In this document: positions 1 to 43,566 of the stretch, piece by piece
Layout of the letters: every line of letters begins with the position of its first letter
Position numbering within the stretch: position 1 is the first letter of the stretch
Virus record (IMG/VR): IMGVR_UViG_3300025280_000054
Location: 1-43,566 of that record
Strand: one strand, 5' to 3'
DNA from: a virus
DNA length: 43,566 nt
Program-made: the position numbers and the translations under genes
Notes under the pieces: model-generated
The model's input: only the letters and a program-made list of their open reading frames with translations
Database searches by the model: none
What the model was told of the DNA's origin: nothing

Positions 1-175
1 GCTTAGGACAATCCTCGATAGACCAGCGTATTTTCATACAGACCTCCCTTTCGAAGATATTACTTGTGTTAAGTATAAGTTTGTACATCTATAATCCCTA
101 GCTTACGCAGCGCCTAGCTCAGGAGAACTTCCATGTACCGTAAGTTTAGTGGTAAGTAATTAGTGGATTCATCTG

Positions 176-205
176 GTTAATAACCTCACATTAGTAGTTA
201 TTAAC
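176..205. repeat. 9-bp inverted repeat, operator-like
   Basis: GTTAATAAC (176-184) and its exact reverse complement GTTATTAAC (197-205) are separated by 12 bases. Dyads of this size and spacing are typical of dimeric repressor operators, but no promoter can be placed confidently beside it and no repressor gene is recognised in the window. Confidence 0.4.
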
Positions 206-347
206 AGCGTATACAGATACTTCACTACCTATAAAACCAATCGTTTTCCTCGAATTTAGAGCCTCGATTACTTACAGCTGTTCTTTATTGTGCAATAATG
301 AAGCATTACACATCTCACTGAGTTGTTGATCAATTCAAATAATCGAT

Positions 348-361
348 ATATTATATAATAT
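348..361. repeat. AT-only 14-bp palindrome
   Basis: ATATTATATAATAT is a perfect palindrome in an AT-rich patch just downstream of the minus-strand terminator. It could be an easily melted site, but palindromes made only of A and T are common by chance in DNA of this composition. Confidence 0.25.
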
Positions 362-380
362 TATAGAATCACTAGAAGAG

Positions 381-417
381 TAAAAAAAAGAAAAGCAAGA
401 GACTCCTAAGAGCCTCT
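381..417 (-). terminator. intrinsic terminator of the gene at 432-731
   Basis: On the minus strand an 8-bp stem (417-410 with 405-398, one G-U pair) with the loop TTAG is followed by a T-rich tail (plus-strand A-run at 382-394). It starts 15 bases after the stop codon of the 99-residue gene, so that gene is probably a single-gene transcript ending here. Confidence 0.75.
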
Positions 418-431
418 CACTTCTCGTTACA

Positions 432-731
432 TCAGGGTGTTGGTGAACTACCACTAGCCTGTGTAGGCGGTTGTATTGGTTGTCCACTTTGCAGTAGTGC
501 TAATATATCAGCCATACTATTTCCTGATTGAACTGGCACAGGATTGGCTGCCTGGGATGCATATTGAGGTACATTGTTAAACAAGGTATTGTACGCTCTG
601 TCTACCATCCACGGCTGTGGGGAACGACTGCTGATGATCTGCTTCTGAAGTACGAACTTCATAGTTTCAACATAGTCACCCAGTATAGCTAATAGCATAG
701 ACTGCAGTAGTGCTTGGATTTTAGGATCCAT
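432..731 (-). CDS. hypothetical protein, 99 residues
   Basis: Not recognised. The start is supported by CTAGGAG about 7 bases upstream on the minus strand. The first ~45 residues look alpha-helical with a hydrophobic stretch (roughly residues 5-20). The C-terminal half is rich in Gln, Pro and Ser and probably disordered, ending in a Pro/Thr/Ser tail. It is the only minus-strand gene left of the late operon, and it is followed by its own intrinsic terminator. It may belong to an earlier-expressed unit divergent from the late genes. A small virion or regulatory protein are both possible; nothing in the sequence decides. Confidence 0.75.
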   Translation of the reverse strand: MDPKIQALLQSMLLAILGDYVETMKFVLQKQIISSRSPQPWMVDRAYNTLFNNVPQYASQAANPVPVQSGNSMADILALLQSGQPIQPPTQASGSSPTP

Positions 732-812
732 AATAGATCTCCTAGGTTATTATTATTAGTTAACTTCATGTTCTCAAACCAAAACTAACGTAAAAGCGTA
801 AGCGAAAACCCC

Positions 813-818
813 ATTATA
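813..818 (-). promoter_or_regulatory. possible -10 box for the gene at 432-731
   Basis: The minus strand reads TATAAT here, about 82 bases before the start codon at 731. No good -35 hexamer lies 16-18 bases upstream, and the motif sits in the loop of a short C/G stem, so this is only a candidate. Confidence 0.3.
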
Positions 819-872
819 GGGGGAGGGGCCTTGCTATAACCCCACACACTAAAATCCTACAATTTTTAAAAC

Positions 873-903
873 TTGCATCGGTTAGTCATTTAATATATAT
901 TTG
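873..903 (+). promoter_or_regulatory. promoter-like pair TTG / TATATTTG
   Basis: TTG at 873-875 and TATATTTG at 896-903 are 20 bases apart, which fits the Bacteroidetes-type -33/-7 pattern (TTG, about 20 bases, TAnnTTTG). It lies just before the possible gene at 916. The strong Shine-Dalgarno sites elsewhere do not favour a Bacteroidetes host, so the match may be chance. Confidence 0.25.
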
Positions 904-915
904 GTTGGCAATCAG

Positions 916-1068
916 ATGTCCAAAAAGACAAACGAATCACCCAGAAGGTACCCTAGCATTAGTTCTGCCTTAGGGGTCAGAAGTCGGATTTCAGAGGAAT
1001 ACCTGAATAGACAGGCATACAATTTCCTTGAGTTTTCTCCGATATTGCCGAAACTATCCTTGTTATAA
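916..1068 (+). CDS. possible small protein, 50 residues
   Basis: An ATG-to-TAA frame encoding a basic, Ser/Arg-rich N-terminal half (begins MSKKTNESPRRYPS) and a more hydrophobic C-terminus. No Shine-Dalgarno sequence is visible; a promoter-like TATATTTG ends only 12 bases before the ATG. Not recognised. The composition looks protein-like, but a frame this short could arise by chance. Confidence 0.33.
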   Translation: MSKKTNESPRRYPSISSALGVRSRISEEYLNRQAYNFLEFSPILPKLSLL

Positions 1069-1131
1069 AGCAGAGCATGGACAGAGCTTAGCTTAGGCTA
1101 TAAATGGTACTGGCTCTGAGTAAGAACAAGG
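1058..1131. repeat. possible stem-loop closed by a 7-bp helix
   Basis: CCTTGTT (1058-1064) pairs exactly with AACAAGG (1125-1131), and CAGAGC (1071-1076 or 1082-1087) can pair inside with GCTCTG (1113-1118). The total length is tRNA-like, but the arms do not form a cloverleaf and there is no T-loop sequence on either strand. It may be a structured leader of the late transcript or chance pairing. Confidence 0.25.
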
Positions 1132-1215
1132 CATGAAATCCAAGAAAACAGGTTTTCCTGTTCAGGGATAAGTACATATACTTGTCAATTATATAAATAT
1201 CTTTTAACTTGAAAT

Positions 1216-1392
1216 ATGCGGATATACACGCTTAAGATAACCTATAACAGTGCAAATGACGAGATCTACGAGATTTCAGAAGAGATCGAAGAAGAGGATA
1301 TTGGTATTAGCGTAAGTAAAATAGACCTCATGGATGAGGAAGATATATTGGAAGCTATGGTATTGGGTACAATGGAAGTAGCAATAACTTAA
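1216..1392 (+). CDS. small acidic protein, 58 residues
   Basis: ATG to TAA, ending 19 bases before the terminase small subunit gene and in the same direction. The product starts MRIYTLKITYNSANDEIYEI, which suggests one or two beta strands, then turns strongly acidic (a run of Glu/Asp near residues 22-30 and again 38-46). No clear Shine-Dalgarno site precedes it. Not recognised. Its place directly ahead of TerS and its acidity would suit a small packaging or regulatory accessory protein, but this is inference only. Confidence 0.55.
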   Translation: MRIYTLKITYNSANDEIYEISEEIEEEDIGISVSKIDLMDEEDILEAMVLGTMEVAIT

Positions 1393-1411
1393 CAAACCGC
1401 TTACGCTTGCT

Positions 1412-2131
1412 ATGAGACACTACTTCATCAAGAATCAGCCGCACTGTGTATACGAGGATGCTGATGAGCTGCCTGAGGATATAGAACCAGTAGCTGATTG
1501 GCGAGAAGCTAAGGAAGGTGACTGGGTAAAGGCAGATGATGACTGCTATGTACAGATTTTAAGGAAAGGAAGTCTTTCAAAGAGTAAAGGAAGGAAGAGG
1601 ACTATCCACTATTACAGGACTTGTACTGGCACATATCCAGTTAATGTAAAGATGGATACTTCCAGAAGGGAGAATATTTACACTATAAGCGGATCTAACC
1701 CAAAGACCGCTACCAGGGAGAATTTAAACAAGTATGAGGTTCTCTTTGTAGATTATGTTGCATCTGGGATGAGTCCAGTAGAAGCTTACATAAAGGCTTT
1801 TCCCACCAATGATCCGCATTACGCAAATTTTAAGAGTTCAGAATTAATCAAATATACTAGAATAAGGAAAGCAATGAAGAAAGAATTAGAGCCGATACTG
1901 GAAAAATTAGGAATTACGCAGGAGACTGTCCTTGAAGGAATAAAGGCAGTTGCGGATCTGTCTGAGAAGGATGATACCAAATTGAAGGCCCTCTTCAAGT
2001 TGTCCGACATATTAGATCTCGAGGATAAGTCTTCTGCAAGACTTACACAGTTGACTGGTATACAGTTCCAGGGCTTCAGTGATAAGCAGCTGGAAGAAGT
2101 GGAAAGACCTAAGGAAATAGAAAGTGGCTGA
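1412..2131 (+). CDS. terS: terminase small subunit (TerS)
   Basis: DNA-recognition subunit of the packaging motor, acting with TerL to choose and present the genome end. Residues ~100-200 have the layout of small terminases: a helix-turn-helix-like start (YEVLFVDYVASGMSPVEAY), then helices ending in a hydrophobic/charged segment rich in Glu and Lys that probably oligomerises. The first ~95 residues are an extra domain with a beta-rich feel (DDDCYVQILRKGSL, YYRTCTGTY), longer than a minimal TerS. No strong Shine-Dalgarno site precedes the ATG. It is separated from TerL by three small genes, a loosened version of the usual terS-terL pair. The stop is TGA. The assignment is by fold pattern and context; sequence identity among TerS proteins is low. 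Confidence 0.8.
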   Translation: MRHYFIKNQPHCVYEDADELPEDIEPVADWREAKEGDWVKADDDCYVQILRKGSLSKSKGRKRTIHYYRTCTGTYPVNVKMDTSRRENIYTISGSNPKTATRENLNKYEVLFVDYVASGMSPVEAYIKAFPTNDPHYANFKSSELIKYTRIRKAMKKELEPILEKLGITQETVLEGIKAVADLSEKDDTKLKALFKLSDILDLEDKSSARLTQLTGIQFQGFSDKQLEEVERPKEIESG

Positions 2132-2167
2132 TCAGGTAAATAAACAAATATTTAAGAGGAGAATAAA

Positions 2168-2491
2168 ATGCCGTTAACAGATAAGTATAGTAAAAAAGTA
2201 CATGATGCATATCAGGTTATCCAGGAAAAAGGTGGTATGACTAATGCAAATGTAACAACACTTCAGAAACTTCTAAAATATTATCCTGAAAATAAGGGTT
2301 TGAAGGTAGATGGGTTTTATGGAGGAAATACTATTGAAGCTATAAATGTTTTTTATGATAAGTATTACTGGACACCTGAAAGAAAGATGCAGGAATTAAA
2401 GGATAGACATGGAGAGAAGTATATTATGCAGTCAGAGATGGAAGGTATGCAGGAAACACCTCCAGATACCAGTGGTCAAGGTGGATACTAA
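2168..2491 (+). CDS. peptidoglycan-binding-like small protein
   Basis: A 107-residue protein preceded by AGAGGAG at good spacing. Residues ~26-60 match the PG_binding_1 pattern: a leucine-rich helix (TLQKLLKYYP), then VDGFYGGNTIEAINVFYDKY, where VDG-[FY]-G-x-x-T-x-x-A is the family signature. There is no catalytic domain: the rest is a charged helix (residues 70-92) and a Pro/Ser/Gly tail. Known members bind cell-wall peptides, usually attached to a hydrolase. Here the domain stands nearly alone between TerS and TerL, so it may be a virion protein that touches the wall, or a domain reused for another purpose. Confidence 0.65.
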   Translation: MPLTDKYSKKVHDAYQVIQEKGGMTNANVTTLQKLLKYYPENKGLKVDGFYGGNTIEAINVFYDKYYWTPERKMQELKDRHGEKYIMQSEMEGMQETPPDTSGQGGY

Positions 2492-2542
2492 TAGTAAAAA
2501 GATTGTTTTTGTAAATAAACTGCATATTTTGCACATTCCAGT

Positions 2543-2737
2543 ATGAAAAACGGTAAGATTGTGTCCAAACACGACATTATTCGTGAGATAAAGGGTGTAA
2601 ATGAGCGTTTAGACTACATGTTTTCGGGGTTATCACTATTAAGTACCAGTTTAAGTGATTACATTGACTTTAGTAAGAATGAAAAGAAGTTTGTCAAGTA
2701 TTTAAAGAAGAAATACGGAGATAGTATTGAGGAGTAG
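2543..2737 (+). CDS. hypothetical protein, 64 residues
   Basis: A short charged, helical protein with a central heptad-like part (GVNERLDYMFSGLSLLSTSL, about residues 18-37) and a Lys-rich end (KKFVKYLKKKYGD). No good ribosome site precedes the ATG. Its stop is separated from the next ATG by two bases, and its tail supplies the GAGGAG that serves the next gene, so the two are probably co-translated. Not recognised. Confidence 0.65.
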   Translation: MKNGKIVSKHDIIREIKGVNERLDYMFSGLSLLSTSLSDYIDFSKNEKKFVKYLKKKYGDSIEE

Positions 2738-2739
2738 TT

Positions 2740-3327
2740 ATGCCAAATGGTGACGATAAAGCATTTGATGCCATGAATGTAGTTACAGCAACAGATGAAG
2801 TTGACTTAACTGAGGATGGTGAAAAGTCAGCATGGTTTCCAACTGGAAAATTTATGGGGATGAAGGTACCAAGAGGAATATCAAAATGGATGGATGGTCT
2901 GTTTTTATTTGCTGCAGGAGGATCATTTATAAAGCCAAAACCATTATCTGGGCAATCTGCAAAATCATTTATAACTAAATCCGATCTAAAATTATATGAG
3001 ACAATAAATAAAGAAATAGTAAAGGTTCCTACTGAGTTTCAAGGTCCAGTGTATGAAAAACTTATGAATAGATTACGTAAAGAATCACCAGAAGCATTTG
3101 AATCGTTTTGGAAGATTCAAAGGGAAAAGGAAAAAGCAAGAATTGCAAAATATGGAATGACCAAAGCAGAGATTGCTGAAGAAGCTCTACTGAGACAGAA
3201 AATTGCAGATTTTGAAGCATCACTTGTCGGTAAGGAAAGTTTCAAAATTACTAAAAATCCAATGGAAAGATTTAAAAAATTTAAAGTAAATGCAGATAAA
3301 TTACCAGAGATTCTTAAAAGAAGATAA
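2740..3327 (+). CDS. hypothetical protein, 195 residues
   Basis: Start supported by GAGGAG 5 bases upstream, inside the end of the previous gene. The acidic N-terminus (residues 1-28) leads into a short hydrophobic part near 50-60 (GLFLFAAGGSF). The C-terminal half is a Lys/Glu-rich helix (roughly residues 100-195) that looks like a coiled coil and ends in basic residues. The stop abuts the TerL ATG with no gap, implying translational coupling. Not recognised. A DNA- or terminase-associated role is possible from position only. Confidence 0.75.
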   Translation: MPNGDDKAFDAMNVVTATDEVDLTEDGEKSAWFPTGKFMGMKVPRGISKWMDGLFLFAAGGSFIKPKPLSGQSAKSFITKSDLKLYETINKEIVKVPTEFQGPVYEKLMNRLRKESPEAFESFWKIQREKEKARIAKYGMTKAEIAEEALLRQKIADFEASLVGKESFKITKNPMERFKKFKVNADKLPEILKRR

Positions 3328-4881
3328 ATGAATATTAATACCCAGAATGTAAGTAAGGCCGAAGAAGAGTTAAAACTGGCACATGAGGATTTGATAGCAT
3401 TTGGCAAATTATTTCTTCCAGATGACTTTAGACGGAGTGAAACCCCTTTTTTTCATTATGAGGTAGCAGATGCAGTTGATGATACAAGTATTAGACAGTT
3501 GGCAGTCATTCTTCCCAGAGGGCATGGGAAAACTGTTCTTACTAAGTGCAGTATTATTCATGACTTTGTCTTTACTCAAGAGCCATTGTTTTATGGCTGG
3601 GTGGCGGCAAGTTCAAAGATTTCTGTCCCTAACCTTGATTATGTTAAGTATCATATTGAATATAATGATAAGGTAAGATACTATTTTGGAGATTTAAAAG
3701 GAAAGAAATGGACTGAAGATGATATTGAACTTACCAATGGATGCAAACTTATCTCAAAATCTAATCTTTCTGGTATAAGAGGTGGAGCAAAACTACACAA
3801 AAGGTACGATCTCATTGTACTGGATGATTTTGAAGATGAGAATAATACTATTACACCTGAAAGCCGCTCGAAGATCTCGAATCTTGTTACAGCAGTTGTC
3901 TTTCCTGCATTGGAACCAAAAACAGGAAGATTGAGGATAAATGGGACTCCAGTACATTATGATTCGTTTATCCAGAAGATTCTTGTCGGACATCAGCAAT
4001 CAGTGAAGAGGAGAGAGGAATTTAGCTGGAAAGTGATAACATATAAGGCATTGCAGGAAGATGGTACTCCTCTATGGCCTGATTGGTTCGGAATGAAGGA
4101 AATGGAGAGAAAAAAGAAGTTTTATCAGGATTCTGGCACTCCGCAGAAGTTCTATCAGGAATATATGATGGAAGTGCAGAGTGCTGAAGATGCAATATTT
4201 ACAAGGGATCATATCAAATACTGGGATGGTAAGTTCTATATAGACGAGGAGACTGGACTTTCATTCATAGATGCAAATAATGAAGGATACCAGCCATGCA
4301 ATGTGTTTGTAGGTGTTGATCCTGCAACAGATTCAGCAAGAAGAGACTCAGACTTCTCTGTCATTATTGCTGTAGCGGTAACTCCAGATAATAATATTTA
4401 TGTTATTGACTATATACGTAAGCAGTCTATACCAGTATTGGGAATACCAGGAGAACATAAGCTTGGTATAGTAGATTATATGTTCCAGTATGCCAAGAGT
4501 TACAAACCGAGTCTATTTACAGTTGAAGATACAACAATGAGCAAACCTATATTCCAGGCACTCAATTCTGAGATGAGAAGGAGAAATGATTTCTCTATTG
4601 GGTATAAAGCAGAAAAGCCAGGAAATAGGATGAGCAAAAGAGACAGGATACAGGAAATATTAGCTCAAAGATTTTCTATAGGGCAAATACATATTAAGAA
4701 GACTCAGTATGATCTGCATAGAGAGATAACAACATTTGGACCAAGAATGGCACACGATGATACCATAGACGCTCTTGCCTATGCAGTCAAGTTTGCCAAT
4801 CCTCCCATGGCTGCAGGTCAGGATAAAGAGGGTAAGTGGTATAAAAAGAAACCAAGAGCAAAAGACTGGGTAGTAGCTTAA
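3328..4881 (+). CDS. terL: terminase large subunit (TerL)
   Basis: ATP-driven genome packaging motor with a headful/cos-cutting nuclease, acting at the portal. The ATPase domain has Walker A PRGHGKT (residues 63-69), Walker B LIVLDDFED (162-170) and a coupling motif INGTP (204-208). The RNase H-like nuclease domain has VGVDPATD (Asp331), TVED (Glu400) and AHDDTIDALAYA (Asp477/478 and 481), the usual three acidic metal-binding positions. The length of 517 residues is normal for the family. The gene starts directly at the previous stop codon; the next gene follows after AAAGGAG. Annotation is secure; the exact packaging strategy cannot be read from it. Confidence 0.95.
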   Translation: MNINTQNVSKAEEELKLAHEDLIAFGKLFLPDDFRRSETPFFHYEVADAVDDTSIRQLAVILPRGHGKTVLTKCSIIHDFVFTQEPLFYGWVAASSKISVPNLDYVKYHIEYNDKVRYYFGDLKGKKWTEDDIELTNGCKLISKSNLSGIRGGAKLHKRYDLIVLDDFEDENNTITPESRSKISNLVTAVVFPALEPKTGRLRINGTPVHYDSFIQKILVGHQQSVKRREEFSWKVITYKALQEDGTPLWPDWFGMKEMERKKKFYQDSGTPQKFYQEYMMEVQSAEDAIFTRDHIKYWDGKFYIDEETGLSFIDANNEGYQPCNVFVGVDPATDSARRDSDFSVIIAVAVTPDNNIYVIDYIRKQSIPVLGIPGEHKLGIVDYMFQYAKSYKPSLFTVEDTTMSKPIFQALNSEMRRRNDFSIGYKAEKPGNRMSKRDRIQEILAQRFSIGQIHIKKTQYDLHREITTFGPRMAHDDTIDALAYAVKFANPPMAAGQDKEGKWYKKKPRAKDWVVA

Positions 4882-4893
4882 AGGAGAAATAAG

Positions 4894-5667
4894 ATGAGAA
4901 TAAACACAAAAGCTGTATTTGAATGGAATTCAGATACTGAACAATATGAAGAGATATATTCGGAGGGATATGATTACGAAGGTGAGGTTGATCTTTTGCA
5001 AGAAAATGACCGAATATACTTTCCTTCAAAATTTTCTCGTGGTGAAGGTTATGATGAAATGACACCACAGGAAAAAAAAGAGATTAATCCACGGTATTTA
5101 GGAGGACATTTAGCGGACGAAGATATTGACTGGACAAATGTGGAACTTGGTCAATCTCAATGGGGTACGTCTCGTAATATGGTTAGACGGTGGGAAACAA
5201 TGATGGGATATGATGAACCTCAAGGAGATAGGTTCAAAAATCCTGGAGCTGCTGTAACAGAAGCTAGAAGTTTTTTGCGAAAATTTATACGGACTAGAAA
5301 AGATGGAAGGCAAACTATACAAGACATAAGAGATCAAGAGGATTTTGGATTTGCCTATCCTGGCCAAAGGGTTTTTAATGAAACAGGAAATCCAAATTAT
5401 CGAGTAAATGCTGATTATTCAGAGAGGCAGAAAATCAAGGGAGCTTTGGAAATAATGGAACAATTTCCTGAGTTATCGAATTTTGATGAAGACTTTGCCA
5501 AAGATGTAGATTTTGGAGATAGGAAGTATTATATGGGTGGTGGGCGAAGCAGTCGATTTCCAAAACAGGATATAAGACGAACAGATGATCAGATTTTTGA
5601 TTTTTTACCTGGAGATGAAGATTTATTTCCAGAGGGAGATACTAAATCTAAGATACCTGGTGAGTAA
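4894..5667 (+). CDS. conserved-looking hypothetical phage protein, 257 residues
   Basis: Start supported by AAAGGAG 7 bases upstream. The N-terminus (MRINTKAVFEWNSDTEQYEE) is beta-like and is followed by many acidic and aromatic residues. The rest is strongly charged with little hydrophobic core, so much of it may be extended or disordered. The C-terminal 50 residues are very acidic (DFLPGDEDLFPEGD). Its stop overlaps the next ATG (TAATG). It sits between TerL and portal, where several phages of this type carry a virion-associated or packaging-accessory protein. No known domain is recognised. Confidence 0.8.
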   Translation: MRINTKAVFEWNSDTEQYEEIYSEGYDYEGEVDLLQENDRIYFPSKFSRGEGYDEMTPQEKKEINPRYLGGHLADEDIDWTNVELGQSQWGTSRNMVRRWETMMGYDEPQGDRFKNPGAAVTEARSFLRKFIRTRKDGRQTIQDIRDQEDFGFAYPGQRVFNETGNPNYRVNADYSERQKIKGALEIMEQFPELSNFDEDFAKDVDFGDRKYYMGGGRSSRFPKQDIRRTDDQIFDFLPGDEDLFPEGDTKSKIPGE

Positions 5668-5816
5668 TGGCAGATATAATTACAACTAAGGATTTATCTG
5701 TAGAGGATACAAGTAAACTAAAGACTGGAGATACAAGGAAAAAGTATAATACTTGTCCTCCAGGTAAGAAACGAGTAGGGAACAAGTGTGTTCCCATAAC
5801 TAAAAGAGGAAAATAA
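5667..5816 (+). CDS. tiny protein with a paired-Cys CPPG motif, 49 residues
   Basis: Starts in a TAATG overlap with the previous stop. The N-terminal half is charged; the C-terminal half carries TCPPGKKRVGNKCVP, two cysteines ten residues apart around a Gly/Lys turn, then a basic tail. The spacing suits a small disulfide or metal knuckle. Not recognised as a characterised family. The coupled start, and the AGAGGA at its end that serves the following gene, support it as a real gene. Confidence 0.65.
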   Translation: MADIITTKDLSVEDTSKLKTGDTRKKYNTCPPGKKRVGNKCVPITKRGK

Positions 5817-5817
5817 A

Positions 5818-6009
5818 ATGCCAGGAAAAGAAGAATGCGCTGCAATCATAGATCCAGAAGAAAGAGCAGATTGCGAAGCTTATAAAGGTAAATACCCACT
5901 AAAGATAAACGAAGGAAGGAATCGTTTGGGTAGGGATATGGATAGAATAGAATTTGATGAGGATACTATTCTTAATCCTAGAAGGAGAGCTACAGAACCT
6001 TCATACTAA
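5818..6009 (+). CDS. hypothetical protein, 63 residues
   Basis: Preceded by AAGAGGAAAATAAA and then ATG one base after the previous stop. Highly charged with two Cys (CAAIIDPEERADC, residues 7-19). A Cys-x11-Cys pair bracketing Asp/Glu is reminiscent of the small Cys protein just upstream. The stop overlaps the next frame's ATG (TAATG). Not recognised. Confidence 0.65.
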   Translation: MPGKEECAAIIDPEERADCEAYKGKYPLKINEGRNRLGRDMDRIEFDEDTILNPRRRATEPSY

Positions 6010-6158
6010 TGGCTCAGAAGAGAATGGATATATTTGGTCATGATAAGCGTGATCGTGCACCAATGAAAGCTCCTTCAGATACATATCATATATGACCAAT
6101 TGAAGGAACTCCTCACCCAGTTAGGGAGAGACATAAAGCAAAGAAAGTTAAGAAATAA
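6009..6158 (+). pseudogene. small gene interrupted by an in-frame TGA
   Basis: The frame starts in a TAATG overlap with the previous gene. After 28 codons (ending SDTYHI) it meets TGA at 6093-6095, then stays open for another 20 codons (PIEGTPHPVRERHKAKKVKK) to a TAA that itself overlaps the portal ATG (TAATG). Both ends show the same coupling as the neighbouring genes, so 6009-6158 looks like one 49-codon gene. TGA is a normal stop elsewhere in the window, so the choices are a nonsense mutation, a sequencing error, or read-through; the base after TGA is C, a context known to be leaky. The product is basic and of unknown function. Confidence 0.5.
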
Positions 6159-8455
6159 TGCCTAAGAAGAAAAAAGCAGACCAAATAAGAGAATTGTACA
6201 ATCTCTCTAATAACTGGACGAGAAGCCAGTGGGAGTATGTTAACCAGAAAGGGTATGAGTTTGCTCATGATGAGCAATTGTCTCGTAATGAGAAGACTTC
6301 TCTTCAAGACCAGGGGATGCCTACGTTTACAATTAACAGGATATTGCCTGTTGTTGAGATGTTGAACTTCTATGCTACTGCTAATAATCCCAGATGGCAG
6401 GCTATTGGTGTAGAGGGGAGTGATTCTGATGTTGCGGCAGTATTTTCAGATCTTTCTGATTATATCTGGCATCTTTCAGATGGTTCTGCACTTTATTCAA
6501 ATGCAATCAATGATGCTATCTGTAAATCTATAGGCTATATCCTTGTTACTGTTGATACAGACAAGGATAATGGAATGGGAGAGGTTATACTTCAGCAGCC
6601 AGAGCCTTTCGATATTTATGTGGATCCAAAGTCCAGGGATATGATGTTCAGGGATGCATCTTATGTTCTTATAAGAAAAGTTCTTCCTAAAAGTCATGTT
6701 GTAAAGCTTTTTCCTCAATATAAGAGGAAGATAAATAAAGCTTCATCATTAGATGGAGATCATTCCTTTTCAGAGAGAGCTATCGCAGATAGTGAGCAGA
6801 AATTATTCTTGAGTTCAGATTCTACTGCAGAGGATGTAGGAATAGATGCTACTGGACAGCAGGAACAAACATTAGAGCTGTTTGAGCTTTATGAAAAGAT
6901 AAAGATTTCCTATGTAAATGTATTTTACAGGATTCCTCCAAATAAGAAACAGTTGAAAGCTATTCAACAGCAAGTTCAGGTAAAGATGAAGGAAATGGCC
7001 GCTGAAATGCAGGTTGGTCTTATGGAACAAGACAAACAGATGCAGGAAGCTGTTAAATTAGGTAAGATGATTCCTGAAAGATATGAACTTGAGATGAAGA
7101 AAGCTCAGGATATGATGCAACAGCAGTTACAAGCTGCAGAGCAAGAATATATGAGCAGACTGCAGGCAGAAGCATCTAAGATTGAGAATAGGGTTATATC
7201 AGAAAAAGAATATAATATATTGCTTAAGGATAAAACTTTTCAGCAGTCTATAGTTGACAGTGTACAGTTTTATGGAACGAGGATAAGGCAGACAATATGT
7301 GCAGGAGATAAATTGCTGAGTGAAGTTGTCTATCCAGAAAATATAGTTGATTATCCATTGATTCCGTTTCACTATAAATGGACTGGAACTCCATATCCAA
7401 TATCTGCAGTTGCTCCTCTTGTAGGAAAGCAGAAAGAAATAAATAAGTCTCATCAGATAATGGTGCATAATGCATCTCTGGGTTCATCATTAAGATGGAT
7501 GTATGAGGAAGGATCAATAGATCCAGAACTGTGGGAGCAGTATTCCTCTTCGCCAGGAGCATTACTTCCAACAAGACCAGGATCTGAGCGTCCAACTCCT
7601 ATTATGCCAGCTCCATTGTCAAATGCGTTCTTCTCTATTGTTCAGCAGGGAAAAGCGGACATGGAATATCTGGCTGGGATTTATTCGTCAATGCAGGGAG
7701 ACACACAGCAACAGCATGAAACTTTCAGGGGGATGCTTGCATTGGATGAGTATGGGACCAGGAGAATTAAACAGTGGATGAAGCATTCTATAGAACCAGC
7801 TTTAAGACAGTTGGGGAAAGTTATTATGCAGATATCACAATCTGTATACTCAGCTAATAAAAGATTCAGGATTATACAACCATCAGCTATTCAGGAAGAG
7901 CGTCAGCAGGAGATTAATATTCCTATCTATAATGATATGGGACAGGCAATTGGAAAGTCAATGGACTATTCGGCTGCCAAGTTTGATGTCAGAATAGTGG
8001 CTGGTTCTACACTTCCAGTAAACAGGTGGGCGTATCTTGCTGAATTAAAAGAACTTCTGCAGTTTGGAGTTATAGATGATATAGCAGTTCTTGCTGAAAC
8101 TGATGTTCGGAATAAGGAACAGATAGCTAAGCGTAAGAGTTTATATGCTCAGTTACAGGGACAGTTAGGTCAATTGCAGGAAGCAATGAAGGACAAAGAC
8201 GGCACTATTGAGACTCTTGAGAGACAGTTAGTACAGGCTGGAATCAAGGGTAAAGTGATGCAAGCTGAAATGGAGATCACCAAAAAGAAAGAGGAAGTTA
8301 AAGGCGATCTAAAAGATTCTTACCGCTCAACAGAGGCAAAACAGAAACTTTTACAGAATGTAATGGTCAATCAGGTAGACGCTACAAAGAAAGATCTATC
8401 AAGAGAATTACAATTTGTAAAAAAAGATTTGCAGAGTGGTAATAAAAAGCAGTAA
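6158..8455 (+). CDS. portal protein
   Basis: Dodecameric ring at one capsid vertex through which DNA is packaged and ejected. The product (765 residues) has the order typical of P22-type podovirus portals: N-terminal wing with RILPVVEMLNFYATANNPRW, the segment SIGYILVTVDTD followed by QQPEPFDIYVDP, a long Gln/Met-rich helix at about residues 262-345, the clip/stem region near PYPISAVAPLVGKQ, and a long C-terminal coiled coil (about 655-765) that could form an internal barrel. It starts in a TAATG overlap with the interrupted small gene and is followed by the scaffold gene. Length and neighbours fit; the closest portal subfamily is inferred, not proven. Confidence 0.88.
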   Translation: MPKKKKADQIRELYNLSNNWTRSQWEYVNQKGYEFAHDEQLSRNEKTSLQDQGMPTFTINRILPVVEMLNFYATANNPRWQAIGVEGSDSDVAAVFSDLSDYIWHLSDGSALYSNAINDAICKSIGYILVTVDTDKDNGMGEVILQQPEPFDIYVDPKSRDMMFRDASYVLIRKVLPKSHVVKLFPQYKRKINKASSLDGDHSFSERAIADSEQKLFLSSDSTAEDVGIDATGQQEQTLELFELYEKIKISYVNVFYRIPPNKKQLKAIQQQVQVKMKEMAAEMQVGLMEQDKQMQEAVKLGKMIPERYELEMKKAQDMMQQQLQAAEQEYMSRLQAEASKIENRVISEKEYNILLKDKTFQQSIVDSVQFYGTRIRQTICAGDKLLSEVVYPENIVDYPLIPFHYKWTGTPYPISAVAPLVGKQKEINKSHQIMVHNASLGSSLRWMYEEGSIDPELWEQYSSSPGALLPTRPGSERPTPIMPAPLSNAFFSIVQQGKADMEYLAGIYSSMQGDTQQQHETFRGMLALDEYGTRRIKQWMKHSIEPALRQLGKVIMQISQSVYSANKRFRIIQPSAIQEERQQEINIPIYNDMGQAIGKSMDYSAAKFDVRIVAGSTLPVNRWAYLAELKELLQFGVIDDIAVLAETDVRNKEQIAKRKSLYAQLQGQLGQLQEAMKDKDGTIETLERQLVQAGIKGKVMQAEMEITKKKEEVKGDLKDSYRSTEAKQKLLQNVMVNQVDATKKDLSRELQFVKKDLQSGNKKQ

Positions 8456-8481
8456 CATTAAAATGAGTAAAGGTAATAAAA

Positions 8482-9366
8482 ATGGAAGAAACAGCAGGCA
8501 ACCCAGGAGTCCCTACAGCTGATGAAGTTGAAGCTGAGGTTCTTGGCTCCTCTGAGGACTTTTTTGAAGCTCTAGAAGAAGATGTAAATGGCGTAATTGC
8601 CGATAGTAACACTGAGGCAACCCAACAGAAAGTTGACACCGAACAGGTAACTCAACAGCAAACTGTTGGCTCCAACAATGTGGGTTGGGATGATGACGGT
8701 AATCCTTACAAGAAACGCTACCAAGACAGTAGCAGAGAAGCCGTTAAGCTGAGAGAGCAGTATAAAGAGGTTGAACCTTTTGTACCTGTTCTTGAAGCAA
8801 TGAAAAATGATAGCGGATTGGTTGAACATGTTCGTAACTATCTGGTAAATGGAGGTAATACTCCGAAGGGCGTACAGGAACAGTTGGGATTAGACGAAGA
8901 TTTTGTTTTTGATTCTCAAGAAGCAATGACAGATCCAGATTCTGATTCAGCAAAAGTTCTGAATGCTCAAGTAGATAAAGTTGTTCAGCATAGAGTAGGA
9001 CAGATATATCAGGCTGAAAAAGCTAATGCTGCAAAAGTGCAGCAGGAAGCTAAACGACAATCAATGGAAAGTGAATTCAAGGAAAAGAGAGGCATGAGTG
9101 ATGAACAGTTTTCTACATTTAAGGAAGCTGCACAAAATCATGTTCTTACACTTGACGATATTGACTATCTGTTGAATCGTGATCAGGCTAATGCAAATGT
9201 TGTCCAGTCTACAAAGAATGACATGCTTACCCAGATGAAGAATGTTAGGAACATACCGCCTACCGCTAGTGGAGCTAACAGCCAGGCCGAAGAGAAGAAT
9301 CCAGATAACGCAGTGTTTGATGGAATCTTAGGTCTGGATGGCGATTTAGACAACCTGTTCGGGTAA
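8482..9366 (+). CDS. capsid scaffold protein
   Basis: Position between portal and major capsid protein, plus composition, point to the internal assembly scaffold. Residues 1-60 are acidic and Thr/Gln-rich, the middle contains NPYKKRYQDSSREAVKLREQ followed by an amphipathic helix, and residues 165-220 are a charged coiled coil rich in Gln, Ala and Lys. The C-terminus is acidic and ends with DGDLDNLFG. The length (294) is ordinary for podovirus scaffolds. AAAGGT lies 8 bases before the ATG. An overlapping ATG at 8464 is in another frame and ends early, so it was not used. No protease motif is seen. Confidence 0.78.
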   Translation: MEETAGNPGVPTADEVEAEVLGSSEDFFEALEEDVNGVIADSNTEATQQKVDTEQVTQQQTVGSNNVGWDDDGNPYKKRYQDSSREAVKLREQYKEVEPFVPVLEAMKNDSGLVEHVRNYLVNGGNTPKGVQEQLGLDEDFVFDSQEAMTDPDSDSAKVLNAQVDKVVQHRVGQIYQAEKANAAKVQQEAKRQSMESEFKEKRGMSDEQFSTFKEAAQNHVLTLDDIDYLLNRDQANANVVQSTKNDMLTQMKNVRNIPPTASGANSQAEEKNPDNAVFDGILGLDGDLDNLFG

Positions 9367-9378
9367 ATTTAGTTTATA

Positions 9379-9393
9379 GAGCCATTTCGGCTT
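9379..9393 (+). promoter_or_regulatory. small hairpin in the capsid gene leader
   Basis: GAGCC (9379-9383) can pair with GGCTT (9389-9393) around a 5-base loop, 12 bases after the scaffold stop and ahead of the AGGAG of the capsid gene. Hairpins here may stabilise or process the abundant capsid mRNA, but the stem is short. Confidence 0.3.
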
Positions 9394-9426
9394 AAAGTTT
9401 ATTCGAGCTAAAAATAGGAGTTCGAT

Positions 9427-10989
9427 ATGTCTGATTTTTTATCGGTCATAACACCGAATACTGATCTTTCTGTATCGGATTTTGATGGGCGTGGCCCAGG
9501 TGACTCAAGTGGTTTAGCTACTGGAGATATACGTAGAAGGTATAACTTTGGTAGCCGAGTATCTGAATTGGCGATCCCTCAAGATCCGTTCTTTAGATTC
9601 GTAAGTAAGGTGGCAAAAAAAGCGACAGACGATCCTCAGTTTAAGTTTTCTGAGAAGCGTCCTTCGTATCATAAGCGTTATGCTTATGTTATAGGTCAAG
9701 TAGATGGTGGTGCAGATACATTTGTTGAGTCAACAATGCAACGATCAGATACAGGTGCGGCTGTGTCCGCAGTAGGTCAACCAATGAAGTTGTACATGGC
9801 TACTGACTATGATAATCGTGGTAACATACAGAATGTCTTCAATGAGAATACTAACAACTATGATGTTGGTGCTAGTAATACGAGGCCAAAGTTCTTTTTA
9901 CCTGGACAGTTAGTTAAGGTTCCTGGTAAAGCTAGTGCAACAGGTACTGGTACTTCAGGGTATCAGATTATCAGAGTAGATACTGTTACTGATAGTCTTT
10001 CCAAGACTGCTGCTAGTGTTTCAATGGAGTGTGTAGCTATTGAAGGATCTCTTGTCAAATATGACAGTGGTGCTTTAGAGTTTTCATCTTTCTATAATGA
10101 TACTCCATCTCCTGGTGGTGTTGGAACAGCAACTGATGATGATGCACAGGTATCAGATAGAGTGATACATAGTGAGTTAGAAGCTAATCGTTCTTATGTA
10201 ATAGGTAGCGCATTTGCCGAAGGTACTGGTTTTCCAGAGACTTGGGTGGATCAACCTTACTCATCTAATCATGGACTTACTCAAATTTGGAAGACTTCAA
10301 TGGCAATGACCAATACGGCCAGAGCTACAGTATTGAAGTTTGAACCAAATGAGTGGGCACGTGTTTGGAAGGAGAAGTTGATTGAGCACAAGTGGGATAT
10401 TGAAACATCATTACTATTTGGATCTCAGTATTCAGATGGTAGTAGTATCCAATATACTCAAGGTGCAGTAGACTACATTAGTAACTATGGTAACCAATTT
10501 AGTTTAGCTATTGCTACTAAGACTCAGGATGATTTTCTTGATGATCTTTCAAGTTATGTGGATCCAAGATACAATAATAGTCAAGCAACGGTATTCTTCT
10601 GTAGTACAGCAGTGTATAATTGGCTTCATAAGTTAAGTGGGTATTTTAAGAATAATCTTGAAGTATCTTCTAACTTAAGTGCTGATATGTCATTGACTGG
10701 CAAAAAGAAGGTCTTTGGTGTTGATATAAGTACAATCTCAACTGTGTATGGTGATATGCAGGTTGCACGAAATGTTCATCTTGATGGTACAAGTATTAAA
10801 ATGCTTGGTATCAATATGAAGAACTGTGCTTACAGACCTTTAGTTGGTAATGGCATCAATCGTGATACTTCAGTCTACGTGGGAGTTCAAACTTTAGAGA
10901 ACTCTGGAGTCGACCGTAGAGTAGATCAAATCTTAACTGAAGCTGGCATGGAATGGTCAATGGCCGAATCCCATGCTATCTGGACATAA
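9427..10989 (+). CDS. major capsid protein
   Basis: Main shell subunit, expected to have the HK97 fold. It lies right after the scaffold gene, has a good AGGAG, is 520 residues long, and is followed by two small genes with perfect Shine-Dalgarno sites, as in most head modules. The sequence is a mixed alpha/beta protein with a conserved-looking N-arm (GDIRRRYNFGSRVSELAIPQ) and a C-terminal part with FGVDISTISTVYGDMQVARN, which resembles the ending of SU10/N4-type capsid proteins (strand, turn, then a helix after GMEWSMAESHAIW). The family assignment is inference from pattern; the role is secure from context. Confidence 0.87.
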   Translation: MSDFLSVITPNTDLSVSDFDGRGPGDSSGLATGDIRRRYNFGSRVSELAIPQDPFFRFVSKVAKKATDDPQFKFSEKRPSYHKRYAYVIGQVDGGADTFVESTMQRSDTGAAVSAVGQPMKLYMATDYDNRGNIQNVFNENTNNYDVGASNTRPKFFLPGQLVKVPGKASATGTGTSGYQIIRVDTVTDSLSKTAASVSMECVAIEGSLVKYDSGALEFSSFYNDTPSPGGVGTATDDDAQVSDRVIHSELEANRSYVIGSAFAEGTGFPETWVDQPYSSNHGLTQIWKTSMAMTNTARATVLKFEPNEWARVWKEKLIEHKWDIETSLLFGSQYSDGSSIQYTQGAVDYISNYGNQFSLAIATKTQDDFLDDLSSYVDPRYNNSQATVFFCSTAVYNWLHKLSGYFKNNLEVSSNLSADMSLTGKKKVFGVDISTISTVYGDMQVARNVHLDGTSIKMLGINMKNCAYRPLVGNGINRDTSVYVGVQTLENSGVDRRVDQILTEAGMEWSMAESHAIWT

Positions 10990-10995
10990 GGAGGT
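10988..10995 (+). promoter_or_regulatory. full Shine-Dalgarno site AAGGAGGT
   Basis: An eight-base match to the 16S anti-Shine-Dalgarno sequence, overlapping the capsid stop codon and 5 bases before the next ATG. It predicts high expression of the 171-residue capsid-associated protein and argues for a host with normal Shine-Dalgarno initiation. Confidence 0.8.
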
Positions 10996-11000
10996 AGACA

Positions 11001-11516
11001 ATGGCTAATTTAATGTATGGACAAAATAAGTTAGATAACTCACTATCTCAGAAATTGTTCGCTGAAGCTGGTACTGGGCGTGAACATGAAAATACAACAA
11101 CTGCTGCAGACCTATTCTCATATCAAATCCCAGCTAATACTCTAGAAAAGGGTGATATTGTGAGAATTAAGGTCTACTGTACAGTTGTTGATAGTAACAG
11201 CTCAGATACCTTAACACCTGTTCTTAACTTTGGAGGTACAGCTATTGCTACTGGCGTAGCTCTTGATGTTTCTGATAATGATGTAGTATATGCTTGGGCT
11301 GACGTTCATTGTACAGCAGCTGGTAGCAGTGGAACATGTACTGCAATCAGTGAAATCAGAACCGATGCTCTAGGAGCAACGGTTGTTATGGCTACAACAG
11401 CATTGACTTCTATGGACACAACAGGTCTTTTAGCTGTAGCTCTTAATGTTGACTGGAGCGTTGCTCATGCTGACAATGAAGTAAGAATCGATGCTGTAAG
11501 TATCGAGTTAGTGTAA
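11001..11516 (+). CDS. putative capsid decoration/head protein
   Basis: A 171-residue protein, beta-rich with small residues (Ala, Thr, Ser, Gly, Val) throughout and few charges, as in capsid decoration proteins and head fibres. Alternating hydrophobic strands are visible (DIVRIKVYCTVVDSN, DVVYAWADVHCTAAG, ATVVMATTALTS, EVRIDAVSIELV). It has a perfect ribosome site and lies directly after the capsid gene, so it is probably made in high amounts. Two or three Cys are present. It could equally be a minor head spike; no family is named with certainty. Confidence 0.6.
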   Translation: MANLMYGQNKLDNSLSQKLFAEAGTGREHENTTTAADLFSYQIPANTLEKGDIVRIKVYCTVVDSNSSDTLTPVLNFGGTAIATGVALDVSDNDVVYAWADVHCTAAGSSGTCTAISEIRTDALGATVVMATTALTSMDTTGLLAVALNVDWSVAHADNEVRIDAVSIELV

Positions 11517-11522
11517 GGAGGT
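11515..11522 (+). promoter_or_regulatory. full Shine-Dalgarno site AAGGAGGT
   Basis: Same eight-base site as the one after the capsid gene, here overlapping the previous stop and 5 bases before ATG 11528. Two consecutive perfect sites mark these two small proteins as highly translated. Confidence 0.8.
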
Positions 11523-11527
11523 AACTA

Positions 11528-11953
11528 ATGGCTAAGTTAGGTGGACAAGCTGGATATGGTAAAGGGCATTTTGTTGAAAATATATCAGCAGCAAAAACCC
11601 TTACTACTGGTGATAGTGGTAAAGTGTTTACCATAACTCAAAGTTCTGCGTTTGCAATATCGTTGCCAAAAGCAGCAGATGCTGGAGTAGGTTGGAATGC
11701 TAAATTCTTAATAACTACTGCTGGCAGTTTTGCAATTACGATAGAACCAGATAGTACTGAAGATACCTTAATAGGCATGGCTGTTTCTGCAGCAGGTTCT
11801 GAAGCAGCAGAGCAATCAGCAGAAAGTGGTGTTGATGTGCTTTCGTTTATTAACGGAGCAGCTGCTGGGGATTGGGTTGAATTATTATGTGATGGCAGCA
11901 ACTTTTATGTTTCTGGCATGATACATGATTCAGCTCATGTTACTATAGTATAA
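11528..11953 (+). CDS. putative small capsid-associated protein, 141 residues
   Basis: Beta-rich protein with motifs seen in phage head-fibre/decoration proteins: KTLTTGDSGKVFTITQSSAF, then AISLPKAADAGVGWNAKFLI and AGSFAITIEPDSTEDTLIGM, and a final WVELLCDGSNFYVSGM strand pair. This run of a slot for an undefined value, a strand and an aromatic close is common in small jelly-roll-like virion proteins. It is the last gene before the intrinsic terminator at 11998, closing the capsid transcript. Confidence 0.6.
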   Translation: MAKLGGQAGYGKGHFVENISAAKTLTTGDSGKVFTITQSSAFAISLPKAADAGVGWNAKFLITTAGSFAITIEPDSTEDTLIGMAVSAAGSEAAEQSAESGVDVLSFINGAAAGDWVELLCDGSNFYVSGMIHDSAHVTIV

Positions 11954-11997
11954 TCTGAAATTCGAGGTATAATAACTCGATATAAAGAGATAGATTT

Positions 11998-12060
11998 GAG
12001 AAGGCTACTTAGTGTAGTTTTTGCTTCCTTTCTGTTATATTGGTAGCCTTCTCTTTTCTT
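11998..12060 (+). terminator. intrinsic terminator after the capsid module
   Basis: GAGAAGGCTAC (11998-12008) pairs perfectly over 11 bp with GTAGCCTTCTC (12043-12053) and is followed by TTTTCTT. The loop is unusually long (34 bases). Its position between the capsid and tail genes fits a site that keeps head-protein mRNA in excess over tail mRNA, with partial read-through. Confidence 0.85.
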
Positions 12061-12071
12061 GAGCATAGAAT

Positions 12072-12995
12072 ATGGCAGATTTTCAATCACAAGTAATGGG
12101 ATTAACAGGTTTGACTATAGATGCTAGTTCTACTGCCCCTAGTCGATCTGAATTTTCTACATTTTTAAATGATGGTGTTATTGATGTTACTAGTAAGGTT
12201 GTCAAGTTAAGACCTCAGGATAGAAATGATTTTTCGAGGGTAAGTGCTGAGCAAACAGCTAATGCATCTTTAGATCTAAGTGGTGCTGATATTATTTCTG
12301 TTATAAGAGAGGATGGTGTTACCAGTGATAATTGGAGGCCATGCAGAGTAATATCTCCATCTTTACAACATATTGTAACAGATGTTGATAGTTTACATTT
12401 TTCATCAAAATTTTATCCAGCATATATGGTGGGAGATAATGGTTTGATTAGTGTATTTCCTGCTCCTGGCTCAAATCCTAATTCATTTAAGGTTTATTAT
12501 ATTAATAATTCACCTGAAGAAACAGATGGTACTGCATTAGATCATGCTAGTACAGGTATAAAATGGTTTCCAAATGACAAAGTATATCTTGTAGTAATCT
12601 ATGCAGCTATAAAATCTCTTGAAAGTGCAATGTCTGCAAAGAGTATTCCAACTGTATCAGGAGATGGTACAGCCCCTATTGAATTAACAGATGTATCTAT
12701 ATTAGATGATGATAATACTATTGATGTTCGTTTAGATCAAGGGGAAATAGATCAATGGTGGAGTACAACAGGACACTTTATAGAAGATGAGGAAGATACA
12801 GAATTAGCTATTGCACAGATACAAAAGATTACTGCTTATGTACAGGCATATCAAGCTCAACTTGCAGGTAATACTACAGATTATGGATGGATGCAGGCTA
12901 GGCATCAGATACTTTCTCAGCAGTATACTCAAACTTTTGTTATGATGGCTCCAACACCTCCTTCTCAGCCACAACAAAGAGCGGCTAGAAGATGA
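12072..12995 (+). CDS. probable head-tail adaptor / virion structural protein
   Basis: A 307-residue protein, first gene after the terminator. The N-terminal half (SEFSTFLNDGVIDVTSKVVKL, then beta-rich RVISPSLQH, VGDNGLISVFPAPG) resembles podovirus connector or gp6-like adaptor subunits: a helical start that docks under the portal and a beta sandwich. The C-terminal 70 residues are a Gln-rich helix (IAQIQKITAYVQAYQAQLAG) ending in Pro/Gln/Arg. It overlaps the next gene by ATGA. The ribosome site is weak (GAGCAT), so expression may be lower than that of the head proteins. Role inferred from order: capsid, adaptor, tail. Confidence 0.6.
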   Translation: MADFQSQVMGLTGLTIDASSTAPSRSEFSTFLNDGVIDVTSKVVKLRPQDRNDFSRVSAEQTANASLDLSGADIISVIREDGVTSDNWRPCRVISPSLQHIVTDVDSLHFSSKFYPAYMVGDNGLISVFPAPGSNPNSFKVYYINNSPEETDGTALDHASTGIKWFPNDKVYLVVIYAAIKSLESAMSAKSIPTVSGDGTAPIELTDVSILDDDNTIDVRLDQGEIDQWWSTTGHFIEDEEDTELAIAQIQKITAYVQAYQAQLAGNTTDYGWMQARHQILSQQYTQTFVMMAPTPPSQPQQRAARR

Positions 12996-13273
12996 AAGTA
13001 CAGGAAATAATGGAAAGAGCTGGTATTATGGATACTGGAAGAGCTGTAGCTTATATCAAGGATGCTCTTGAAGAGATGAATATGATCTCTGAAACTCATG
13101 TTACTACGGAAAGGATTGATATAACTAAAGATCAAAGGTTTTATAGCTTTCCAAAAGATATGATAAAGGTAATAGATATTAGGTGCAAGAATCATCTAAA
13201 TGTTGATGATGAATATAGGTCTATACCGAGAATGATCGGTGAACCTTTAAGAAAGGATGCAGATGGCAACTAG
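12992..13273 (+). CDS. adaptor-like protein, N-terminal part (93 residues)
   Basis: Starts in an ATGA overlap. The sequence MKVQEIMERAGIMDTGRAVA, then RIDITKDQRFYSFPKDMIKV and a YRSIPRMIGEP segment is the typical beginning of tail adaptor/tubular proteins, which in many phages continue without a break into a region like the start of the next frame (YYVKGNKIAIV). The stop overlaps the next gene's start by 11-17 bases. It may therefore be one domain of a protein that is split, or is joined to the next frame by a shift. Confidence 0.65.
   Translation: MKVQEIMERAGIMDTGRAVAYIKDALEEMNMISETHVTTERIDITKDQRFYSFPKDMIKVIDIRCKNHLNVDDEYRSIPRMIGEPLRKDADGN
13252..13257 (+). promoter_or_regulatory. Shine-Dalgarno site AAAGGA deciding a start
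   Basis: AAAGGA lies 5 bases before ATG 13263, which favours that start over ATG 13257 (which overlaps the site itself). It also gives a simple re-initiation explanation for the overlapping gene pair. Confidence 0.55.
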
Positions 13274-14330
13274 TAAAGAATATGCATATTATGTAAAGGG
13301 CAACAAGATTGCTATTGTCCAGAAGGATTGGACGTTTTCTGGTGGTCAGACTCTCTCACAACCAGGGCTGAATGATCTTGGATCTCAAGGTGCTTTATTA
13401 TGGAAAAGTCCGAAGGAGAGCATTACACATGGTCTAGAATTCCAATATGTGTATAGTCCTCAGTATATGGTCTCTTCCAATGCTGCAGTTGATGTAAATA
13501 AGTTTTATGTAAATGGATGGACAGTTATAGGTGGTTATTTAGCATTCTTAAGAGCAAGAAGATCCACTATAAGTAATTGGTCGTCATCCCCAGAAAGTAC
13601 AGTTACTTCAGGTTCTTCTGGAGATACAGGAGGACAATCTTTAGATTATATAGTGGTTGGGGGAAACTCTAGATGGAATGGATTACATAAAGTTCAAACA
13701 GCAGGTACTGAAGGTCAGCTTGTAACATATACTAAAGTACCTGAAACTTTACCTTATTGGGAAGATCAGAATGTAGATTTTAATACTAGTGAAGAAGTAT
13801 ATGGCAGAAGTGGTGGAAGTTTATATCTTGCTGATTATTTTTCTGCTGGTGATTATGTTTTTATATCAGGAAGTAATGATGAAGCTAATAATGGATTGTT
13901 TTCTATAGGTAGTGTTTCAACATCTGCAACTGCAGCATCAAGTAAATTAACACTTGGCACAAGATATGCAGTGGTTAATTCAGCTGATGCTACATCATAT
14001 TCTACTGGATTGGATAATGAATATTCTGCAGATGCAGCTTTAGTGGCTGAAAGTAGCCAGTCTGATATCAATATATATAAAGCATACAGAGATTTTTCAT
14101 ATGTACTTACAGATGTAAATGTTCTTAATGATGAAGCAGATGAACTAGATATACCAAGATACCTGGCTAATGCGGTTGTATACTATGTTAGAGCTAAGTA
14201 TGCAGAGGATGCTGGTCAGATCGATATGAAAGAATATTTTATGAGAGAATTTAGAAGAATAACAGAGAAACATCAATCAAGTAAGAGATGGGGAACATAT
14301 AGGGTCCAGGGTTTTAGTTTTTTACGATAA
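13263..14330 (+). CDS. tail adaptor/tubular-type structural protein, C-terminal part
   Basis: About 355 residues from the preferred start (an in-frame ATG lies 6 bases earlier). The N-terminus (EYAYYVKGNKIAIVQKDWTF) reads like the middle of an adaptor protein whose beginning is the previous gene. Further on is a Gly/Ser-rich beta region (TVTSGSSGDTGG; DYVFISGSNDEANNGLFSIG) that looks like an inserted outer domain. The C-terminal 60 residues (LDIPRYLANAVVYYVRAKYA, then a helix MKEYFMREFRRI) are the closing helices of such adaptors. Together with the 93-residue gene it probably makes the ring below the portal. The frame is closed by a stop at 13248, so the two genes cannot be one plain reading frame. 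Confidence 0.65.
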   Translation: MATSKEYAYYVKGNKIAIVQKDWTFSGGQTLSQPGLNDLGSQGALLWKSPKESITHGLEFQYVYSPQYMVSSNAAVDVNKFYVNGWTVIGGYLAFLRARRSTISNWSSSPESTVTSGSSGDTGGQSLDYIVVGGNSRWNGLHKVQTAGTEGQLVTYTKVPETLPYWEDQNVDFNTSEEVYGRSGGSLYLADYFSAGDYVFISGSNDEANNGLFSIGSVSTSATAASSKLTLGTRYAVVNSADATSYSTGLDNEYSADAALVAESSQSDINIYKAYRDFSYVLTDVNVLNDEADELDIPRYLANAVVYYVRAKYAEDAGQIDMKEYFMREFRRITEKHQSSKRWGTYRVQGFSFLR

Positions 14331-14357
14331 GATGATGTAAATTGAGAATTAATAACA

Positions 14358-14396
14358 AGTCTGTATAGGGAGCATTCTCGCCCCGCAAGACAGACT
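14358..14396. repeat. 7-bp inverted repeat before the 113-residue gene
   Basis: AGTCTGT (14358-14364) and ACAGACT (14390-14396) form a perfect stem with a 25-base, G/C-rich loop (GGGAGCATTCTCGCCCCG) that may fold further. No T-run follows, so this is not a standard terminator. It sits 6 bases before the AGGAG of the next gene and could control its translation or mark an mRNA processing site. Confidence 0.4.
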
Positions 14397-14415
14397 AAAA
14401 TAATAGGAGAATAGA

Positions 14416-14757
14416 ATGGCAAACCTACAAAAACACAGAGCACACGAATCTTTAAATACAGATACTGCTGCAGTTTGGGATTTAATAACAAATGTAACTG
14501 ATGCACCTGTATCTGGTGGTACACCAGAGAATATAGACGTTTCAGGATATCATACTCTTGGATTAACTCCAGCTGCTGAAATATACATACATTTTCATAA
14601 CACAAGTACAGCAACACTAGTCATAGCAGATGCTTTAAAACTTGCTAGTGGATTATCGTTTATCAAGATACCTAGAGGAATTGGCAATACAATCTATTTT
14701 AATTATTTAGCTACTGATGGTTCTTCTACTTGTGAACTACGTGTAGTGAAGATGTAG
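14416..14757 (+). CDS. small beta-rich virion protein, 113 residues
   Basis: Good AGGAG. The protein reads as two beta units (SGYHTLGLTPAAEIYIHFHN and TATLVIADALKLASGLSFIK, GIGNTIYFNYLATDGSSTCE) and resembles small phage head/tail decoration proteins. It sits just before the large fibre gene with an 11-base gap, so it may be a fibre-attachment or neck protein. Function not established. Confidence 0.6.
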   Translation: MANLQKHRAHESLNTDTAAVWDLITNVTDAPVSGGTPENIDVSGYHTLGLTPAAEIYIHFHNTSTATLVIADALKLASGLSFIKIPRGIGNTIYFNYLATDGSSTCELRVVKM

Positions 14758-14768
14758 GGGGTGATGAA

Positions 14769-17700
14769 ATGGCTATATTAAACACATTATACGCAGGACA
14801 AGGACTTTCCACTTCTGGCGGCACAATATCAGGCGATTTAACTATTGATGGTGACTTAACTATTGATGGTAGTACTACATATACATATGATGAACAGGTA
14901 GATGGTCAAGTATGGATTAAAGATTCTACAGCAAGTAGTGCAACTCAAGGTGGACATTTAAGACTTTTTAGTGATGATGGTGCTGGAATGGGTACTGGTC
15001 ATAGACTTGGGGTAATTGAGTTTGGAGGGGCAGAAGATACAAGTAGTACTATTACAATAGGAGCAAGAATTGAAGCAATAAATTCTCGTGGTAGCTATTG
15101 GGATACCACTAATAATCATGCAGATTTATTATTTTATACGACAACTGGGGATGCTTCTCAATCAGAAGTAATGCGTATCACCTCCGGTGGTGAAATAACA
15201 ATGGCGAGTGGTTCTAAATTAGTACATGATGACACAACTGGTATGGTCATTGGAATGGAAGGGGGAACTGATACGTATGGTTTATGGTGGGATACTTCAG
15301 CAAATGCTTATTCATTAAAATGGGGAGATTCTAAGAATTTTGTTTTTGATATGGATGGCATACAAATGGGGATTGGAGTGTCAGACCCAGATGAAGAATT
15401 AGAAGTAAAAGCGCCTGGGGATGCATGTATTAAAATTAACACTTCTACAGCAGGTAATGATGCTCAATTAAAATTTGCAACTGGCGATAGTATTGATTGG
15501 AATATATATGCTGATGGTAATGTAACTAATGACCCATTAATTTTTTATGATTATGCTTCAAGTAGTGCGACGATGGCGTTAAATAATGGCAACGTCGGTA
15601 TTGGTTTAACTGTTCCTTCATCATCTCTTGAAGTGGCTAAGGGTTCAGCAAGTGCTGAATTAACTATTACTTCTTATAGCACTACTACTACTCACGGTGG
15701 TATTTTAAATCTTCAGCATAGTAAAAATAATACAGTTGGCACAAACACCTTTATCGTTGATGATACATTGCTTGGTGGCATAATCTTTAAAGGTGCTGAT
15801 GGTGCTGGGTTTGAAGAAGGAGCAACTATCAAGGCTTTTGTTGATGGAGACCCTCTTACTGGTGGTGACGGAACGGATTTACCAACAAGGCTTATCTTTG
15901 CGACTACGCCAGATGGAAATAATTCTGCTGTAGATAGAATGACCATCCTTCAAGACGGCAACGTCGGTATCGGCACGACGGGGCCTGGGAGCCTTTTCCA
16001 TATGGTTGGCACAGAGGGAGCAACATTTGAGCGAAGTCTAGGAAATGGTAGTGTTAATTCATTTTTCAGTGTAGGTACAGACTCATTTTCAACTGCTGGA
16101 GGAACATTTAGATTTGAGGATAAAAGAGCATCTCAAAATTCACCCATATTTATTATCGAAGGAGCAGATTCTACAGGTACGGTTGGTTTATTTGATGTTA
16201 CAGCAGGAGGAACAAGTCGTTTTCAAGTTCAACAAGACGGCAATGTCGGGATTGGAACTGATTCCAATGTTGACGAATTGTTACATGTACAGTCTGGCAC
16301 TTCTTGGAAACCAGTTATAAAACTGGAGAATACAAATGCTGATGCATCATCTCCGAAACTTCAGTTTCATAAAACATCAACCGCATCTGAAGCAGATGAC
16401 GATTATATTGGGCTCATTGACTTTTATGGTGTTGATAGTGGTAATGCAGTAACAAGATACTGTACTATTTCAGGCATAATATCAGATGTTACGGCTGGCG
16501 AAGAAGATGGACGGCTTGAATTTAATGTTTTCAAAGCTGGTACTGATACAAAATCTGTTGTCATAGAATCTGGAGGTATCCATGAAGTAGGTGGTACATT
16601 AAAAGAAAACCTACTCACCAACTCTGGCTTTGATGTTTGGAGTAATAGTACGCTGGAGAATGTAGCTCAAGTTACAATAACTTGGAGTGCAACAAATACT
16701 TCTGCTTTTGCAGCTACTAATGGTGATATTACTAATATGGTAAGGTCGACTGGTTATGCCTCTGCTAGTTTTGCTTTATCTGGATTAACTAATGGTAAAT
16801 TATATCGAATTACATTAACTAATTATGCGGAAACAAGCGGAGATGGTTGGCAAATATATACAGGCAATGCTTCTGCTTCAGCTACAAATGGTACTATTGG
16901 CGTTACAGGACAACTTTCAAATCAAACTTGGGTTTTTGAAAAACAATCAGGTGATGCCTATATTACAATAGAAACTTTAACAGGTGCAGCCGCTCATCTT
17001 GATAGAGCAACATTCACAATCTACGAAGTCACCCCAGGCTGTGTGGATGTGGCAACTACTGCTCATGATGGATGGTATAGAATGAGAACCGATACAGATA
17101 TATGGAGACAGGAAAATATTGATGTAGGACACGCTTCTAATACAACATATAGTAAATTCGGAAGTTATTATTCCCTCAAACTTGCTGGTGGAAGTACAGA
17201 TGGACTTGTTTCTTGGCCAGCACAAAGTCTTGAGAATAAGGTTGAACACTATACCCGATTTAGAGGTAGAACAGTAACATTAGGAGCATGGGTTTGGTGT
17301 GCTTCGGGTAGTAAAGCTAATCTGCGAATATTAAGTGGTACAGGGTCTACTATATCTACTTCGTCAAATCATAGTGGAGGTAGTAGCTGGGAATGGTTAG
17401 AGGTTACGCAAACTGTAGCTACAACCAGTACATACTTTATTGCTTCTATGAACTCTGGCACATCAACTACAGCATATTTCTCACAACCAATGCTCGTATT
17501 CGGCTCATCAATAGGTGAAGGCAACTACACCAGACCGCAAGGTGAAGTTATTGTGCTGGAAACTTATGTCCCAAGTAATTATTTCACAGGTAAGTCAGGA
17601 GCAGGTGATGAAGGATGGTTAGTGATTAATGTCGAAGCGGACAGTAATGGAAAGATACCAAAGGGCATAGTAGCTCTACCTACTGTATTTGCAAGATTAA

Positions 17701-17939
17701 AAGATTCAGTAAGTCTATCAACTGGCAGTTCAACCTTGGGTCTAAACTTTCGTAGTGGCACATCAGGATGGGCTACTTGGCAAGCAAATTTAAATGGGCT
17801 GGATGATGATTTTGTTTTATATCATACGGGCGATATTATGTGCAATGCAGATGGTGATTTTGAATATAGTATAAACGCATCTGGTTCAGATACTCTCGAC
17901 ATTGAAAATGTTAATTACAATGCCGTACAATTACGATAG
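14769..17939 (+). CDS. long tail fibre / spike with C-terminal jelly-roll-like domain
   Basis: 1056 residues. The N-terminus repeats GDLTIDGDLTIDG and is followed by a beta-repetitive shaft in which [Q/N]-x-GNVGIG motifs recur at about residues 272, 395 and 489, the usual pattern of trimeric phage fibres. From about residue 612 (ENLLTNSGFDVW) a carbohydrate-binding-like beta sandwich follows (FALSGLTNGKLYRITLTNYA; TVTLGAWVWCASGSKANLRI), and a separate C-terminal domain (about 915-1056) caps the fibre. The gene is the largest in the tail region before the lysis genes, so it is the main candidate for receptor binding. No pectin-lyase catalytic motif was found. Ribosome site GTAGGGGGTG. Confidence 0.85.
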   Translation: MAILNTLYAGQGLSTSGGTISGDLTIDGDLTIDGSTTYTYDEQVDGQVWIKDSTASSATQGGHLRLFSDDGAGMGTGHRLGVIEFGGAEDTSSTITIGARIEAINSRGSYWDTTNNHADLLFYTTTGDASQSEVMRITSGGEITMASGSKLVHDDTTGMVIGMEGGTDTYGLWWDTSANAYSLKWGDSKNFVFDMDGIQMGIGVSDPDEELEVKAPGDACIKINTSTAGNDAQLKFATGDSIDWNIYADGNVTNDPLIFYDYASSSATMALNNGNVGIGLTVPSSSLEVAKGSASAELTITSYSTTTTHGGILNLQHSKNNTVGTNTFIVDDTLLGGIIFKGADGAGFEEGATIKAFVDGDPLTGGDGTDLPTRLIFATTPDGNNSAVDRMTILQDGNVGIGTTGPGSLFHMVGTEGATFERSLGNGSVNSFFSVGTDSFSTAGGTFRFEDKRASQNSPIFIIEGADSTGTVGLFDVTAGGTSRFQVQQDGNVGIGTDSNVDELLHVQSGTSWKPVIKLENTNADASSPKLQFHKTSTASEADDDYIGLIDFYGVDSGNAVTRYCTISGIISDVTAGEEDGRLEFNVFKAGTDTKSVVIESGGIHEVGGTLKENLLTNSGFDVWSNSTLENVAQVTITWSATNTSAFAATNGDITNMVRSTGYASASFALSGLTNGKLYRITLTNYAETSGDGWQIYTGNASASATNGTIGVTGQLSNQTWVFEKQSGDAYITIETLTGAAAHLDRATFTIYEVTPGCVDVATTAHDGWYRMRTDTDIWRQENIDVGHASNTTYSKFGSYYSLKLAGGSTDGLVSWPAQSLENKVEHYTRFRGRTVTLGAWVWCASGSKANLRILSGTGSTISTSSNHSGGSSWEWLEVTQTVATTSTYFIASMNSGTSTTAYFSQPMLVFGSSIGEGNYTRPQGEVIVLETYVPSNYFTGKSGAGDEGWLVINVEADSNGKIPKGIVALPTVFARLKDSVSLSTGSSTLGLNFRSGTSGWATWQANLNGLDDDFVLYHTGDIMCNADGDFEYSINASGSDTLDIENVNYNAVQLR
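15582..16259 (+). repeat. three GNVGIG-coding repeats in the fibre gene
   Basis: Near-identical stretches encoding [N/QD]GNVGIG occur at 15582-15605, 15951-15974 and 16233-16256. The DNA differs at some third positions (AACGTCGGT against AATGTCGGG), so these are old, protein-selected repeats rather than fresh duplications. They mark the shaft of the fibre. Confidence 0.75.
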
Positions 17940-17948
17940 GAGATAATT

Positions 17949-18671
17949 ATGGCAATTACAATACAAAGTTCAAGAGATAACGCAGACGATAAGACAGTAT
18001 TCTTTACTATCGCATACGGTGGTAAGGATTACAAGTGGCACGGTGATATGCCAAAGGATGCTGATGCACAGGCTTATCTTGATGCGAAATCTGATACATT
18101 AAAAGCGGAGATACTCCGTAAGCGGTATCCACAGGCAGAAGTGGAACAACTTGATGGTAAGTCTGCATTAGAATCATTTGAAGCATGGGTATCCGCTGGG
18201 TGCAAAAATGCTGAAGTTTCACAGGAGATTCCTGCGATTAAAAAGAAAGCGGCAGTATATGAAGATGTGGAAGTGGAACCAGCGATAGAAGCTAAAGATG
18301 CGGTGATGGGTGAACGTCAAGTAGAATTATCAGAAGAAGAAGAAGTTACTAAAACAGTAATTGAAAAGAGCGATAGCGGTAAGTATCTGGAAAAGCAGGT
18401 TACTGAAACAGTAGTTAGAAAAATACCACAGTACGAAGAAGTACCACTTTATGCCGCTAACGGCAAAGCAAAGAAAGATGAAGATGGCAATGCTGTGATG
18501 CACACTATACCAAAGATGGAAAGCTACGAAGTAGAGCCAGCAGTTGAAGCTAAAGAAGCGGTAACGGAGAAACGATTGGTATCTGAAGCGGTTACAGCAG
18601 TAGCAAAACAGACTTTAATTATTCAACCTGAAGTAACAATAGAAAAGAAAGCGTGGGTTGATTCACATTAA
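17949..18671 (+). CDS. acidic repetitive protein, 240 residues
   Basis: AGGAG precedes the ATG. The N-terminal 95 residues look folded (ITIQSSRDNADDKTVFFTIA, YKWHGDMPKDADAQAYLDAK). From residue 100 to the end the protein is Glu/Lys/Val-rich with an internal duplication: residues 104-119 (YEDVEVEPAIEAKDAV) recur as 193-205 (YEVEPAVEAKEAV). Between them lie NGKAKKDEDGNAV and further acidic stretches. It directly follows the fibre gene, which would suit a fibre-assembly or attachment protein, but the family is not recognised. Confidence 0.7.
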   Translation: MAITIQSSRDNADDKTVFFTIAYGGKDYKWHGDMPKDADAQAYLDAKSDTLKAEILRKRYPQAEVEQLDGKSALESFEAWVSAGCKNAEVSQEIPAIKKKAAVYEDVEVEPAIEAKDAVMGERQVELSEEEEVTKTVIEKSDSGKYLEKQVTETVVRKIPQYEEVPLYAANGKAKKDEDGNAVMHTIPKMESYEVEPAVEAKEAVTEKRLVSEAVTAVAKQTLIIQPEVTIEKKAWVDSH

Positions 18672-18685
18672 ACAAGGAGTTACAA

Positions 18686-18949
18686 ATGGCTAAAGTAAAA
18701 GACAACGAACAGCAGCCTGAAGTAATAGACAGCGAACAGAAATCGCCTGTTTTAACTTTGGATGAAGTAGAATATGATGTATCTGATTTTACAGACTATC
18801 AGAAGGATATATACAATGATATTCTTAACTATCTCGCCCAGCAACAACGGTTAGAGAGATGGAAACAGGGACAGGTACATATGCTTCGAGTATCACTGAA
18901 TGGTGAAGTTGAAGAAAAGGTAGAAGAAGAGGTAGAAGCAGAGGCATGA
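18686..18949 (+). CDS. small acidic protein after the fibre, 87 residues
   Basis: AAGGAG precedes ATG 18686. The first 24 residues are Gln/Glu-rich; LTLDEVEYDVSDFTDYQKDI then resembles the start of small phage proteins that carry a Leu/Gln-rich helix (ILNYLAQQQRLERWKQGQ). The tail is a Glu run. It overlaps the next gene by ATGA. No function can be assigned. Confidence 0.65.
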   Translation: MAKVKDNEQQPEVIDSEQKSPVLTLDEVEYDVSDFTDYQKDIYNDILNYLAQQQRLERWKQGQVHMLRVSLNGEVEEKVEEEVEAEA

Positions 18950-19395
18950 TTATTAGAAGGTGTAGTCAGGGTCATCGAGTTCGTGTTCATAGGAACACTA
19001 CTCCTGGTGCGACAAGAGTAAAGACTTATCCCGATGATAGTGTCGAGACTCTGACTTACCCTTCGTCTTATAAATACTTTGTGGATGTTGATGGTACTGT
19101 AGTTAAGCGTTCAAACAGTTTTAAAACAATAGAAGAATTCTATGTTGATGAATGTGCAAAGAAGCACGGTGATGGACATGGCAGGTTCTTAATTGGTAAG
19201 CATCATATAATTAATGGTGTAGCTACTTTACAGTCTGATTATCCTACTGATTCAAATACAAAGAATGAGATAAAAGATTTTTATGATAAGCGTGGTGTAT
19301 CTTATGGTGGCAGTGAGACTAAAGCAGAACTGCTGTCAAGGATAGTTTCTATGTATCAAAACAATGCTGAAGTATCTAAACATTTAAAGGCTTAA
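18946..19395 (+). CDS. phage protein with C-terminal HeH/LEM-like domain, 149 residues
   Basis: Starts inside an ATGA overlap. The N-terminal ~100 residues are basic and beta-like (RRCSQGHRVRVHRN; DVDGTVVKRSNSFKTIEEFY). Residues ~105-140 (TKNEIKDFYDKRGVSYGGSE followed by TKAELLSRI) match the helix-extended-helix pattern found at the ends of several phage virion proteins, often thought to bind nucleic acid or assist assembly. The link to the fibre block is positional. The stop is separated from the next gene by a single base. Confidence 0.6.
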   Translation: MIIRRCSQGHRVRVHRNTTPGATRVKTYPDDSVETLTYPSSYKYFVDVDGTVVKRSNSFKTIEEFYVDECAKKHGDGHGRFLIGKHHIINGVATLQSDYPTDSNTKNEIKDFYDKRGVSYGGSETKAELLSRIVSMYQNNAEVSKHLKA

Positions 19396-19396
19396 T

Positions 19397-19687
19397 GTGA
19401 ATCCAATTAGTAAAGTAATACAAAAGTTTATACAGCCTCCCTGGATAGACAAATGGACTTCAGTACACATGGCTGCTGGGGCTTTTATCTGTAAGGTAGC
19501 GTTATGGTGTGGAGCTTCTGATTTCTATGCTGTAATGAGCGTATTTGCCATTGGGGTTGTATGGGAAGTAATGGAATGGATAGTTGAAGATGGCTGGAGA
19601 CCTTATGGTAGCCGTTCTAACTGGGCAAAGAATACAATTAGTGATCTGGTTGTAGAAACAGGACTGGCGTTATGGATGGTATTATAG
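19397..19687 (+). CDS. multi-pass small membrane protein, lysis cassette
   Basis: 96 residues, starting with GTG at 19397 (AAAGG lies 6 bases upstream). Hydrophobic stretches near residues 24-38, 44-60 and 82-96 predict two or three membrane spans with an acidic loop (WEVMEWIVEDGWRPYG). Several phages have such a protein in the holin position. It overlaps the next gene by 16 bases. A holin or a membrane-stress protein are both possible. Confidence 0.65.
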   Translation: MNPISKVIQKFIQPPWIDKWTSVHMAAGAFICKVALWCGASDFYAVMSVFAIGVVWEVMEWIVEDGWRPYGSRSNWAKNTISDLVVETGLALWMVL

Positions 19688-19863
19688 GTGATTCCACAAA
19701 AATACTTAAACCTAAAGTATCTGAAAAGATACGGATTGAAACTCCAGTTGGAGCAATTGAATCTGATTCTGGCAATCATTTAATAGATGGATTAACGGTA
19801 GTAATAATAATTTTAGTGTTATATGCAGGAAAAAAACTTGTGGAAAAGGTGATTAATGGATGA
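19672..19863 (+). CDS. single-span membrane protein, lysis cassette
   Basis: 63 residues: a basic/neutral N-terminal 37, then a strongly hydrophobic span (LTVVIIILVLYAGKK, residues 41-55) and a basic tail. It overlaps both neighbours (ATGGATGA at its end). Size and single span fit a small holin, antiholin or spanin-type component. Confidence 0.6.
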   Translation: MDGIIGDSTKILKPKVSEKIRIETPVGAIESDSGNHLIDGLTVVIIILVLYAGKKLVEKVING

Positions 19864-20122
19864 CAAAATATTGATGGCTATAGTTGGAATTATTGGAGGT
19901 TTGATAACATTCCTCCAGAAAGTTCTCTATGGGCAGGGTAAATCTAATTATGAAATCATTGTCAAACTTATTGACAGATTCAATAAATCAGATGAAAGAT
20001 TCAAGGCGATGGAAAGCAGAGTAACTGAAGCCGCCGAAAGACGGCACGAAAAACTGGTTGATGAATTAAATGATTTAACTGATGATATGAATTTTATTAA
20101 AGGCAGGATTGATAAAAGATGA
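19856..20122 (+). CDS. membrane protein with coiled-coil tail, lysis cassette
   Basis: 88 residues: a hydrophobic span near residues 5-22 (ILMAIVGIIGGLITFLQKV), then a long charged coiled coil from about 35 to the end. An N-terminal anchor followed by a periplasm-length helix is the layout of i-spanins, although holin partners can look alike. Starts in an 8-base overlap and ends in an ATGA overlap. Confidence 0.6.
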   Translation: MDDKILMAIVGIIGGLITFLQKVLYGQGKSNYEIIVKLIDRFNKSDERFKAMESRVTEAAERRHEKLVDELNDLTDDMNFIKGRIDKR

Positions 20123-20322
20123 ATCATAGAGAGTTGGAAGAATACAGAGATGATTTAAAGAGCAGGATAGTAAGGATTGAAACTATAGTAGAGCGTAGCG
20201 AAAGAGAGCTATGTAAACTTAATAGTCGAACTTCCAAGATTGAAAGCTGGAGAAGCTGGATGATTGGTGGTATGGCAGGACTTGGATTAGTAATAACATT
20301 AATAGGAATAGGAGTGTTATAA
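20119..20322 (+). CDS. XhlA-like membrane protein, lysis cassette
   Basis: 67 residues: a charged coiled coil (residues 1-45, heptads with LKSRIVRIETIVERSERE) and one C-terminal span (SWMIGGMAGLGLVITLIGIG, about 46-66). This head-to-tail order is that of the haemolysin XhlA family, cell-surface proteins that help lysis. The stop shares a base with the next ATG (TAATG). The family match is from pattern, not search. Confidence 0.65.
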   Translation: MNHRELEEYRDDLKSRIVRIETIVERSERELCKLNSRTSKIESWRSWMIGGMAGLGLVITLIGIGVL

Positions 20323-20618
20323 TGGAATGGTTAGCAGCAAAATTAGGAGCATCAGCAGCTCAATACGCAGCTGGAGGTGCCGTAGCTGTTGGAGTTGCAT
20401 GGGCATTGAAAAAGATACCAAATGCTACAATTAAGGCAAAGTTTGGTTTGCTGATGTATGGTGCAGGAGTTGCTTGTACTTTAGGATTAGCAAAATTTAA
20501 ATGGACAAAGAAGGTTTACAATAAGACAATAGAGCCGTATATTGTAGATGCTATTGATAATATAGTAGCTCACGGAATACAAGAATTTGTTCGTGGTTTA
20601 AGATCAGATAACGAATGA
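20322..20618 (+). CDS. probable holin, two spans, lysis cassette
   Basis: 98 residues with two hydrophobic stretches (about 10-29 and 42-57: AAGGAVAVGVAWALKK and FGLLMYGAGVACTLGL) and a polar C-terminal 40. It immediately precedes the lysozyme-like gene with a TGA/ATG overlap, the usual holin position, so it is the best holin candidate of the four. Confidence 0.6.
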   Translation: MEWLAAKLGASAAQYAAGGAVAVGVAWALKKIPNATIKAKFGLLMYGAGVACTLGLAKFKWTKKVYNKTIEPYIVDAIDNIVAHGIQEFVRGLRSDNE

Positions 20619-21067
20619 AAGAAGACATAAAGAAGATCATAGATTGGTCTCTTGATAATCTTAGTATGAATAGTAAAGATGCATCCAGTTTGGTGTATAG
20701 AACTGGAATGGCTGAGTCAGGTTATAGGCATCTCTCTCAAATGGGGAGTGGCCCAGCTGTTGGATTCTTTCAGGTAGAACCAGCAACAATAGATGATACC
20801 TGGAATAATTATGCAGTATACAGAAAGCCGATAATGGCTGTACTCAAGGATATGGGTTTTGATCCAGATGATTCCAGAATGAGAGTAATGTCATCTATAG
20901 CATTACAGGCAGCATTTTGCAGGTTGAAATACAGACGTGACCGTTTGGCTATACCTCCAGCAGATGATATCCATGCACAGGCTGCATACTGGAAAAGAGT
21001 TTATAATACTGTACTTGGTAAGGGATCAGTAGAACATTTTATTAAAGCAAATGAGGAAAGTGCATGA
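20615..21067 (+). CDS. lysozyme/transglycosylase-like endolysin, 150 residues
   Basis: Cuts the glycan strands of peptidoglycan to release progeny. It has the lysozyme-fold signature: a helix ending GMAESGYRHL, with Glu34 as probable catalytic acid, followed about 15 residues later by AVGFFQVEPATIDD, which matches the G-x-F/M-Q strand of lytic transglycosylases. The C-terminal helices (ALQAAFCRLKYRRDRLAIPP, AAYWKRVYNT) complete a small domain. No signal peptide is present, so export by the holin is expected. It follows four membrane genes in a single overlapping run. Confidence 0.78.
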   Translation: MKEDIKKIIDWSLDNLSMNSKDASSLVYRTGMAESGYRHLSQMGSGPAVGFFQVEPATIDDTWNNYAVYRKPIMAVLKDMGFDPDDSRMRVMSSIALQAAFCRLKYRRDRLAIPPADDIHAQAAYWKRVYNTVLGKGSVEHFIKANEESA

Positions 21068-21126
21068 TAGATTATGAATGGGTATCCACACCAAGCTGGT
21101 ATTGGATAGAAGTAGTTTATGCCTAA
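21064..21126 (+). CDS. possible 20-residue peptide bridging two genes
   Basis: ATG inside an ATGA overlap with the endolysin stop; the frame encodes MIDYEWVSTPSWYWIEVVYA and ends by overlapping the start of the nozzle gene (ATGCCTAA). The double coupling suggests a translated bridge that carries ribosomes to the weak start at 21119, which lacks a Shine-Dalgarno site. Too short to be sure. Confidence 0.25.
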   Translation: MIDYEWVSTPSWYWIEVVYA

Positions 21127-24100
21127 GCAAGTTTTAAAGCTTGAACAGTTTCATGGAGGTTTGAGTACTAACTCAGATCCAAGGGATGTTGCAGTAAATG
21201 AGCTTACTGCAGCTACAGATGTAATGGTAGATGAATTAGGTAAGATTAGAACTTTAGGTAGTACTGCTAATCATGATGCTACTCCTTCTACTGCTATTCA
21301 GATTTACCCTGGACATGGGTTATTTCAATTTAGTCATGACAGGATTGGTGGTCATTTAGGAGAGCATTTAGCTAGTGGTGGTGATTTTACTACTGGTACT
21401 AAATGGACTAGGACAGGGGATTTTGCAATAGATTCAACTGATGCTACATATACACATAGTAGTGGAGCTGGTACAATATATCAAAGTACTGCTAATCGTT
21501 TGGAAGAGGGAGTAATTAATGTTACTTATGCTCTTAAGTATACAATTAGTAGTTGGAGTAATGGAAGTATTACAGCTTTTAGAATTAAGGGTACTGGTTC
21601 TCAGTTTGCAAGAGCAAGTGCAAATTTAGAACAGTCTAATGGAACACATATTACTACTTTCACATCTCATGCTTCTGATGCTGATCAGCCTTTTACAATA
21701 GAAGCTACTTCAGATGGGACGGCATCATTTAATATTGATGACCTTTCACTTTATATATATGATGCTGCAGAGACTGGCGATGACTATTTAGTATTAGCAG
21801 ATGCTGAATCTAGTGATTCTGCTATTTATATATATAGTAAGAATCAGGATGCATGGAGTCTGTCTCAGACCATTACTTTAGGTAGCTCTAATAATCCGAA
21901 GACTACTTTTTATACTGTAGATGGAGCATTAAGAATAAGTGATGGAAATTTTGGATCTACCAATTCAAACAAGTGGTATGGATATATAAAAAGAGATTTA
22001 TTTTCTGATATATCACCTTCTTATGATATTAACCAGTGGTATGTGGCATCCCAGAAAGTTTCTGCTCCGAATAAGTCTACTTGGGATGATGATGCTACGC
22101 TTGCTGCTGTTTATGGTTCTACATCTACTCAAGCTGGTACTGGATTAAATGATCAAGATGTTGATATTGGTCGAACTACTCTTGTAACAGCTACTGTTGC
22201 TAATGTAACAAAAGCTGAGGTAAATTATACATATACAGTACTTATCCCAGGTTCTACAGTTTCTATAGAATTTGAGGCTGGTACTTATATTTCAGCTTTT
22301 GTTGCTTCTGACACACATATTATTGCACAAGAAAGTGTGGGAGCTGGAACTTATACTGGACAAATAATTTTTTATCCTGATCCAGCTGAAACTATTACAG
22401 ATGGAAGTGTTACATGGACTGATTTTAGGGTAAAGATTAATTCAGCTACAGGTGTTTCAACTTCTGGTATAACAAATTTAAAGTGTTATGAATTAGGTGC
22501 ATTACCTGATCATTCTTCTAAGCTTTCTAATAATAATGTTCATATAGATTTTGACTGGGAAACTGCTGTTGGTGCTTCTGGATGGAATAATGTTGGTAAT
22601 ACTGGTGAATGGAAGATTGGAGTAACTTTTATATATGATGGAAAACAGGAAAGTCAAATTACTACTATTGTAGATACAGCTGATGCACTTGTATCTAGTT
22701 TTGTAGTTCCTGGTAGTCTTGGGGTTACAGCAGCTCCATCTATTAGGTTGTTTATAGCTGATTTTCAAACAGTATCAACTGCATGGAATAAAAGAATAAC
22801 TGGATGTAATATATATATGCAGGATGTTGCTCAAGATATAACACAACCTTGGTTTTTACAGTTGTCTGCTGATTTTGAAAGTGGAAAACTGAAGGTTGAA
22901 AGTTCTCAAAAGGAATATGACGCAGTTTATTATGCTGAGAATACTCAAGAATATTATTATTGGGAGGTTGGTGATGGATCAACAGATGGATCTGTTATGT
23001 TGACTCCTGCTAATGTTATTACATATGGAATCAATTCAGGTTTATTGGAAAATGAAAAAAGTGTTTTATCTAAGTATAAAACTGCAGTTGTTGTTGGAAG
23101 AATAGTGTATATTGGTGGATTGGAATTTCAAAATGAAGATGGATCAAGAGAAGTGAGAGGAGATGCTATGATTAAATCTCCTGTTAATAAGTTTGATCTA
23201 TTTCCTTTAAGCAGATTAATTGAAGTTACTGTTCAAGATGGTGATAATATAATAAAGCTTGAAGAGTATGCAGATAGGATATTGCAGTTTAAAAAGAATA
23301 AAATGCATTTGATAAATGTATCACAGGAGTTGGAGTTTTTAGAGGATACATTTGTACATAAGGGAGTATCTCATCCTGCAGCTACTTGTAAGACTGATTT
23401 TGGTATAGCATGGGTTAATAAACTTGGATGTTATCTGTATGATGGTCAGAAAGTAACTAACTTACTTGAGAAACAGGGTAGGCAGATAATAAAAGAAAGT
23501 GAGTGGGCTACATTTACTGCTAATGATCCTATGATTGGTTATGTTCCAAAGAAAAGACAGTTGATTGTTGTAGATGACATTACTACAGGTGACGGTACTA
23601 ATGATGGTGAATGTTATATATATGATCTGGTGACTCAGTCATGGATTCGAGGATTTGCTGCTACTTTTGCTGATCAGAAGAAAACAAACTTTGTTACAGA
23701 CTGGAATGGAGATTTAGTACATGCTCATACAAATGGTACTATATTAAAATGGGATGATGCTAGTGATACTTCAGCTAAAATTAACTTAATGACAAAAGAT
23801 ATAGATTTTGGACAACCTTCAGTAAGAAAGAAGGTTTATAAAGTATATTTAACTTATAGGGGAGATGCTAGTCATGTACAAGTACATTATGGTGTAGATG
23901 GTCTTGCTCCTGCCTCAACCTTTTTTGTTACTAATGCTGATGGTACTACGACAGGAGCAGGAGCAATTCCTAAATGTATAGCTCATGATGTAGACACTGA
24001 TGATTGGGTTAAAGCTGAATTAAAACCTGGTGCCCCTGTTAATAATATTTCTAGTTTCAGGTTAAAGATAAGTGGTGACGGTTCAAGTGCTATTGCTGCA

Positions 24101-24154
24101 GATTTTGAGATTAATGATATCTCGATAGTGTACAGATTAAAGAATATAAAATAA
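21119..24154 (+). CDS. tail nozzle / tail tubular-type protein
   Basis: 1011 residues. The opening MPKQVLKLEQFHGGLSTNSD followed by PRDVAVNELTAATDVMVDEL and G-x-I-R-T is the typical start of podovirus nozzle proteins (T7 gp12 and similar), which form the distal tube of the short tail. A long beta-rich insertion (about residues 90-470) is probably an outer domain. The C-terminal half (SKYKTAVVVGRIVYIGGLEF; CKTDFGIAWVNKLGCYLYDG; VTQSWIRGFAA) forms a propeller-like core, ending with DIDFGQPSVRKKVYKVYLTY. It is placed after lysis rather than next to the adaptor, but the role is well supported by sequence order. Confidence 0.78.
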   Translation: MPKQVLKLEQFHGGLSTNSDPRDVAVNELTAATDVMVDELGKIRTLGSTANHDATPSTAIQIYPGHGLFQFSHDRIGGHLGEHLASGGDFTTGTKWTRTGDFAIDSTDATYTHSSGAGTIYQSTANRLEEGVINVTYALKYTISSWSNGSITAFRIKGTGSQFARASANLEQSNGTHITTFTSHASDADQPFTIEATSDGTASFNIDDLSLYIYDAAETGDDYLVLADAESSDSAIYIYSKNQDAWSLSQTITLGSSNNPKTTFYTVDGALRISDGNFGSTNSNKWYGYIKRDLFSDISPSYDINQWYVASQKVSAPNKSTWDDDATLAAVYGSTSTQAGTGLNDQDVDIGRTTLVTATVANVTKAEVNYTYTVLIPGSTVSIEFEAGTYISAFVASDTHIIAQESVGAGTYTGQIIFYPDPAETITDGSVTWTDFRVKINSATGVSTSGITNLKCYELGALPDHSSKLSNNNVHIDFDWETAVGASGWNNVGNTGEWKIGVTFIYDGKQESQITTIVDTADALVSSFVVPGSLGVTAAPSIRLFIADFQTVSTAWNKRITGCNIYMQDVAQDITQPWFLQLSADFESGKLKVESSQKEYDAVYYAENTQEYYYWEVGDGSTDGSVMLTPANVITYGINSGLLENEKSVLSKYKTAVVVGRIVYIGGLEFQNEDGSREVRGDAMIKSPVNKFDLFPLSRLIEVTVQDGDNIIKLEEYADRILQFKKNKMHLINVSQELEFLEDTFVHKGVSHPAATCKTDFGIAWVNKLGCYLYDGQKVTNLLEKQGRQIIKESEWATFTANDPMIGYVPKKRQLIVVDDITTGDGTNDGECYIYDLVTQSWIRGFAATFADQKKTNFVTDWNGDLVHAHTNGTILKWDDASDTSAKINLMTKDIDFGQPSVRKKVYKVYLTYRGDASHVQVHYGVDGLAPASTFFVTNADGTTTGAGAIPKCIAHDVDTDDWVKAELKPGAPVNNISSFRLKISGDGSSAIAADFEINDISIVYRLKNIK

Positions 24155-24155
24155 T

Positions 24156-24647
24156 ATGCCGATAACAAAGTCAGAAAGAATTGCCAGGAAACTTGGTCAT
24201 ACAAAACAGGAAAGACTTCAAGTTCAAAATGGTACTCCTGCTATTAGTAATATGGAAGAAGGTGTTCCAGTTTTAAGTTATGTAACAAATACAGGATTGA
24301 CTGAATTTATCAGGCATAAGAATGTTCTGCATAAAAAGGTATTAGATAAAGCAAAGGATATAGCTGGTGGTACATCTGAATCTTTTGCTGATGATGGGTA
24401 TGTTAAGTTTTCTAATGGTTTGATTTTTCAATGGGGTCAAGAAACAGTTAGTGCAACTACGGAAACAGTTACATTTCCCATAGAATTTCCAACTGCATGT
24501 TTAAATGTTACAGCAACATCTTATGTTGTTGATACAGATGGACAGACTCACTCACCAGGGATTAATACTCTACCTACTACAACTCAAGTTATATTAAATA
24601 CTAAAAGTAGTTGGAGTACAATATTTTGGCAGGCAATAGGACATTAA
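24156..24647 (+). CDS. small tail protein with Gp53-like receptor-binding end
   Basis: 163 residues. The basic N-terminal 75 (KSERIARKLGHTKQERLQVQ) may dock to the nozzle encoded just upstream. The C-terminal 85 match a domain common at fibre tips: GYVKFSNGLIFQWGQ, then TETVTFPIEFPTACLNVTAT and a final aromatic strand (STIFWQAIGH). Such domains bind cell-surface sugars. It may be the tip of the short tail. Confidence 0.7.
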   Translation: MPITKSERIARKLGHTKQERLQVQNGTPAISNMEEGVPVLSYVTNTGLTEFIRHKNVLHKKVLDKAKDIAGGTSESFADDGYVKFSNGLIFQWGQETVSATTETVTFPIEFPTACLNVTATSYVVDTDGQTHSPGINTLPTTTQVILNTKSSWSTIFWQAIGH

Positions 24648-24667
24648 TAAAAGTATAGGAGAATAAT

Positions 24668-25213
24668 ATGCCAACAGACGAAAATACGAACTCTCTAATG
24701 CCTCTCATGCCTGAGCTCCAATGGGATCCCTCTATAGGATATGGAAAAGGATTACAATTACTTAAGTATGATGTAGCTTTAGAAGATTATCAAGAACAAA
24801 AACTTTATGAAAGGGAACTGCTATTAGCGGAGAAGAAAGCTAGGGAAGAATCTGAAAGCAGTTCATTATGGTCTACTCTAGGTTCAATAGCTGGAGCAGG
24901 AATTGGTTTATTTGCAACAAAATCATTGAAAGGTGCAGCAGTAGGGTCTACAATAGGTGGTGAAGTAGGGAAATGGGGACAAAACATATTTGTTGGGAGA
25001 CATTATGATCCAGAAGATTATGCTTTAAGTACTGATGTGGGTAGGTTTGATGTAAAACAGAAGTATGAAATTGAACGGATAAACCAACAGTTTGCAGCGG
25101 CAGCAGAAGCACAGTACTGGAAAGATTGGGCTGGTACAGGAAAATCATTAGCTACTCTTGGTTTTCTAAAGGGAGATACAGGAATAGAGTGGCTTGATGA
25201 ATTCCTTACTTGA
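24668..25213 (+). CDS. internal virion protein with glycine zipper, C-terminally shortened
   Basis: 181 residues, AGGAG before the ATG. A charged helix (30-60) leads to a Gly/Ala-rich segment at about 67-105 (LWSTLGSIAGAGIGLFATKS; AAVGSTIGGEVGKWGQN) whose spacing of small residues fits a glycine-zipper membrane helix, as in T7 gp14-type ejection proteins that form a channel in the cell envelope. It is the first gene of the ejection block. The C-terminus is altered: a 16-bp direct repeat shifts the frame so that the protein ends LDEFLT instead of reading on to GTPETTV (a stop that would lie at 25250). Confidence 0.72.
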   Translation: MPTDENTNSLMPLMPELQWDPSIGYGKGLQLLKYDVALEDYQEQKLYERELLLAEKKAREESESSSLWSTLGSIAGAGIGLFATKSLKGAAVGSTIGGEVGKWGQNIFVGRHYDPEDYALSTDVGRFDVKQKYEIERINQQFAAAAEAQYWKDWAGTGKSLATLGFLKGDTGIEWLDEFLT

Positions 25214-25224
25214 TGAATTGCTTA
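25193..25224 (+). repeat. 16-bp tandem duplication at the end of the glycine-zipper gene
   Basis: CTTGATGAATTCCTTA (25193-25208) is followed at once by CTTGATGAATTGCTTA (25209-25224), 15 of 16 bases identical. Because 16 is not a multiple of three, the copy shifts the frame and brings TGA into phase. With one copy the frame would read WLDELLTGTPETTV to TAA at 25248-25250, just before the next gene's ribosome site. Confidence 0.75.
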
Positions 25225-25269
25225 CTGGTACTCCAGAAACAACAGTTTAAGGGAGAAAAAGGATAGATT

Positions 25270-26151
25270 ATGCCACAGTGTAGTGATTATGGAGAAGGAT
25301 GGGCAGGTGAATATCCTAATTGTACATATCAAACACCTGGTTTTACGGGGAGTGTTGAAAGTCTCGGATATGGAGGATTACTTCCTACAGATATTGAAGG
25401 AAGACCATATGAAGACTATTTTGATCCTTATGATCCTACTCAACAACAGATGGCTGAGACAGTTGCTGGGACAAAAGTTGGTGCTGCAGAGAGTGCTTGG
25501 TCTTTGCAACAAGAACAATTAGGTGAAGCTGCTGCATTGAAAACAGGACAATTAGGAAAAACTTGGGGATTACAAAGAGGTCAGCTTGGATGGGGAGCAG
25601 GAATGGGGGTTAGCGGAGCAAGAAGAGCTGGTATAGGTGCAAAAAGAAAGAGTGAATTTGCATTTTCTGGAACAGCAGAAGAAATGCAAAGAACTGCTGA
25701 AGCTGATGTTATGACAAAATATAGGGGAGGTATAAGAGCAGGAGAAACAGCGTACCAACAAGCTTTAAGAACGACAGAAACTGGTTTGCAACAAGCTTTA
25801 AGAACTGGGCAGTTAGGCTTGGAACAGGAGATAACAGATATATTTCAGCAATTGGGACAAGATGTATTAGGATTTCAGCAAGATTGGCAAGGAGGTCAAC
25901 AACAGACATATTTTAATCTTCTTGGTCTAGGTTTAGACTGGGGAGATGCTGGAGGAGGGCCTGTATATGATGATCCAAATTGTTTTCAAAATTGTATAAA
26001 TGGAGGTGCATCAGAAGATTATTGTGAAGTGAGTTGTGGAAATCCTGCTCCTTCTGATCCTCAAACCTGTGCTGAACAAGGTTTGGTAGAATGTACTGAT
26101 CCGAATGCTAATAATTATGGTTTATGTGGACCTTGTGATTATGGCGAATAA
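25270..26151 (+). CDS. Gln/Gly-rich virion protein with Cys-rich end
   Basis: 293 residues. N-terminal 60: Cys/Tyr/Gly-rich. Middle (about 65-215): repeated helix segments with Gln, Leu, Gly in a regular pattern (LQQEQLGEAAALKTGQLGKT; QQALRTTETGLQQALRTGQL), probably one long amphipathic rod. The last ~65 residues contain ten Cys in pairs (NCFQNC, DYCEVSC) and end with ECTDPNANNYGLCGPCDYGE. That C-T-D-x-x-A-x-N-Y pattern followed by Cys and a final D-Y is like short adhesin repeats in secreted bacterial proteins. Position suggests an internal or ejected virion protein; the Cys-rich tail may fold only after release. Confidence 0.65.
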   Translation: MPQCSDYGEGWAGEYPNCTYQTPGFTGSVESLGYGGLLPTDIEGRPYEDYFDPYDPTQQQMAETVAGTKVGAAESAWSLQQEQLGEAAALKTGQLGKTWGLQRGQLGWGAGMGVSGARRAGIGAKRKSEFAFSGTAEEMQRTAEADVMTKYRGGIRAGETAYQQALRTTETGLQQALRTGQLGLEQEITDIFQQLGQDVLGFQQDWQGGQQQTYFNLLGLGLDWGDAGGGPVYDDPNCFQNCINGGASEDYCEVSCGNPAPSDPQTCAEQGLVECTDPNANNYGLCGPCDYGE

Positions 26152-26320
26152 AGGATTAGGAGATACAGTATCCAATGTCATTAAGAAAGTTTCTGGTGGC
26201 AGGGTAAAGGAATGTGGAGGCTGTAGCAAAAGACGTGAGTGGCTGAATGATAAGGTATCATATACTAGACGTAATGCTTTAAATGCAATTGATAAGATTC
26301 AGAATGGAAATATAAGATAA
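26141..26320 (+). CDS. small CxxC protein, 59 residues
   Basis: The start chosen is ATG 26141 (MANKGLGDTVSNVIKKVSGG), inside the end of the previous gene; a longer frame from 26105 adds only a Leu/Ile/Val run that is out of frame with conserved-looking sequence. Contains KECGGCSKRREWLNDK, a Cys-x2-Cys knuckle followed by Lys/Arg/Trp, suited to binding zinc or nucleic acid. Similar small proteins are frequent in phage structural blocks. The stop shares a base with the next ATG. Confidence 0.7.
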   Translation: MANKGLGDTVSNVIKKVSGGRVKECGGCSKRREWLNDKVSYTRRNALNAIDKIQNGNIR

Positions 26321-28077
26321 TGGCTTGGAAAGCAAGACAGCCTGAAATAGATTATTCAGCTGCAGATGCTCTACGTGAAGTATCATTATTTATAGTAGAG
26401 ATGTATGGGGCGAAATTAGATAGGGAAGAGGGAGATAGAGCTCATCACCTAAATATTCTTGCAGATGAATTAAGAACTGCTAAAACTATTTTAAGAAATG
26501 AAGAGAATGCATATGACGCTGCGAAGCTAGAGCATGAATCTCGTTTTGGAAAGCTTAAAGAAGAAGATTATACAAGTCAGAGTAGACCTGTAACTGATGA
26601 TGTATATAAATGGTATGAGTCTAGGATAGAGGATAAAGAAGGTGCAATTCAACATTATAAGGGAAAAACTCAAAAAATGTTGGAAGAAATAAATTTTATT
26701 AATAGAGTACAGACTGGATTAAACACTGTAAGTACAAAACTTGGTCCAAGCCCAATTTGGTTGGACCCTGAAGATGTTACTCCAGTAGCTCTTGCTCCTC
26801 AGCTTGTAACAGGTACACCAGAAGAAATTGCAGAAAAACAAAAGCTGATAGGAGCTTTTTTTGAAGAACGGCCTGAAGTAGTATCTCCAGGAGCACTTGA
26901 AGTGATAAATCTTCTTAAAGCAGAGGCTATAGCTAAAGCAGAAGGGCGAGATTGGATTATAGATGAACGTAAATATCAAAAAGATAAACGTGAGGAGATC
27001 GAAAAGGATAAAATACTAGCAAGTGATTTAGCGTTAAATCCATTTGTATCAAGTATAAAGGCTATTGCTGGTGGGGATTATAACGATGAAAAAATGATGG
27101 ATCTGATACTTGATATAGGAACTGCACATGGTCAAAAAATAGGAGATATGTTATGTCCTGGCTGTACAACACAAAAACAGTATGATATGGTTTTAGCAAC
27201 TTATAATACTATGGCAAGCTTTGCACAAAAAGGAACTCCAAATGATATTACAGGATTAGGTAGACTTGTAGATAATTTGACAAAACAGTATGAAGAGTCA
27301 CCTGGGAAAGTTGGTGATCTCACAACAGAAAAAGGATTTTTTGCAAGCTGGGTTTATAATGTGTTTAATATTAATATGGAAACGATCGATAAAATAGAAT
27401 TAGAAGGATACAATCCTATAACTAAAGAAGTCACAAAGCATCAAATGAGTGATATGACTCCTGAAAAGTTGATAATGGTTGAGTTTGAAAATTCAGGCTT
27501 GAGCAAAAATGAATATTTTGAGAAACGAGGTAGAAAGATTTTCAAATTATTTAAACAGGTGTATGGAAAGAAAGAATCTGGAGCTGACCGAAGTGCTGGT
27601 GAATTAAAGAAGATGATAGAGGCTGCTTTTCCTAAAAAAAAAAGTGAAGATGAAGTAGCAATTCTTCGTGAGAAGTTAGTTAATATGGATTTTGAAATAG
27701 TTGATGTTACTGCAGATACTGGTTGGTATAGTGTATTAGCACAGGGAGAAGGAAGGCTTAGATTAGTAAAACCATTGGCAGATAGGGTTAAAGAAGCAAA
27801 GAATATATTGGAAGGTAAAGGAATAAATCTTCAAATTGGAGATTCACTGGTAAGAATGGATGTTAAAGAGAAGCAATATCAAGAATGGTTAGCTGCTGGA
27901 TCAAAAGGTGCCACAGTAGCACCTGCTCATAGATCATTTCATACAATAGGATTTGCTTTTGATTTAGACCGTGAAGATGGATCTATGAATAATCCAGAAA
28001 TATTTGATGTTTTAAGAGATTTAGGATTAGTGCAAAGTGATACAGAATGGTGGCACTGGTCGCTAGAAGAAGTATAA
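26320..28077 (+). CDS. virion protein with C-terminal M15-type peptidase domain
   Basis: 585 residues. Residues 1-430 are mainly long charged helices (DEEGDRAHH-type starts; HLNILADELRTAKTILRNEE) and a linker with CPGC. The last ~140 residues are a zinc D,D-peptidase of the VanY/M15 type: SFHTIGFAFDLD (His541, Asp548) and EWWHWSLEE (His579) are the three zinc ligands in the right order and spacing. Enzymes of this class cut peptide bridges of the cell wall. Fused to a coiled-coil rod and placed in the ejection block, it is probably carried in the virion to open the wall during entry rather than used for lysis. Confidence 0.82.
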   Translation: MAWKARQPEIDYSAADALREVSLFIVEMYGAKLDREEGDRAHHLNILADELRTAKTILRNEENAYDAAKLEHESRFGKLKEEDYTSQSRPVTDDVYKWYESRIEDKEGAIQHYKGKTQKMLEEINFINRVQTGLNTVSTKLGPSPIWLDPEDVTPVALAPQLVTGTPEEIAEKQKLIGAFFEERPEVVSPGALEVINLLKAEAIAKAEGRDWIIDERKYQKDKREEIEKDKILASDLALNPFVSSIKAIAGGDYNDEKMMDLILDIGTAHGQKIGDMLCPGCTTQKQYDMVLATYNTMASFAQKGTPNDITGLGRLVDNLTKQYEESPGKVGDLTTEKGFFASWVYNVFNINMETIDKIELEGYNPITKEVTKHQMSDMTPEKLIMVEFENSGLSKNEYFEKRGRKIFKLFKQVYGKKESGADRSAGELKKMIEAAFPKKKSEDEVAILREKLVNMDFEIVDVTADTGWYSVLAQGEGRLRLVKPLADRVKEAKNILEGKGINLQIGDSLVRMDVKEKQYQEWLAAGSKGATVAPAHRSFHTIGFAFDLDREDGSMNNPEIFDVLRDLGLVQSDTEWWHWSLEEV

Positions 28078-28089
28078 TAGGAGTTAAAA

Positions 28090-29196
28090 ATGGCAAATGA
28101 TAAGAAGAAAGATGAAGGAGTTCCAGATGAATGGTTTTTTGATCCTGACAGTGTATTAGCACTAGAGTCTTTATTAAAACTTGATCCTAATGCAGGTGCA
28201 ATAGACTCATTAGAAAATCTTGGGGGGGCAGGAATAGTAAGAACTCCTCCTCCAGCAAGTAATGTTGTAGGGAATCTTCCTCTTGCATATGAAAAAAGTT
28301 TGGGATTTAGGGAGAAAATTGAAGATATAGAGGTTGATCAGGGTGTAATTGATAAAATAGCTCCAGCATTATACATAGGTGCATATGAATTAGGAAAAAA
28401 AATTGTAGGAAGAGATTGGAGATGGCCTAAGGGGTGGAGCCCTAAAATAAGAGGAGCTGGTAAGCAATTGGTTGCTTATAATTTAGCTTTACAAGCTAGT
28501 GATTTGGTAGGAAGTTATGTGGATGATTGGAATAAAGCACATCCAGGTATGAAGTTAAAGCCATTACCTGGTCAAATTGCTGCTGGGGTTGGTGCAGTCG
28601 GAACATATAAATTTGCTTCAAAATTTGCCTGGACTATTATGAATAATGTTAAAACAGGCATGGCTGCTGAAGCAATGCCTGCTGTATTGCTTGAGGCTAA
28701 AAATAAATTAACTGAAAAAGTTGTAAAGCAATATGGAATTAATCAACCAGAAATAATAAAGCGAGCAGATAAAGTTGGTAGAGAAGCAACAGAGAAAGCA
28801 GCAAAAGATGTTGCAAATGTAGTTAAAGAGCGTCTTGGAAAAGATGCAACTAAGAGATGGGATGATATAACTAGACAGCTTATTAAGCCAAGAGTAGCTA
28901 CAAGGGTAGGTAAATATTTAGCAAAGTTCGCTCCTAAAATAGCAACTAGGTTAGCTGTAAGTGCAACTGCAACAGTAATTCCTGAGGGTTTTAGTACCTT
29001 TTTTGGAGTACTTGGTATAGGGTGGACTGCTTATGATATATTTAATCTTATGGAATCAATGCCTGATTCTTCTACTTTATATAACTTAATATTTGAAGAT
29101 GCTCCAGAACAAACTGCTGAAGATATGCTTATGAATGAAATGACAGTTTCAGATAGTATTTTTGTTTCTGGAGAACAGCAAAGGATGAAAGAGTAG
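28090..29196 (+). CDS. internal/ejected virion protein, 368 residues
   Basis: AGGAG precedes the ATG; stop TAG abuts the next ATG. Two parts: residues 70-185 with an Ala/Gly-rich possible membrane helix (IAAGVGAVGTYKFASKFAWT), and residues 190-300 of Lys/Ala-rich amphipathic helix (DKVGREATEKAAKDVANVVK). The last ~65 residues are hydrophobic (FSTFFGVLGIGWTAYDIFNL), ending acidic. This matches internal core proteins that become part of the DNA-translocating channel after adsorption. Not recognised beyond that. Confidence 0.68.
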   Translation: MANDKKKDEGVPDEWFFDPDSVLALESLLKLDPNAGAIDSLENLGGAGIVRTPPPASNVVGNLPLAYEKSLGFREKIEDIEVDQGVIDKIAPALYIGAYELGKKIVGRDWRWPKGWSPKIRGAGKQLVAYNLALQASDLVGSYVDDWNKAHPGMKLKPLPGQIAAGVGAVGTYKFASKFAWTIMNNVKTGMAAEAMPAVLLEAKNKLTEKVVKQYGINQPEIIKRADKVGREATEKAAKDVANVVKERLGKDATKRWDDITRQLIKPRVATRVGKYLAKFAPKIATRLAVSATATVIPEGFSTFFGVLGIGWTAYDIFNLMESMPDSSTLYNLIFEDAPEQTAEDMLMNEMTVSDSIFVSGEQQRMKE

Positions 29197-32100
29197 ATGC
29201 CCGATCCCAATGGTGGAATATCCATTGAAGAGTATCTTAAATATTTAGAGCAGCAAAACGCTAGAAATTTAAGTGCTACTTCTGATACAGGTACTGTACC
29301 TTCAGTTTTAGGAGATGTTCCTTCTGTAGATGTTGATCCTACAGCTCAAGGATGGACTGCACGTAGAAAAAGACTTGGACTTGAGGTAGTAGATGAAGTA
29401 TCAAGTGATAATGCTGCTCTTGACTTTTTGGGTTCTTTAGCTTGGGGTGGTGTTCATGGTATTACTTGGGGAACTTCTGAATTTGTAGAGAAAGCTAAAT
29501 CCTGGGATGAAATGAATGACTGGGAAAAGGCTGGTTGGGTTACTGGTGAAGGTCTTTCATTGTTTACTCCATTCGTTGGTCCATTTGCTTTGTTAGGCAA
29601 AGGTGGTCAGATTGCTACTAGAGCTTTAAGGGGTAATAATTTTATAAGAAAGGCAGCATCTAATCTAGTAAAGGAAGAAGCAATTATTGCTAAAGGGCTT
29701 TTAGATCAAGCTAAAGCTAGAGGAGTTGTTTCTCCAGCTGTATCTAGATCTCTTGAAAGACAATTCGCAAAACAACTTCCCAAAGCCCTTAAAGACAAAC
29801 ATTCAATAGCAAGATTACGAGATCTTAATGCAGATGTAACAGCTGCTCGAACTGCTAGTGTAGGATTACGATCTCAAAGTGAAGATGTGATAGGTAAAGT
29901 GCTTGAGGGTGCAGGAGTTCCTATAAATGTAGCAGCTCAGAGAAAATTGGCTAAAAGTTTTGTAGAGGAATTAGGCAAGGGCAGATATGTAAATGATATA
30001 GGTGAGTGGGTTACCAGATCATTTGGTGGAACAAATCCAGGAAGAATATCACAATATCTTGGTATGGCAGCTCAGGACTTTCTTTATCTTGGATTACATG
30101 CTCTTGGCGTAGAAAAGATAGATTCTTTAGCACATAAGAGATCTGCTGATTATGCTGATATACCTATGAGTACTACTGTTATGTCATTAGGCTTTCCGCT
30201 TATAAGAGGTATAGGAAGAGGTGGTCGTGAGTCTCTTACTCGTGGTATTACATCTTATGCCCAAAGATATAAAAAGATTAACTATAATAAGATAAGTGAG
30301 ATGCCAGGTGGTGATGCTACTGCAAGAGAATTATTAAAAAGTAATGTTAAGGGAGCTAATATAAATATAATTAATTCTTCGGAACATGGACAAAAGACTT
30401 GGACAGTTTTTGGTAAGTCTTATATGGGTAAGCAGGATATACTACATCAAGCAGATACAATGCCATTAGAACATGTAGTTGGACTTCTGAATAAGATGAG
30501 ACTCTCAGTTTCGCAAAGCCTTGTAAAAAGATGGAATAGTAATTACTGGGGAGATCTTTTAGCATCTACACCTCGTATGGGTACAGGTATTTTATTCATG
30601 AATTACGGTGCATTTCAAAGTGGTGCATTTAAGAATATGAGTCCTCAGGAATTATCTTCTCACTTATTTATGGCAGCATTTATGACTAAAGGTAAGGGTG
30701 CCTGGGATCATGCTGGTAAAAGAGGTTATCTATCAAGTGAGTATGGGGAGATGAACCGAGCATTAGAATTTCTTCAGACAGATCATAAACAAATGGATGC
30801 AACTATTTCTACCATGAAAATTAGGAATATGATTGATAAGCATGGTGTTGTTCATGGGAATAATCCAATTGCTGATGAAATTGTAAATGTATTTGATAGT
30901 GTTATTGAAGGTGAACGTATTGCCTGGAGAAATGATGGGGAATTTATTTCATCGACAAAGTATGCGAAAGTTCAGGAATTACTTAGTGCATATAATGCAA
31001 TAAAGAGGATGAAGGATAAAAGCTTTACTCATGTAACTATTGATGATATGAATACTCAAGCATTGGATATGATTAAAAGAGATCTTGGGGTAGTAAAGAT
31101 AAGGGATAAGTCAGTTGATGATATATTAAAAGATGATCTTCGAGAAGAGTTAACAGAAGAAACCAAGAAAGAGATAATTTCTGATGAGTATGGTATACTT
31201 GGGTTGCTCTCTGAAAGATTTGGGATACCTTTTAGTATTGTTCCTGTTCCTGAAGGTACACCTTTAAAAGGATCTGCAAGACTGATTAAGACACCAGAGG
31301 ATGGGAATAATTATCCTAATATACATGAATATAATAATTTGATAGTAAAATATGGCTCTTTATTGAATATTGATATAATTGATAAACCTGCACTTGCTAC
31401 TAAGCTGGCAAAAGATAGAAATATGGAAGTAAGAGATTATGATAATGCTTTGGGAGATGTGACACATGAATACATGGTTAATATGGAAGGCAGATATCTA
31501 AATCATAATTTATATTTAGAATTTGGTGATAACATATTTCTTCAAGCCCTTCATGATATTAATGCTAGCCAAGCAAAATCTGATATATATAAAGTTGTTT
31601 CTAATGTTGAAACTGATAAACAGAATGTTATTACGTTAAGAGAAGCTCTTGTTCATGTTTTTGGTCAGAAGGGTAAGTTTTCTGAGAATATATATGACAA
31701 TGAGGTTGATAAAAAGGTTGGAGAAGAGTTACTTAGTGATGCAAAAATATCTGAAAATTTGTTAATTATACAGCCAGTGTATGATTTAATGAAGAGCTTA
31801 TCAAATATAGGTAAAACCAGATCACCGAAACTTAATATAAAATCAGGTGATGTTCAGGAAGTTGCTGACAAAGTAGGAGACATGGTTAATAGACTCCCTG
31901 GTGACTGGAAACCTCCAAATCTATATATTAGAGGATTGGAGGAATTTCAATCTAGAATATTTACTGGCGGTAATAGATTATCTTATACTGCATTTCAGAG
32001 AGCTAAAGATGATGGTCTTATTCGTATGGATTTTGAGGGAGGAGTGAGAAAAATAATATTTCCTAGTGAAAATGCTATTGATAATGGACTTCCTGGAGAT

Positions 32101-35100
32101 CCAGTATCCGCAAGAGCTGTTAAGGAAGCAGTTAGAGGAGTGTATGATTTGTTTAATCCTCAGATGGTAGATAGAGCTCATCATGTTCCATTTGAAGCTG
32201 ATTTGCTTAAGTGGATTGGTATTCATCAAGAGGTTACACATAGCAAGGTTAAAGATTTTGTAGAAAATATAAATGATACACTTCGTAATCTTAGTAAAGA
32301 TAGTATGGTGGTAACACAGATAGCATCTTTGAGAAAATTATCTGATGAAATAAGAAGTGAGATGGTCAGCCCTAAGAAGGTACTTGATGCTGACAAAATA
32401 GATAAAGCTCTTGCAGAAGCAAAGCTTATACATGAGACATTAATAGCAGAAAAAAATATCAGTGTAGAGGCCAGTAAAAAATTAGATGGTCTTATTACTG
32501 CTCTTGAATTAGGTATAGCAGAAAGTAAGGATCTTCCTTCTAGAACTTTTAGTGAAGAAAATTATGGTAAAATGATTGAAACGTTTGATGAGTTGATTCA
32601 GTTTGAGATAGAAGCAGATCATGTCCAAAAGAGAGAGCTTTCCAGATTTCTTATTAAACTTGAGAATCATATTACACAAAAAGATCCAAACATATCTTAT
32701 ACTGATTCAAAAATGTTGCTTGAAAAATTAACTGCAGATTTTCATGGTCTTTTGGGTAACAGGAAATCAGCTGAAGTACCCTTGCAGGAATTGATTGATG
32801 AGTTTAACAATACTGGTAATTGGAGGGATGCACGAACTGTTATTGATGCACTTGTGAAAACTGCAGGTAGATTTAATGCACATCATGAAGCTTATAATGA
32901 TATAGCAGCTAAAATGGTAAATGAAATCCAGGGTGAAAAGCTAAATACTGAAAGACCTGTAAATTATCAGGAATTATTATTTAAATATCCATCAATACAG
33001 GATCCTAATAACCCTAATGCTGTAAGCAATAGGTTTGTGTCAGATATATCAGATGCATTTGATCCAGCAAAACCGAAAATAACTGCTCCAGATGTATTTG
33101 AAGACTATATCTATAGTGATATAAGAAAGAAGTATTCTAATTCTGGTGAGCAGGCAGTAAAAATAGAGGAGTTTAATACTGCTGAAGCATTGCCTTTGCT
33201 GCAAAATGTTTTTGGCCAGGTTCTTAGAAAAGTTTTTGTATTGGATCATGATAGATTGAATCTTGATGAAAAACCTATGCGTCATTCTCTTTCAACTATG
33301 GTTCTTGATAGGACAAATACAGTAGATCCTCAATTTAAGTATGAATATATACTTTTAAGTGGAAGTATAAAAATTGGTGATCGTACTATTAATATGGATG
33401 ATTCTTATGAGATAGGTGGTGACTGGCTTAAAATGCAGAATTATATTGACAAAGCTATAACTGTTGATATGAGTGAGATGAAAGGTCTATATGAACAGTT
33501 AAGAAATGTGGATTATGTAATAGATATTCCAAGTTTAGGAAGTCTTAAACCAGTAAGTGAGAGCAGTAAAGTATATATGCGTTTAAGTCCCAAGATGCGA
33601 ATTGTTTTTCCAAAGACAGAAGAGAATCTTGATTTACTTAATAGAGATTTTGATGATATATATACACAAAAGCTAACTGATTACACAGGACCTGAAAATA
33701 AAAAGCGTTTGCGTGCTTTTAAAAAAGCTTTTAAGAATTATTTTAATACTACTGATCAGGATAATGAAATTTTAAGATTAAAGATGATGTTCGTTCATTT
33801 TAATAGAACTATGGGTCCTCAGTTTGATGATATGATGAATAAAATGGATGTTGATAGGGGGGAGATAGAGTTTAATAGTTTTAAAAGAGGTTTGCTATCT
33901 GATGGTGGTACGACAACTCATTTGACAAGGCAGGCATTGGAATGGTCTAGAGATAATAATTCTGATCCTTCTGTAAGAACTAAGGCTCAAAAACTATTAG
34001 ATGATGGAATAAAGATTGGTGTTGTAAATGATGAGCCAGCAAATAAAGCAGATGATCATTTTTTTAGTAATAAAAAGATAGTTATAAAACAGTTGAGTGA
34101 TAGAGTTGCAAATCTTGTGACTATTGCTGGAAGGGATACACAAGAATCAAAGATAGTGGATAGTTTTGTTCAAGATATTACTGAGGGAACATATACCAGT
34201 CTTAACTCTTTCTTTTTAGATGGAGGCAAGTTTTCTAGTATTCCTTTCAGTCAATTAATACGATCAGTAAAAGGTGGTGGTGACTGGAATGGTATGAAAA
34301 CTATTATTATGGATAATGATATGCTTGGTAAAGGATTCACTGTGTATAATCCAGAGGTAGCTTCTGTATTAACTAATCTAGGTGTTGATCTTTTGGTTGG
34401 TGAGAGTGTTGCTAAGACATTAAATCTAAATAGAGCTCAAGCATTTACTATTGATCCAGCCAGAAGTCTTGAGAGAGGGTGGGAAGCTGATCTTTCTTAC
34501 ATGGATGAATCTAATTTTATGAGTATTCCATATAAGAATTTTGGTATATCATTTACTACGCACTCTGATCCTGGTGTTAACTATTCATCATCTATGTTCG
34601 ATTTTCAAAGTACACGTCATCTTCGACAAGCAAAACGACTGTATAAGATAGATGAGATTATACAAAAGATGGGTACAATTAATAATAATAAAGATTTTGC
34701 TAATGGAGATTTATTAAGAATTTTATATAAGATAAGGCAAGAAGAGACTGGTCAGCAGTTAACGACGGATAGTTATACTTTAACTGAAACACTTCTTGAA
34801 TATGGTGGAAGGGAATCCAATCCTTTGTTACAAAAAGATCTGGAAAGGTTACTTCAAAGTGATTTTTATAAGATTCTTTCAAGTAGGCCAACACGGCACG
34901 GAGAAGAGGGAATTGCCGCTGTTGATGTAGATAATACTCTTAGTAATCCTGTGTATGCTCAGTTTGAAAATCTTAGAAATAACAAAATTGCTAATAGTGT
35001 TTATCAGTATGGCGGTGGTTCTATTACTCGTGCATTGGCTAACCAATTAATCAGTAGAGATTCAAAAACAGTAGCTGATATGCGGGATATTTCTTTTATA

Positions 35101-38028
35101 GCAAGAGATAAGGATACAGGTTTAGATATAATTTTCTCTTATAGTGATAAGGGTGTTTGGGAAAAATATAGTCCATTTCTTGAAGCTCAAAAAGAAGCAA
35201 AAACTTATGCAGGTGCAGGTGTGAGGGGATTAGCAAAGGATGAATGGATTAAAGTAAGTGAAAAGTCATATAAGGAAATTGAATCTGTATTAAATCAATT
35301 GAATAAACTGACTCATTCAATGAAGAATGTTAAGTATAACGATTTGATAAGATTATTGGATATAAATGAATATCATCCACAAAATTGGAATGTGTTTTCA
35401 AAGAGTAAAATGATAAGAGAAGATATTAAAGTAGGTCTTGGAAAAACTTTTATAAAATTAGCAGATAAATATAAGATACAGTTAGGAATGTCTGTCAATG
35501 CTATTCCTAAGGTGATGAAGGATCAGCCTTTTATGCGTATTGAAAAAGTTCTTGATACAAGTCTTAATGGGTTGGCAACTATCAATACATTCGATTTGCG
35601 TGTAACTTTGCAAAGAGATCATGATGGAGATCATATATACAAATATTTAAAGATACCTATATCCATGCTTAGAGATTATGTTGATGATATGGGAGATATA
35701 CGAGATTATACTCTTATTCAAGATTCTGAGTATACCCAAGGAATAAATATGTTTGGGTTTAAGGGCGGTGTTGCTGGGAAAGATATTTCTTCTATAGGAT
35801 TTGATAAGGTAGCTCATGATATAGCTAAAAAAGATAGAATTGTATCTAGTGTAATTTCAAGGAAAGGAACCTTGAGTTATCTTTTAAATTCTGAATTAAA
35901 GTTGGATGATAACCTTTTTGTATCTGAAGTGTTTAATAATAAGAATGTAAATCTAGCAGTGTCAAAAGCATTGGATGTATTTCAAAGGGGAGGGGAAATA
36001 TTTCAGAGTTCTTTGGATAAATGGAAAAAAACCCCAAAGATCGCTAGAAATATTGAAGATATTGAGGACTATTTTATTTATGGTTTATATCCATCAGATC
36101 TTAGTAAACCAAGTGTAAAACACAGTACAGAAAGTTTTTTACAATCTGGATTTGGTATAAAGGATAAATTTGAAAGGGATATGTTCAGGATTATGCATAG
36201 AACTCTTAGTAAAGCAAGAGTTATGGATAATGATGTATATGATGCTGCAGGACGAAGACAGCCTACCACTAGTGAATTACGTAGAGCAAGAACTAATATT
36301 AACTCGTTTTTTGATAATCCAAATAGATATTTAATAATGGGTTTACTTGGAGATGCGAGGAGGATGAGGAAAAAGAAAAATTACGATGGAGCAAGCAAAC
36401 AGATTGATAATGTGATTGGTTTTTTCTATAGGAATGTTTCGGTTAGTTCATCAAGATATCCTAAGATATATTCTGATTTAGAGAAAGGATATATACCATC
36501 AGGATTAGAAAGAAGATTTACTGTAGATAAAACTCTTGGAATTAAGAGTAGTATGAGTGGACATGTTTTGGATGAAGTCATAAGAAATCCTATTTTTTAT
36601 GAGAGGGACAATAAAGGTGAATCAACTAAAAATAGAACCATGTTCCAACATTATAATAACTTGAGAAATAAGCTAGAAATTATAATGTCTTATGGAGATG
36701 TAACACCTGAAAGAATTGATGAAATGATTTTAACAGACAGTGCATTTACAGAAATAGTTAATGGACAGTCTGTATTTAAAGCTAATCTTAGTGGTATAAT
36801 AAGGTTTGTTGCTAATAGTCAGCATGCGAATTCAGTAGGAAATTTGAGGCTTTTGAAGAATGAAACTTTTAAAGATTTAAATAAAATAGAAAGAGCTGAA
36901 GATAGAATTACTGTAATCCAGAAAGTTATTGATGTGTTGGATCGCCAAATGGCTAGAGATGCTATACTTCGTAAAGCTCAAGACTTAAAACTTTTTAAGA
37001 TAAATCCTCCTAAAGATGATATAAATTGGGAATACAGAGATTTTAAGTTGAATGGTAATTTGTATAGAATTAAAGGAACAGTATCAAAAGACGATTTGGA
37101 TCCTACAACATCTATGGGGTCGCTTGAATATATAGGGTCAATAAGAGATGGACGTAAACAAAGAGTACGCAGAGGATATACTTATATTGTTGATAAGAGA
37201 CCTCCCAGGTTTGTAACTGTTGATGATCCAGAAGTAAGATGGAATAGAGCTTTTGCACAGGCAACAGGAGTTGGTACACATAGATCAAGTGATATTGATC
37301 CTTCTCGTTATCATTACGATAATGAACCTCTTGGTTTGAATAGACTTTTGTCTGCTGTAGATGCTTTAAGAAGAGGTGTAAGCGATTCTTATAGCAGAGC
37401 ACATGAAGCAGCAGATAAACAGCCAATTGATAGAAATGATATTTATTATTATAATTCTGTTATGACTGATAGATTGATAGGAAAGTTTTTTAAAGATTTT
37501 AGTACTCCAGATAATTTTGAAGGTCTTTTAAAGTATTTGATCCAGCCACAGATACAAAGGAATATGTATGTAAAAGAAGGCACTGAAGAAATGCCTTACT
37601 TTAAGATGAATACTCATCTTATTCAATCTGTATTTAATTGGATGAGAAGACCAGCAGTTGGAGGTCAACCAAGTAATGCAGAAAGGCATGGATTTGATCC
37701 AAGAACATCGATAGAAAGTATTATTAAAGATACGAATCATTGGTATGATCATACAACTGGTCAGTCAGAATTGAAAACTCAGCAGTATAATAGGATGAGG
37801 ATGGCAGGACGTGAAGATTGGAGTAGATTTAGAATGTCTACTGGTGATATTTTAATGAGTGATTGGTATGTCAATCCAGTATTGAGCAATTATGCCAGAG
37901 GTTTTATATTGGGAAGAGGAGATATTACCAGGATGAAGGATAATACTGGAAAACCAAGTTATTTTTATGATTATACAAAAAGTGGACCCCCTGATAAAAG
38001 AATGAAGAAAATAATGGGATGCCGATAA
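29197..38028 (+). CDS. giant virion protein; candidate ejected two-barrel RNA polymerase
   Basis: 2943 residues, starting directly at the previous stop; by far the largest gene. Residues ~70-330 are amphipathic/hydrophobic (LAWGGVHGITWGTSEFVE; LFTPFVGPFALLGKGGQIAT), as in proteins pushed into the cell. The middle is mixed charged helix and strand. At residues 2141-2145 is DHDGD, set in TLQRDHDGDHIYKYLKIP, a strand-motif-strand arrangement like the catalytic DxDGD of RNA polymerases with double-psi barrels (RNAi polymerases, YonO, crAss-like phage virion polymerase). Residues 1711-1740 (GKGFTVYNPEVAS... GESVAK, Lys1740) could be the lysine-bearing first barrel. The rest to 2943 is helical. Alternatives: a plain internal core protein in which DxDGD is chance. 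The next gene is likely its partner. Confidence 0.6.
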   Translation: MPDPNGGISIEEYLKYLEQQNARNLSATSDTGTVPSVLGDVPSVDVDPTAQGWTARRKRLGLEVVDEVSSDNAALDFLGSLAWGGVHGITWGTSEFVEKAKSWDEMNDWEKAGWVTGEGLSLFTPFVGPFALLGKGGQIATRALRGNNFIRKAASNLVKEEAIIAKGLLDQAKARGVVSPAVSRSLERQFAKQLPKALKDKHSIARLRDLNADVTAARTASVGLRSQSEDVIGKVLEGAGVPINVAAQRKLAKSFVEELGKGRYVNDIGEWVTRSFGGTNPGRISQYLGMAAQDFLYLGLHALGVEKIDSLAHKRSADYADIPMSTTVMSLGFPLIRGIGRGGRESLTRGITSYAQRYKKINYNKISEMPGGDATARELLKSNVKGANINIINSSEHGQKTWTVFGKSYMGKQDILHQADTMPLEHVVGLLNKMRLSVSQSLVKRWNSNYWGDLLASTPRMGTGILFMNYGAFQSGAFKNMSPQELSSHLFMAAFMTKGKGAWDHAGKRGYLSSEYGEMNRALEFLQTDHKQMDATISTMKIRNMIDKHGVVHGNNPIADEIVNVFDSVIEGERIAWRNDGEFISSTKYAKVQELLSAYNAIKRMKDKSFTHVTIDDMNTQALDMIKRDLGVVKIRDKSVDDILKDDLREELTEETKKEIISDEYGILGLLSERFGIPFSIVPVPEGTPLKGSARLIKTPEDGNNYPNIHEYNNLIVKYGSLLNIDIIDKPALATKLAKDRNMEVRDYDNALGDVTHEYMVNMEGRYLNHNLYLEFGDNIFLQALHDINASQAKSDIYKVVSNVETDKQNVITLREALVHVFGQKGKFSENIYDNEVDKKVGEELLSDAKISENLLIIQPVYDLMKSLSNIGKTRSPKLNIKSGDVQEVADKVGDMVNRLPGDWKPPNLYIRGLEEFQSRIFTGGNRLSYTAFQRAKDDGLIRMDFEGGVRKIIFPSENAIDNGLPGDPVSARAVKEAVRGVYDLFNPQMVDRAHHVPFEADLLKWIGIHQEVTHSKVKDFVENINDTLRNLSKDSMVVTQIASLRKLSDEIRSEMVSPKKVLDADKIDKALAEAKLIHETLIAEKNISVEASKKLDGLITALELGIAESKDLPSRTFSEENYGKMIETFDELIQFEIEADHVQKRELSRFLIKLENHITQKDPNISYTDSKMLLEKLTADFHGLLGNRKSAEVPLQELIDEFNNTGNWRDARTVIDALVKTAGRFNAHHEAYNDIAAKMVNEIQGEKLNTERPVNYQELLFKYPSIQDPNNPNAVSNRFVSDISDAFDPAKPKITAPDVFEDYIYSDIRKKYSNSGEQAVKIEEFNTAEALPLLQNVFGQVLRKVFVLDHDRLNLDEKPMRHSLSTMVLDRTNTVDPQFKYEYILLSGSIKIGDRTINMDDSYEIGGDWLKMQNYIDKAITVDMSEMKGLYEQLRNVDYVIDIPSLGSLKPVSESSKVYMRLSPKMRIVFPKTEENLDLLNRDFDDIYTQKLTDYTGPENKKRLRAFKKAFKNYFNTTDQDNEILRLKMMFVHFNRTMGPQFDDMMNKMDVDRGEIEFNSFKRGLLSDGGTTTHLTRQALEWSRDNNSDPSVRTKAQKLLDDGIKIGVVNDEPANKADDHFFSNKKIVIKQLSDRVANLVTIAGRDTQESKIVDSFVQDITEGTYTSLNSFFLDGGKFSSIPFSQLIRSVKGGGDWNGMKTIIMDNDMLGKGFTVYNPEVASVLTNLGVDLLVGESVAKTLNLNRAQAFTIDPARSLERGWEADLSYMDESNFMSIPYKNFGISFTTHSDPGVNYSSSMFDFQSTRHLRQAKRLYKIDEIIQKMGTINNNKDFANGDLLRILYKIRQEETGQQLTTDSYTLTETLLEYGGRESNPLLQKDLERLLQSDFYKILSSRPTRHGEEGIAAVDVDNTLSNPVYAQFENLRNNKIANSVYQYGGGSITRALANQLISRDSKTVADMRDISFIARDKDTGLDIIFSYSDKGVWEKYSPFLEAQKEAKTYAGAGVRGLAKDEWIKVSEKSYKEIESVLNQLNKLTHSMKNVKYNDLIRLLDINEYHPQNWNVFSKSKMIREDIKVGLGKTFIKLADKYKIQLGMSVNAIPKVMKDQPFMRIEKVLDTSLNGLATINTFDLRVTLQRDHDGDHIYKYLKIPISMLRDYVDDMGDIRDYTLIQDSEYTQGINMFGFKGGVAGKDISSIGFDKVAHDIAKKDRIVSSVISRKGTLSYLLNSELKLDDNLFVSEVFNNKNVNLAVSKALDVFQRGGEIFQSSLDKWKKTPKIARNIEDIEDYFIYGLYPSDLSKPSVKHSTESFLQSGFGIKDKFERDMFRIMHRTLSKARVMDNDVYDAAGRRQPTTSELRRARTNINSFFDNPNRYLIMGLLGDARRMRKKKNYDGASKQIDNVIGFFYRNVSVSSSRYPKIYSDLEKGYIPSGLERRFTVDKTLGIKSSMSGHVLDEVIRNPIFYERDNKGESTKNRTMFQHYNNLRNKLEIIMSYGDVTPERIDEMILTDSAFTEIVNGQSVFKANLSGIIRFVANSQHANSVGNLRLLKNETFKDLNKIERAEDRITVIQKVIDVLDRQMARDAILRKAQDLKLFKINPPKDDINWEYRDFKLNGNLYRIKGTVSKDDLDPTTSMGSLEYIGSIRDGRKQRVRRGYTYIVDKRPPRFVTVDDPEVRWNRAFAQATGVGTHRSSDIDPSRYHYDNEPLGLNRLLSAVDALRRGVSDSYSRAHEAADKQPIDRNDIYYYNSVMTDRLIGKFFKDFSTPDNFEGLLKYLIQPQIQRNMYVKEGTEEMPYFKMNTHLIQSVFNWMRRPAVGGQPSNAERHGFDPRTSIESIIKDTNHWYDHTTGQSELKTQQYNRMRMAGREDWSRFRMSTGDILMSDWYVNPVLSNYARGFILGRGDITRMKDNTGKPSYFYDYTKSGPPDKRMKKIMGCR

Positions 38029-38150
38029 TGAAAATTAACGAAAAAGTTATCTCATGTATATCAAATTTTCAGATTGATTTTAAAAAGGTGCCCTGCCCTA
38101 CACATCAAATTTTGAAACTTTTTAGGAGTAGTAATGTCAGCAGGTTGTAA
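38028..38150 (+). CDS. possible small protein, 40 residues
   Basis: Starts in a TAATG overlap with the giant gene and ends 17 bases inside the next gene. Product: MKINEKVISCISNFQIDFKK then VPCPTHQILKLFRSS, a soluble-looking short peptide. The ribosome site is poor. The coupled start speaks for it; the short length against it. Confidence 0.33.
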   Translation: MKINEKVISCISNFQIDFKKVPCPTHQILKLFRSSNVSRL

Positions 38151-40791
38151 TGAAGTTCAGTCAGCAGGAGTAGATATTGATTATAATGCTGAAAGAATGA
38201 ATGAGATATTCAAATATTGGGTTGATAAGCCTAATATCAGGAAAAGATATACGAGACCTGATGGAACATTTGAAAAAGAGATAGCTGAAAAAGGTTTAGA
38301 AAGCTATGTTTGGGATATACTTGATTATCCGTTTAAAGTAGAGCAGAATTTTACAGATAGACAGTTAAAAAGGATAAAAATAGCTATTGATGGACATGAT
38401 AAAGATTTGACAGGAAAGTTTAAGAATATAGCTGGAATTTTTGCTGTACCCAGGGGATTGGCAAGATTGGATCCATCATCTAATAAAATGTTAATGGACC
38501 TGGAAAGTGCTAAAAACTATGAACGTAATAAGATGAGTCAGGTGGAATTTTCCATTCAGGAGATCAAAGATAAAATATTATCTGCTCATATTGATGTAAA
38601 TAAGGGAGGTAGGTTTTTTGGTAATAAGAGTTATAAGGAATATAGAAAGATAAGAGATAAGATTGTAAAAGCAAAAGATGAGCATGTAGAACAGGCTGTA
38701 CATGATGCTGTTAAAGGATTTTATTTAACAGATAATGGAAAACTTCTTGGGGAATATCATACTCTAGTCAAGTTAGCAAGTAAAAATCCTGAAAACGGTA
38801 GATCTAAGAATTCTGAACTTGATATTGCAATTCGTAATGGATACTTACATACAGATCCTGTTACAGATGTACAAAAAATGGTTAAGTATAATCCTAAAAT
38901 AATACAGGCAGTAGAGATGTCTCATAATTTGCTGGATACTGTTGGTAGAGTTCATATTGCTTCTTTCCGAGAAATGGCTAATGTTATTGATTTTAAGTTT
39001 TCCAGGTTTAATCCTGCAAGCAAGAATCTCATGGATAAATTAGAAGCTGCAGCTGTACGTATAGAGGGTAGGATGGAGAAAGGAGATTATTTCCCGAAGA
39101 TTATATTGGAAACTATGTATGATATGAAAGTAAAGCTTGAGGATATGATAACAGAGTCCAATATAAGTACTGCAAATGAATATATGAATGAAATGATGGG
39201 CATTACAGACGGATTGTTAGGTCAATTAAATCAAGCTCCTAAAAATACAAAAGCAGCAAGTAGAAATTTGAATCTTTTATGGGAATCTGATCCATATGTA
39301 ATCCTGGAAAAATATTCAAGGGATGCTATTCAGTTTAATAAGAATATTCATATACAGAGGGCATATCTTGAAGCAATGAGAACTATTCCTAATGCAGATA
39401 CTGCATTTTTAAAAGGAATGAAAAGTTTTATAATGGAAGAATATCTTGTAGCTAATACTGAAGGCAGAAGTCGTCCTAAATGGGTAAATGATTGGACACG
39501 TACCATAAATAGTTTTCAGACAGGAAGAACTATGGGATTAAATATAACTGGTGGAATAAAAAATGCTGCCAGTGTGCTTCATTATTCATCCAGAGTAGGT
39601 CTCAAAGCTATTAGAAATGCAAAAAAATCATATCAAAATTTGAAAATGAAAGAGATTGTTGATAGGGTAGAAAAAGAAGAAGGTTTTCTATTTACTCCAA
39701 GTGATAGTGCTATTATGATGGAGGGTATTGTAGGCAGGGATAAATATAGTAAGAATGAGCTTGTATTTAATGAACAAAAAGGTCAGTATTTTTATAAAGG
39801 TACTATGGTAAAAGATCTTGTTGAAAAGATGGGAGATAAAACACTTGGATTTTTATTATCATTTCATAGATGGACTGAAAATGGACAAAGGAAATTTATG
39901 TTCAGGACTTCATTTATTAATAAATTTCAGGAATTATCTGCTACCAATAAGTTATCTGAAAAAGACAATGAAAAATTTGCTAAGAATTATGCCTTAAAAA
40001 TGGTAAATGGATGGGCATATGAATATGCTCCATTTGCTAAAAATAAGTGGGTGCGAGGCAGTCAGAATATTAAGATAGTGGATGAAGTTGGAGAGTCTTA
40101 CATAATTAGAAAAGGTCCCAAAGCTGCTGGAGCAGGTCTTAGTGAGGTAGCATTCCATTTAATGCATTATCCTATGAGCCTTCTAGAAACGCATGTAAGC
40201 CAGTTAAAGGCAGCAGGACAGTCAGCTAAGGCTGGTAACTGGGATTCACCCGAAATGCAGTATATGATGCGATATGCGGGTGTATTTGGGCTAATACAGC
40301 TAGGATCTATTTTACTTAATGCTAATCTTAATAATATATTAGAAAATGAGACTCTTAATAGATTAGGTAGAATTGAAAGAGATCTGCTTGAATATGGAAA
40401 TGAAGACAGAGCTACATTTGGATTACTATCTGAATTTACAGGTCCTACTGTAGGTCATTTAAAATATTTCAGTATAATGGGTGGTCTTGTGAAGCTTGAT
40501 TCTCCTGCTAAAAAGATTCTTCTTGGCAATGTAGATTATACAGAAGATACTGAGGATAGCAGAAGATATACTGATTATCAATACAGTACAGAATATGGAA
40601 GAATAAAACACAAAATATATCCTGCAATACGTGACGGACGGAGCATAGACTTAGCTAGGCATTACCTTGCTTGGTATCCAACTACTTGGATCAAGAAGGC
40701 TAGAGAACGCTTAGGATTGAAAAAACCAAGTAAGTCTAAATTTACTACAGAAGAAATATTATACTCCATTCGTCCTAGTGCTTTTCGTTAA
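38134..40791 (+). CDS. large internal virion protein, 885 residues
   Basis: GGAGTAGTAATG gives a good start. Almost entirely helical: charged coiled coils (residues 120-200, 290-340), a glycine-containing turn (TGRTMGLNITGGIKNAASVL) that recurs in phage ejection proteins, and a more hydrophobic stretch at about 705-735 (MMRYAGVFGLIQLGSILLNA). The C-terminus is basic. It is the last gene of the late operon and follows the giant gene with about 100 bases between, so the two are probably packaged and ejected together. No enzymatic motif was seen. It may be a chaperone or channel partner of the giant protein. Confidence 0.75.
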   Translation: MSAGCNEVQSAGVDIDYNAERMNEIFKYWVDKPNIRKRYTRPDGTFEKEIAEKGLESYVWDILDYPFKVEQNFTDRQLKRIKIAIDGHDKDLTGKFKNIAGIFAVPRGLARLDPSSNKMLMDLESAKNYERNKMSQVEFSIQEIKDKILSAHIDVNKGGRFFGNKSYKEYRKIRDKIVKAKDEHVEQAVHDAVKGFYLTDNGKLLGEYHTLVKLASKNPENGRSKNSELDIAIRNGYLHTDPVTDVQKMVKYNPKIIQAVEMSHNLLDTVGRVHIASFREMANVIDFKFSRFNPASKNLMDKLEAAAVRIEGRMEKGDYFPKIILETMYDMKVKLEDMITESNISTANEYMNEMMGITDGLLGQLNQAPKNTKAASRNLNLLWESDPYVILEKYSRDAIQFNKNIHIQRAYLEAMRTIPNADTAFLKGMKSFIMEEYLVANTEGRSRPKWVNDWTRTINSFQTGRTMGLNITGGIKNAASVLHYSSRVGLKAIRNAKKSYQNLKMKEIVDRVEKEEGFLFTPSDSAIMMEGIVGRDKYSKNELVFNEQKGQYFYKGTMVKDLVEKMGDKTLGFLLSFHRWTENGQRKFMFRTSFINKFQELSATNKLSEKDNEKFAKNYALKMVNGWAYEYAPFAKNKWVRGSQNIKIVDEVGESYIIRKGPKAAGAGLSEVAFHLMHYPMSLLETHVSQLKAAGQSAKAGNWDSPEMQYMMRYAGVFGLIQLGSILLNANLNNILENETLNRLGRIERDLLEYGNEDRATFGLLSEFTGPTVGHLKYFSIMGGLVKLDSPAKKILLGNVDYTEDTEDSRRYTDYQYSTEYGRIKHKIYPAIRDGRSIDLARHYLAWYPTTWIKKARERLGLKKPSKSKFTTEEILYSIRPSAFR

Positions 40792-40801
40792 CTTTAATAA
40801 A

Positions 40802-41005
40802 TTATTTTATTTCAATAGTTAAGGATATTTTTATATAGTTAAATATATGTATTCTAATGCATGATGATACATTGTTAATGATAAACATGAAGATAAATGG
40901 AAACAAATTTATTCTTATAAATCTTTGTTGTTCATCTTTTATTTGAGTTTTACCAATCCAGGCTCCAAGGATTGTTCCACCTAATCCATAAGTTTTATTA
41001 TCCAT
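40802..41005 (-). CDS. possible small membrane protein, 67 residues
   Basis: Last gene of the minus-strand cluster, converging on the late operon with 10 bases between stops. N-terminal part GLGGTILGAWIGKTQ may be a short Gly-zipper-like start; residues 31-52 (INLFPFIFMFIINNVSSCI) predict one membrane span. Upstream AAGAAAG is a weak ribosome site. Not recognised. Confidence 0.5.
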   Translation of the reverse strand: MDNKTYGLGGTILGAWIGKTQIKDEQQRFIRINLFPFIFMFIINNVSSCIRIHIFNYIKISLTIEIK

Positions 41006-41010
41006 TTTAT

Positions 41011-41337
41011 CTATCTTTCTTTAGGCATTGAGGATACAAACTTATCATTTAACCAATCATCAAATCGCATGATAATAAGTGTTTCTCCTCTATCTTGTTT
41101 ACATACCACAGCATCTACATGTACACTTGGAAGTAGAAATGATGCTAACTTCTTCCTGCATTTAGCTTGTATCTTTACTTTAGGTTCTTTACCAATAGTA
41201 AGATCTACTTCTTCATGAAAACCTAATGATTGACCATTGGATCCCCATGCACGTTCAGCAGTAAAACCTGCACTTTTTGCTTCATTTACTATTGCTCTTT
41301 CAAATCTGTTACCTTTTGCTTTACTTGGATGTGGCAT
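41011..41337 (-). CDS. Hjc-like PD-(D/E)XK nuclease, 108 residues
   Basis: Small DNA-junction or repair nuclease. The order matches archaeal/phage Hjc-type resolvases: KGNRFERAIVNEAKSAGF (Glu13 in the first helix), RAWGSNGQ turn (Ser33), then EEVDLTI (Asp45) and VKIQAKCRKK (Gln57, Lys59). The usual E-x-K is here Q-x-K, a variant known in other PD-(D/E)XK nucleases. Length is near the family minimum. It overlaps its upstream neighbour by 17 bases. In phages such enzymes resolve replication/recombination branches before packaging. Confidence 0.7.
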   Translation of the reverse strand: MPHPSKAKGNRFERAIVNEAKSAGFTAERAWGSNGQSLGFHEEVDLTIGKEPKVKIQAKCRKKLASFLLPSVHVDAVVCKQDRGETLIIMRFDDWLNDKFVSSMPKER

Positions 41338-41569
41338 TTAATGCTCCTTTTTTTGCTTCTCTTCTTCGTTTACGTTCTGCAGAACTTTTTTTACTTGCTT
41401 TCCATTCACCATATTTTCTTATACAATATCCCTGGAATATCCACCAACCGTTTCCATTTTCCTCAAACAGTTTATTACGGTCTTTGATATATTTGGGATC
41501 ATCTAGATCACCTTTGTAAGGCCATTCTCTTGTAGAAAATGTTTTCCAGTCATAGTTCTTTCTAGCCAT
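41321..41569 (-). CDS. hypothetical basic protein, 82 residues
   Basis: Overlaps neighbours at both ends (17 bases with the nuclease gene, 8 with the zinc-like gene), so it belongs to one operon. Aromatic N-terminal half (WKTFSTREWPYKGD; NGWWIFQGYCIRKYG) and a very basic C-terminus (KKSSAERKRRREAKK). Composition suggests nucleic acid contact. Not recognised. Confidence 0.65.
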   Translation of the reverse strand: MARKNYDWKTFSTREWPYKGDLDDPKYIKDRNKLFEENGNGWWIFQGYCIRKYGEWKASKKSSAERKRRREAKKGALNATSK

Positions 41570-41825
41570 CTAGCTCTTCTCCCTTTTTAAAGTAATCCAC
41601 ATCTTTTATTTCACCATCAACCATAAATACACCAGATACTTCTCTATTTGATTTTACTATTGAATACCCTAATGCAACATCATCATCGTATACTATTAAA
41701 TCATTAGCTTTCTTGAACTTTTCCTCTTCAATTGCATCAGCATGTTCTTTACAAGAACAACAGATATCACTATCTGGATATCCGAGTTCTAAAAATAATG
41801 CTCCACAACAATTAGTTACTTTCAT
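41562..41825 (-). CDS. small zinc-ribbon-like protein, 87 residues
   Basis: N-terminal NCCGALFLELGYPDSDICCSCKEHAD has two Cys pairs and a His spaced as in a small zinc ribbon. The C-terminal part is acidic with strands (ALGYSIVKSNREVSGVFMVD). AAGGA lies 9 bases before the ATG. First gene of this minus-strand run, downstream of the structured non-coding stretch. Confidence 0.68.
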   Translation of the reverse strand: MKVTNCCGALFLELGYPDSDICCSCKEHADAIEEEKFKKANDLIVYDDDVALGYSIVKSNREVSGVFMVDGEIKDVDYFKKGEELDG

Positions 41826-41857
41826 TGATTATGTCCTTCCATGACAAGTTTAAAATA

Positions 41858-41953
41858 TTAGGGCAGTCAGTTTGCCAACCCAGCAATTACGTGTACTTGC
41901 TAGCTTTCATCAATAGAACAATTTTGTTATTGATTCAAGTTATACTGCCCTAA
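41858..41953. repeat. 96-base element closed by a perfect 10-bp stem
   Basis: TTAGGGCAGT (41858-41867) pairs exactly with ACTGCCCTAA (41944-41953). Inside, AGCAA/TTGCT and ATCAAT/ATTGAT can form two further hairpins, giving a three-way junction. A T-rich stretch follows on the plus strand. The arms do not make a tRNA cloverleaf and no T-loop was found. On the minus strand it would be the leader of the gene at 41825. Confidence 0.5.
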
Positions 41954-41992
41954 AATTGTTATTTATTTATTTTTCCTTTCAATTATTGAGGA

Positions 41993-42064
41993 CTTGGCAT
42001 AGAACGGTGGGTAAGACAAGGTAAGGATGTTCTATTAGCGTTAATTCGCTGTTTACTTGCCAAG
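41993..42064. repeat. 72-base element closed by a perfect 7-bp stem
   Basis: CTTGGCA (41993-41999) pairs with TGCCAAG (42058-42064); directly inside, TAGAAC (42000-42005) pairs with GTTCTA (42029-42034), and AGCG (42037-42040) with CGCT (42047-42050). The coaxial arrangement looks deliberate, but the D, anticodon and T arms of a tRNA are absent. Confidence 0.45.
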
Positions 42065-42187
42065 GCTAGCCCTGTAACAATTATTACTACTGCAGCCTCA
42101 CAACTGCCTTCAGGGGGTTCTAATGCTCGCTTTCGCATAACAAGGACACCAAGCCCTTAATTCTTTAATTCTTTGGTTCAGCTAGCC
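42064..42187. repeat. possible long-range stem GGCTAGC / GCTAGCC
   Basis: GGCTAGC (42064-42070) could pair with GCTAGCC (42181-42187), enclosing GTAA/TTAC and ATGC/GCAT hairpins. Because GCTAGC is self-complementary, each half could also act alone, and base 42064 is shared with the previous element, so the two folds compete. Confidence 0.3.
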
Positions 42188-42230
42188 CCTAACTCAGCAA
42201 TCAGAGTTTTAACCGTATAGGATTAGTCCA

Positions 42231-42279
42231 ACATTTAACAGGAAGTTAACCATATTACAAATTGCAAACCTGTTAATGT
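42231..42279. repeat. inverted repeat with one bulge, T-run beyond
   Basis: ACATTTAACAGG (42231-42242) pairs with CCTGTTAATGT (42269-42279) over 11 bp with one bulged T; the loop is 26 bases. TTTTT follows 6 bases after the stem on the plus strand, so it might act as a weak plus-strand terminator. Confidence 0.4.
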
Positions 42280-42357
42280 CCAGCATTTTTACAGAATTAT
42301 GACAGTTATTATAGTCAATTTTACCTTTTCTGCTCATCGGTGACTGAACCAAAATTT

Positions 42358-42430
42358 ATGAGTATAGGTTCATTAGTTGTATTAGTAGGATTCTGACATC
42401 ACGTAGTGTGAAAACCATACCTATACTCAT
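42358..42430. repeat. perfect 12-bp inverted repeat
   Basis: ATGAGTATAGGT (42358-42369) and ACCTATACTCAT (42419-42430) are exact reverse complements with a 49-base spacer, which contains a small CAC/GTG hairpin. It ends 48 bases before the stop of the minus-strand gene at 42479-42736, so it may end that transcript or be part of a larger RNA structure. Confidence 0.55.
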
Positions 42431-42478
42431 TCGATAAACTGTAACTCGATCGCCAAATCTAACTATTCATGCTAACCA

Positions 42479-42736
42479 TTAGTTATGATCAGTTTCCAGT
42501 TTATCTATATACTTTTGAACTTTTACACCTAATAATCTGCTATTTGTATGTAGCTGATCAATATGAACCATTGTTTCTGTTAATAGTGATTCCACATGAT
42601 CTAACTTACATTTTAGATCAGAGATTTCACTTTGATAATGCTCTTCAGGCATCTTTGAATCAAAAATATCTCCCATTATCTGACTCTCTTTCTTAGTTAT
42701 AGTATTATAAACACTTATTTCTTTAAACAATCCCAT
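42479..42736 (-). CDS. coiled-coil protein, 85 residues
   Basis: The start chosen is ATG 42736, one base after the previous stop and 10 bases after AGTAGGA; a TTG three codons earlier is less likely. Residues ~30-85 (YQSEISDLKCKLDHVESLLT; KVQKYIDKLE) form one coiled coil. It probably works with the small coiled-coil protein encoded just upstream. Not recognised. Confidence 0.65.
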   Translation of the reverse strand: MGLFKEISVYNTITKKESQIMGDIFDSKMPEEHYQSEISDLKCKLDHVESLLTETMVHIDQLHTNSRLLGVKVQKYIDKLETDHN

Positions 42737-42737
42737 A

Positions 42738-42899
42738 TCAAACAATTCCTACTCGAGTTTCTAATCTTTTAATTCTATAAACTACATTAATTATTTTTTG
42801 TTCAAGTGAATCTAAATTATCCATCATCTTTAACATATCTTCCTTAATGTCTTTGAGTTCTGTATTATTTTTTACTACAGGTTTTGTTGTTTTAGCCAT
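42738..42899 (-). CDS. small coiled-coil protein, 53 residues
   Basis: ATG with AGAGGAA 8 bases upstream, overlapping the end of the SET-domain gene by 8 bases, and followed one base later by the next start, so it is translated as part of the operon. Lys-rich start (MAKTTKPVVKNNTELK), then a heptad pattern (MLKMMDNLDSLEQKIINVVY) to the end. Likely a dimer or partner of its downstream neighbour. Function unknown. Confidence 0.65.
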   Translation of the reverse strand: MAKTTKPVVKNNTELKDIKEDMLKMMDNLDSLEQKIINVVYRIKRLETRVGIV

Positions 42900-43269
42900 A
42901 CTTGTTTCCTCTTATTAGTTTTCCATGACAATTACATTTAAATGGATGTGACAGTTTTTCTTCTGTAACGTTATAATCAATTGTGATTTCCTTACCTTTA
43001 GGTATGTTTTTAATTGGTACTAAAGCTATGTTATCTGTTTCATTGAGTTTAGTTACTTTGGTATTTGGATTGCAACTATGATTTATACATTTTCCAATAT
43101 TATCTTCAAAATGTTTACCTTCAAATTGAATAGAAGTTCTTGTTGGACTTTCTATATAAGTAGGTTTGAATTTATATATAGGAAATATTAGCTCTAAAGA
43201 ACCAGATATTTCTTCTGTAGTAAACAATCCTTTTTCACCTTCTTGGTTTACCATTGTGCATAATTTCAT
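42892..43269 (-). CDS. SET-domain protein (putative lysine methyltransferase)
   Basis: 125 residues. SET domains transfer a methyl group from S-adenosylmethionine to lysine side chains of proteins. The core signatures are present in order: an N-terminal GEKGLFTTEEI (SAM-binding G-x-G-x-F type), INHSCNPNTKV with NHSCNPN at 63-69, IPKGKEITIDYN with Tyr99, and a post-SET-like end (HPFKCNCHGKLIRG) that keeps the C-x-C pair at 112/114 but lacks the third Cys. The length is the minimum for a SET core, with a short middle insert. It starts in an ATGA overlap with the upstream gene. The target could be host or virion protein; nothing in the sequence tells which. Confidence 0.85.
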   Translation of the reverse strand: MKLCTMVNQEGEKGLFTTEEISGSLELIFPIYKFKPTYIESPTRTSIQFEGKHFEDNIGKCINHSCNPNTKVTKLNETDNIALVPIKNIPKGKEITIDYNVTEEKLSHPFKCNCHGKLIRGNKYG

Positions 43270-43535
43270 TTCTTTTTATTTCTATCACTCATTCGTCTAT
43301 CTATCTTAGATCTTACAGTATACTTATCTTGTATACTCCATTCTTTACCATTGAATCTATTATTATCTTTATCAGCAGTTGTTGGTTCTCCATCAAGAAA
43401 AGTTCTACTTATATCTCTTATCATCTTTACTTTGTTTTCTGCTGTTATCGAATTATCAGTTGCTATTCCCCAACAATCTTCTAACCCTTGTTTAAATCTC
43501 TCATAATATAGTTGATAATTAATCATTGGACTCAT
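43266..43535 (-). CDS. hypothetical protein, 89 residues
   Basis: First complete minus-strand gene at the right end, with a strong AAAGGAGAAATAAGG ahead of the ATG. Charged and helical (YERFKQGLEDCWGIATDNSI; VKMIRDISRTFLDGEPTTAD), basic at the end (RRMSDRNKKK). Its stop overlaps the start of the SET gene (ATGA), so the pair is co-translated; it could be the SET protein's partner or substrate. Not recognised. Confidence 0.68.
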   Translation of the reverse strand: MSPMINYQLYYERFKQGLEDCWGIATDNSITAENKVKMIRDISRTFLDGEPTTADKDNNRFNGKEWSIQDKYTVRSKIDRRMSDRNKKK

Positions 43536-43566
43536 CCTTATTTCTCCTTTCCCTCCATTACATTTT

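Follow-up and report, generated by a model that had tools for sequence, protein, structure and literature searches.

A giant protein of an uncultured marine phage as a probable single-chain, two-barrel virion RNA polymerase, with terminal cysteines that may tie it to the next cargo protein

We propose that the 2943-residue protein encoded at positions 29197..38028 (+ strand, as all features below) of IMG/VR record IMGVR_UViG_3300025280_000054 is very probably a single-chain, two-barrel RNA polymerase that the virion carries and ejects together with its genome. The record was analysed as one stretch of 43,566 nucleotides, here called the window. Catalysis, packaging and ejection are inferred; neither activity data nor virion proteomics exist for the giant protein. 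The proposal assigns a function to a protein without sequence annotation from an abundant group of uncultured ocean phages, and would mean that the cellular-type RNA polymerases carried in virions include a further family, deeply divergent, outside the Crassvirales.

The initial annotation had singled out a DHDGD motif in this protein as a sign of an RNA polymerase. The ORF and its translation place the motif at 35617..35631 (residues 2141-2145, codons GAT CAT GAT GGA GAT), and it is the sole DxDGD within the protein. From composition 0.10 matches are expected, so the accompanying estimate that about one protein in ten of such length would carry the motif by chance is right for a single sequence. 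This expectation, together with the lack of a direct family match, is what can be said for DHDGD being a coincidence in a structural protein of no relation to polymerases. Relatives were found via the terminase large subunit (phrog_38, 3328..4881) and not via the motif. This search supplied 13 related phage genomes and, with the window, 14 homologues, in all of which D2141, D2143 and D2145 are invariant, as the annotation had foreseen for genuine homologues. The motif glycine is not fixed (DNDGD, DYDMD, DFDLD, DFDFD, DYDVD, DFDTD). Because the three aspartates are conserved in homologues that were not chosen for the motif, DHDGD goes beyond chance. These homologues are distant: the giant proteins of the 13 relatives are only ~13-27% identical to that of the window, and terminase identities to the window are 77-81% (87% in G008, over a truncated terminase). 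The structure search and the matching partner lysines described below also speak against a coincidence, and we regard this explanation as refuted for practical purposes.

DxDxD was also kept in 88/88 sequences of an extended set, some of which had been retrieved by motif patterns. The giant gene has the identical gene place in all 13 relatives. At least 598 terminase relatives were found, indicating a numerous group of uncultured marine phages; a search of bacterial and archaeal genome contigs for the family returned one MAG contig (L225). A pattern scan could not be based on the alignment of all 14 homologues, which was too diverse, and sub-clade alignments were used instead.

Besides the aspartates, K1701, K1712, K1740, P2104, N2130, D2133 and D2274 are invariant in 66 sequences. 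P2104 and D2133 lie together with the three aspartates in the DxDxD barrel region (DPBB-A-like, 35473..35661). The lysines (34297-34299, 34330-34332 and 34414-34416, respectively) belong to a second, DPBB-B-like region at 34222..34431 and fit the lysine pattern of the crAss virion RNA polymerases. D2274 (36016..36018) is located 3' of the catalytic barrel and no role has been assigned to it. Both barrel regions reside in one ORF, and the lysine region precedes the DxDxD region by ~400 residues, which is the order expected for single-chain two-barrel RNA polymerases. By analogy, the DxDxD loop would bind the catalytic Mg2+ and the lysines of the partner barrel would complete the active site; which of the conserved lysines are catalytic is inferred. 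Since the remainder of the protein diverges very fast, the two-barrel fold might be taken to persist without polymerase activity, for example as a relic that has lost catalysis and now serves a structural role. However, the catalytic aspartates and lysines are the most conserved residues of the giant protein and a relic would not keep them, so that we consider such a loss of function highly improbable.

Structure prediction supports an RNA polymerase fold. An AlphaFold2 model of the core, residues 1351-2500 (33247..36696), reached a pLDDT of 84.9 and a pTM of 0.85. When it was compared by Foldseek with 350,542 PDB chains, the first match was 6VR4, the virion RNA polymerase gp66 of the crAss-like phage phi14:2 (E 4.3e-7, probability 1.00), followed by plant RDR2, the P32/P74 phage RNA polymerases and multisubunit RNA polymerases; the top PDB matches listed for the model were two-barrel RNA polymerases. 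In a search of viral structures (BFVD), crAss-like phage proteins were among the best matches. TM-scores to solved structures were low (0.29 to 6VR4, with an rmsd of 18.7 over a long alignment), while E-value and ranking were clear. Together with the invariance of the aspartates, this outcome bears out the candidate RNA polymerase of the initial annotation, as far as a predicted structure can; distances between the aspartates and the double-psi topology as such were not measured.

Profile-profile comparison with the crAss RNA polymerase family gave two collinear matches, one in the lysine region and one in the DxDxD region, with scores of 43.5 and 28.4. These exceeded all 120 column shuffles (at most 21.0) and the reversed control (20.2), but the hhalign probability was low. 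Simpler searches were negative: single-sequence scans found no Pfam or PHROG family, no RNA polymerase profile matched the giant protein directly, a sequence search of the PDB gave nothing useful and tblastn with four family members against 50,697 phage records yielded no match. The PHROGs result says little because PHROGs also misses phi14:2 gp66 itself. PF00940, the T7-type polymerase family, was not matched in 15 records; the control genomes were likewise silent, rendering that result uninformative.

The remainder of the protein is less well resolved. For the N-terminal part (residues 1-1350, 29197..33246), a mainly helical model of residues 1-1200 was poor (pTM 0.54) and had no significant PDB match. 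Within it, an alignment to the N-terminal region of crAss cargo protein A (phi14:2 gp078) spans residues ~67-144, and we read the giant ORF as such an 'A' part fused to the RNA polymerase ('B'). The hydrophobic N-terminus claimed initially holds only in part: it is rich in conserved glycines, and the protein has no classical membrane helix since no 19-residue window exceeds a Kyte-Doolittle value of 1.38.

The enzyme would be a cellular-type, DNA-dependent RNA polymerase that enters the host with the genome and transcribes early genes, as crAss-like gp66 does. In the absence of proteomics, location in the virion and delivery with the DNA are inferred from gene order and protein size, from the parallel with crAss phages and from the cysteine pattern. 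Hence an RNA polymerase-fold enzyme that is made in the cell for middle or late genes and never ejected has to be weighed, all the more as phages such as P23-45 have a two-barrel RNA polymerase in the virion and another that is not packaged (PMC10770324). In all relatives, though, the giant gene sits 3' of the tail genes between ejection-type cargo genes. In the window the upstream ones encode 585 residues (26320..28077, with an M15-peptidase-like C-terminal sequence recognised by eye and without a Pfam match) and 368 residues (28090..29196, no cysteine). Moreover, the closest solved relative, 6VR4, is a virion enzyme and the body of the giant protein is free of cysteine, as in the ejected N4 vRNAP. 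We thus judge expression in the cell only to be improbable and retain packaging and ejection as the preferred reading.

The sole cysteine of the giant protein is Cys2942 (TGC, 38020..38022). Exactly one cysteine was present in 86/86 homologous ORFs, always within the last 7-8 residues, and none in the remaining body, where about 17 would be expected. The next cargo protein (885 residues, 38134..40791) likewise has exactly one, Cys5 (TGT, 38146..38148); the protein following the giant carries its single cysteine at residue 3-8 in 82/82 cases, covering 60,452 residues. This combination of single C-terminal and N-terminal cysteines occurred in 0/215 other neighbouring gene pairs. As the one cysteine lies at the end of the giant protein and the other at the start of its neighbour, we lean towards a disulfide that chains the polymerase to the 885-residue protein, both bond and release by reduction being inferred. 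In the mature particle Cys2942 and Cys5 would be joined by a single disulfide, and the two proteins would pass through the narrow tail one behind the other as a continuous thread; in the reducing host cytoplasm the bond would then be cut and the polymerase freed. Against this, such a bond could form only by oxidation within the capsid once the host has lysed. A crassvirus virion is known to contain disulfides (PMC10172136). Thioester ligation as a role of the N-terminal cysteine is ruled out, as it is found at residue 3-8 and not first.

Cysteines at gene junctions recur in crAss phages. There, cysteines flank both sides of 14/14 split junctions among the three large cargo proteins. None was present at those free outer ends that were examined, and where A-B or B-C are fused the terminal pair is absent. 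Some of these cargo proteins have internal cysteines too. Homology of the 885-residue protein with crAss cargo protein C could not be shown (hhalign 21.9 against a shuffle maximum of 21.7). Neither a translational frameshift nor a fusion artefact is a likely explanation, as the upstream partner in Kehishuvirus (20) is on the opposite strand.

It is possible, if less likely, that the terminal cysteines are not paired with each other and serve a homodimer, a metal site or a tether to portal or tail, the cysteine-free bodies reflecting avoidance only. N4-like vRNAPs lack cysteine and need no partner; this lack has been published, with the proposal that it prevents incorrect disulfides from forming as the protein crosses the periplasm (PMC3715699, PMC3915230). 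Avoidance, however, leaves unexplained why an invariant cysteine ends one protein and another starts the next, why fusion of the two proteins goes along with loss of both and why the outer ends examined have none. On balance we therefore favor, without being certain, a general arrangement in which tailed phages tie large ejected proteins, the virion RNA polymerase among them, head to tail via single terminal cysteines. The resulting redox-cleavable chain would be drawn in sequence through the tail and come apart in the reducing cytoplasm, and fusion and disulfide would be interchangeable ways to build it. The proposed chains comprise ~3,800 residues in the window phage and ~5,400 in phi14:2. 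We found no report of the terminal-cysteine pattern in the open literature searched, which did not cover the original gp66 paper. The pattern offers a testable answer to how giant proteins exit a narrow tail in order and then separate in the cell, and the test could be made in crAss-like phages already in culture.

Among known systems, the N4-like vRNAPs (Schitoviridae) resemble the window protein as ejected polymerases of ~3000-3500 residues with a cysteine-free body, which we confirmed for N4. They are T7-type and not two-barrel polymerases, and N4 vRNAP has no terminal cysteine. The eukaryotic RNA-interference polymerases QDE-1 and RDR2, the latter second in our PDB search, are likewise single-chain two-barrel enzymes, yet they are cellular, mainly RNA-templated and unrelated to virions. 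mReC Caudovirales and jumbo phages also encode a two-barrel catalytic core, with beta/beta-prime-type subunits (PMC7481178, PMC7598289). These are separate multisubunit genes recognisable by sequence; the window protein cannot be classed with them, having both barrel regions in one ORF and no Pfam RNA polymerase match. P23-45 gp96 and the gp64-type phage RNA polymerases (PDB 8f72, 8f5m) share a two-barrel RNA polymerase inside a giant virion protein with proposed threading through the tail, but gp96 forms one chain with the tape measure protein of a siphovirus and the structural similarity of the gp64-type enzymes to our model is weaker than that of 6VR4. The crAss phages differ in that the structural genes examined fall into other PHROGs, so that the window is not placed in the order Crassvirales by capsid and portal (portal phrog_156 and MCP phrog_1328, against phrog_6547 and phrog_11589 in phi14:2), and in genome length, which mostly reaches ~50-60 kb in the relatives versus ~100 kb. 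Unlike gp66 (gp077 in the KC821624 annotation), the window protein shows no similarity detectable by tblastn and its 'A' part and the polymerase apparently form one chain. It nevertheless shares with phi14:2 gp66 and the Crassvirales family the single-chain two-barrel design with DxDxD and three conserved upstream lysines in identical order, and in both groups the polymerase gene adjoins other large cargo genes with terminal cysteines at the gene junctions.

The 2943-residue protein encoded at 29197-38028 on the forward strand (hereafter the giant protein) had been proposed in the initial annotation to be an ejected RNA polymerase (RNAP) on the strength of a DHDGD motif at residues 2141-2145. 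The motif lies at bases 35617-35631, and the protein contains no other DxDGD; 0.10 would be expected from composition alone in a protein of this kind. With the giant protein as query, only a near-identical IMG/VR contig was retrieved and annotated phages gave no match. A search of IMG/VR with the window's terminase gave at least 598 relatives; 15 contigs longer than 20 kb were reached by this route, independently of the motif, and read in large part. Thirteen carry a giant ORF (2776-3159 residues; 1890 in one broken assembly), always after the tail genes and followed by a gene for 871-1050 residues. Terminases of these relatives are 77-81% identical to that of the window (87% for one that is truncated), their giant proteins just 13-27%. 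As anticipated for a polymerase, D2141, D2143 and D2145 are invariant in 14 of 14 sequences of this set, and so are P2104, D2109, D2133, D2274 and, about 400 residues upstream of the motif, K1701, K1712 and K1740; some homologues have M, L, F, V or T in place of the motif glycine. K1701, K1712, K1740, P2104, N2130, D2133, the three aspartates and D2274 are invariant in a set of 66 sequences, which was partly picked by motif patterns, and the claim of aspartate invariance therefore rests on the 14. Within residues 453-471 (30553-30609), S457, R460 and G464 do not vary across 59 aligned N-terminal halves.

Several records deserve separate mention. Window positions 18670-43566 (24.9 kb, giant gene included) are 99.98% identical to IMGVR_UViG_3300025296_000029, the terminases of the two share just 57% identity, and window bases 1-104 are found again at positions 37349-37452 of that record, indicating either a recent recombination event or a chimeric assembly joined at 18670. 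IMGVR_UViG_3300030107_004423 carries the giant gene on 82,923 bases, the usual range being 50-60 kb. A relative with 25% identity is encoded on a 15.7-kb contig from the MAG 'bacterium isolate ARS1360'; this contig is probably viral and was assigned to a bacterial genome during binning.

An AlphaFold2 model of residues 1351-2500, built with the 66 sequences, reached a pLDDT of 84.9 and a pTM of 0.85 and placed strands on both sides of the DHDGD motif. A PDB search with this model ranked 6VR4, the virion RNAP of a crAss-like phage, first (E 4.3e-7). TM-scores of the modelled core to solved structures were low, probably due to alignment being forced across a large multi-domain chain. The best matches among predicted viral structures were unnamed proteins, with E-values as low as 1.7e-28, alongside one protein of Virus NIOZ-UU157 and several from crAss-like phages. 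Independently of the structure search, hhalign comparison of the giant family with the crAss RNAP alignment gave two collinear local matches, the lysine region, where K1740 faces K1065 of gp66 (the virion RNAP of crAss-like phage phi14:2), and the DxDxD region. The core alone scored 43.5 and 28.4; none of 120 column shuffles exceeded 21.0, and reversing the profile gave 20.2. The crAss family has three invariant lysines in the same order (K1012, K1027 and K1065 in gp66). On the basis of fold search, hhalign and lysine order, we accept the giant protein as a member of the two-barrel RNAP superfamily, in agreement with the polymerase reading, in the absence of biochemistry and with a model that is a prediction. 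The two putative barrels were identified through conserved residues and fold search, without inspection of topology. Judged by portal and capsid PHROGs, these phages are not Crassvirales.

The main new result is a pair of terminal cysteines conserved in the giant family and in crAss phages, noticed from the last conserved column of the giant protein and beyond the reach of the initial annotation. All 86 giant ORFs examined, near-duplicates and some N-terminally partial ORFs included, have a cysteine-free body and exactly one cysteine within the last 8 residues; about 17 would be expected at the frequency seen in other ORFs (5.7 per 1000 residues). The downstream gene has exactly one cysteine in the sequence covered, at residue 3-8, at each of the 82 loci where its start is covered (60,452 residues; at one locus the predicted start lay several codons too far upstream). 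C2942 of the giant protein (38020-38022) and C5 of the 885-residue protein (38146-38148) make up the pair in the window. Cysteines flank this junction in 14/14 genomes, and the 215 other neighbouring pairs include no such case. The cysteines are encoded by TGT as well as TGC, and no pattern used in the scans that fetched these loci contained cysteine. In the 585-residue upstream protein (26320-28077), an M15/VanY-like peptidase sequence was recognised by eye at the C-terminus, and Cys 279 and 282 lie in a single CPGC motif; cargo proteins -1 and -2 upstream in relatives lack cysteine, one partial ORF excepted.

In phi14:2, cargo protein A (gp078) has one cysteine, its last residue, the RNAP (B, gp077) two, at residues 3 and 2179 of 2180, and C (gp076) one, at residue 3. 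The A gene of Kehishuvirus lies on the opposite strand, yet its single cysteine is three residues from the A end. A and B are fused in Besingivirus, Culoivirus, Canhaevirus, Aurodevirus (TAG read as Gln) and Fipvunavirus; these proteins lack an N-terminal cysteine and retain the C-terminal one, and C, where covered, has a cysteine near its start. B and C are fused in Carjivirus, Delmidovirus and Hacihdavirus; A ends in cysteine, and the fused proteins start with MSC (21 codons inside the annotated start in Carjivirus) and lack a C-terminal cysteine. The pair thus occurs at 14/14 split junctions seen on both sides and is not kept in fused proteins; the free outer ends examined have no cysteine. 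Giant residues ~67-144 match crAss A with an alignment score of 32.9 (maximum of 24 shuffles 20.6). Because of this A-like stretch, the missing N-terminal cysteine and the single C-terminal one, the marine giant protein appears to fit the A-B fused form.

What is observed is the cysteine arrangement and the way it depends on whether the genes are fused. We infer, without virion proteomics or biochemistry for these phages, that the C-terminal cysteine of the giant protein and the N-terminal one of the next protein may be joined by a single disulfide in the mature particle, that the joined cargo proteins would be ejected through the tail as one thread, and that cytoplasmic reduction would separate them. 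Disulfides occur in the tail of one crassvirus virion, whose cargo proteins are believed to travel partly unfolded (PMC10172136). Two annotated thioredoxin genes lie close to the cargo genes of Carjivirus (27314-27592 and 28312-28581) and would be noteworthy if disulfides hold the cargo chain together. The literature searched, which excluded the gp66 paper, yielded nothing on the terminal pair, and priority is uncertain. In N4-like vRNAPs, absence of cysteine has already been linked to ejection (PMC3715699, PMC3915230). We confirmed this absence for N4 vRNAP, which has no terminal cysteines either. Homology of crAss cargo C and the 885-residue protein is not demonstrated. crAss phages and the giant family follow the same terminal-cysteine logic at their cargo junctions.
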